Assembly (NCBI GenBank): GCA_003248075.1
Contig: QJYK01000131.1
Span: 1-40,578 of the forward strand
Reading direction: 5' to 3'
Origin: Gemmatimonadota bacterium
Lineage (GTDB): Bacteria > Gemmatimonadota > Gemmatimonadetes > Longimicrobiales > Gaopeijiaceae
DNA: 40,578 nt
The notes beneath the pieces were generated by a model. The model was not told the origin of the DNA and searched no databases. It worked only from the letters and a program-made list of their open reading frames with translations. This document shows, one piece after another, positions 1 to 40,578 of this stretch (position 1 is the first letter of the stretch; each line of letters starts with the position of its first letter). The position numbers and the translations under genes were made by a program.

Positions 1-2
1 CC

Positions 3-479
3 GGGGGGCGCTACGACGACCTGTCGCCCTCCTACTCACCCGATGGACGGAGCATCGCCTTCAACACGAACCGTTTCGGGAGCCCCATTCCCCAGATCAT
101 GGTCATGGACTCGGACGGGGGAGGCGCCGAGCTGTTGTCCCCCTACGAGTACGGCCGAGGCGGATACTACTCCGCCCCCGACTGGTCGCCCGTGGGGGAC
201 CTGGTGGCCTTTCACGGCGCGATCCGCCGGGGCACCTACCACATCCTGGTCGCAGACATGAAGGACCGGGGCCACAGGCTGCGCCAGCTCACCTGGGAGG
301 GAAACAACGAGGACCCGAGCTGGGCTCCCGATGGACGGCACCTGGTCTTCGTCGGCGAGCGCCGGTGGGGCAGAGGGCTTTTCGTGGTCGATGTCGCGAC
401 CGGTCAGCTCCGCTCCTTGGTGACGGGCCGGGACGTCGGCTTACCCGCTTGGTCGCCCTCGCTGACCTCGCTCCATTGA
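3..479 (+). CDS. tolB: TolB, C-terminal part (5' end outside window)
   Basis: This is the last 158 residues of a periplasmic beta-propeller protein, read in the frame that enters the window at base 3. Repeated propeller-blade signatures are visible: SYSPDGRSIAF, DWSPVGDLVAF and SWAPDGRHLVF, each followed by a strand ending in a VMDSDG or VVDVATG type turn. These are WD40-like PD40 repeats, as in TolB. TolB is the periplasmic propeller of the Tol-Pal system, which links outer membrane to peptidoglycan and helps constrict the envelope at division. The assignment rests on the repeats plus the two following genes, pal and cpoB, the usual tol order. No signal peptide or TolB N-terminal domain can be seen because the start is missing. 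Another PD40 propeller protein is the main alternative. Confidence 0.85.
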   Translation, partial: GGRYDDLSPSYSPDGRSIAFNTNRFGSPIPQIMVMDSDGGGAELLSPYEYGRGGYYSAPDWSPVGDLVAFHGAIRRGTYHILVADMKDRGHRLRQLTWEGNNEDPSWAPDGRHLVFVGERRWGRGLFVVDVATGQLRSLVTGRDVGLPAWSPSLTSLH

Positions 480-521
480 ACCTCTGCATCCCGTCCCGCG
501 GTGAGGAGGCCGACAACACCG

Positions 522-550
522 TTGCGCCAGAATGGTTTTCACGGTATATG
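522..550 (+). promoter_or_regulatory. Candidate sigma-70-type promoter for pal
   Basis: TTGCGC (522-527) and TATATG (545-550) are separated by exactly 17 bases in the 183-base gap between tolB and pal. The local AT content is higher than in the surrounding genes. It would give a leader of about 105 bases before the pal start. This is a pattern match only. Confidence 0.4.
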
Positions 551-662
551 CTTCAGGACTTTCCACCTGACAAAAGAGCGTTAGGTTGACTGCGATGCGA
601 AGGCGTCGTGGGAGCTGTGCCGCCGGAGAGTCCACCCGTCGTTCAACCCCGGAGCTAATGGG

Positions 663-1259
663 ATGATCGTCCGCCGTTTCGTCGCGCCCGTCTTGGCCAT
701 GACCCTGATCGTGGCCGCCTGTAAGAAGGAACCGCCGCCGCCTCCTGCCCCCACCGGGCCCAGCGAGGCCGAGCTGGCGCAGCGTAGGGCGGACTCCATC
801 GCCGCCGCAGAGCGCGCGCGTCGCGAGGCAGAGGCCCGAGCCGCCGAGGAGCGGGCCCGCGCCGAGCGCGAGCGCGCTGTCGCGGCCGCCCGAGCGACGC
901 TCGAGGAGATGGTGTACTTCGATTACGACAGGTCCGAGATCCGCCAGGACGCGGCCGCGACCTTGCGCCGAAAGGCGGATATCCTCAGGGCGAGCCCTTC
1001 GGTGCAGCTCCGTGTCGAGGGGCACGCCGACGAGCGCGGCTCGACGGAGTACAACCTGGCGCTGGGTAACCGTCGCGCCGAGGCGGTTCGACAGTTCCTG
1101 GTGGGCTTCGGCCTTGCCGAGAGTCGGTTCAGCATCGTCTCGTACGGCGAGGAACGCCCGATCGAGAGGGCCTCGACGGAGGCGGCCTGGGCGCGGAACC
1201 GGAGAGCCCAGTTCCAGATCACGGCCGGTGCGAACGCCATCAACCCGCCGGGCAGCTGA
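663..1259 (+). CDS. pal: Peptidoglycan-associated lipoprotein Pal
   Basis: This 198-residue outer-membrane lipoprotein anchors the membrane to peptidoglycan and is a TolB partner. A signal peptide ends in the lipobox VAAC with the lipidated Cys near residue 20, followed by a Pro-rich stretch. Residues about 35-80 are an Ala/Arg/Glu-rich segment, probably a long helix acting as a spacer. The C-terminal OmpA-like domain (about 82-190) carries VYFDYDRSEI and the diaminopimelate-binding signature GHADERGSTEYNLALGNRRA, then the closing NRRAQF. A GGAG lies 8 bases before the ATG. The helical spacer is longer than in E. coli Pal. A strong hairpin between this gene and cpoB may separate their expression. 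Confidence 0.95.
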   Translation: MIVRRFVAPVLAMTLIVAACKKEPPPPPAPTGPSEAELAQRRADSIAAAERARREAEARAAEERARAERERAVAAARATLEEMVYFDYDRSEIRQDAAATLRRKADILRASPSVQLRVEGHADERGSTEYNLALGNRRAEAVRQFLVGFGLAESRFSIVSYGEERPIERASTEAAWARNRRAQFQITAGANAINPPGS

Positions 1260-1275
1260 CAGATCCGCTTGGATG

Positions 1276-1305
1276 CCCTCCCCCGCCCGTGCGGGCGGGG
1301 GAGGG
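1276..1305 (+). promoter_or_regulatory. Perfect hairpin covering the cpoB ribosome-binding region
   Basis: A perfect 13-bp stem (1276-1288 pairing with 1293-1305, almost all G-C) closes a GTGC tetraloop. The right arm holds the purine-rich GGGGGAGGG, the only strong Shine-Dalgarno-like sequence near the cpoB start at 1319. No run of T follows, so a classical terminator is less likely. It may instead block cpoB translation, stabilise the pal 3' end, or pause RNA polymerase. Confidence 0.6.
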
Positions 1306-1318
1306 GCACGGGAACCCG

Positions 1319-2092
1319 ATGAGACGTCCGAAACCGATTGCGGCGGCCCGCGTCCTCGTGACGACGGCCGCCGCGCTCACGCTGGTCGGATGCGCGACCA
1401 AGAGCGATATCCGCGACCTCCAGGACGAGGTGCGCGCCCTCGCCGAGCGCCAGGACTCGTTGATGGACGAGCTGCGGCGGGCGACGCTCCAGACGCAGGA
1501 CACGATTCGCGGCCAGTCACTCCAACTCTTCGATTTCCGCGGTGAGATCTTCCGTCAGCTTCGGGAGATCCAGGACGGGCTTGATCGCGTCGAGGCACTG
1601 TCGGGGGAAAACCAGCGTGGGATCGCCGGCGTGCGCGACCAGCTGGCGAACCTGCGTAGGGCGCCTGTAGGAGCGCCCGGGGCCGGTGACACGGTAGGCG
1701 AACCGGTCTCCGGTGGCGGCGACGCGGTAGAGGTCTTCAACGCCGGCGTCGAAGCTCTGCGGCGGGACGCGCTGACGACCGCGCGGGCCGCGTTCGAGTC
1801 GTTCCTGCAGACGTACCCCACCCACGAGCTTGCGCCCGACGGCCGCTTCTACCTCGCGGACATCCTCGAGCGGGAGGGGCGCACCGACGATGCCCTCGCG
1901 GCGTTTCAGGAGATCCCCGCGATCTTCCCCAGCGCGTCACGCGTTCCGGACGCCCTCTATCGCTCGGCGCTGCTCCAGATCGAGCGGGGAGAGACGACGG
2001 CGGCGAGGGCGACCCTGGAGCGTATCATCAACACCTACCCCGGGACCGGGGCGGCGACCCTGGCGGAGGACAGGCTCCGGGAGATCCGGTAG
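1319..2092 (+). CDS. cpoB: Cell division coordinator CpoB (YbgF)
   Basis: This is a 257-residue lipoprotein form of CpoB/YbgF. In E. coli, CpoB works with Tol-Pal and the peptidoglycan synthase PBP1B to couple wall synthesis to outer-membrane constriction. The ATG at 1319 gives a signal peptide ending in the lipobox LVGC. An in-frame GTG at 1289 would add ten polar residues before it and is less likely. Residues about 25-110 form a predicted coiled coil, the trimerisation region. A variable linker follows, then TPR repeats from about residue 140 to the end (AFESFLQTYPTHELAPDGRF, AFQEIPAIFPSASRVPDALY). E. coli CpoB is soluble and periplasmic, so the lipidated form is a lineage difference. Gene order pal-cpoB supports the call. 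Confidence 0.88.
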   Translation: MRRPKPIAAARVLVTTAAALTLVGCATKSDIRDLQDEVRALAERQDSLMDELRRATLQTQDTIRGQSLQLFDFRGEIFRQLREIQDGLDRVEALSGENQRGIAGVRDQLANLRRAPVGAPGAGDTVGEPVSGGGDAVEVFNAGVEALRRDALTTARAAFESFLQTYPTHELAPDGRFYLADILEREGRTDDALAAFQEIPAIFPSASRVPDALYRSALLQIERGETTAARATLERIINTYPGTGAATLAEDRLREIR

Positions 2093-2101
2093 GAGGCCGG
2101 C

Positions 2102-2567
2102 GTGCGCTGCCCGCAGTGCGACGCGACCGAGAACCGGGTGGTGGACACCCGCGCCAGCCGTCACGGTCTGCGGAGCCCGCTTCACGACGTACGAGTACGT
2201 GGAAGAGCGCCCGATCCAGATCCTCAAGCGCTCGGGTTCGGTCGAGGACTTCGATCGGCGCAAGCTGCTGGACAGCATCGCCGTGGCCTGTGCGAAGCGG
2301 CCGGTGTCGGCCACGGCCATGGAGGGCCTCGCCGACGAGATCGAAGACGCCCTGTCGAGATACGCCGGGATCGAGGTGCCCAGCTCGAAGCTGGGCGAAA
2401 TGGTCATGGAAAGGCTGCGGAGCCTCGACCGCGTCGCCTATGTCCGCTACGCGTCGGTGTATCGGAACTTCCAGGACGCCGGTGAGTTCCAAGAGTTCGT
2501 CGACGAGATGACCGAGCGTCAGGAGCGCGAGGCGCTCCGGCGCGTCCAGGAGGAGCTGCCGTTCTGA
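2102..2567 (+). pseudogene. nrdR: NrdR-like repressor with internal deletion and frameshift
   Basis: NrdR represses ribonucleotide reductase genes using an N-terminal zinc ribbon and an ATP-cone. The GTG at 2102 begins a good NrdR start (RCPQCDATENRVVDTR), but this frame departs from the family near base 2160. From about 2167 the next frame gives CGARFTTYEYVEERPIQILK and a complete ATP-cone to the stop at 2567, including VPSSKLGEMVME and DRVAYVRYASVYR. Compared with the E. coli spacing, about 32 bases are missing at the junction. They would encode the arginine-rich stretch and the first Cys of the second CxxC. Ribosomal frameshifting could not restore that Cys. It is either a real inactivating deletion or an assembly error. 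Confidence 0.75.
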
Positions 2568-2613
2568 CGGTCGTCCGCTGCACGGGTATGCCCACCGAGT
2601 CCGTCCTACACCG

Positions 2614-3429
2614 ATGACGCGCCACCGGAATCCCAGGGGTGAGATGCCGTTCCTCGACCACCTCGAGGAGCTACGCTGGCGGATCTTCTGGTCGCTCCTC
2701 GCCGTGGCGATCGGCTCGGTCATCGGATTCGGGCTGGTGTACTATTTCGACCTCCTCGAGGTACTGGTCGCGCCGGTCCGTACGGCACGGCAAGATCCCG
2801 ACTTCCGGCTGATCTACCTGTCGCCGTCCGACCCGTTCATGGTCAAGCTGAAGCTGGGGATCTTCGTCGGGATCATCCTCGCGTTCCCGGTCATCGTCTA
2901 CCAAGCCTGGTCGTTCTTGTCGCCCGCGTTGGAGAAGGACGAGAAGCGCGCGATCGTCCCGGCCCTCTACCTCGGACTCGTTCTGTTCATGGGGGGGGTC
3001 GCGATGGGCTACTTCGCGGCACTCCCGGTCACGCTCGAGTTCTTCAAGCACTTCGAGGGCGAGTCGCTGGCGAGCCAGCTGGAGGTCGGAAAGACGCTGG
3101 GGATGGTGACGAAGCTGCTCCTGGCCTTCGGGGTGGTGTTCGAGCTCCCGGTGGTCGTGATGGTGCTGACGGGCCTCGGGCTCGTCACACCCGAGTTCCT
3201 CCGGTCCAAGAGGAGGCATGCGGCGGTCGCGATGACTGCGCTGGCCAGCCTCATCACGCCGGGTGACGTCGTCACCCTGACCCTGTTGATGATGGTGCCG
3301 CTCCTGCTCCTGTACGAGCTCTCGATCTTCCTATCTGCCGGAATCACGCGTCGCCGGCGAGCGCGCGAGGAGGAGATGGAGCGACATCGGACCATCGGCC
3401 CACCGGAGGGGACGGTGGAGGCTGGATGA
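2614..3429 (+). CDS. tatC: Sec-independent protein translocase TatC
   Basis: TatC is the receptor of the twin-arginine translocase in the inner membrane. It recognises the RR signal peptide and recruits TatA. The 271-residue protein begins with the typical EMPFLDHLEELRWRIFWS and carries the conserved SPSDPF loop, FPVIVYQAWSFLSPAL and the late motif ASLITPGDVVT. Six hydrophobic segments are visible. The C-terminal 30 residues are charged and cytoplasmic. The last codons overlap the lptD start (ATGA at 3426-3429), so the two are probably translated together. tatA is not adjacent; it lies about 9 kb downstream at 12131, so complex components are encoded apart. Confidence 0.97.
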   Translation: MTRHRNPRGEMPFLDHLEELRWRIFWSLLAVAIGSVIGFGLVYYFDLLEVLVAPVRTARQDPDFRLIYLSPSDPFMVKLKLGIFVGIILAFPVIVYQAWSFLSPALEKDEKRAIVPALYLGLVLFMGGVAMGYFAALPVTLEFFKHFEGESLASQLEVGKTLGMVTKLLLAFGVVFELPVVVMVLTGLGLVTPEFLRSKRRHAAVAMTALASLITPGDVVTLTLLMMVPLLLLYELSIFLSAGITRRRRAREEEMERHRTIGPPEGTVEAG

Positions 3430-6299
3430 GCTCTGCCGCGGGGCGGCGGACGCTGGCCGCGGTACGCTTGGCCGTGCTTCTGAGTCTCGGCGTTCCGGGC
3501 CTGACCACGGCACAGGTCACTCCGGACAGCACGCGGGCGCGCATCCTGGAGCGGTTGCAGCGCCTGGGCCGGGCGCCGGGCGCCGACAGCCTACTCTTCG
3601 TCCAGGATTCCTTGCGCCGGGAGGCGGCGCAGCAGGGGCCGGGAAGGGTCTCTGGAGCGGCTGATTCCACGCTCGCCCAATTGGCCCGGCTGACGGGGTA
3701 CTCGCTCACCGAGTACCAGGGGGGTCGCGCGACCTTCGGCGCCAGAGAACGGCGTCTGGTGCTCGAGGCGGCTGAGGGCGAGCGAGCCCGCGTCGACCGC
3801 GAGGGAATGCAGGTCACCGCGGATACGTCCATCACCTTCGACGAGACATCGGGTAGGGTGCGCACGGTCGGTGCCTCCACCTTCACGCCGCCAGAGGGAG
3901 AGGCGGTGGAGTCGAGCGGGCTCGTCTACGACCTCGGGGCTGCACGCGGAAGCGCCTTTGGCGCCAGCTCCACCTACAATCAGGGGGGCACGCGTTGGAT
4001 CGTGCGCGGCGACATGCCGTTCGCCGCCCCCGATTCGAGCTTCATGACCCACGCCATCTTCACGTCTTGCGACCTGACGGTTCCGCACTACCACTTCGAG
4101 ACCGACGAGATCAAGATCGTGGCCGGGAGCGTTCTGGTCGCGAGGCCCGTACGCTTGTACTTCGCGGACGTCCCGGTGGCCTGGCTCCCGTTCATTGCGC
4201 AGAGCCTTTCCCAGGGACGCGCGAGTGGGCTCCTTACGCCCTCGTTCAGCGTGAACGACATCGTCCGTAACTCGACGGGCTATCGGCGACGGATCAGCAA
4301 TCTCGGTTTCTACTGGGCGATGAGCGACTACTCGGACGCGAGCTTCGCGATCGACTGGTTCAGCGAGACGTTCCTGGCTCTCCAGAGCGGAGTGCAGTAC
4401 CGCTTCAACCGGCAGTTTCTCCAGGGTGATTTGAGCTTTCGTCGTTATTGGAGAGCGGATGGTTCGACCGAGCTCTCCCTCACGACCCAACACTCCTGGG
4501 ATCTCGACGAGCGGACGCAGTTTCGGGTGTCGGGCAGCTTCGCGTCGAGCGCGGACTTCGTACGTGAGAACTCTTTCGACCCCCGCGAGGTGACGCAGTC
4601 GATCGACTCACAAGGGGGGCTCAACCGTAGGTTCGGTTGGGGCTCGGTGTCGCTGTCCGCCAATCGCCGGCAGTACCTGTCCGATGATCGGGTGGAGTGG
4701 ACGCTTCCCTCGGCCAACCTCTCCCTCTCCACGGTCACACTGTTCCGAGCCCCGTCCAACCGGGCCCACTTCTGGAACAACATGACGTGGGGTGGCAGTG
4801 CCAACATGAACCGGCGCACGCTCGATCGTGGTCAGGGACCCGTGTTCGACCGCTCCAACATCGACACCGAGAACCTCACCGGGGGCTTCAGCAGCACCCT
4901 GAGCCTGGGAAACCTGTCGTTCGGCCAATCGCTCCGCTCTGAGGAACGGACGGAGCGGGGGATCCCGGACGCATACCTGTTGCTCGGGCCAGGCGCGGCG
5001 CCGGCCGATCTGGTCACCGATGCACCCGCGCGGGCGGTGACGGAGCGGAAGATGTCCTGGGAGCTTCGCCTCGGTTACCAGCAACAGCTCATCGGCTCCA
5101 CGACGCTCACCCCCAACGTGTCGTTGTCCGGCGACATGTTCCAGTCCGACACGTCGGTCCTGGCGTCCAGCTTCGTATCGGCGCCATCGCGGGTGTCGCT
5201 CGGCGCGAGCTTGAAGACGGACCTCTACGGCTTTCTGCCGGGCTTCGGCGGCTACGAGCGGATCCGCCACAAGATCTCTCCCTCTTTCGATTATCGATGG
5301 AGTCCGGAGGTGTCGCCGAGCCAGCTCCAGGTGGACGTCTTCGGCACCCGGGCCATCAGCCCGACCCGCACGCTGGCGATCACGCTGAACCAGACGTTGG
5401 AAGCGAAGCGGGCGGCCCCGGACAGCATTGCAGGCCAGGGCGCCCGGCCCTCGGCGGGGACGGACGCCGAGGGTGCCCTACAGGGCGACACGACCACCGG
5501 GCCCCGGCGGATGGAGCGACCCCAGATCGTGCAGCTCCTCGGCCTACGTACCAGCGTGGTGAACTACGACTTCGTCCGCAGCGACACGCTCGGGAGCTTC
5601 CTGGCCGGGTTCAACACGACGAGACTCTCGAACACGCTCACTTCGGACTTCCTCCAGGGGCTGTCGGTCTCCTTCGATCACGAGCTCTGGGAGGACACCC
5701 AGGAGAACGGCAAGCTCGTTGAGCGGAAGTTCTCCCCGCACCTCTCCCAGCTCAACCTGTCCTTCGCGCTGAGCTCGCGATCGGCGATCTTCCGTCTGTT
5801 CGGCCTGCTTGGCAGGGGTGAGGATCGGCCTTCGACGCAGGAGGACACCGAGGCGGAGACGGACACGTTCGACGACCCCCTCCAGGCCGCCGAGTCTTCC
5901 ATCGTGCCGGGAGCGAGGAATCGTGCGCCCGCCCAGCCCCGCCAGCCCCGGGCCTCCGGGGATCGCTCCTGGCGGGCGAACCTCTCGTACTCGCTCCAGC
6001 GCCCCCGCGGCGAGCGTGCGTCGGAAAGTCAGATGCTCAACGGGACCGTGACGCTACGGCCCACGGACATGTGGGACGTGAGCTGGCGCACCTCGTACGA
6101 CCTGAGCGCAGGGCAGTTCAACGATCACACGATCCGGCTGACCCGCGACCTGCACCGCTGGGAGGCGCATTTCGACTTCCTCCAGACCGCCACGGGTAAT
6201 TGGCAGTTCCGCTTCGAGGTCTCCCTCACCGACAACCGCGACCTGAAGTTCGATTACAGGCAGCGGAACCTGAACGCCGGGCGCCAGGACCTTCGTTGA
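3426..6299 (+). CDS. lptD: LPS-assembly outer-membrane protein LptD-like
   Basis: A 957-residue outer-membrane protein with a signal peptide (cleavage near TTAQ, about residue 30). LptD inserts lipopolysaccharide into the outer leaflet using an N-terminal OstA-like jellyroll and a large C-terminal barrel. The jellyroll part (about 120-260) contains ADTSITFDETSGRV and the diagnostic SCDLTVPHYHFETDEIKI. From about 280 to the end, alternating beta-strand patterns continue (SGLLTPSFS, GVQYRFNRQFLQGDLSF), and the protein closes with a strand near LKFDYRQ. Two low-complexity acidic or Pro-rich loops lie near 660-700 and 800-850. Only one Cys is present, so the disulfides that lock E. coli LptD cannot form. 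LptE and the rest of the Lpt system are not in the window. Confidence 0.88.
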   Translation: MSSAAGRRTLAAVRLAVLLSLGVPGLTTAQVTPDSTRARILERLQRLGRAPGADSLLFVQDSLRREAAQQGPGRVSGAADSTLAQLARLTGYSLTEYQGGRATFGARERRLVLEAAEGERARVDREGMQVTADTSITFDETSGRVRTVGASTFTPPEGEAVESSGLVYDLGAARGSAFGASSTYNQGGTRWIVRGDMPFAAPDSSFMTHAIFTSCDLTVPHYHFETDEIKIVAGSVLVARPVRLYFADVPVAWLPFIAQSLSQGRASGLLTPSFSVNDIVRNSTGYRRRISNLGFYWAMSDYSDASFAIDWFSETFLALQSGVQYRFNRQFLQGDLSFRRYWRADGSTELSLTTQHSWDLDERTQFRVSGSFASSADFVRENSFDPREVTQSIDSQGGLNRRFGWGSVSLSANRRQYLSDDRVEWTLPSANLSLSTVTLFRAPSNRAHFWNNMTWGGSANMNRRTLDRGQGPVFDRSNIDTENLTGGFSSTLSLGNLSFGQSLRSEERTERGIPDAYLLLGPGAAPADLVTDAPARAVTERKMSWELRLGYQQQLIGSTTLTPNVSLSGDMFQSDTSVLASSFVSAPSRVSLGASLKTDLYGFLPGFGGYERIRHKISPSFDYRWSPEVSPSQLQVDVFGTRAISPTRTLAITLNQTLEAKRAAPDSIAGQGARPSAGTDAEGALQGDTTTGPRRMERPQIVQLLGLRTSVVNYDFVRSDTLGSFLAGFNTTRLSNTLTSDFLQGLSVSFDHELWEDTQENGKLVERKFSPHLSQLNLSFALSSRSAIFRLFGLLGRGEDRPSTQEDTEAETDTFDDPLQAAESSIVPGARNRAPAQPRQPRASGDRSWRANLSYSLQRPRGERASESQMLNGTVTLRPTDMWDVSWRTSYDLSAGQFNDHTIRLTRDLHRWEAHFDFLQTATGNWQFRFEVSLTDNRDLKFDYRQRNLNAGRQDLR

Positions 6300-6533
6300 G
6301 CGGAGGCCCGCGCAGGCCCGATTCTCGACACCGAATACCCCCGAGGGGCGGCTCAGGGTGGCGTGTCTCTCGGCATCCGGAGTGTCCCCTGGAGAGGACG
6401 GATCGGTCGGAGCGCATTCGGTCGCAAGACGTTGTATTACAAAGACTTGCGCGTTCGGCACGGGCCATGCTTCAGGTCTGAGTGACGGTATCCGCGAGCC
6501 GGCGGGCCCGTGACATCGACCCGGAGTGGACCC

Positions 6534-7658
6534 ATGAGACGCCCCCTGATCGGAACCATACTGCTGACCGCGGCGGCGCTGGGGTGTGAAAGCGACCCGG
6601 TCCTCGTTCCCGTCGACAACCCCGCGGCGCCCCGGGCGCTCGACGCCTACTACTACGCGGGGGTGGTGAAGGTCACCTGGGAGCTGGGGCCGGGCTGGGA
6701 CGGTGAGACCTTTCGCGTCTATTCCCGCCGTGTCACGGACCCCGACTACTTCTTCATCGCCGAGGTCACGAGCTGTGCGGCCGGGTTGTGCAGCTACGAG
6801 GACCGCAACGTCCTTGCAGGCCAGACCTACGAGTACTACGTGTCGGCCGTCGACCCCACCTCCGGGGTCGAGACTCCGTCGGACTATTCGGTCGAGGTCT
6901 TCGTTCCGCAGCCCGTGCCGCCACCCGTACCGCTCGGGTTGGACGTCGTGGCCCTCGACAACGCGAACTATCTACGCTGGTCGGACAACGCCCGCGACGC
7001 GTCCGACTTCGCCCTGTACCGCGCATATCTGGACAACGGGGACGGCACCGCATTCCTGCTGGGTGAGACGGATTCCGAGGGCTTCCTCGACCTGTTGGCC
7101 GGAAACGGTGGCACCTACACGTACTTCGTCACCGCGGTGGACGACCAGGGCCACGAGAGCGCGCGCGGATCGGCGGCGTCCGGAACGCCACGGCCCGACT
7201 ACCACGGTGAGTGGGTCTACGACTTCTTCGCCCAGCCCCAGCTTTCGGGGTTCCGCTTCCAGGTCGACGAGCTGGCGAACCCCATCGTGTCGGGCGGTGC
7301 CCCGGAGCGCCACTTCCGGCTCGAGACCGACGCGGCGGGTTGGTGGCTGGTGCCCGGTCCCGGCGTGGCGATCTATCCGAACGGGTTCCCGACGACCGCA
7401 CTCAAGTGCGGCGTCGCGGCCGACGACGGGTGCCTGGACGTGACCCGTGCCCCAGGATCCGGGTATGTGCCACAGGACGTGGCCCTGTTCGCCCAGACGA
7501 GCTATGTCATGAGGGTCCCCGGGGACGATGGGCAGACACACTACGGGGTCATCCGCGTGGAGATGCTCGGCTACGACCAGAACGACAATCCGCTGATGAT
7601 CTTCGACTGGGCGTACCAGCTGCAGGCCAACAATCCGGACCTGTCGCCCCCGCGGTAG
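6534..7658 (+). CDS. Lipoprotein with two FN3-like domains and an unassigned C-terminal domain
   Basis: A 374-residue secreted lipoprotein of unknown role. The ATG at 6534 has GGAG 7 bases upstream and gives a signal peptide ending ALGC. This is a slightly unusual lipobox because Leu occupies the position normally held by a small residue. An in-frame GTG at 6510 is less likely. Residues about 28-125 and 128-225 resemble two fibronectin type III beta-sandwiches (VKVTWELG...YEYYVSAVD; YLRWSDNA...YTYFVTAVD). The last 145 residues, from about 230, are rich in aromatic residues and Gly and contain two Cys near CGVAADDGCLDV that could form a disulfide. I do not recognise that domain. The gene stands alone between lptD and a strong hairpin at 7688. 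Confidence 0.8.
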   Translation: MRRPLIGTILLTAAALGCESDPVLVPVDNPAAPRALDAYYYAGVVKVTWELGPGWDGETFRVYSRRVTDPDYFFIAEVTSCAAGLCSYEDRNVLAGQTYEYYVSAVDPTSGVETPSDYSVEVFVPQPVPPPVPLGLDVVALDNANYLRWSDNARDASDFALYRAYLDNGDGTAFLLGETDSEGFLDLLAGNGGTYTYFVTAVDDQGHESARGSAASGTPRPDYHGEWVYDFFAQPQLSGFRFQVDELANPIVSGGAPERHFRLETDAAGWWLVPGPGVAIYPNGFPTTALKCGVAADDGCLDVTRAPGSGYVPQDVALFAQTSYVMRVPGDDGQTHYGVIRVEMLGYDQNDNPLMIFDWAYQLQANNPDLSPPR

Positions 7659-7687
7659 CCGCCATCGGCTGGAGATGATGGTTGGCG

Positions 7688-7715
7688 GGCGGCCCCGGTG
7701 GAGTCCGGGGCCGCC
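7688..7715 (+). terminator. Strong hairpin after the FN3 lipoprotein gene
   Basis: A perfect 11-bp G-C stem (7688-7698 pairing with 7705-7715) closes a six-base loop, TGGAGT. It starts 30 bases after the lipoprotein stop and is followed by TGTCT rather than a clean T run. It is probably a terminator or 3'-end stabiliser separating this gene from ftcD. Confidence 0.55.
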
Positions 7716-7762
7716 TGTCTCGCGTGCAAGCCGTTCTATCGCCGTCCGCGCGCCGCCCCCCC

Positions 7763-7768
7763 TATCTT
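7763..7768 (+). promoter_or_regulatory. Candidate -10 element of a leaderless ftcD promoter
   Basis: TATCTT ends 6 bases before the ATG at 7775, so transcription would begin at or very near the start codon. No ribosome-binding sequence precedes that ATG. No good -35 is seen at 17-18 bases upstream, so this is weak alone. The similar layout at hrcA adds some support. Confidence 0.3.
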
Positions 7769-7774
7769 GGGCCG

Positions 7775-8815
7775 ATGATCCCGGTCATGGAGGCGGTGCC
7801 CAACTTCTCGGAAGGGCGTGATCTGGCGAAGGTGCGCGCGCTGGTGGGCACCATCGAGCGCTGCGACGTGGAGGTTCTGGATTGGTCGGCGGACCCCGAC
7901 CACAACCGGAGCGTAGTGTCCTTCATCGGGGACCCGCGGGCCGTGGAGGAGGCGTCCTTGGCGGCGGCCCGCTTCGCGGTAGACGCGTTCGACCTTCGTG
8001 CGCACGAGGGTGTGCACCCGAGGGTGGGAGCCCTGGACGTCCTCCCCTTCGTGCCGTTGCGGGCCCTCGACATGGACGACGCCGTCGCGAGCGCGCGGCG
8101 CGTCGCGGGCCGGCTCGCAGCGCTCGGGCTGCCGGTCTTCCTTTACGGGGCGGCCTCCTCGCCTCCGGGTCGGCGTCTGGCCGACCTGCGCCGCGGGGGG
8201 GTCGAAGCACTTTGGGCAGGCTTCCCCGGGGATCGCAGGCCCGACTTCTCTCCACCAGGGATGTCCTCGCCTCATCCCACGGCTGGTGTGACCTGCGTTG
8301 GGGCGCGTTCCGTGCTCCTGGCCTGGAACGTGTTCGTGGAGGGCCTGTCCATCCACGACGTGCGCGAGGTGGCCGCCGCGCTTCGGGAGCGACAGGGCGG
8401 ATTCAGCGGGCTTCGGGCCCTGGGACTGCATTTGGAGCGACAGGACCGGATGCAGATCTCGATGAATCTCGAAGACCCCGAGCGTACTTCGCCGCTTCGC
8501 GTGCTCGAGGCGATCGAGTCCGCCGTGCGGGAGCGGGGCGGAAGAGTGGCGGGCACCGAGGTGATCGGTATGGTCCCCGATGCCCTTGTGCTTCAGGCGG
8601 CGGCGGACAGATTAGACCTTCCTGATCTGGTTCCTTCGCGCATCCTCTCCCAACGCGTTCCGTCACACGTGGCGCACCGTGTGGAGCGGGACGCCGGGGC
8701 GCTTGCGCGCGCCGTCGAGCGGGCGGGGCCGTCGATCCCGAAGGAGGTCCGCGAGCTGGCGTTGCGAATCATCGGTCAGGCGGCGAGCTCGAAGACCCCG
8801 AACGAAGAGACATGA
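7775..8815 (+). CDS. ftcD: Glutamate formimidoyltransferase
   Basis: A 346-residue enzyme matching the formiminotransferase half of FTCD. It moves the formimino group of formiminoglutamate to tetrahydrofolate, linking histidine breakdown to one-carbon metabolism. The ATG at 7775 gives the family start (MEAVPNFSEGRD). The N-terminal subdomain contains DPDHNRSVVSF and AHEGVHPRVGALDVLPFVPL; the His in that stretch matches the catalytic His of the mammalian enzyme. The C-terminal subdomain runs from about 180 and includes VGARSVLLAWNVF and QISMNLED. The cyclodeaminase half is absent, as in many bacterial stand-alone forms. No hut genes are nearby. The stop overlaps the next start (ATGA at 8812). 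Earlier in-frame starts exist from 7682 but add non-conserved sequence. Confidence 0.9.
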   Translation: MIPVMEAVPNFSEGRDLAKVRALVGTIERCDVEVLDWSADPDHNRSVVSFIGDPRAVEEASLAAARFAVDAFDLRAHEGVHPRVGALDVLPFVPLRALDMDDAVASARRVAGRLAALGLPVFLYGAASSPPGRRLADLRRGGVEALWAGFPGDRRPDFSPPGMSSPHPTAGVTCVGARSVLLAWNVFVEGLSIHDVREVAAALRERQGGFSGLRALGLHLERQDRMQISMNLEDPERTSPLRVLEAIESAVRERGGRVAGTEVIGMVPDALVLQAAADRLDLPDLVPSRILSQRVPSHVAHRVERDAGALARAVERAGPSIPKEVRELALRIIGQAASSKTPNEET

Positions 8816-10680
8816 GCATCGAATCGCTCAAGGAGCAGGCGCGACGCCACGAGCAGAAGGAGGAGTGGCGTAAGGCGCTGGACCAGTACAGGAAGGCGAT
8901 CGCCCGGTTGGAGAAGGACGACCAGCCGGACATCGGCCTTTACAATCGGGTCGGCGATCTCTTCGTGCGCGTCTCGGACCTGGTCGGGGCGGCGGAGCAT
9001 TATGAGCGGGCGGTCGACCTCTACGTCGAGGCCGGCCTGCACAACAACGCCATCGCCGTATGCAAGAAGATCGTCCGCAGCATCCCCTTTCGGCATGAGG
9101 TCTACCTCAAGATGGGGCAGATCCGGGCCGGCCAGGGGTTCCTGTCGGATGCCCGCACGAGCTTTCTGACCTACGCGGAGCGGATGCAGCAGGGCGGCGA
9201 CCTGGACGAGTCGTTCCGCGCGCTCGTCGAGTTCTGCGACCTGGCCCCGGATGACCTGGAGCTGCGTGTGGCGGTTGCGGAGCAGCTCGCCGCCCATCAG
9301 CGCGACTCCGAGGCCGTCCACCAGCTGCTCCTCGCCTACCACCGATCCGACGGACCCGAAGGTGATGGGCGCCAGGATCAGATCCGGGCGCGCATCCTCG
9401 AGCTCGATCCGGACGCCGACTTCACGCCTCCGCCCCCGCCCGAGGAGGGTTCTCTCGAGCACGGCGCCGCCTATGCGGAGCAAGCGCCTGACGAAGACGC
9501 TTCGGTGGTCGGCCGACTGGACGGATTCGAGACCACGGCGCTGGCTGGTGCCCCGGAGACCGTCCAGGAGGAGGTGACGGAGCCAGAGGCGGAGACGTCC
9601 GTCGAGGACGCTCCGGCAGAACCGGAGGTCCGGGAGGAGCCGCTCTCCGAAATGGCCACCCCCAGCGGGCCTGTCGGTGGCTTGGCAGGTGGCGTCGCGA
9701 GTGGCCCCGCCGATGCCGAGGAGCGCCTCCGGGGCCCGGGGGACGATGCCGAGAGCCCCGCGTTCGAAGCGGGGACCGGGGAGGTCGAGGAGGCGGAGCC
9801 CCTGCCGCTCATCTCCTACCACGAGGAGGACGCCGAGGGGGTCGTCGCGGTCACCGCCCCGCTCGAGGATCAGGAGGCAGACGACGACCCGGACCTGTCC
9901 GCGCGCATCGAGATGTGGCCCGACGACGTCGGGCTCCGGCAGCGAGCCCTCGAGCTGGCGTACCAGGGGGGCGTGGCGACCGAGATCGTGTCGGCGCTCC
10001 TCGGCCTTGCGGGGGCGCTGGAGCGCAGCGGGGAACAGGGGCGCGCCGGGGCGACCTATCGGCACGTTCTCGAGCTGGATCCCGGCAATCAGGTGGCGCT
10101 GCTCGCCCTTGGAGCGCGAACGCCACCGGAGGGTGCGCCCGTCATCGAGGTCGCTTCGAACGACGACTACGTGGATCTCGGGTCGTTGCTGCTCGGGGAG
10201 CCCGAGGAGAAGTCGACGCGGTTCGTCGTCGCGTACGAGGAGCCCTCCGGGGACGAGGACGCGGACTTCGCGCGGATGCTTTCGCGCTTCAAGGAGAAGG
10301 TGTCGGAGAGCCTCGATGCGGACGACGTCAGATCCCACCACGACCTCGGGACGGCATACAAGGAGATGGGCCTTCTCGACGAAGCGGTTGCCGAGTTCCA
10401 GCAGGCGCTGAGGGGCTCGGCAGGGCACCTACCGACCTACGAGCTTCTCGGTCAGACGTTCATGGAGATGGGGAATCCCACGGCCGCGCTCCGCACCCTG
10501 GAACGCGCGCTCGACGTCGACTACGAGGTGGAGGACGAGCTGCTCGGCATCTATTACCACCTGGGCCGCGCGTACCAGGAGATCGGGAACACCGAGTCAG
10601 CCCTGGAGTTCTACGACCGCGTCTTCGCCCTCGACATCAACTTCGCCGACGTGACCGAGCGGCTCCGCTCCCTCAGGTAG
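8812..10680 (+). CDS. Large tetratricopeptide repeat protein with acidic linker
   Basis: A 622-residue protein of unknown partner, with no signal peptide and so probably cytoplasmic. Residues 1-200 are TPR-like helix pairs (LYNRVGDLFVRVSDLVGAAE, HYERAVDLYVEAGLHNNAIA). Residues about 210-370 are an acidic, Pro/Ala/Glu-rich low-complexity linker. Further TPRs occupy about 375-440 and 510-620 (HHDLGTAYKEMGLLDEAVAE, YYHLGRAYQEIGNTESALEF). A short motif, YVDLGSLLLGE, near 453-463 precedes the last TPR block. Architecture and acidic linker resemble the 542-residue TPR protein at 14569. Translational overlap with ftcD is probably operon packing rather than a shared pathway. Confidence 0.8.
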   Translation: MSIESLKEQARRHEQKEEWRKALDQYRKAIARLEKDDQPDIGLYNRVGDLFVRVSDLVGAAEHYERAVDLYVEAGLHNNAIAVCKKIVRSIPFRHEVYLKMGQIRAGQGFLSDARTSFLTYAERMQQGGDLDESFRALVEFCDLAPDDLELRVAVAEQLAAHQRDSEAVHQLLLAYHRSDGPEGDGRQDQIRARILELDPDADFTPPPPPEEGSLEHGAAYAEQAPDEDASVVGRLDGFETTALAGAPETVQEEVTEPEAETSVEDAPAEPEVREEPLSEMATPSGPVGGLAGGVASGPADAEERLRGPGDDAESPAFEAGTGEVEEAEPLPLISYHEEDAEGVVAVTAPLEDQEADDDPDLSARIEMWPDDVGLRQRALELAYQGGVATEIVSALLGLAGALERSGEQGRAGATYRHVLELDPGNQVALLALGARTPPEGAPVIEVASNDDYVDLGSLLLGEPEEKSTRFVVAYEEPSGDEDADFARMLSRFKEKVSESLDADDVRSHHDLGTAYKEMGLLDEAVAEFQQALRGSAGHLPTYELLGQTFMEMGNPTAALRTLERALDVDYEVEDELLGIYYHLGRAYQEIGNTESALEFYDRVFALDINFADVTERLRSLR

Positions 10681-10742
10681 GCGACGATCGTGAAGCTCCG
10701 CACCCTGCCACGCGCTCAAAGCCAACTTCCCGAGGTCGCCTC

Positions 10743-11738
10743 GTGAGCCAAGTCGTGCCCGGCGCCCGCCCGCGCCTGTCCTCGATTCAGGCCAGCGTCC
10801 GCGACGACCTGGAGAGGGTGGGCGCCGAGATCCGCCGGATCGTGGCCTCCGACTTCGAGATGATCGGGGATGTGAACGACCACCTGCTCTTCATGCAGGG
10901 TAAGCTGTTCCGGCCCACGCTCTTGTTGTTGGCGAGCCGGGCCGCGGGCACACGGCCTCCCGAGGCCCTGACGCTCGCGGCCGTTGTGGAGTTGGTCCAC
11001 CTCGCGACGCTGGTGCACGACGATGCCGTGGACCACTCCGTGCTACGCCGGGGACTTCCCACGGTGAACGCGCTGTGGACCCATCAGGTCGCCATCATCA
11101 TGGGCGACTACCTGTACTCTCGAGGCGTGACCGAGCTGGCTCGCCTGGGGAACCTGGACGCCCTCGGCGTGCTCGCCCGGGCGGCGAACGAGATGAGCGT
11201 GGGTGAGATGCGGCAGCTGACCTCGTACGACGCGCTCGACTTCACGGAGGACGACTACTACCGCCTGATCGCCGCGAAGACCGCGTCGCTCATGTCGGCA
11301 GCGTGCGAGATGGGCGCGATCGCCGGGGCTCCCCGCCACCGCGCGTCGTTGGCGCGGTACGGGCACAATCTCGGGATGGCCTTCCAGATCGCCGACGACC
11401 TGCTCGACTATACCGGGAGCGAGGCGGTTACCGGAAAGCCCACCGGACACGATCTACGGGAGCGGAAGGTCACGCTCCCGCTCGTGGGGGCGATGGCCAA
11501 TGCGTCCGCCGCCGAAGAGAGGGAGATCCGCCACTTCTTCACGAGGATCGATCCGACGGACGAGGAGATCGCGGTCATCGTCGAGATCGTCCGCGAGCGG
11601 GGCGGCCTCGATTACGCTAGAGGGCGGGCCCGCGGCTATGCCGATCTCGCCGAGGACGCTCTGGAAGACCTTGGTGTCGGTACTTCCGTCGACGCCCTTC
11701 GGGATGCCATCTCCTACGCCGTGGACCGGAGCCGGTGA
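10743..11738 (+). CDS. Polyprenyl diphosphate synthase (trans-isoprenyl type)
   Basis: A 331-residue class-I prenyltransferase that extends allylic diphosphates with isopentenyl diphosphate, most likely making the side chain of a respiratory quinone. The first aspartate-rich motif is HDDAVDHS (Asp93, Asp94 and Asp97), followed by LRRGLPTVN; the second is QIADDLLDY (Asp218, Asp219 and Asp222). KLFRP near the N-terminus is the usual diphosphate-binding Lys/Arg region. Length fits hepta-, octa- or solanesyl synthases (IspB/HepT), but the chain length cannot be read directly. The GTG at 10743 follows a GAGG 7 bases upstream. Confidence 0.92.
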   Translation: MSQVVPGARPRLSSIQASVRDDLERVGAEIRRIVASDFEMIGDVNDHLLFMQGKLFRPTLLLLASRAAGTRPPEALTLAAVVELVHLATLVHDDAVDHSVLRRGLPTVNALWTHQVAIIMGDYLYSRGVTELARLGNLDALGVLARAANEMSVGEMRQLTSYDALDFTEDDYYRLIAAKTASLMSAACEMGAIAGAPRHRASLARYGHNLGMAFQIADDLLDYTGSEAVTGKPTGHDLRERKVTLPLVGAMANASAAEEREIRHFFTRIDPTDEEIAVIVEIVRERGGLDYARGRARGYADLAEDALEDLGVGTSVDALRDAISYAVDRSR

Positions 11739-11783
11739 GCTCCCCGCGGACCTCGGACGGGTGCCGCGGCGTACCAAGCCGGC

Positions 11784-12077
11784 ATGGACCGAAGCAGCAT
11801 GCTCGTTGACACGCGACGTCGGACGGTGACCCGGTTGGGATGGACCCTGGTGCTCGGGCTCTTCCTGGGCGGGCTCCTGTCGAAGCTGAGCGAGTTGTTC
11901 CTGCCGGACAGCGCGCCCCGGGACTTTCTGACCACGTCCGTTCATGCCTCGCTCGGTCCGCTCGATGTCGACCTGGTCGCCGTGGCCTTCACGCTGGGAC
12001 CGGTCACGGTGGCGGTGAATGTCCTCACCCTCGTGGGGATCGGGATCGTCGCCTTCGTGGCGCGGTCGTGGATCTGA
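11784..12077 (+). CDS. DUF4321-like small membrane protein
   Basis: A 97-residue protein with two hydrophobic segments (about 18-34 and 72-95) separated by a conserved-looking stretch, FLPDSAPRDFLTTSV, then LGPLDVDLVAVAFTLGPVTV. This layout matches the DUF4321 family as I remember it; its function is unknown. It lies between the prenyl synthase and tatA. A second in-frame ATG at 11799 would shorten it by five residues without touching the membrane segments. Confidence 0.75.
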   Translation: MDRSSMLVDTRRRTVTRLGWTLVLGLFLGGLLSKLSELFLPDSAPRDFLTTSVHASLGPLDVDLVAVAFTLGPVTVAVNVLTLVGIGIVAFVARSWI

Positions 12078-12130
12078 CGGGGATCATCCGGTGAACTCGC
12101 GGGTCCGGCACCCGCACGGAGGATAGAGAA

Positions 12131-12373
12131 ATGCCCATCGGTGGATTTGGGATGGGGGAGATGATCCTGATCTTCCTGGTGGTCCTTCTGCTCTTCGGAG
12201 CGAAGCGGCTTCCGGAGATCGGGTCGGCTCTCGGGAAGGGGATCCGGGAGTTCAAGAGCTCGGTGCGCGAGATCGAGCACGAGCTCAAGGCTCCGGACCA
12301 ACCCAGTCATCGCACCACACCCCCTCCGGGGGAGGAGGAAGGCGAGCCACGAAGGCTCACTGACGGCGGGTAG
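12131..12373 (+). CDS. tatA: Twin-arginine translocase pore subunit TatA
   Basis: An 80-residue TatA/E-type protein. TatA polymerises at TatC to let folded proteins cross the inner membrane. The N-terminal membrane helix is GMGEMILIFLVVLLLFGAKR, followed by the hinge LPEIGSALGKGIREFK, an amphipathic helix and a charged tail. The FGAKRLPEIG core is diagnostic. GGAGG stands 7 bases before the ATG. It is not next to tatC (2614), which is less usual. Confidence 0.95.
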   Translation: MPIGGFGMGEMILIFLVVLLLFGAKRLPEIGSALGKGIREFKSSVREIEHELKAPDQPSHRTTPPPGEEEGEPRRLTDGG

Positions 12374-12397
12374 GGGGCGGTTTCACCGCACCCCTCG

Positions 12398-12423
12398 ACG
12401 TCTGCCTCCGAAGGAGACGTTTC
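12398..12423 (+). terminator. Candidate terminator between convergent tatA and ppiD
   Basis: ACGTCT (12398-12403) pairs with AGACGT (12415-12420). An inner CC/GG pair closes over GAA, and TTCC follows. It lies in the 78-base gap between the two converging genes, where a terminator is expected. The stem is short and the T run weak. Confidence 0.35.
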
Positions 12424-12451
12424 CTGGCCCGTGGCGTGGCCGATCGCTTGA

Positions 12452-14287
12452 TCAGAAGATCGGCGGAAGGCCGGACTGGGGCGCGTCCTCGTCGACGGGC
12501 TGGAGGACCTGGGCCCGTCGGTCCACGATCCGGGCGGCTGTGCGGAGGGCGCTGATCCACTCCTCGAGCCTCTGGTTCTGAAGCGAGCTCACCGCAGCCA
12601 GCCTCTGCTCGTCCTTCTGCCCGAGCCAGGCGGTGGAGTCCGCCGGCGTCCGCGACAAGAGCTCCATCACGAAGACGTTGGCGGGAGTCGCGACCGCGTC
12701 GCTGATCTCGCCGGGGCGCAGCGCGAAGGCCGCCCCGATCGCGGCGTTTTGTCGGCCGATTCCCGGCACGAAGTCCATGCGTGAGAACGGGCCTGCGCTT
12801 CGCACCTCCAGGCCGTCGTCCGCCGCGACATTCGGAAGCGGCTCGCCCGCCCGAGCGCGCTCGGCGACGCGCCGCCCCTCTTCGCGCGCGCGCTCCAGCT
12901 TCCGCTCGAAGAGCAGGGTGGCGCGGATGGCCACGTCGGCGTCCTCGAGTGGGAGGACACCAGCCGGCTCCGCGCTCACGAGCTCCAGCGCATAGAACGC
13001 CTGCGGATTCTCGAAGACCGGACTCACGTCTCCAGGCGCCGCCTCTTCGAAGGCCCAATCGGCGCCTTCAGAGACCTGACCGGCGCCGGCCAGGAAGGGG
13101 AACGTCGCGGTGATGTCGACGACCGTGGCCGTGAGGCCCAACCGGCTCGCCGCGGCATCGAGCGCCATGCTCGCGCTCAGGTCTTCAAGCGAGTCGGCGA
13201 GCGTGAGCAAGGCGATCTCGCTCGAGTCGGTCCGCTCGAACGGGATCAACACGTGCCGCGCGGAAGCGCTGTCCGCGCCCCAGCGCTGTTGGACCTGAAT
13301 CACGTGGTAGCCGAATCCGCTTCTCACCGGCTCGGTCACGTCTCCAACCTCCGCGGCGAAGGTCGCGGAGTCGAAGGGAGGGGTCATGCGTCCCTTCGGG
13401 AACGTGCCCAGGTCGCCCCCTGCGGCGGCGCTACTCTGATCGGACGACTCGCGCTGTGCCACCTCTGCGAAGTCCGCCCCGCCCAGGATCTCCTGGCGGA
13501 CGGCGCGTGCGCGATCCAGCGCGGCCAACGTGTCCGACTGGGTCGGCGTCTTGTCGAGGACGACCGCCTTCACCGTGGCTCTGGCGGGGACCTCGAATTC
13601 CCCTGGGTGCGCCCGGTAGTATGCCTGGACCTCTGCAGGGTCGATGGTGAAGTCGGCGTCGTCATAACGCGTGGAGGGGTCCATCGGCACGTAGCGGATC
13701 TCCACGCTCTCGTTGGCGTCCTTCCATCGCTGCCAGAGCTGCGCATCGGAAAGATAGATCCCCGAGGAGACCTGTCTGAGCAGCTTCCCGCGTGGGATGA
13801 CGTCCCGGTAGTAGGCCTCCAGAAGGAGCAGCTGATCCGGGGGCAGCTGTGCGAGGAACGCCTGGTACTGCTGGATGTCGAATCGTCCCGTGGAGTCACT
13901 GAACTGCGGGCGGAGGTCGGCGGGCGGGCTGAACTGGGCGGCCTGCCGAATCTCGTCGTCGGTGACGCTGATCCCGCGGCGTTCCAGCTCCTGCCGAATC
14001 AGCAGCTGATTGACGACCTCGTCGAATGCGGCGTCCTCGATCTCCTTGTTCTGCTGGGAGGTGACCGGCTCCTCCTGCGATCGCTGGACCTGATCGTAGA
14101 GGTTGCGGTACGAGGCCATGTAGGCGTCGTACATCACGGGCATCCCGTTGACGCGCCCGATCTCGCCGAAGCTTCCCGAGCTTCGACCCGTGATGTCCAT
14201 GCCCCACTGAAACACCATCAGCGCCACGAACGCGGCCGCCGTGAACAACATGATCGGCTTCGTGGCCTCCCGCATCTGACGCATCAT
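12452..14287 (-). CDS. ppiD: Peptidyl-prolyl isomerase PpiD/SurA-like, membrane-anchored
   Basis: A 611-residue periplasmic folding factor, tethered by one N-terminal membrane helix (about residues 10-28, ATKPIMLFTAAAFVALMVF). PpiD helps newly exported outer-membrane and periplasmic proteins fold near the Sec exit. A SurA-N-like chaperone region (about 45-200) includes NQLLIRQELERRGISVTDDE. A parvulin domain at about 235-330 includes GGDLGTFPKGRMTPPFD and GYHVIQVQQRW. A long C-terminal region resembles the second, inactive domain of PpiD. I chose the ATG at 14287 because GGGAGA lies 9 bases upstream and it leads straight into the membrane segment; the frame stays open to 14581 but that part is not conserved. 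It is the only - strand gene here, with its own promoter. Confidence 0.88.
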   Translation of the reverse strand: MMRQMREATKPIMLFTAAAFVALMVFQWGMDITGRSSGSFGEIGRVNGMPVMYDAYMASYRNLYDQVQRSQEEPVTSQQNKEIEDAAFDEVVNQLLIRQELERRGISVTDDEIRQAAQFSPPADLRPQFSDSTGRFDIQQYQAFLAQLPPDQLLLLEAYYRDVIPRGKLLRQVSSGIYLSDAQLWQRWKDANESVEIRYVPMDPSTRYDDADFTIDPAEVQAYYRAHPGEFEVPARATVKAVVLDKTPTQSDTLAALDRARAVRQEILGGADFAEVAQRESSDQSSAAAGGDLGTFPKGRMTPPFDSATFAAEVGDVTEPVRSGFGYHVIQVQQRWGADSASARHVLIPFERTDSSEIALLTLADSLEDLSASMALDAAASRLGLTATVVDITATFPFLAGAGQVSEGADWAFEEAAPGDVSPVFENPQAFYALELVSAEPAGVLPLEDADVAIRATLLFERKLERAREEGRRVAERARAGEPLPNVAADDGLEVRSAGPFSRMDFVPGIGRQNAAIGAAFALRPGEISDAVATPANVFVMELLSRTPADSTAWLGQKDEQRLAAVSSLQNQRLEEWISALRTAARIVDRRAQVLQPVDEDAPQSGLPPIF

Positions 14288-14347
14288 AGCGCAGCGTCTC
14301 CCGCGACCCTTGACCGGGTTGAGATTCGTCTCGAAAGCAGAACACGA

Positions 14348-14376
14348 AGAATAACGGGTCCCCCGTCGGCGCTCAA
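14348..14376 (-). promoter_or_regulatory. Candidate promoter for ppiD (- strand)
   Basis: Read on the - strand, TTGAGC (14376-14371) and TATTCT (14353-14348) are separated by 17 bases. They lie about 60 bases upstream of the ppiD ATG at 14287. Confidence 0.5.
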
Positions 14377-14429
14377 CGCGAGGGAAACGATGTCGCCCTG
14401 TGCGGGCGGCCACGACGGGAAGGGCCTCG

Positions 14430-14459
14430 TTGACACGTTTTCTCGACGCTCCGTATCTT
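14430..14459 (+). promoter_or_regulatory. Candidate promoter for the TPR-aroQ-efp-acc operon
   Basis: TTGACA (14430-14435) and TATCTT (14454-14459) are separated by 18 bases: a consensus -35 with a good -10. It points toward the TPR gene starting at 14569, leaving a leader of about 100 bases. It is back-to-back with the ppiD promoter, so the two could share regulation. Confidence 0.6.
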
Positions 14460-14568
14460 GCGCCGACCCCAGGGACATATCGACAGACGTCCAGCGTCAC
14501 GGGTCGGTCCGTGGCGATACGGCCTCTACGTCCCACAGCCGGCGAGCTTTCCGAGATCGGAGTCTCGG

Positions 14569-16197
14569 GTGCCCCTCTCAATCGAGCAGCAGATCGAAGC
14601 CCTTCGGGACCTCTACCGGTCCGAGAGGGACCCGGACGGGCGGGCGTTCGCGCCGCTCGCGGATGCGTACCGGCGGGCCGGGCAGGTCAAGCAAGCCCTC
14701 GCGTTGCTCAGGGAGGGGCTCGCGGAGCTGCCCGACTTCACGACGGGTCACGTCGTCGCCGCCCGCGTGTACATGGACTCGGGTCTGACGGCCGAGGCGG
14801 AGCTGTCCTGTCGTCGCGCGCTCGAGCTGGATCCGGAGAATGTGCTCGCGTTGGAGACGCTGGCCGGTGCGCTCGACGCCCGCGGCGCCGACGCCGAAGC
14901 CCGCGAGGTGCGGCAGCGACTCGAGGACATCGTCACGCCTCACGCCGCGGGGGAGGACCGAGCGGAGCCGCTGCCGTCCGAGGGGCCCGACGCGCCGGCG
15001 TCCACCGCGTCCGCGCCCGCCGAACGGGAGGACAGCGTCCAGCAGGAACCCGCCTCGGATGCCGCGGACGAGGCGGAAGAGGTCGTCGACATCGACGAGC
15101 TCCTGGCTGACGACGCGCTGGTATCGCAGGGGGTGGCCTCGGATGCCGTGGACGAGGCGGAAGAGGTCGTCGACATCGAGAGCCTTTTGGCCGAAGTGCG
15201 GACGGCGTCAGAGACGAAGCCCTCCAGGGTCGAAGCCGAGGAGGACGTGGTGGTCGACATCGAGGAGCTCCTTGCCGAGGAGCCCCCGATCGCCGAGACG
15301 GCCCCGGTGGGCGCCGAGCCCGAGGCAGAGGATGTCGTCGACATCGACGCCTTGCTGGCCGAGGAACCCGCGGTACCCGAGCCGGGGGCCGCCGATGTCA
15401 GGAGCGAGCCGGAGGTGGTGATGGGCATGGAAGCGCTTCTGGTCGAGGACCTCTTGGGTCCGCGGAGCCCGACGACCGAGCCAGGGGTCCCGGACGAGGT
15501 GGTCGCGATCGAGACGCTCCTGACCGAAGAGCCCGCGGGCCCGATGACGGAGGTCGCCGAGGACGACGCCGAGGCAGAGGACGTCGTCGCGATCGAGGCG
15601 CTCGCGGCCGGCGACGCGCCCCCACCCACAGGCGGCCCGACGGAGCCGGCGGGCGTCGCCGAGGAGGCGGTGGACATCGACGCGTTGGCCGAGCCGGGCC
15701 AAGCGGACGACGCCCCGCCCGCCGAAGACCGGGAGGAGGGGCTGCCGGTCGTGACGAGGACGCTGGCCGAGCTCTTCGTCGCCCAAGGTCTCACGGACCG
15801 GGCGATCGGCGTCTATCGACGTCTCGTCAGCGCCTCCCCGGGGGATGGACAACTTCAGGCCCGCCTCGCCGAGCTGGAGCGCGTCGCGCTGGCGCCCCGA
15901 CCCGAGGCGGGTGTCGAAGCGGGCATCGCGGACGCCGGCCTCGACCGCTCGGAACTGGACGACGACGGCGCCGAGCACGCGTGGCACGTCGGGGCGCACG
16001 AGGAGCGACACGACGTCGACACGCCTTTCGCCTGGACGGAAGAAGAGCCCGACGACAAACCGGCGGCTCCTGCGATCTCGGCCTATTTCGAACGGTTGCT
16101 CGCCTGGGATCCCTCCCTCTTGCCGGGTTCGACGGGGCGACACGACGAGCCGAGAGAGGGCGGCGCCGAGGAGGAACGACGAGGGGAGGAGGGGTGA
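14569..16197 (+). CDS. TPR protein with eight 28-residue acidic repeats
   Basis: A 542-residue protein, probably cytoplasmic. The GTG at 14569 has GGAG 6 bases upstream and gives SIEQQIEALRDLYRSERDPD. Residues about 1-125 are TPR-like (AFAPLADAYRRAGQVKQALA; RRALELDPENVLALETLAGA). From residue 172 to about 399 there are eight copies of a motif resembling VVDI[DE]xLLAEE, spaced by 28 residues (one gap is 27) and joined by acidic Ala/Pro/Glu linkers. The later copies are degraded. A final TPR pair follows (TLAELFVAQGLTDRAIGVYR), then an acidic tail. I do not know its function. A scaffold displaying many copies of a short helical binding motif is one possibility. The stop overlaps aroQ (GTGA at 16194). 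Confidence 0.8.
   Translation: MPLSIEQQIEALRDLYRSERDPDGRAFAPLADAYRRAGQVKQALALLREGLAELPDFTTGHVVAARVYMDSGLTAEAELSCRRALELDPENVLALETLAGALDARGADAEAREVRQRLEDIVTPHAAGEDRAEPLPSEGPDAPASTASAPAEREDSVQQEPASDAADEAEEVVDIDELLADDALVSQGVASDAVDEAEEVVDIESLLAEVRTASETKPSRVEAEEDVVVDIEELLAEEPPIAETAPVGAEPEAEDVVDIDALLAEEPAVPEPGAADVRSEPEVVMGMEALLVEDLLGPRSPTTEPGVPDEVVAIETLLTEEPAGPMTEVAEDDAEAEDVVAIEALAAGDAPPPTGGPTEPAGVAEEAVDIDALAEPGQADDAPPAEDREEGLPVVTRTLAELFVAQGLTDRAIGVYRRLVSASPGDGQLQARLAELERVALAPRPEAGVEAGIADAGLDRSELDDDGAEHAWHVGAHEERHDVDTPFAWTEEEPDDKPAAPAISAYFERLLAWDPSLLPGSTGRHDEPREGGAEEERRGEEG
15082..15750 (+). repeat. In-frame 84-base tandem repeat array, eight copies
   Basis: The VVDI-like motif starts at 15082, 15166, 15250, 15334, 15418, 15499, 15583 and 15667. 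Spacings are 84, 84, 84, 84, 81, 84 and 84 bases. Copies 1-4 are nearly identical over the core; copies 5-7 replace the Asp (GM or AI types) and copy 8 reads AVDIDALAE. The linkers vary but stay acidic. The constant period points to repeat expansion within the gene. Confidence 0.85.
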
Positions 16198-16637
16198 GGA
16201 TCGCGGTGGTGCACGGTCCGAACCTGCGTCTCCTGGGACGTCGGGAGCCGGACGTGTACGGGCGTGAAACGCTCACGGATGTGAACAGCGCGATCGAGGA
16301 GGAGGCGCGCGCTCTCGGCGTCGAGGTCGAGTTCTTCCAGTCGAACCACGAAGGTGCGCTGCTGGACTTTCTCGAGGACGCGTCGGCGAGGGCTGACGGC
16401 TTCCTGGTGAACCCCGGGGCGCTCACGCACACATCGGTGGCGCTCCGTGACGCCCTCCTGGGTGTTTCGAGACCCTTCGTCGAGGTCCACCTGTCCAACA
16501 CGGCGGGCAGGGAGCCGTTCCGGAGGCACTCCTACCTCTCCGACGTGGCCTCCGGCGTGGTTTTTGGATTCGGGGTCCAGAGCTATCTTCTGGGCCTCCG
16601 GGGGCTGGTGTCCCGGATCCCGAATCCGAACGAGTAA
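16194..16637 (+). CDS. aroQ: 3-dehydroquinate dehydratase, type II
   Basis: A 147-residue dodecamer-type dehydroquinase, third enzyme of the shikimate pathway, converting 3-dehydroquinate to 3-dehydroshikimate. The GTG start overlaps the preceding stop. The start reads VVHGPNLRLLGRREPDVYG; Tyr22 is the catalytic Tyr of the flexible loop. NPGALTHTS (around 73-81), EVHLSN (catalytic His99) and REPFRRHSY complete the active site. The length is typical. The pairing with efp and acc genes downstream is common in bacterial genomes. Confidence 0.96.
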   Translation: MRIAVVHGPNLRLLGRREPDVYGRETLTDVNSAIEEEARALGVEVEFFQSNHEGALLDFLEDASARADGFLVNPGALTHTSVALRDALLGVSRPFVEVHLSNTAGREPFRRHSYLSDVASGVVFGFGVQSYLLGLRGLVSRIPNPNE

Positions 16638-16649
16638 CGCCGAGGGCGC

Positions 16650-17216
16650 ATGGCGAGCACTGCGGAATTCCGCAATGGGATGGTTCTGGACATCGATGGC
16701 GGTCTGTGGGCCATCACCTACTTCCAGCACGTGAAGCCGGGGAAAGGAGGGGCGTTCGTCCGAACCAAGCTCAAGAACGTGTTGACCGGCGCCGTGGTCG
16801 ACAGGACGTACAGGGCCGGCGAAAAGGTGACCGATGTGCGCCTGGAGCGTCGCCCGGTGAACTATTCCTACACGGACGGCGACATCTACTACTTCATGGA
16901 CGCTCAGACCTTCGATCTCATTCCGATCGCTGCGGACCTGATCGGCGGTGACCAGCTCAAGTACCTCAAGGAGAACATGGAGTGTGAGGGGCTCGTCCAC
17001 GACGAGAAGGTGATCAGCGTCGAGCTGCCCCATTTCGTCGAGCTCAGGGTGTCCATGACCGAGCCCGGCGTGAAGGGGGATACGGCTCAGGGGGGGACGA
17101 AGCCTGCGACACTGGAGACGGGTGCGGTCGTCCAGGTTCCACTCTTCGTCGAAGAGGGTGAGGTGATCCGGGTCGATCGACGCGAGGACAAGTATCTCAC
17201 ACGGGTGACCGGATGA
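16650..17216 (+). CDS. efp: Translation elongation factor P
   Basis: A 188-residue EF-P, which enters the ribosomal E site to rescue stalling at polyproline stretches. The N-terminal KOW-like domain has the loop [10 protein letters not shown] with Lys32 at the tip, the residue modified in many bacteria. The middle and C-terminal OB domains follow ([33 protein letters not shown]). A Lys tip, rather than Arg, suggests an EpmA/B-like or other lysine modification; no modifying enzyme is in the window. The stop overlaps accB (ATGA at 17213). The polyproline runs in some proteins of this window would be natural clients. Confidence 0.97.
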
Positions 17217-17698
17217 TCGACCTCGAGTTCCTGGAGCGGCTCATTGCGGCGATCGACGCGAGCGGACTCGACTCGATCGAGATCGAGCGCGGTGGCACGA
17301 GGGTCCGCCTCGCCAAGACGCCCCCGGCGGCTCCGGTGATCGGGCCGGCGGATTCGTCATCGCCCGCCGCCAGCCCGCCGGCTGCCCATTCGGCTGCTCC
17401 CGGAACGCCGGCGACGGCGACGGAGCCGGCCCCTTCGGCGGCTGGCGACACATCCAACCTTCTGGACGTCACCTCGCCGATGGTGGGGACGTTCTACGCG
17501 GCTCCGGCGCCCGACGCGCCTCCGTACGTCGACCGCGGCAAACGGGTGTCCCGCGGGGACACGCTGTGCATCATCGAAGCGATGAAGCTGATGAACGAGC
17601 TCGAGTCGGAGGTCGACGGGACCGTTGCCGAGGTCTTGGTAGAGAACGGCCAGCCCGTCGAGTACGGCCAGGTGCTCTTCCGGGTGGAGCCCCGGTAG
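17213..17698 (+). CDS. accB: Biotin carboxyl carrier protein of acetyl-CoA carboxylase
   Basis: A 161-residue BCCP. It carries the carboxylated biotin between biotin carboxylase and carboxyltransferase in the first step of fatty-acid synthesis. A short N-terminal region ([20 protein letters not shown]) is followed by a Pro/Ala-rich mobile linker (about 36-80) and the biotinyl domain (about 83-160). The biotinylation motif is EAMKLMNE with Lys125. The C-terminus [15 protein letters not shown] is typical. It overlaps efp by 4 bases, while accC follows only after a 135-base gap containing two hairpins. Confidence 0.96.
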
Positions 17699-17723
17699 GG
17701 CGCCAGGCGGGGTTGGCCCCGTG

Positions 17724-17752
17724 GGGGCGAACCGAGGCCATCCGCCCCTTTT
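17724..17752 (+). terminator. Terminator-like hairpin between accB and accC
   Basis: GGGGCG (17724-17729) pairs with CGCCCC (17743-17748), followed at once by TTTT (17749-17752) and TCATTG. It begins 26 bases after the accB stop. It may be a partial terminator that lowers accC expression relative to accB. Confidence 0.45.
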
Positions 17753-17766
17753 CATTGTCGGACGAC

Positions 17767-17785
17767 CGCCCCGATCGCCGGGGCG
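17767..17785 (+). promoter_or_regulatory. Second hairpin in the accB-accC gap
   Basis: CGCCCCG (17767-17773) and CGGGGCG (17779-17785) form a perfect 7-bp stem with loop ATCGC. It has no T run and lies about 50 bases before the accC TTG start. Its right half could compete with the first hairpin, since both contain CGCCCC/GGGGCG arms. Confidence 0.4.
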
Positions 17786-17833
17786 AGCGCCACCTCGGAC
17801 GGGAGTGGTACGTTCCGTTCAGGAGACGATCCT

Positions 17834-19192
17834 TTGTTCAACAAGGTCCTGATCGCCAATCGCGGCGAGATCGCCCTGCGGGTCATTCGCGCGTGCCATG
17901 AGCTCGGGGTGCGGACCGTCGCCGTCTATTCGGAGGCGGACCGGGAGTCGCTGCATGTCCGGTTCGCCGACGAGGACGTCTGTATCGGGAAGGCCGCGGC
18001 CGTCGACAGCTACCTGAACATCCCGCGCATCATCGCCGCAGCGGAGGTCACCGGGGCCGAGGCCATCCACCCCGGCTATGGCTTTCTCGCGGAAAACGCG
18101 GAGTTCAGCGAGATCTGTACGCGGTCGGGCCTGGTCTTCATCGGCCCGACGCCGGATCAGATTCGGGCGATGGGAGACAAGGCCACCGCGCGTGCCACGA
18201 TGATGAAGGTCGGGGTCCCGACGGTCCCCGGCTCCGAGGGCGTGGTGGACGATGCCGACGAGGCGCGTGAGATCGCGGCCGAGATCGGCTTCCCCATCAT
18301 GATCAAAGCCTCGGCCGGCGGGGGTGGGAAGGGGATGCGCGTCGCCCGCGATGCGGAGGGCTTTCCGAAGCTGTTCTCATCGGCCCAGGCCGAGGCGAAG
18401 GCGGCGTTCGGGGACGCGAGCGTGTACCTCGAGCGGTGCATCCTCAAGCCGCGTCACGTGGAGTTCCAGGTGTTCGGCGATCGTCACGGAAGGGTCGTCC
18501 ACCTCGGGGAGCGCGACTGCTCGATCCAACGCCGGCACCAGAAGCTCGTGGAGGAGGCGCCCTCCCCGGCGCTCACGCCCGAGCTGCGGGCCGAGATGGG
18601 CTCGGCCGCCGTGAAGGCGGCACAGGCGATCGAGTACGTCGGGGCGGGCACCATCGAGTTTCTGCTGGACGAGGACGGGTCGTTCTACTTCATGGAGATG
18701 AACACGCGCATCCAGGTGGAGCACCCCGTGACCGAGGTCACCACCGGCTTCGATCTGGTGAAGGAGCAGATCCGCGTGGCGGCGGGAGAGCCGCTGTCGT
18801 TTCCCGAGCGTGAGGCCCGCCACCGGGGGCATGCGATCGAGTTCCGCATCAACGCGGAGGATCCCGACCGTGGCTTCGCCCCCCGCCCGGGAGTCATCAC
18901 GACATTCCATCCCCCCGGCGGGCCCGGCGTTCGGCTCGACACCCACGTATACACCGGGTACCGCGTCCCCCCGAACTACGATTCGCTCCTGGCGAAGCTC
19001 ATCGTGAGTGGCTGCACGCGGGAGGAGACGATCCTTCGGGCACGCCACGTGCTGGACCAGTTCATCATCGAGGGAGTGCCGACGACCATTCCCTTCCTTC
19101 GCCGCATCGTCGACGACCCGGGCTTCGTGGAGGGTGACGTCGACACGGGCTTCGTGGGGCGCATGATGGCCAGTGATACGGAGGGCCAGTGA
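17834..19192 (+). CDS. accC: Biotin carboxylase subunit of acetyl-CoA carboxylase
   Basis: A 452-residue ATP-grasp enzyme that carboxylates biotin on AccB using bicarbonate and ATP. It begins with TTG at 17834, read as the family start [20 protein letters not shown], with GGAG 8 bases upstream. Visible motifs are [16 protein letters not shown], the glycine-rich ATP loop [39 protein letters not shown], and the catalytic [16 protein letters not shown]. Length matches the family (about 450). The rare TTG and the hairpins upstream suggest deliberately modest expression. The stop overlaps the comB-like gene (GTGA at 19189). Confidence 0.96.
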
Positions 19193-19917
19193 AGGTCGAC
19201 GCCTACTTCACCGTCGCGGAGGCGGAAGCCGCGACCACCCAGGACGCCACGGTCGTGGTGGTCGACGTGGTGCGAGCGACGACGACGATCGTCGAGGCTC
19301 TGGCCAACGGCGCCCGGGGTATCTTCCCGACCGGATCGATCGAAGAGGCCGTGAAGCTCGCCGCCTCGCTGGGGAGGGAGGACACGCTGCTGTGCGGCGA
19401 GCGGAGGGGCGTGAAGATCGATGGATTCGATCTCGGCAACTCACCGTCGGAGTTCACCAGGGACGTCGTGGAAGGAAAGCGACTCGTCATGAGCACCACG
19501 AACGGCACGGCGGCGCTCACGGCTGCTCCCGAAGCGCGGCGGGTCCTGGCGTGCGCGCTCACGAACCTGGGGGCGGTGGCGGAAGCCATCGAGCGTGACG
19601 AGCACGTGGTCATGGTGTGCGCCGGGCGACAGGGAGGCTTCTCGATCGAGGACGCGGTGTGCGCGGGGCACCTGCTGCTTCGGCTCGACGAGCTCCGCGG
19701 CGCGGACGCCGAATCCCTGCGGCTCAACGACGCGGCCCTCGCTTCTCGTACGCTGGGGCAGGCGGTGGTTCCCGACGCGGCGTTCCTTCGCGGCGTGAGC
19801 GCCGGCATCGCTCTGGCGGAGATCGCCCTCGAGGCCGACCTCGACGTGTGCGCAGCGGTCGACCGGCACGCCATCGTGCCCGAGATGCGCGATCAGTCCC
19901 TCGTGGTGGGGGGCTGA
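19189..19917 (+). CDS. ComB family phosphatase (2-phosphosulfolactate phosphatase-like)
   Basis: A 242-residue protein of the ComB family. In methanogens ComB removes phosphate from 2-phosphosulfolactate during coenzyme M synthesis; most bacterial members have no proven substrate. Family motifs are [35 protein letters not shown] and [10 protein letters not shown], the presumed metal- and substrate-binding segments, followed by [17 protein letters not shown]. The GTG start overlaps accC by 4 bases. No other coenzyme M or sulfolactate gene is visible, so the substrate should be left open. Confidence 0.82.
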
Positions 19918-19927
19918 GCGGGGTCGC

Positions 19928-22252
19928 ATGCTCGACCGTGAGCAGGGCCGAGAGATTCTGGCGCTCGGGTTGCTGGCGCTGGCGCTTTTCATGCTCGTGT
20001 CGCTGGTGCCGGCGTCCATCCTGGGGGAGCGAGGCCTGGAGCTGTTCCCCTCGGGCAACGCCATGGGCCTCGTGGGGGCGACCCTCAGGGCGCTCCTCCG
20101 CGCCTTGCTCGGGGCCTTCGCGTTCTTGATTCCCGTATCGGTCGCCGTCGGCGGCCTTCGAGCGGGGGAATGGCTGTCGGCCGAACGCAGCCTGCGTACC
20201 GCTCTGCTGGCAGCGGGACTGGCCGTGCTGGGGCCGGTCGTGGTCTGGGTGCTCACGTCGTCTCCCGATGCTTCGGGATGGATGGGTATGGCCCTGGGTG
20301 ACCCGCTTGCCGACCTCGTCGGGTGGCTGGGCGCGTTGCTGCTGTGTGCGGTGGCGCTCGTCGCGCTGTCGGTTTTGACGCTTCGGTGGCGACCGTTGCG
20401 GGCGCTCGGACGGGGGGTCGCGGTGAGCGGTGATCTTGCGGGGCGGACCGCCCGCGGCCTCGCCCGCCGTGGGAGAGCCCTCGCCGAGGCGCATTCGCGT
20501 GCGCGCTCTGCCGTCGAGGGGCCCCCGGCGGAGGAGACGCCCCTGGTCGAGGCCGTGGACGAGCCGTCGGCCGGGTCCCCGGAGCCGGGGGCGCAGGATA
20601 CCGGCGCCCATCCCGAGGCGACGGGGCCGCGGAAGCGGAAGAAGGCCGGCTCGGTGGTCGCGACGGACGTCGAGGTGCTCACAGACCCCAATCCCCCCGC
20701 CGCCGCGCTCGGGACCGGGCTTCCTCCGGTGAACCTGCTGACTCCCCCCGTGGAGCCGGATCGCGCCGGAATGGAGCGCCAGCTCGACCAGTTGGGTCAG
20801 GTCCTCGTGGAGAAGCTGAGAACCTTCAACGTCCAGTGCGAGCTCGGAGGACGTACGACGGGCCCGATGGTCACCCAGTTCGAGGTGGTTCCCGCCCCGG
20901 GAGTGAAGGTCAACCGGATCGCGAACCTGGACGCCGACCTCGCGCTGGCGATGCGCGCGTCCAGCGTCCGCATCGTGGCCCCGATCCCCGGCAAGGGGGC
21001 GGTGGGGGTCGAGATCCCGAACCCTCAGCCGGAGATCGTGAATCTGCGGGAGATCTTGGAGACCTCCGCGTTCCAGCACGCGCGAGGGGAGTTACCACTC
21101 GCCCTGGGCAAGGACCTGAACGGACGGCCGTACGTCGCCAACCTCGCCAAGATGCCACACGTGCTGATCGCGGGAGCGACCGGCTCCGGAAAATCGGTGT
21201 GCCTGAACACGATCGTGACGAGCCTCGTGTACAAGCATACCCCGGAGACGCTGCGTCTCCTGCTGATCGATCCGAAGATGGTCGAGCTCAGCGTGTACGC
21301 GCTGCTGCCCCACCTGCGGCACAACGTCGTGACAGATCCAAGGGACGCGGCCGGTGTACTCAAGTGGGCAGTCTTGGAGATGGAGCGCCGCTACGGGATG
21401 CTCAAGGCCAACCAGGTGCGCTCGATCGCCGAGTTCAACCGGAAGGTGAAGGACGGGGTCACCGTGCGCCGCACCGAGCCGGTGGGGCCGGAGGGCGACG
21501 AGAATCGGTGGATCTATACCGACGGGCCCATGCCCTACGTCGTCGTGGTGGTGGACGAGCTGGCGGACCTGATGATGACCGTGCAGAGCGAGGTGGAGAA
21601 GCCGTTGACACAGCTGGCGCAGAAGGCGCGGGCCATCGGAATCCATCTGATCGTGGCCACGCAGCGGCCCTCGGTGAACGTGATCACTGGACTGATCAAG
21701 GCGAATTTTCCCACGCGCATCGCGTTCCGGGTGGCGTCGAAGACCGACTCGCGCACGATCCTGGACCAGAACGGGGCGGATGCGCTGCTCGGCAACGGGG
21801 ACATGCTGTTTCTTCCGCCGGGCCAGAGCGAGCCCGTCCGCGTGCAGGGGGCGTTCGTTCCCACCGAGGACACGGAGCGACTCATGGTCTGGTACGCAGA
21901 GCTCAGGGAGCAGGCCGGTGGCCCCGAGGCGAGCGTCCAGGACCGGGTGCTGGAGCCCGACATCCTGGAAGAGGTGCGCACCCAGGAGATGGTGGACGCG
22001 GCGGCGGGTGTCGAGGAGATCGCCGGCGAATGGGACGATCTGTTCCGCGCCGCCGCCGAGGTGTGCATCCAGAACGGCGGTGGCTCGACGTCACTCCTCC
22101 AGCGCCGACTGAGCATCGGTTACGGGCGCGCCGCCCGCATCGTCGACCAGCTGCACGACGCAGGGGTTCTCGGCCCCTCGGAGGGCGCCAAGGGGAGGGA
22201 GGTGCTGATGAGTCTGGACGAGCTCGACGCCTACCTCACGCGCGGGGCATGA
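19928..22252 (+). CDS. ftsK: DNA translocase FtsK/SpoIIIE
   Basis: A 774-residue septal DNA pump that moves chromosome ends out of the closing septum and activates XerCD at dif. Four or so membrane helices lie in residues about 8-160, then a charged linker (about 160-260) that is short compared with E. coli. The alpha/beta motor follows, with Walker A GATGSGKS at 416-423 and a Walker B-like VVVVVDELADLMM near 537-549, then IGIHLIVATQRPSVNVITG and ILDQNGADALLGNGDML. The C-terminal gamma winged helix is GGSTSLLQRRLSIGYGRAAR, the part that reads KOPS sequences. The stop overlaps lolA by 4 bases. Confidence 0.96.
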   Translation: MLDREQGREILALGLLALALFMLVSLVPASILGERGLELFPSGNAMGLVGATLRALLRALLGAFAFLIPVSVAVGGLRAGEWLSAERSLRTALLAAGLAVLGPVVVWVLTSSPDASGWMGMALGDPLADLVGWLGALLLCAVALVALSVLTLRWRPLRALGRGVAVSGDLAGRTARGLARRGRALAEAHSRARSAVEGPPAEETPLVEAVDEPSAGSPEPGAQDTGAHPEATGPRKRKKAGSVVATDVEVLTDPNPPAAALGTGLPPVNLLTPPVEPDRAGMERQLDQLGQVLVEKLRTFNVQCELGGRTTGPMVTQFEVVPAPGVKVNRIANLDADLALAMRASSVRIVAPIPGKGAVGVEIPNPQPEIVNLREILETSAFQHARGELPLALGKDLNGRPYVANLAKMPHVLIAGATGSGKSVCLNTIVTSLVYKHTPETLRLLLIDPKMVELSVYALLPHLRHNVVTDPRDAAGVLKWAVLEMERRYGMLKANQVRSIAEFNRKVKDGVTVRRTEPVGPEGDENRWIYTDGPMPYVVVVVDELADLMMTVQSEVEKPLTQLAQKARAIGIHLIVATQRPSVNVITGLIKANFPTRIAFRVASKTDSRTILDQNGADALLGNGDMLFLPPGQSEPVRVQGAFVPTEDTERLMVWYAELREQAGGPEASVQDRVLEPDILEEVRTQEMVDAAAGVEEIAGEWDDLFRAAAEVCIQNGGGSTSLLQRRLSIGYGRAARIVDQLHDAGVLGPSEGAKGREVLMSLDELDAYLTRGA

Positions 22253-22932
22253 GAAGCGATCGTCAAGTCCGGGCCCTCACACGGAGGGCGGCGCTCACCG
22301 CGGTCCTCATGGCGGCATCGTCGACGAGCCTCTGGGGTCAGCAATCACGCGCGCTCGAGGCGCTCGATGGGGCCGCACGGCGCTACCGGGCGGCGACGAC
22401 CTTGTGCGCGGACTTCGTCCAGGAGCTGTCCGTGCCACTCCTGGGTGAGGAGCGGACCGGGAGGGGTCGGCTCTGTCAGGCCCAGCCCGATCTCTTCGCC
22501 ATGCGCTTCTCGGATCCGGACGGCGACCTCGTGGTGGTCGACGGCACCTGGGTGTGGCTGTACACCCCGAGCCTGGACCCGACGCAGGTCTTCCGGTTCT
22601 CCATGACCCAGGCGCCGCAGGGCTTCGATTTCCACAGGGAGTTCCTGGAGCGTCCGGCGGAACGATACGAGGTCACCTGGGAGGCCCAGGACGAGGTCGA
22701 GGGCAGCACGACCGACCGCATCCGGCTGGTGCCCCATGCCCAGGACGCCTCCTACAGCGCCGCCGTGGTCTGGGTCGATCGCGCGCGCCACCTCCTGCTC
22801 CGCGTGCGTGTCGAGGAGGAGAACGGATCGGTGCGCACGGTCACGCTCGACCATGTTCGTCTCGGTGAGTCCGCTCCCGCCGGCTGGTTCACGTTCACCC
22901 CCCCGGCGGGGGCTCAGGTCATTTCCAGGTGA
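22249..22932 (+). CDS. lolA: Outer-membrane lipoprotein carrier LolA
   Basis: A 227-residue periplasmic protein that shuttles lipoproteins from the inner membrane to the outer membrane. A signal peptide (about 1-31, ending SLWGQ) precedes the LolA fold: LCADFVQELSVPLLGEERTG, GRLCQAQPDLFAMRFSDPDG, and LVVVDGTWVWLYTPSLDPTQV. Both Cys (about residues 50 and 77) could form a disulfide. The ATG at 22249 overlaps the ftsK stop. The ftsK-lolA order also occurs in E. coli and supports the call. Together with lnt in the same block it serves lipoprotein export. Confidence 0.9.
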   Translation: MRSDRQVRALTRRAALTAVLMAASSTSLWGQQSRALEALDGAARRYRAATTLCADFVQELSVPLLGEERTGRGRLCQAQPDLFAMRFSDPDGDLVVVDGTWVWLYTPSLDPTQVFRFSMTQAPQGFDFHREFLERPAERYEVTWEAQDEVEGSTTDRIRLVPHAQDASYSAAVVWVDRARHLLLRVRVEEENGSVRTVTLDHVRLGESAPAGWFTFTPPAGAQVISR

Positions 22933-22948
22933 AGCGCCTCCGAAGCTG

Positions 22949-24406
22949 ATGGCACGAATCCGCGAACTGCCTGTCTTTCCGGTGACGCCGGACGTGGCGC
23001 TTTCCGGCACCGCACCCCACGTGGCGGCGTTGCCGCCGGCGAAGCCGTCCGACTCCGCCTCTGGCCCCCGCATCGCGGTGGTGACGCTCGGGTGCGACAA
23101 GAACACCGTGGACTCGGAACGCATGATGGCCGCGCTGGTCGGACAGGGGGCCTTCGTCTCCAGTGAAGTGGAAGGGGCCGACGTGGTCATCGTCAACACG
23201 TGCGGCTTCATCGAGGCGGCCAAGGAACAGTCGATCGAGACGATTCTCGAAGCCTGCTCCCTGAAGGAGCGCGGGGACGTGAGGGCTGTCGTTGCCGTGG
23301 GTTGCATGGTGCAGCGTCATGGCGAGGAGCTGCGTGCCGAGGTCCCAGAGGTCGACCTGTACCTCGGTCTGACCGAGCTCCAGAGTCTTTGGCCCGAGCT
23401 TCTGCGTCGTGGGTTGGTGCCGAGCCGTTCGCGGGTCGTTCCGACGATGGAGCGACCGCTCCGGATCCTGACCGGAGAGACGCCGCACACGTCCTACCTC
23501 AAGATCAGCGAGGGATGTGATCACACTTGCGCGTTCTGTGCGATCCCGCTGATGCGGGGACTCCATCGCTCGCAGCCGCTGGAGGAGCTCGTCCGGGAGG
23601 CGGCCGCTCTCGGAGCCCAGGGGGTGAGGGAGATCAACATCGTGTCCCAGGACACGACCTGGTACGGGCGCGACCTGCGCCGCGGTCCAGCGGGCCGGAA
23701 CGCGCCGCTGCTCACGGACCTCATGCGGGCGCTCATGCTGGGGACGGACGTGCCCTGGTACCGACTGTTCTACATGTATCCTTCGGGCATCAACCGCGAG
23801 CTCGTGGAACTGATCGCCGGGGAGCCACGCATCCTCCCCTACCTCGACATGCCCATCCAGCACGGCAGCGATCGCATGCTCCTACGGATGCGGCGACCGG
23901 AGCGACGGAACACGATCGTCGAGCGCGTATCATGGCTGCGCGACGCGATCCCCGACCTCACGCTTCGCACGACCGTGATCGTGGGCTTCCCGGGCGAGAC
24001 GGATGACGACTTCCGATCCCTCCTCGATCTCCTGGAGGACGTCGAGTTCGACCGCGTCGGAGCATTCCCGTACTCGCTCGAGGAGGGTACGAGGGCGGCC
24101 GACATGGCCGACCAGGTTCCGGAAAGCGTCAAGCGGGAACGGCTCGAGGAGCTCATGGAGCTGCAACGTCACATTTCCGCGGAAAGGAGCCTCAGTCTGG
24201 TCGGCAGGACCATGCCGGCGATCGTGGATCGAATGGTCCACGGAGATCCGGAGTTCGGCTCGACCGGACGCGTCGTGAGCCAGGCCATGGACATCGACGG
24301 CGTGACGCACCTGAGGGAGGGAGTCGGAGTCGCCCCCGGCGACATGGTGGAGGTGGAGATCGTGGACGCGCTGGATCATGACCTGGTGGCGGAGGTGATT
24401 CGATGA
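22949..24406 (+). CDS. rimO: Ribosomal protein S12 methylthiotransferase RimO
   Basis: A 485-residue radical-SAM enzyme that adds a methylthio group to an Asp of ribosomal protein S12. The N-terminal cluster Cys are in TLGCDKNTVDSE (Cys49), NTCGFIEAA and VGCMVQR. The radical-SAM cluster is CDHTCAFCAIP (Cys190, 194 and 197), followed by MRGLHRSQP, which separates RimO from MiaB. A TRAM domain closes the protein (about 420-485). About 40 residues precede the first family motif; this extension is Pro/Ala-rich and may be non-conserved or reflect a later true start. The stop overlaps the next gene (ATGA at 24403). Confidence 0.94.
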   Translation: MARIRELPVFPVTPDVALSGTAPHVAALPPAKPSDSASGPRIAVVTLGCDKNTVDSERMMAALVGQGAFVSSEVEGADVVIVNTCGFIEAAKEQSIETILEACSLKERGDVRAVVAVGCMVQRHGEELRAEVPEVDLYLGLTELQSLWPELLRRGLVPSRSRVVPTMERPLRILTGETPHTSYLKISEGCDHTCAFCAIPLMRGLHRSQPLEELVREAAALGAQGVREINIVSQDTTWYGRDLRRGPAGRNAPLLTDLMRALMLGTDVPWYRLFYMYPSGINRELVELIAGEPRILPYLDMPIQHGSDRMLLRMRRPERRNTIVERVSWLRDAIPDLTLRTTVIVGFPGETDDDFRSLLDLLEDVEFDRVGAFPYSLEEGTRAADMADQVPESVKRERLEELMELQRHISAERSLSLVGRTMPAIVDRMVHGDPEFGSTGRVVSQAMDIDGVTHLREGVGVAPGDMVEVEIVDALDHDLVAEVIR

Positions 24407-25086
24407 GGACGGTGGCTCGGGTGGGGTGTGTGTTCGCCGTGGGACTCGCTTCTTTGAGCGCTGGCACGGCGCCGGTGGGAGCCCAGGGCCTGGCCGATTT
24501 CGACTACGAGAACCTCTCGTTTCGCGGCATCGGCCTCGAGGCCGGGTTCCTCTTCCCCACCCGGGTCGAGTCGACCCAGAGCGTCGGGTTGCGGCTGGAC
24601 CTGGGGTATCTCGGTCCCGGCGTACGGATCATCCCCGGCCTGAGCTACTGGTCGTCGTCGTTCAAGTCGGGGGAGGTTCAAGAGTTGGAGGACCGGGTCG
24701 GCGAGCTGATCGGCTCACAGACCGATGGCGTGCCGCCCTCCGTCGACCTCGGAGTCATCGACTGGCGGGACCTGGTGCTCTCCCTCGACGCGCAGATGGT
24801 GTGGCAAGTGCCGTTGGGAGTTCTCACCTATGCGGGGGCGGGCATCTCCGCTCATATGCTCAATGGGAGCGGCGCCGCCATCGACGGCACCTTCGTCGAG
24901 GATCTCCTCGACTCGGTGACCGCCGGGTTCAATCTGCACTCCGGCCTCGAGATCCCCATGGGGCGCCTACGACCCTATCTGATGGGTCGCTACGAAGTGA
25001 CGGGCGACGTGCAGTACCTCGAGATCCGAATCGGGGGCCAGCTCATGTTTGGTGCATCGGCGCCGGGGGAGGAGCGGTCGCGATGA
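24403..25086 (+). CDS. Putative outer-membrane beta-barrel protein
   Basis: A 227-residue exported protein with a signal peptide cleaved near PVGAQG (about residue 27). The mature part has alternating hydrophobic strands with aromatic residues (GIGLEAGFLFP, VGLRLDLGYLGPGVRI, GLSYWSSSF, VLTYAGAGISAHM, LRPYLMGRYEVTG, YLEIRIGGQLMFG). That is the pattern of a small eight-stranded barrel. A hydrophilic insertion at about 92-115 may be an extracellular loop. I cannot name its role. It overlaps rimO upstream and the oxidoreductase downstream by 4 bases each. Confidence 0.75.
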   Translation: MRTVARVGCVFAVGLASLSAGTAPVGAQGLADFDYENLSFRGIGLEAGFLFPTRVESTQSVGLRLDLGYLGPGVRIIPGLSYWSSSFKSGEVQELEDRVGELIGSQTDGVPPSVDLGVIDWRDLVLSLDAQMVWQVPLGVLTYAGAGISAHMLNGSGAAIDGTFVEDLLDSVTAGFNLHSGLEIPMGRLRPYLMGRYEVTGDVQYLEIRIGGQLMFGASAPGEERSR

Positions 25087-26093
25087 CCGAGCGCGCGCGG
25101 CCGCGTATGGCGATCCTCGGTACCGGGGCCATCAGTCAGATCGTTCACGTCCCGATTCTCGCCGAGCGGGACGACGTCACACTGGCCGTGGTTGCGGACG
25201 CGGACCGGGCCAAGGCCGCCTCGGTGGCCGAACGGTTCGGCGTTCCGGAGGCGTGTGGACCGGACGAAGCGGTGGGCAGGGACGACATCGATGCCGTGCT
25301 CGTGTGCACTCCGAGCCACCTGCACGAGGCGCAGGCCTTGGCCGCCATCGAGGCAGGGAAGCACGTGTTCGTGGAACGCCCCATGGCCCTCGATGCGGAG
25401 GGGGCGGAGCGTCTGGTCACGGCCGCACGCACCGCGGGTGTTCGGCTCGTCGTGGGGATGCCGCACCGGTTTCGGCCCGAGGTGGCGGCGCTGCGGAGCT
25501 TCGTGGCGGGTGGCGAGCTGGGGCGACTCTACGCCGTCCGAGGCAGCTGGCTCACCAGGAGCACGCGGGTGCAACGCACCTCGTGGCGGCACGTGCGGGC
25601 CAGCGGGGGCGGTGCCCTGCTCGATCTGGGAGTGTCCGCTCTCGACCTGTGCATGTGGGTGATCGGATACCCGGAGGTTGCCCGCGTGAGCGCTTCGATG
25701 GCGAGTGAGGACTTCGAGGTCGAGGATGCCGCGACCGTGTTCGCGGAAACCGTGGACGGCGTCGCGCTGACCCTGGAGGTGAGCTCCCGCTATTTCGCGG
25801 GCGAGGACCGCTATTACGCCCGCGTGATGGGGACGGAGGGCTCGGGCTCGCTTCCCCCGCTCGAGATCTTCAGACAGCTCGGGGGGCGCCCCCTTGAGGT
25901 CACGCCCAGACAGCCCAGACCCCGAGGTGGAGAGAATCCGTACACGAACGCATACCGCCGGTTGCTGGACGCGTTCGTACGGACGGTCGCGGGCAAGGGT
26001 GAGATCGGCTTGCCGGAGGAGCAGATCCGGCTCATGCGCCTCGTGGCGGCCGCGTACCGGTCTTCGAGCGAGGGCCGCGAGGTGAAGCCATAG
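25083..26093 (+). CDS. Gfo/Idh/MocA family oxidoreductase
   Basis: A 336-residue NAD(P)-dependent dehydrogenase, usually acting on sugars, inositols or nucleotide sugars. The Rossmann start is MAILGTGAISQIVHVPIL, followed by VLVCTPSHLHEAQALAAIEAGKHVF. The usual EKP motif, whose Lys is catalytic in many members, reads ERP here (Glu98-Arg99-Pro100). The second domain continues with GMPHRFRPEV and the helix GGALLDLGVSALDL, where a His is usually seen at the Gly-Val position (GxHxxDL). With both residues changed, catalysis may differ or be lost. The start overlaps the barrel gene; the stop TAG overlaps the presumed lnt start. Substrate unknown. Confidence 0.85.
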   Translation: MTERARPRMAILGTGAISQIVHVPILAERDDVTLAVVADADRAKAASVAERFGVPEACGPDEAVGRDDIDAVLVCTPSHLHEAQALAAIEAGKHVFVERPMALDAEGAERLVTAARTAGVRLVVGMPHRFRPEVAALRSFVAGGELGRLYAVRGSWLTRSTRVQRTSWRHVRASGGGALLDLGVSALDLCMWVIGYPEVARVSASMASEDFEVEDAATVFAETVDGVALTLEVSSRYFAGEDRYYARVMGTEGSGSLPPLEIFRQLGGRPLEVTPRQPRPRGGENPYTNAYRRLLDAFVRTVAGKGEIGLPEEQIRLMRLVAAAYRSSSEGREVKP

Positions 26094-27706
26094 CACGCTG
26101 GCCACCGGGTCGGGAGCTATTCAAACCGGCTCTCTCGGCGATCCTGCTCACGCTGAGCTATCCGCCGCTGCACCTTCTTCCGGCTCCTTTCCTCGCCCTG
26201 GTGCCGATCGCGCTCTTCGTCCACGCCCAGCCGAACGATGCGGGTGGCCGCAGGAGCGCTGCTCGCGGCGGCGTCGTCTTCGGAGCCGTGCATTTCGCGC
26301 TCCTGCTCTACTGGATCGCGGTCGCCCTGGTGTGGTACACGCCGCTCGCGATCCCCGCGTACGTGGCGACCGTCGCGGTGCTGTCCGCGCTGGCCGGCCT
26401 CTTCGCCTGGATGCTCCACCGGGCGGTGCACGACGTTCGCGCCCCGCTTTGGATCGCCCTGCCCGTCGCCTGGACCGCGACCGAGTGGGCCCGAGCGCAC
26501 TTCCCCGACGCCCTGGCCTTCCCGTGGCTCGGGCTGGGCACCTCGTTGACCGGATACCCGAGGGTGGTCGGCTTCGCCGAGCTGGTGGGAGCGCGCGGAG
26601 TGGGCTTCTGGATCGCCGTCGTCAACGGCCTGGTCGCGACCCTCTGGATCGGACGTCGGTCCGGTCGTCCACGGTTCCGAATCGTGGTAGGGCTCCTCGT
26701 GGTCCTCACCGTCCCTCCCGCGTGGGGCATGTGGCGCGCCGAGACGCTCGAGGTCCACCAGGTGGCGCGTGTGGCCGTGGTCCAGCCCGACATTCCCGAA
26801 CACCTCAAGCTCGACACCCAGGCCGCCGAGGACAGCACGCGCGCTTCTCTCGAGTCCCTCCTGCCGACGCTCCCGCCCTCCTCGGTGGACCTGGTCACGC
26901 TTCCGGAAGTGCTCTTCCCCGGGACTTATCCCGAAGCCCCCGGTCTCCACGAGGCCATGGAGCATCTGGAGGCCGAGGCTCGAGCGCTCGAGACCCCCCT
27001 CCTGTTCGGGGGGTTGGGTTACTCCACGGACGACGCGGGTCGCAGCGTGCCGTACAATTCGGCCTTCCTGATGACGCCCCAGGGTCTGTCCGCCTTCCGG
27101 TACGACAAGCGACGTCTCGTCCCGGGGATCGAGCGGGTCCCCTTCCTGCCCGACCGATGGATCGGAGCCCTCGGCTCGTTCGGTGGTTACGGCGTCGGCC
27201 GCGGTTGGCCGCTCGCCCGCGTAGGGGGCGTGGCCTTCGGCGTCCTGATCTGCTACGAGTCGAGCTATGCGGAGCTGTCGCGGCGCCTACGACTCGAAGG
27301 CGCGGACGTGCTCGTGAACCTCACGAACGACGCCTGGTACGGCCGTGAGCCCTGGTACGCGCGCACCGCGGCCCTGTGGCAGCATCCGGCTCATCTGGTG
27401 ATGCGGGCGATCGAGAACCGCGTGGGCATCGTTCGGGCCGCCAACACCGGGATTTCCCTCTTCGTGGACCCCGTCGGTCGTGTCTACGGAGCGACGGAGC
27501 TCTTCAGGCCCGAGATCTCCTCCGCGGCGGTGTTCAGCTCGGAGGGCCCCACCTGGTACAATCGTCTGGGTGACGTGGTTGGAAACGGTGCCGCTTTCGC
27601 CGCGCTCACGCTCGTGCTCCTCGGGCCGCTGGCGCAGCATCGCATTGCGCCGGATGCCCGTTCCCGCCCCGCCCGCGATCTGGACCCAAGCGACTACGCT
27701 GATTAG
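26090..27706 (+). CDS. lnt: Apolipoprotein N-acyltransferase Lnt, probable ATA start
   Basis: A 538-residue inner-membrane enzyme that adds the third acyl chain to lipoproteins. The catalytic triad of the nitrilase-like domain is present: Glu273 (TLPEVLFPG), Lys340 (YDKRRLVPG) and Cys388 (GVLICYESSY), close to E267/K335/C387 of E. coli. Multiple membrane helices precede it. The first ATG/GTG/TTG in frame (GTG at 26201) would remove the first membrane helix, LSAILLTLSYPPLHLLPAPF. The frame is open upstream only to a TGA at 26000 and has no standard start there. An ATA at 26090 overlaps the upstream stop as ATAG and has GAGG 7 bases before it, so I set the start there. A CTG at 26144 is the main alternative. 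Confidence 0.9.
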   Translation: MARWPPGRELFKPALSAILLTLSYPPLHLLPAPFLALVPIALFVHAQPNDAGGRRSAARGGVVFGAVHFALLLYWIAVALVWYTPLAIPAYVATVAVLSALAGLFAWMLHRAVHDVRAPLWIALPVAWTATEWARAHFPDALAFPWLGLGTSLTGYPRVVGFAELVGARGVGFWIAVVNGLVATLWIGRRSGRPRFRIVVGLLVVLTVPPAWGMWRAETLEVHQVARVAVVQPDIPEHLKLDTQAAEDSTRASLESLLPTLPPSSVDLVTLPEVLFPGTYPEAPGLHEAMEHLEAEARALETPLLFGGLGYSTDDAGRSVPYNSAFLMTPQGLSAFRYDKRRLVPGIERVPFLPDRWIGALGSFGGYGVGRGWPLARVGGVAFGVLICYESSYAELSRRLRLEGADVLVNLTNDAWYGREPWYARTAALWQHPAHLVMRAIENRVGIVRAANTGISLFVDPVGRVYGATELFRPEISSAAVFSSEGPTWYNRLGDVVGNGAAFAALTLVLLGPLAQHRIAPDARSRPARDLDPSDYAD

Positions 27707-27722
27707 CTTTGCCAGGCTATAG

Positions 27723-27755
27723 GGGCGCGTCCGAGCTCGACGCCGGCACGCGCCC
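27723..27755 (+). promoter_or_regulatory. Hairpin upstream of rpmE
   Basis: GGGCGCGT (27723-27730) pairs with ACGCGCCC (27748-27755): a perfect 8-bp stem with a 17-base loop. It starts 17 bases after the lnt stop and is the first of two hairpins before rpmE. Confidence 0.45.
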
Positions 27756-27760
27756 GATGC

Positions 27761-27797
27761 CGGGCCGGGGGCCGAGCGAGGCGCCCAGGCCCGTTTT
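27761..27797 (+). terminator. Terminator-like hairpin just before rpmE
   Basis: CGGGCC (27761-27766) pairs with GGCCCG (27788-27793), followed directly by TTTT (27794-27797). A further GGG/CCC pairing extends the stem inside. It ends 24 bases before the rpmE ATG. It could end the lnt transcript, or act as an attenuator in the rpmE leader. Confidence 0.5.
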
Positions 27798-27821
27798 CCA
27801 CTTCGGCATGTGGAGCTGGAC

Positions 27822-28028
27822 ATGAAGCAGGGCATCCATCCCGACTACGTGGCGGCGACGGTCATCTGCGCCTGCGGCAACCGCTTCGAGACGATGTCGA
27901 CGGTCAAGGAGGTCCACGTCGAGATCTGCTCGGTGTGCCACCCCTTCTATACCGGCAAGCAGCGTCTCGTCGACACCGCTGGGCGGGTCGACCGCTTCAA
28001 GAAGAAGTACGAGAAGGCCGGCAAGTGA
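27822..28028 (+). CDS. rpmE: 50S ribosomal protein L31, zinc-binding type
   Basis: A 68-residue large-subunit protein at the intersubunit bridge. The ATG at 27822 has GGAG 6 bases upstream and gives the family start MKQGIHPDY; the in-frame GTG at 27810 is not needed. It is the Cys-containing (C+) form: ICACGN and [12 protein letters not shown] hold the zinc ligands, followed by [15 protein letters not shown]+ L31 proteins can serve as a zinc reserve in bacteria that also have a C- paralogue; none is seen here. It is followed by prfA and prmC, a common arrangement. Confidence 0.97.
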
Positions 28029-28033
28029 GTGGC

Positions 28034-28058
28034 GCGGCCGGGTCGCGGACCCGGTCGC
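28034..28058 (+). promoter_or_regulatory. Stable hairpin between rpmE and prfA
   Basis: An 11-bp stem including one G-U pair (28034-28044 with 28048-28058) closes the triloop GCG, starting 6 bases after the rpmE stop. No T run follows. It may stabilise the short rpmE mRNA or reduce read-through into prfA. Confidence 0.45.
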
Positions 28059-28110
28059 CATCGCTCCGGTACGCTGGCCGTTCCGCGGTCGGCCCGGCCG
28101 CGGCCAGCGC

Positions 28111-29204
<1,094 letters not shown>

Positions 29205-29208
<4 letters not shown>

Positions 29209-30125
29209 GGGGAGCCAACGAAGCCGTGGAGATGGCGCGCGACCCGGGGGTCTGGACCGTGCTCCGCTTGATGCGGTGGAGCGGTGATTACCTGGAGGGC
29301 AAAGGCGTCGAGCGTGGACGCCTCGACGCGGAGCACCTTCTCGCGCACGCGCTCGGCACGGCCCGGCTCCAGCTCTACCTGCAATACGATCGTCCGTTGA
29401 GCGCGGAGGAGCTCGACCGCTACCGCCCGCTCCTGCGTAGGCGTGCCGAACGTGAGCCCCTGCAATACATCATGGGTAGAGCGGGCTTCCGTGAGCTCGA
29501 CCTGTTGGTCGACGGTCGTGTGCTCGTGCCGCGCCCGGAAACCGAGGTCCTGGTCGAAGCCGTGCTCGGACGCGCGGCCTCGCTCGGGCCGGGACAGCTG
29601 ACGGCGGTCGACCTCGGCACGGGGTCCGGCGCCGTGGCGCTGTCGCTCTTGCGCGAGGGCCCGTTCGGACGGGTCGTCGCCACCGATGTGTCGCCGGACG
29701 CCCTCGAGGTCGCACGCGAGAACGCGCGACGCGCCGGGCTGGACGGCGCGATCGACTTTCGGCAGGGCTCGCTCTTCGAAGCGCTCGAGGACGGAGAGCG
29801 CTTCGACGTCGTCGTGTCCAATCCGCCGTACGTGGCCGAGTCCGAAGTGGACGCGCTCGAGCCCGAGGTCGGCGTCTGGGAGCCCCGCCTGGCCCTGATG
29901 GGGGGACTCGATGGCCTGGACGTGATCCGTGCGATCGTGGAGGGCTCGGCGGAGCGGATCCGCCCGGGTGGTCTCCTTGCGCTCGAGGTCGGCGCCGGGC
30001 ACCCGGACTCGGTGGTGGCCGCGATCGAGTCCACGGGCGCATACGGGGAGGTGCTCGTCGACCGGGACCTCGCCGGGAGGCGCAGGGTTGTCGTCGCGTG
30101 GCGATTGAAAGAACGGGAGCCGTGA
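29205..30125 (+). CDS. prmC: Release factor glutamine methyltransferase PrmC (HemK)
   Basis: A 306-residue SAM-dependent enzyme that methylates the Gln of the GGQ motif in release factors. The N-terminal helical domain contains [20 protein letters not shown] and [16 protein letters not shown]. The SAM site is [14 protein letters not shown], and the catalytic NPPY lies at 206-209 ([12 protein letters not shown]). The GTG start overlaps the prfA stop. An in-frame GTG at 29226 and ATG at 29232 are alternatives, since the first residues are not conserved. Confidence 0.94.
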
Positions 30126-30206
30126 TGGCTCGAGCGTCGCGATCGGAGTCGGATCCGGACGGGGCGCGTCTCAAGGCCCTCGGGCCCAAGCGAAGGGATA
30201 GGAGCG

Positions 30207-30566
30207 ATGGCAGGGATCTACGACATGGCGAAGGACCTGGGGGGGGCGCTCGCCCGGACCGACGAATACCAGGCGTTGAAGCGCGCCGGCGAGGTCGTTG
30301 ACCAGGACCGCGAGCTCGTGGAGCTCCGCAACGAGATCCGGAAGCTGGAAGACGAGATCGAGGCTTTGCTCCGAGCGGGGCAGCAACCTGGAGAGGAGCT
30401 GGCCCGGCGCTATGAGGAGAAGGCGTCGGAGCTCCAGGGCAGGCCGACCTTCCAGCGCCTCGTGGCCGCTCAGGCCAACTTCGACAAGGTGATGTACAAG
30501 GTGAACGAGACGATGGCACGCGGCCTCCAGGAGGGGGCGCAGAGCAGGATCATCGTCTCATCCTGA
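30207..30566 (+). CDS. YlbF/YmcA-family protein
   Basis: A 119-residue all-helical protein matching the Com_YlbF family: IYDMAKDLGGALARTDEYQA, then AGEVVDQDRELVELRNEIRK and PTFQRLVAAQANFDKVMYKV. In Bacillus, YlbF, YmcA and YaaT form a complex that steers RNase Y and affects competence, biofilm and sporulation. Members in diderm bacteria are little studied. It follows prmC by about 80 bases. Its pairing partner is not in the window, so I make no functional claim beyond family. The coiled-coil middle (about 25-60) is clear. Confidence 0.78.
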   Translation: MAGIYDMAKDLGGALARTDEYQALKRAGEVVDQDRELVELRNEIRKLEDEIEALLRAGQQPGEELARRYEEKASELQGRPTFQRLVAAQANFDKVMYKVNETMARGLQEGAQSRIIVSS

Positions 30567-30628
30567 CCCGGTGCCCTCGAGGCCCAGGTTCCGAGCGTTC
30601 GTGACTCCACCCGCGATGAGAGAACTTC

Positions 30629-31945
30629 GTGAAGCAGCCAACTGAGATTCGTCCGGCCACCGGGAAGCTCGGTGTCCTCCTTCCCGGCTTCGGTGCCGTG
30701 GCCACCACGTTCGTCGCCGGCGTGGAGGCGGCCCGCAGGGGGCTGGCGTCCCCCGTGGGGAGCCTCACCCAGATGGCGACGATCCGCCTGGGCAAGCGAC
30801 CCGACAAGCGGGCGCCCCTCATCAAGGACTTCGTCCCGCTCGCCGGCCTGGACGACCTGGTTTTCGGCGCCTGGGACCCGATCCCCGACGACGGCTATCA
30901 GAGCGCCCTCAAGGCGGGCGTGCTCCACAAGGAGCAGCACCTGGATCCGATCGAGGAGTTCCTCGCGTCCATCAAGCCGATGCCCGCTGCGTTCGACACC
31001 GCCTACGTGAAGAAGCTGGACGGTCCGAACAAGAAGAAGGCGTCGAACAAGCGTGAGCTCGCTGAGGCGATCCGGGAGGACATCCGTCGGTTCAAGAAGG
31101 AGCAGGGGTGCGATCGGTTGGTCATGGTGTGGTGCGGCTCGACCGAGATCTATGTGCGGGCGAGCGCGGTCCACGAGAGCCTGGAGGCGTTCGTGGCGGG
31201 CATGGAGGCCGACGACCCGGGCATCGCACCGAGCCAGCTGTACGCGTATGCGGCGATCATGGAGGGCGTCCCCTACGCGAATGGAGCCCCCAACCTCTCC
31301 GCCGACTTCGCCGCGCTGGAGAGCCTCGCGGTCGCCAACGGCGTGCCGATCGGCGGCAAGGACTTCAAGACCGGCCAAACGCTCATGAAGACGATCCTCG
31401 CCCCGGGGTTCAAGACCCGCATGCTGGGTCTGAGCGGCTGGTTTTCGACGAACATCCTCGGGAACCGCGACGGCGAGGTCCTCGACGACCCCGAGTCGTT
31501 CAAGACCAAGGAGGTGTCCAAGCTGGGCGTGCTCGAGCACATCCTTCAGCCCGAAATGTACCCGCAGCTCTACGGGGACATGTACCACAAGGTGCGGATC
31601 AACTACTACCCACCGCGTGGTGACAACAAGGAAGGCTGGGACAACATCGACATCTTCGGGTGGATGGGCTACCCGATGCAGATCAAGGTCGACTTCCTGT
31701 GCCGCGATTCGATCCTGGCGGCGCCCATCGTCCTCGACCTCGCGCTGTTCATGGACCTCGCCTCCCGCGCCGGTCTCAAAGGGATCCAGGAGTGGCTGTC
31801 CTTCTACTTCAAGAGCCCTCAGACAGCGCCGGGCCTCTACCCCGAGCACGACATCTTCATCCAGCATTTCAAGCTCAAGAACACGCTACGCTGGATGATG
31901 GGTGAAGAGCAGATCACGCACCTCGGTGTCGAGTACTACGAGTAG
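30629..31945 (+). CDS. ino1: Myo-inositol-1-phosphate synthase
   Basis: A 438-residue NAD-dependent enzyme that turns glucose-6-phosphate into inositol-1-phosphate. The Rossmann start is GKLGVLLPGFGAVATTFVAG. Family motifs include VMVWCGSTEIYVRA, YANGAPNLSADFAALESLA, the catalytic-site Lys in IGGKDFKTGQTLMKTILAPG, LSGWFSTNILGNRDGEVL and MGYPMQIKVDFLCRDSILAA. It begins with GTG at 30629. In bacteria, inositol phosphate feeds phosphatidylinositol-type lipids, mycothiol or compatible solutes; no downstream enzyme is in the window. The following tmk starts shortly after its stop. Confidence 0.95.
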   Translation: MKQPTEIRPATGKLGVLLPGFGAVATTFVAGVEAARRGLASPVGSLTQMATIRLGKRPDKRAPLIKDFVPLAGLDDLVFGAWDPIPDDGYQSALKAGVLHKEQHLDPIEEFLASIKPMPAAFDTAYVKKLDGPNKKKASNKRELAEAIREDIRRFKKEQGCDRLVMVWCGSTEIYVRASAVHESLEAFVAGMEADDPGIAPSQLYAYAAIMEGVPYANGAPNLSADFAALESLAVANGVPIGGKDFKTGQTLMKTILAPGFKTRMLGLSGWFSTNILGNRDGEVLDDPESFKTKEVSKLGVLEHILQPEMYPQLYGDMYHKVRINYYPPRGDNKEGWDNIDIFGWMGYPMQIKVDFLCRDSILAAPIVLDLALFMDLASRAGLKGIQEWLSFYFKSPQTAPGLYPEHDIFIQHFKLKNTLRWMMGEEQITHLGVEYYE

Positions 31946-31964
31946 CCGCGAGGGCCTGCTCGGG

Positions 31965-32630
31965 GTGACCGGGGCACCCTCGGGCGGCTCAGGCCGCTTC
32001 ATCGTCCTCGAGGGGGGCGAGGGCGCCGGCAAGAGCACGCAGGCGGCCCTCCTGTCCGCCTGGATGGCCGCGGCCAGAATCGACCACCGGCGTACCCGGG
32101 AGCCGGGGGGCACGCCGGTCAGCGAGGCGATCCGCTCGATCGTGCTCGCGCGGTCGGACCTCGACGTCTCTCCGATGGCGGAGCTGTTCCTCATCCTTGC
32201 CGCACGAGCGGCCTTCGTGCGCGACGTCGTGCGGCCGGGGCTGGCGCAGGGACTCGTCGTCGTGTCCGACCGCTTCGCCCTCTCGAGCCTCGCCTACCAG
32301 GGTTACGGGCGCGGCCTCGACCTGGACGAGATCCGGCGCGCGAACGCCTTCGCCACCGGGGGGCTGGAACCGGACCTCTACATCGTTCTGGACGTGCCCG
32401 TCGAGGTCGGCGCGTGGCGCCAGCGCAGGGACGGGATGCCCCCCGATCGGATCGAACGCTCAGGAACTGACTTCCTTGAGCGGGTCCGCGACGGGTATCT
32501 TGCATTAGCACGCAGTGAGCCAGGCGTGCGCGTAGTCGACGGTTCCGGCGCCCCGGAAGAGGTACACCGCCAGATCCGATCCCTGCTCATGGCGGAGTTT
32601 CCCGCGACCTTCGCGACCGCCCGAGGGTAG
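31965..32630 (+). CDS. tmk: Thymidylate kinase
   Basis: A 221-residue enzyme that phosphorylates dTMP to dTDP for DNA synthesis. The P-loop is GGEGAGKS at 17-24. RTREPGGTPVSEAIRSIVL binds dTMP; VVSDRFALSSLAYQGYGRG is the DR(Y/F/H) region; the lid follows near WRQRRDGMPPDRIE. I chose the GTG at 31965, with GAGGG 10 bases upstream. The frame is open back to 31902 inside ino1, but that extension is Ser/Arg-rich and unlike the family. Confidence 0.94.
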   Translation: MTGAPSGGSGRFIVLEGGEGAGKSTQAALLSAWMAAARIDHRRTREPGGTPVSEAIRSIVLARSDLDVSPMAELFLILAARAAFVRDVVRPGLAQGLVVVSDRFALSSLAYQGYGRGLDLDEIRRANAFATGGLEPDLYIVLDVPVEVGAWRQRRDGMPPDRIERSGTDFLERVRDGYLALARSEPGVRVVDGSGAPEEVHRQIRSLLMAEFPATFATARG

Positions 32631-32687
32631 GGACCATCGACGCCGTTTTCCGGGCGGCACCCAGAAGAATGTCCGGCGAGGTCGAGC

Positions 32688-34319
32688 ATGCGTAGAAGTA
32701 TCGTGGCACCGATCGTCGTGGTGTTGTTCGCCATGGCGTCCGGTGGCTGGCTCCTCCAACGAGGGGTCGCGCGCACCGAGAACATGTATGTCCGGGTGCG
32801 CCTGTTCCAGGAAGTCGTGGACCGGGTGGAGTCGAGCTTCGTGGACCCGGTCGACCGGGAAAGTCTCTACAATGCGGCGATCGGCGGGCTGATCGACGAC
32901 CTCGGCGACCCGTATTCGAGCTTCATGGAGGCCGAGGACTACGAGAACCTGCGGATCCAGGGGATCGAGGGCGACTACGGTGGTGTGGGGCTGGAGGTGA
33001 TCGACCGCAACGGCTGGGTCACCGTGGTCAGTCCCATCCCCGGGACTCCCGGCTCCCGCGCGGGGATCCGGGCGGGGGATCAGTTCTACGAGATCGAGGG
33101 GGTCGCGGCCGACACCATGTCCTCGGACCAGGCCGTGGCCCTGCTGCGGGGGCGGCCGGGGTCGTCGGTCTCCGTGCGCATCCTCCGGCCCGGTGTCGAG
33201 GAGCCCATTCCGTTCACGCTGCGCAGGGAGGTCATCCAGCTGAAGGCCGTCCCCTTCGCGACGCTTCTCGACGACGGGATCGGCTACGTTCCGCTCCGGT
33301 CCGTGATGGAGTCGGCCACCGCCGAGGTCAGGGCCGCCGTCGACTCGCTCAAGACCGAGGGGATGCAGGCGCTCGTGTTGGACCTGAGGAACAACCCCGG
33401 GGGTCTGCTGGACCAGGGCATCGAGCTGACGGACCAGTTCCTGTCCTCCGGCGCGGCCATCGTAGAGACCCGGGGTCGTGCGCCCGATCAGAACGAGACC
33501 TATCGGGCGCGGACCCCGGACCGCTACCAGGGCCTCCCCATGATCGTCCTCGTCAACGGCGCGAGCGCGTCGGCTTCCGAGATCATCGCCGGAGCGCTGC
33601 AGGACCACGACCGTGCCGCGCTCGTGGGTGAGAGCACCTTCGGCAAGGGCCTCGTCCAGTCGTTGTTCCGTCTCTCGGGCGGCAACGTCCTGAGGCTCAC
33701 GACGGCTCGGTGGTACACGCCCGTGGGTCGATCCATCAACAAGGATCATGCGATGGGGCGCTTCTCCGAGAGCGCGGTTCCGCGGTTGTCCCTCACCGGG
33801 CAGTTCACGGCGGGGCCCGACGTGGAAGGTCGGCCGCGATATCAGTCGGACTCGGGGCGGACCCTCCTCGGCGGCGGGGGGATCACGCCGGACCTGTATG
33901 TCCCGCCCGAGACCCTTTCCGTGGAGCAGGAGGGTGCGGTACGCCGCCTGTACCAGGATGCCGGCGCCTTCAACGTCGCGCTCTTCAACTATGCGGTGCG
34001 CTACGTTCGGGAGCACCCGGATCTGGCTGTCGGCTTCGACCTCACCGACGGGGAGCTCAACGCTTTCTATCGCGCCCTTCCGGAATGGGACGTGTCCGTG
34101 GACCGGGACGACTTCCGCGGCTCCACACCGTTCATTCGGTACCAGCTGGAGCGGGAGATCGCGCTCCAGGCATGGGGCGAGCGAGGCCAGTTCCTCCAGG
34201 AGCTTCGACACGATCGACAGCTGGGCGTCGCGCTGGATCTCCTCCGGGGGACCGCATCGCAGGGTGACCTGTTCGAGAAGGTGGGCGGAGCCGAGGAGCG
34301 CGGGCTGACCGGCAATTGA
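32688..34319 (+). CDS. C-terminal processing protease, S41 family (CtpA/Prc type)
   Basis: A 543-residue exported protease that trims periplasmic or envelope proteins at the C-terminus. One N-terminal hydrophobic segment (about 5-25) may be an uncleaved anchor. The family start is VVDRVESSFVDPVDRESLYN. A PDZ domain occupies about 95-170 (GVGLEVIDRNGWVTVVSPIP). The catalytic Ser295 lies in GASASASEIIAGAL, and the general base Lys320 in FGKGLVQ, with the usual 25-residue spacing. About 140 C-terminal residues beyond the protease core are helical and unassigned. It lies 57 bases after tmk with no clear promoter. Confidence 0.93.
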   Translation: MRRSIVAPIVVVLFAMASGGWLLQRGVARTENMYVRVRLFQEVVDRVESSFVDPVDRESLYNAAIGGLIDDLGDPYSSFMEAEDYENLRIQGIEGDYGGVGLEVIDRNGWVTVVSPIPGTPGSRAGIRAGDQFYEIEGVAADTMSSDQAVALLRGRPGSSVSVRILRPGVEEPIPFTLRREVIQLKAVPFATLLDDGIGYVPLRSVMESATAEVRAAVDSLKTEGMQALVLDLRNNPGGLLDQGIELTDQFLSSGAAIVETRGRAPDQNETYRARTPDRYQGLPMIVLVNGASASASEIIAGALQDHDRAALVGESTFGKGLVQSLFRLSGGNVLRLTTARWYTPVGRSINKDHAMGRFSESAVPRLSLTGQFTAGPDVEGRPRYQSDSGRTLLGGGGITPDLYVPPETLSVEQEGAVRRLYQDAGAFNVALFNYAVRYVREHPDLAVGFDLTDGELNAFYRALPEWDVSVDRDDFRGSTPFIRYQLEREIALQAWGERGQFLQELRHDRQLGVALDLLRGTASQGDLFEKVGGAEERGLTGN

Positions 34320-34452
34320 GGACCTCGATCCAGTCCTCGCGTCGCCCATCCCGGCATTGCCCCGCCCGGTCGCGCGTGATCCCTTGAGGGCCAGGGGGAC
34401 GAGGGACCCCGCCCGCTCCCCGACGAAGGACCTCCCCGGAGGTGACGTGGCA

Positions 34453-35436
34453 ATGGTCGAGGTGCTTCGAGGTGGCCGCGTCGAATCGCGACACCGCGTG
34501 TCGGCGGCGCTGTGCGACGCGAGCGGCGATCTCGTCCATTTCGTTGGGGATTCCGCACGGGACACATTCTACCGTTCGGCCGCGAAGCCATTCCAGGCGC
34601 TCCCTCTGGTGGAGGACGGCGTAGCCGACCGCGTGGGCCTGACCGGCGAGGAGCTGGCGCTGTGCTGCGCGTCGCACGAGGGGGAGCCGGACCACGTGGC
34701 TCGTGCCCGCTCCATCCTGTCGCGCGCGGGCCTGGACGAGAACGCGCTGCGCTGCGGGCCTCAGGAGCCGTTCTCGCGGAATGCCGCCCTGGCCCTGGCC
34801 CGCGCCGGCCTGGCACCGGGGCGGATCCACAACAATTGCTCCGGGAAGCACGCCGGCATGTTGCTGCTGTCGGTGGCTCACGGGTGGGATCCGGACGGAT
34901 ACCACCTCCTCGACCACCCCGTCCAACGGCGCATGACCGCAGAGATGGCGCGCTGGTCGGGTATCCCGGTCGACGAGCTCGGGCTCGCCGTCGACGGGTG
35001 TGGCGTTCCGTGCTTCGCGGTTCCCCTCAAGGCGATGGCGACCTCCTTCGCGCGTTTCGCGGCGGCCTCGAGGGAAGCGAGCGGCGCGGCTCGCGTCGTC
35101 GCTGCGATGGTCGATCATCCGTTCATGGTGGGTGGGACGGGGAGGGCCTGCACGGAGGTCATGGAGCGCACCGGCGCGCGGGCTTTCGTGAAGCTTGGAG
35201 CCGAGGGGGTCTACGGGGGCGGCCTCCCGGAACAGGGCCTGGGCTTCGCCATCAAGGTGGAAGACGGAGGCCGCAGGGCCGTCGAGGCCGCGCTGGTACG
35301 CCTCCTCGAGCTGGCCGAAGTGCTGGACCCCGAGGACCTGCACGCGCTCTCCGCGTGGGCACGGCCATCGGTCACGAACACGTTGGGGGAGGTGGTGGGA
35401 GAGATTCGCGCCGACTTCGAGTGGAGCGCGCCGTGA
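34453..35436 (+). CDS. Asparaginase II family protein
   Basis: A 327-residue protein of the asparaginase_II family (the Rhizobium etli AnsA-type group), thought to hydrolyse asparagine. Motifs are VLRGGRVESRHRVSAALCDA, FYRSAAKPFQALPLVEDG, CCASHEGEPDHV, the strongly conserved HNNCSGKHAGML, VDGCGVPCFAVPL, and KLGAEGVYGGGLPEQGLG. A textbook GGAGGTGA ends 7 bases before the ATG at 34453, which settles the start over earlier in-frame ATG/GTG codons. The stop overlaps the next gene (GTGA at 35433). Confidence 0.9.
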   Translation: MVEVLRGGRVESRHRVSAALCDASGDLVHFVGDSARDTFYRSAAKPFQALPLVEDGVADRVGLTGEELALCCASHEGEPDHVARARSILSRAGLDENALRCGPQEPFSRNAALALARAGLAPGRIHNNCSGKHAGMLLLSVAHGWDPDGYHLLDHPVQRRMTAEMARWSGIPVDELGLAVDGCGVPCFAVPLKAMATSFARFAAASREASGAARVVAAMVDHPFMVGGTGRACTEVMERTGARAFVKLGAEGVYGGGLPEQGLGFAIKVEDGGRRAVEAALVRLLELAEVLDPEDLHALSAWARPSVTNTLGEVVGEIRADFEWSAP

Positions 35437-36053
35437 TCCGGACGTCGACGCCGGGCCGAGAGGCGCTCATCACGCTCAGCGCCGCCCTGGCCACCGGAGA
35501 TTGGACACGACGCGACGACGCCCTGCGCCGCGCCCTCGCCGCTGCCCCCCCGCACGCCGTGGAGGAAACGATCCTCCAGAGCCACCTCTTCCTGGGATAT
35601 CCGACCACCCTGAACGCGCTGACGGCGTGGCGGGAGATATCGGGTCTCGAGCCCGCGCGGGCCGCGGAGGCGTCGGACGAGAGCTGGGCGGAGCGGGGAG
35701 AACGGGTCTGCGAGGCTGTGTACGCAGGCCAATACGGGGCCCTCCGCGCGAACGTGAGGCGCCTGCACCCGGATTTGGAGCGCTGGATGCTGGAGGACGG
35801 CTACGGCAGGGTGATCGGCCGGCCGGGGCTCCCGCTCCTGGAGCGCGAGCTGTGCATCGTCGCCCTGCTGGCTGTCGTGGATGCGCCTCGTCAGCTCTAC
35901 GCTCATCTGAGAGGCGCCCTCAACGTGGGGGCCATGGAGGAGGAGGTGAGCGCCGCGCTCGAGGTCGCAGCGGCGGCGGGCGGGGCTCAGGCCGCGGAAA
36001 GCGCGGCGGCGATCTGGGCCGCGGTCCGGTCACGAAGCAACCGGGCGGGCTGA
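35433..36053 (+). CDS. Carboxymuconolactone decarboxylase/AhpD-like protein
   Basis: A 206-residue helical protein with two CMD-like halves. The first has EETILQSHLFLGYPTTLNAL, matching the Glu...His...Gly-Pro pattern of the family. The second has LLERELCIVALLAVVDAPRQ and LYAHLRGALNVGAMEEEVSA. The redox CxxC of AhpD is absent from both, so peroxidase-type activity is unlikely. Function unknown. It is coupled to the asparaginase-like gene by a GTGA overlap, with obg starting one base after its stop. An in-frame GTG at 35421 is possible. Confidence 0.75.
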   Translation: MIRTSTPGREALITLSAALATGDWTRRDDALRRALAAAPPHAVEETILQSHLFLGYPTTLNALTAWREISGLEPARAAEASDESWAERGERVCEAVYAGQYGALRANVRRLHPDLERWMLEDGYGRVIGRPGLPLLERELCIVALLAVVDAPRQLYAHLRGALNVGAMEEEVSAALEVAAAAGGAQAAESAAAIWAAVRSRSNRAG

Positions 36054-36054
36054 C

Positions 36055-37080
36055 GTGTTCGTCGACCGCGCCGTGGTGCAGGTCCGAGGAGGCGTAGGCG
36101 GCTCGGGTGCCGAGGCGTTCCGCCGCGAATCGGGTGTGCCGCGGGGTGGACCCTCGGGCGGGGACGGGGGCAAGGGCGGGGACGTGGTGCTCGAGGTCGA
36201 CCCGCAGCTCACGACGCTTCTGGACTTCCGCTATCAGAAGCACTACCACGCGCCCCGCGGCCAGCACGGGGAGGGTGGCAACCGGACCGGGCGCTCCGGG
36301 GAGGACCTGATCGTGAAGGTGCCAGCCGGGACCGTAATTCTGGATTCGGACACCGGAGTGGTCCTCGGCGAGCTCCTCGAAGCCGGCCAGCGGCTCGTCG
36401 TCGCCCGCGGCGGACGTGGCGGGCGAGGCAACGCACGATTCGCCACGGCGACCGAGCAGGCGCCGCGTCGGTGGGAGCCGGGGGAGGAAGGGGAGGAGCG
36501 CATGGTCGAGCTCGAGCTCAAGCTCATCGCCGACGTGGGCCTGGTCGGGGAGCCGAACGCGGGGAAGTCCACGCTCCTGGCGGCCGTCACCAGCGCACGC
36601 CCCAAGGTCGCCGACTACCCGTTCACCACCATCGCGCCCAACCTGGGGGTCGTGGGCCTCCAGGGGTACCGGAGCTTCGTCGTCGCGGACATTCCCGGCA
36701 TCATCGAGGGAGCTCACCAGGGAAAGGGGCTGGGCCACCGCTTCCTTCGCCACATCGAACGGACGCGAACTCTGGCGATCCTCGTCCCGGTCGACGCACC
36801 GGATGCCCAGTCGGAGTACGACACGCTGAGGGCCGAGCTCGCGGCCTACTCGCCCGAGCTGGCCCGAATCCCCCACTGCCTCGTGCTGACGAAGCGGGAC
36901 CTGCTGCCCCCCGAACAGGCACCCCTGTCGGTCCAGACCGACTCGGCGTGGGGCGTGTTCGCGGTGTCGGCGGTCTCGGCGGCGGGGCTGGATGAGCTCC
37001 TCGAGGCCCTTTGGAGCAAGGTGACGGAGGTCAGGCGCGGGCAGGAGGAGGCCGAGGCCGAGGAGTGGTGGACGCCGTGA
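36055..37080 (+). CDS. obg: GTPase Obg (CgtA)
   Basis: A 341-residue ribosome-associated GTPase needed for late 50S assembly and stress response. The glycine-rich Obg fold (1-160) starts MFVDRAVVQVRGGVGGSGAE and includes GGPSGGDGGKGGDVV and ARGGRGGRGNARF. G-domain: GEPNAGKS at 165-172, the switch DYPFTT, DIPGIIEGAHQGKGLGHRFL, TKRD, and SAVS. The variable C-terminal domain is reduced to a short acidic tail. It starts with GTG and overlaps dprA by 4 bases. Confidence 0.97.
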   Translation: MFVDRAVVQVRGGVGGSGAEAFRRESGVPRGGPSGGDGGKGGDVVLEVDPQLTTLLDFRYQKHYHAPRGQHGEGGNRTGRSGEDLIVKVPAGTVILDSDTGVVLGELLEAGQRLVVARGGRGGRGNARFATATEQAPRRWEPGEEGEERMVELELKLIADVGLVGEPNAGKSTLLAAVTSARPKVADYPFTTIAPNLGVVGLQGYRSFVVADIPGIIEGAHQGKGLGHRFLRHIERTRTLAILVPVDAPDAQSEYDTLRAELAAYSPELARIPHCLVLTKRDLLPPEQAPLSVQTDSAWGVFAVSAVSAAGLDELLEALWSKVTEVRRGQEEAEAEEWWTP

Positions 37081-38168
37081 CCCCGGAGGCTGTCGGGCGC
37101 GTCGGGGAGCTCCACGCACGGCTGCTCATCGACAGCCTTCCCGGCGTCGGACCGGCCACGGTCCGCCGCCTCATCGCCACGCACGGCTCAGCGACCGGCG
37201 CGGTGCGTGCGCTGCGCAGCGGAGCCTCCGCGGGGGGCCAGGCGTTGGCAGCGGCGCTCAACGATCCCGAGCGCGACAAGCGGGTGCGCGTGGCCCTCGA
37301 TCGAGCGGAGTCGCTCGGGATCTGGACAGCGCTTCCGGGAGAGCCGCTGTATCCGGGGCGCCTCGGGAGGCTGGTGGACCCACCTTCCGTCCTGTTCGTC
37401 GCCGGGGATGCCGCGCTGATGAAGGAGGCTGGCGTCGCCGTGGTCGGGAGCCGAAGGGCCACGCCGCGGGCCCGCACGATCGCGCGCGCGCTGGGCCGAG
37501 CGATCTCGGCGACCGGGACCCCGGTCGTGAGCGGTCTGGCGCTCGGTGTGGACGGGGAGGCGCACCGCGGCGCCCTGGAGGCCGCGGGGTCCACCATCGC
37601 GGTGCTCGGCTCGGGGCCGGACCGGCCCTACCCGTCCGGACACCGGCATCTGTTCCGTCGGATTCGGGAACGGGGCCTGATCGTGAGCGAGTTCCTTCCC
37701 GGCACGCCCGCGCTCCGACACCACTTCCCACGTCGCAACCGGATCCTTGCCGCCCTCGCCCGCGCGGTCGTGGTGGTGGAGGCGGGGGCCCGCTCCGGAG
37801 CGTTGATCACCGTCGAGCACGCCCTGGACCTGGGGCTGGACGTGTGGGTGGTTCCCGGGCCCATCGACGAGGCCACCTGCACAGGCAGCAACGCCCTCCT
37901 GGCGGATGGTGCGCATCCGCTCGTGTCGATCGACCGGTTCCTCGCGGAGGCCCTGGGTGGGAACGTTCCGGCTGCTCGGGCGGCATCCGAAGCCCGGGAC
38001 CCCGAGCGCGCGCGGGTCTTCGAGGCTTTGGACGTCTGCCGGGGCCTCGACGACGTCGCCAGCCGCGCGCGCCTGGGCGTTGCCCGGACGCTCACGCTAC
38101 TGGCCGTGATGGAGATCGAGGGTCTGGTGGAGCGAGAGGCCGGGCTCCGCTTTCGGAAGGCGGGATGA
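37077..38168 (+). CDS. dprA: DNA-processing protein DprA
   Basis: A 363-residue protein that binds incoming single-stranded DNA and loads RecA during natural transformation. A helix-hairpin-helix segment (IDSLPGVGPATVRRLI) leads into the Rossmann-like DprA domain from about 118: GVAVVGSRRATPRARTIA, VVSGLALGVDGEAHRGALEA, TIAVLGSGPDRPYPSGHRHL, HHFPRRNRILAALA, and EAGARSGALITVEHALDLGL. A winged-helix domain closes the protein. The GTG start overlaps obg, and its stop overlaps hemW. DprA is also widespread in species not known to take up DNA, so competence cannot be concluded from it. Confidence 0.95.
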   Translation: MTPEAVGRVGELHARLLIDSLPGVGPATVRRLIATHGSATGAVRALRSGASAGGQALAAALNDPERDKRVRVALDRAESLGIWTALPGEPLYPGRLGRLVDPPSVLFVAGDAALMKEAGVAVVGSRRATPRARTIARALGRAISATGTPVVSGLALGVDGEAHRGALEAAGSTIAVLGSGPDRPYPSGHRHLFRRIRERGLIVSEFLPGTPALRHHFPRRNRILAALARAVVVVEAGARSGALITVEHALDLGLDVWVVPGPIDEATCTGSNALLADGAHPLVSIDRFLAEALGGNVPAARAASEARDPERARVFEALDVCRGLDDVASRARLGVARTLTLLAVMEIEGLVEREAGLRFRKAG

Positions 38169-39313
38169 GCGCAGCGCCCACGACCGTACGGTCGGTCTAC
38201 GTACACGCGCCGTTCTGCGCCCGTCGGTGCTTCTACTGCGACTTCGCGGTCCAGGTGCGCCGCGCCGGCGGGGCCACGGAGTGGCTCGCCGCCATCGGCG
38301 CCGAGCTGGACCTGGTGGCGTCGGAGGGGCTCTTCGAATTGGCGCCCACGCTCGACACGCTCTACGTGGGAGGCGGCACGCCGTCACTCCTGGGGGTCGA
38401 GGCGATGCAGGGGTTGGCCGAGCGCATCGGTCCCGGCCGGCTGAGCGCACAGGACCTCGAATGGACCGCCGAGGCCAATCCCGAGAGCCTGACCCCGGAG
38501 GTGGCCCGTTCCTGGGCCTCGGCCGGGGTGAATCGCGTGAGTCTGGGGGCGCAGAGCTTCCACGATCCGACGCTGCGCTGGATGGGTCGTCTGCACGGCC
38601 CGGAGGGCCCCGCGGCGGCGGTCGGTGCGGCCAGGACGGCCGGGATCGAGGACATCTCCGTGGACCTCATCTTCGGCGTTCCCGAACACCTGGGGAGGCC
38701 GTGGATGGACGATCTCCAGCGCGTGGTCGGTATGGATGTTCCGCATGTGAGTCTGTATGGCCTGACCGTCGAGCCTGCCACCCCGCTGGGGCGAGCGGTC
38801 CGCGACGGGCGAGAGCGACCCGTGGACGAGGAGCGGTACCGGGAGGAGTTCCTCCTTGCCGCGCAGGTGCTTTCCGGTGCGGGGTACGAGCACTACGAAG
38901 TCTCGAACTTCGCCCGACCGGGCCATGCGTCGAAGCACAACGGCGCGTACTGGACCGGCTCGCCCTATCTGGGGCTCGGAAACGGAGCGCACAGCTACGC
39001 CCACCCGGTCCGGCGCTGGAACGTTCGCGATTGGGGCGACTACCGTGACGCGGTCACAGGTGGATCGACCCCCGAGGAAGCGCGTGAATACCTGGAGGAC
39101 GATTCGATCCGCCTGGAATCGATCTGGCTGGGGCTTCGTACCCGCTCGGGGGTCGCAGAGGAGCCTCTGGCCGGCACGGCGCGGCGGGCCGTGCACCGAT
39201 GGGAGCGTGAGGGACTGGCGGTTCGGGAAGGGGGTCGTGTTCGGCTGACACCCGAGGGATGGCTGGTCATGGATCGCCTGTCCCTCGAGCTGGACGCGGC
39301 ACAGTCGGCTTGA
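38165..39313 (+). CDS. hemW: Heme chaperone HemW (radical SAM, HemN-like)
   Basis: A 382-residue radical-SAM protein that binds heme and delivers it to respiratory enzymes; it is often mis-annotated as coproporphyrinogen dehydrogenase. The cluster motif CARRCFYCDF gives Cys18, Cys22 and Cys25. LYVGGGTPSLLG, WTAEANPESLTPE, GVNRVSLGAQSFHDPTLRWM and YEVSNFARPGHASKHNGAYW follow. The N-terminal extension and extra Cys of true HemN are missing, which favours HemW. Its stop lies 32 bases before the hrcA ATG, and the hrcA promoter candidate overlaps its end. Confidence 0.9.
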   Translation: MSAAPTTVRSVYVHAPFCARRCFYCDFAVQVRRAGGATEWLAAIGAELDLVASEGLFELAPTLDTLYVGGGTPSLLGVEAMQGLAERIGPGRLSAQDLEWTAEANPESLTPEVARSWASAGVNRVSLGAQSFHDPTLRWMGRLHGPEGPAAAVGAARTAGIEDISVDLIFGVPEHLGRPWMDDLQRVVGMDVPHVSLYGLTVEPATPLGRAVRDGRERPVDEERYREEFLLAAQVLSGAGYEHYEVSNFARPGHASKHNGAYWTGSPYLGLGNGAHSYAHPVRRWNVRDWGDYRDAVTGGSTPEEAREYLEDDSIRLESIWLGLRTRSGVAEEPLAGTARRAVHRWEREGLAVREGGRVRLTPEGWLVMDRLSLELDAAQSA

Positions 39314-39339
39314 CGCTCCGCGCCAGATTTTTCGATCTT
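39310..39339 (+). promoter_or_regulatory. Candidate hrcA promoter, leaderless layout
   Basis: TTGACG (39310-39315) and GATCTT (39334-39339) are 18 bases apart, the same spacing as the promoter at 14430. The ATG at 39346 is 6 bases past the -10, so the transcript would start at about the A of the start codon. No Shine-Dalgarno sequence is present. No CIRCE-like inverted repeat is visible here. Confidence 0.45.
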
Positions 39340-39345
39340 CGAGCC

Positions 39346-40416
39346 ATGACACCACTCGATCGGCGGATGCTCACGGGCGACGAGCTCACGGACCGGGAGC
39401 GCCAGGTCCTCGAGGCCGTGGTGCGCTCGTACGTGGACACCGCGGAGCCCGCGGGCAGTCGGACGGTCTCGAGGAGATTCGACCTCGGCGTGTCTCCGGC
39501 CACGGTTCGCAACACGATGAGCGACCTGGAGGAGAAGGGGTACCTGCAGCACCCGCACACGTCGGCGGGCCGCGTACCCACCGACTTGGCCTACCGCTTC
39601 TTCGTCGACCGCCTGATGGCGCCCCTCACGCTCTCCCAGGAGCAGCGTGAAACCATCGCGCGCGAGATGGAGGTGACCGGCTCGGCCCTGGAGCGCCTGG
39701 TCCGGCACACGACCCGGGCCCTCAGCCTCATCTCGAACGAGCTCGGCATCGCATTGGCCCCGAGGCTCGGAGAGACGGTCCTGGAGCGGCTCGAGCTCAT
39801 CCAGGTGTCGTCGAACAAGGTGCTTCTTGTCGCGACCATCCGCGGTGGTGTCGTCCGCACCGTTTATGTCGACCTGCCGGTGGAGGTGCCGCGCGCGACC
39901 TTGCTCGCCCTCACGGTGGCGCTGAACGAGCGGCTCGCCGGACTGTCCCTGGCCGAGATCAGGAGGACGATGCCGGAGAGACTGCGCGACGCCCACGGCT
40001 CCGAGCCGGGTGCCTCCGAGCTGCTCAACATCTTCGTTCAGTCGGGAGCCGAGCTGTTCAACCTCAACGACCTGGAGGATCCCCGGATCCACCTGGGGAG
40101 TACCAGTGTCCTGGCCGCGCAACCGGAGTTCGAGAGCGGCGAGCGGCTCAAAGGGCTCATCGAGCTCACCGAGCGCAGAGACCTCCTCGCCAGCGCCGTT
40201 GGAAGTCGCGAGCACAGGGGACAGCTCCAGATCACGATCGGGGGCGAGAACGATTCACTCGCTCTCTCCGATTTCACGCTGGTCACCGCCGAGTACCGCG
40301 TCGGCGGGCTGAAAGGCGTAATCGGTGTCATCGGGCCGACCCGGATGCCCTATGAGAAGGTCGTGGCCATCGTCGACTACACGTCGACGCTCCTGACCCG
40401 GATTCTCGAGACCTGA
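39346..40416 (+). CDS. hrcA: Heat-inducible transcription repressor HrcA
   Basis: A 356-residue repressor that binds CIRCE operators of groE and dnaK genes and is kept active by GroEL. The N-terminal winged helix has [40 protein letters not shown] and the very typical [24 protein letters not shown]-like core follows ([40 protein letters not shown]), ending [21 protein letters not shown] chose the ATG at 39346; the frame is open to 39259 inside hemW. dnaJ follows directly, without grpE or dnaK between. Confidence 0.96.
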
Positions 40417-40435
40417 GGAACGACGACCCTCATCC

Positions 40436-40578
40436 ATGGCCGACTACTATCAGCTCCTGGGCGTCGCCCGTGACGCGGACGCCGAGGAGATCAAGAAGGC
40501 ATACCGGCAGCTCGCGCTGAAGTACCACCCGGACCGCAACGAGGGCTCGAAGGAGTCCGAGGAGCGCTTCAAGGAGGT
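40436..40578 (+). CDS. dnaJ: DnaJ, N-terminal part (3' end outside window)
   Basis: The first 47 residues of a J-domain protein, starting at the ATG at 40436. [35 protein letters not shown] and KESEERFKE are visible, including the essential HPD that stimulates DnaK. The start 19 bases after the hrcA stop and the MADYYxLLGV beginning suggest true DnaJ rather than CbpA. The Gly/Phe and zinc-finger domains that would prove this lie outside the window. Confidence 0.88.

Follow-up and report, generated by a model that had tools for sequence, protein, structure and literature searches.

The only nrdR gene that we found in this Gemmatimonadota genome lacks 32 bases that its relatives have, and what remains is divided over two reading frames (positions 2102-2567). 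The explanation that we favor, and consider somewhat probable, is a genuine and very recent out-of-frame deletion of 32 bases rather than an error in assembly or sequencing. The window that we analyzed is a whole contig (G000:C19) of 40,578 nt; the assembly it belongs to totals 5,637,846 bases over 344 contigs and is 96.29% complete and 4.65% contaminated. The closest relatives that carry a name are metagenome-assembled genomes of Gemmatimonadetes/Gemmatimonadota.

Results

Frame A (2102-2161) reads MRCPQCDATENRVVDTRASR; beyond that, it no longer resembles NrdR and stays open as far as the stop at 2483. Frame B (2163-2567) begins at residue 32 and reads TVCGARFTTYEYVEERP..., through to the natural stop (Table 1). 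Close relatives read ...VVDTRASRGGRAVRRRRECTVCGARF... across this site; the gene here departs from their frame past the R of ASR and resumes, in the other frame, at TVCGARF. The preliminary description had placed the start and the rest of nrdR in different frames, with about 32 bases missing at 2160-2170. Comparison with relatives agrees: 32 bases are absent, with the boundary at 2161/2162, and the loss takes in codons 21-30 together with two bases of the codon for Cys31, the third zinc cysteine.

Table 1. Features at and around nrdR, in window coordinates
Feature	Positions	Strand	Content or basis
OmpA-domain protein (Pal-like), intact	663..1259	+	Neighbor comparison
TPR protein, upstream neighbor in tol-pal cluster, intact	1289..2092	+	Neighbor comparison
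nrdR 5' part, intact	2102..2161	+	Frame A: GTG start, residues 1-20, first CxxC, base-reading residues D15 and R17 (roles as given in PMC9110341)
Junction	2161..2162	+	32 bases of relatives absent between these bases, by comparison with 118 loci of other genomes
nrdR remainder	2163..2567	+	Frame B: fourth zinc Cys, linker, complete ATP-cone, C-terminal end, stop
tatC, downstream neighbor, intact	2614..3429	+	Neighbor comparison

The change of frame also appears when homology at the site is not used. Segmentation by codon usage puts it at 2172/2173, and the coding segment for nrdR stops 311 bases short of an in-frame stop. There are 32 coding segments on the contig, one of which runs off its end; for 30 of the 31 that end inside, an in-frame stop lies no more than 75 bases away, and nrdR is the exception (the method is blind to breaks near a gene's end). 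The frame split in nrdR exceeds chance.

No single reading frame reaches the cut-off of the whole-protein model for NrdR, TIGR00244. Frame A does not match that model, and it covers positions 1-22 of 42 in the zinc-ribbon model PF22811 with 24.7 bits, below the cut-off of 27.2. Frame B matches TIGR00244 from position 33 on, also below the cut-off (115.8 versus 124.65). The C-terminal ATP-cone that NrdR requires is present in frame B (PF03477, positions 1-87 of 88, E = 4.1e-19). The two CxxC motifs do not share a frame: Cys3 and Cys6 are in frame A, the codon for Cys31 is disrupted, and Cys34 is in frame B. The RRRR phosphate-contact motif (residues 26-29), which is kept in the relatives that we compared, is absent.

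The zinc ligands of NrdR are described as Cys3, 6, 31, and 34; arginines 12, 26-29, and 37 contact the DNA backbone, and Asp15 and Arg17 read the bases, while NrdR without the Zn-ribbon is described as forming dimers only (PMC9110341, PMC12176259). Given these roles, the lesion takes away one zinc ligand as well as four of the six arginines that contact the backbone, and it leaves the ATP-cone out of frame. The preliminary description had likewise listed the Arg-rich DNA-contact stretch and one zinc Cys as lost, and these are RRRR and the codon for Cys31.

A second nrdR, which the preliminary description had proposed to look for, is not in this genome, nor is an intact variant on another contig: searches with the zinc-ribbon model, with the ATP-cone protein, and with DNA each found just this locus. 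At the nrdR loci of other genomes, an uninterrupted zinc ribbon is followed by more than 100 further residues in 118 of 118 cases (not all distinct genomes; some are present in both sources). Of these, 38 came from a profile search of 38 relatives, and 80 (the best of 503) came from scanning GTDB genomes with peptide patterns from the ATP-cone half of the protein, so there was no selection for an intact ribbon in that scan. (We loaded 123 loci; the other five are from this genome, four being the broken gene and one the reductase locus.) Relatives' nrdR is intact, so a lineage-wide feature is ruled out, and the gap is, as far as these sequences indicate, private to this genome. The presence of the missing bases in relatives had been put forward as grounds for rejecting the lesion. 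They are indeed present at all of the loci, but this shows only that the change is private, and privacy does not discriminate a real mutation from an error.

Were it an error, the cell would carry an unbroken gene, with the 32 bases having dropped out during amplification, assembly, or gap closing. We take this to be a serious possibility, if not our preferred one, and the privacy of the gap is among the points in its favor. Others are the setting of the gene in an assembly of 344 contigs, 2.1 kb from a contig end, and the junction itself, where we saw (by eye, judging from relatives) no microhomology. Spontaneous deletions without microhomology are less usual. The missing stretch is also rich in GC and in Arg codons. 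On the other side, no other place in the genome has the junction sequence at 0 mismatches and could have caused a false join, and there is no special hairpin: in four relatives, the DNA of this region folds no better than shuffles do (z of -1.08 to 0.15). This also leaves a hairpin-driven deletion unsupported. Slippage between 9-base direct repeats is ruled out, as relatives have Gly-Gly codons after codon 20 and not that repeat.

A further point against error is the rest of the contig. No frame break besides that in nrdR was found in its 40.6 kb by segmentation, by comparison of neighbors, or by a check of in-frame stops, and we therefore reject generally poor sequence as the cause. The neighbors (the end of a tolB-like gene, the Pal-like, TPR, tatC, and LptD-like genes, and onward) match those of the genus mate G001 over a shared 12.4 kb, with no break in the frame of the coding strand. 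Four stops within coding segments (16635, 17696, 30123, and 32628) are not nonsense mutations, as distinct genes are separated there (AroQ/EF-P, AccB/AccC, PrmC/YlbF, and Tmk/S41 protease).

The order tolB-like, pal-like, TPR, nrdR, tatC, LptD-like (window 1-6299) is shared by G001 and G005, so nrdR is housed among envelope genes and not beside nrdJ. The TPR gene is cpoB/ybgF-like. Farther along, 6510-7658 encodes a protein of 382 amino acids that is conserved in the genus mate (65-68%) and has no Pfam match at 1e-5.

The ATP-cone part of the gene seems to have evolved as an intact gene would. Over 134 codons from 2163, compared to the genus mate, dN is 0.111, dS is 0.782, and dN/dS is about 0.14; dS is near saturation, so these values are rough. 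Against nine further relatives, dN for this genome is similar to the genus mate's own. Among 39 near-invariant columns (conserved in 95% or more of 83 further distinct sequences), one is changed here and one is changed in the intact genus mate. Judged by these comparisons, the ATP-cone shows no decay. This matches the preliminary description, which had called the ATP-cone intact and the lesion either recent or an artifact; that choice holds.

Conservation of the ATP-cone could also mean that a remnant still functions. An internal start at the in-frame GTG at 2199 would give a protein with the ATP-cone only, or ribosomal frameshifting would give a NrdR without the ribbon, and either might act, for example, as a nucleotide-binding dimer; the published truncated NrdR without the Zn-ribbon does make dimers (PMC9110341). 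We consider this very improbable. Recency explains the conservation equally well, and we did not see (by eye) a clear ribosome-binding site before 2199. Even a perfect frameshift product would still be without RRRR and one zinc Cys, and no such form turned up among the 118 loci that come from other genomes.

We found one match to the large subunit of ribonucleotide reductase (RNR) in the genome (C61:21539-23011), which we take to be a class II-like nrdJ; the assignment is by likeness to relatives rather than by a class-specific model. Upstream are a promoter-like TTGACC and two palindromes resembling NrdR boxes, whose starts are 32 apart, corresponding to a 16-bp spacer. (At this locus, L129, both boxes are GC-rich; the first comes directly after TTGAC and the second lies beyond a -10-like element.) So the search for NrdR boxes upstream of nrd genes that had been suggested does turn up a tandem pair at the promoter of an RNR gene, with roughly three turns of the helix from one box to the other. 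The spacer between NrdR boxes is given as 15-16 bp in PMC12051234. A scan of this genome with the plain consensus (12 or more of 16) gave no hits, and the boxes surfaced once the GC-rich form and pairing were allowed.

A similar pair, 31-33 apart, precedes nrdJ in 27 of the 27 upstream regions that we examined from relatives in the same order (we set aside longer reductase genes that were the second in their genome, one locus that starts at the end of its contig, and matches for which no locus was available). Scored by a matrix made without the scored sequence, the pair here is of median strength (32.3, rank 14 of 28 from the bottom; the genus mate has 40.9), which would also be expected of an artifact. 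In 300 shuffles of the region, the score was at most 11.3, a contrast that is somewhat favorable, as the pairs that trained the matrix had been chosen by consensus and the search had been adjusted once the promoters had been seen. Five genomes from families without a NrdR match are a fairer control, yet more distant: the corresponding nrdJ region scores -6.3 to -1.6, and the boxes are missing. We predict that the boxes before nrdJ are NrdR operators and that they are intact here.

Across 395 genomes of the phylum, the TIGR00244 search gave a match in 161, of which 157 were over the cut-off, and no match in 234. Among the matches listed, 117 genomes of this bacterium's own order have a match (115 over the cut-off) and 3 are listed without one; the two under the cut-off, again among those listed, are this genome and G292. 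The other low scorers among the matches listed are of different kinds: the matches in G292 and G343 start at bases 7 and 20 of their contigs and are cut by contig ends, and G140 has a weak hit of another kind. In other families, f4 and f5 among them, many genomes of high completeness have no NrdR match (in two families, many of at least 97%), so members of the phylum can do without the repressor. At family level, NrdR and its boxes seem to go missing together.

Discussion

Three observations point the same way: the boxes appear intact, the ATP-cone has not decayed, and the neighboring genes are sound. Together they suggest that, in this lineage, NrdR control remained in use and under selection up to the very recent past, or else that it continues to this day and the assembly contains an error. 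We acknowledge that a complete lack of decay with undamaged boxes is exactly what an artifact would give, and that a real deletion and an artifact predict identical static sequence. For a real deletion, we count the single tidy lesion, the sound sequence around it, and the dispensability of the gene in other families of the phylum. Against it, we count that it is known from a single genome, in the many-contig assembly and at the GC-rich site near a contig end that we described, and without microhomology.

If the deletion is real, as we favor, then translation from the GTG start would leave the NrdR frame after residue 20, and the zinc ribbon could not form. With RRRR and the third zinc Cys gone and the ATP-cone out of frame, we infer that no functional protein would be made in the cell. 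NrdR would be unable to pair via its zinc ribbons or to bind the boxes, and the class II-like nrdJ would be expected to be derepressed.

In biological terms, a real deletion would be nothing unusual: one draft assembly with a null allele of a repressor that is not essential. It would still be useful, since a widespread repressor would here be seen knocked out in nature before its gene had decayed, and it would let one ask what first follows the loss of dNTP control, in a phylum in which whole families seem to be without NrdR and its boxes. More tentatively, and we are inclined to doubt it, a free-living bacterium may have just dropped the control of its sole class II-like RNR, with the repressor dead and the operators intact, as a first step toward the NrdR-less and box-less state of the other families. 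If the gap is an artifact, it cautions against inferring the loss of NrdR from a single assembly. In both cases, the tandem boxes conserved upstream of nrdJ offer a regulatory prediction that can be put to use in this order. Our literature searches found no paper that joins NrdR with Gemmatimonad, and none that joins NrdR with loss-of-function, suppressor, and dNTP.

Compared to the NrdR family (TIGR00244; PF22811 and PF03477; for example in E. coli and S. coelicolor), residues 1-20 and 32-165 match and the ATP-cone is complete, whereas codons 21-30 and part of 31 are missing and the frame is broken. The site of the gene, between the TPR gene of the tol-pal cluster and tatC, is as in two relatives. 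The RNRs of E. coli belong to classes I and III, unlike the class II-like RNR here. A close parallel is with the nrdR::Kan null mutants of E. coli, in which the repressor is lost, as we propose here (PMC12075136); there, replication forks were 38-50% faster, the authors cite raised transcription of RNR, and the frameshift that the paper describes is in rph. The E. coli allele is an engineered insertion, whereas this one, if real, is a small natural deletion.
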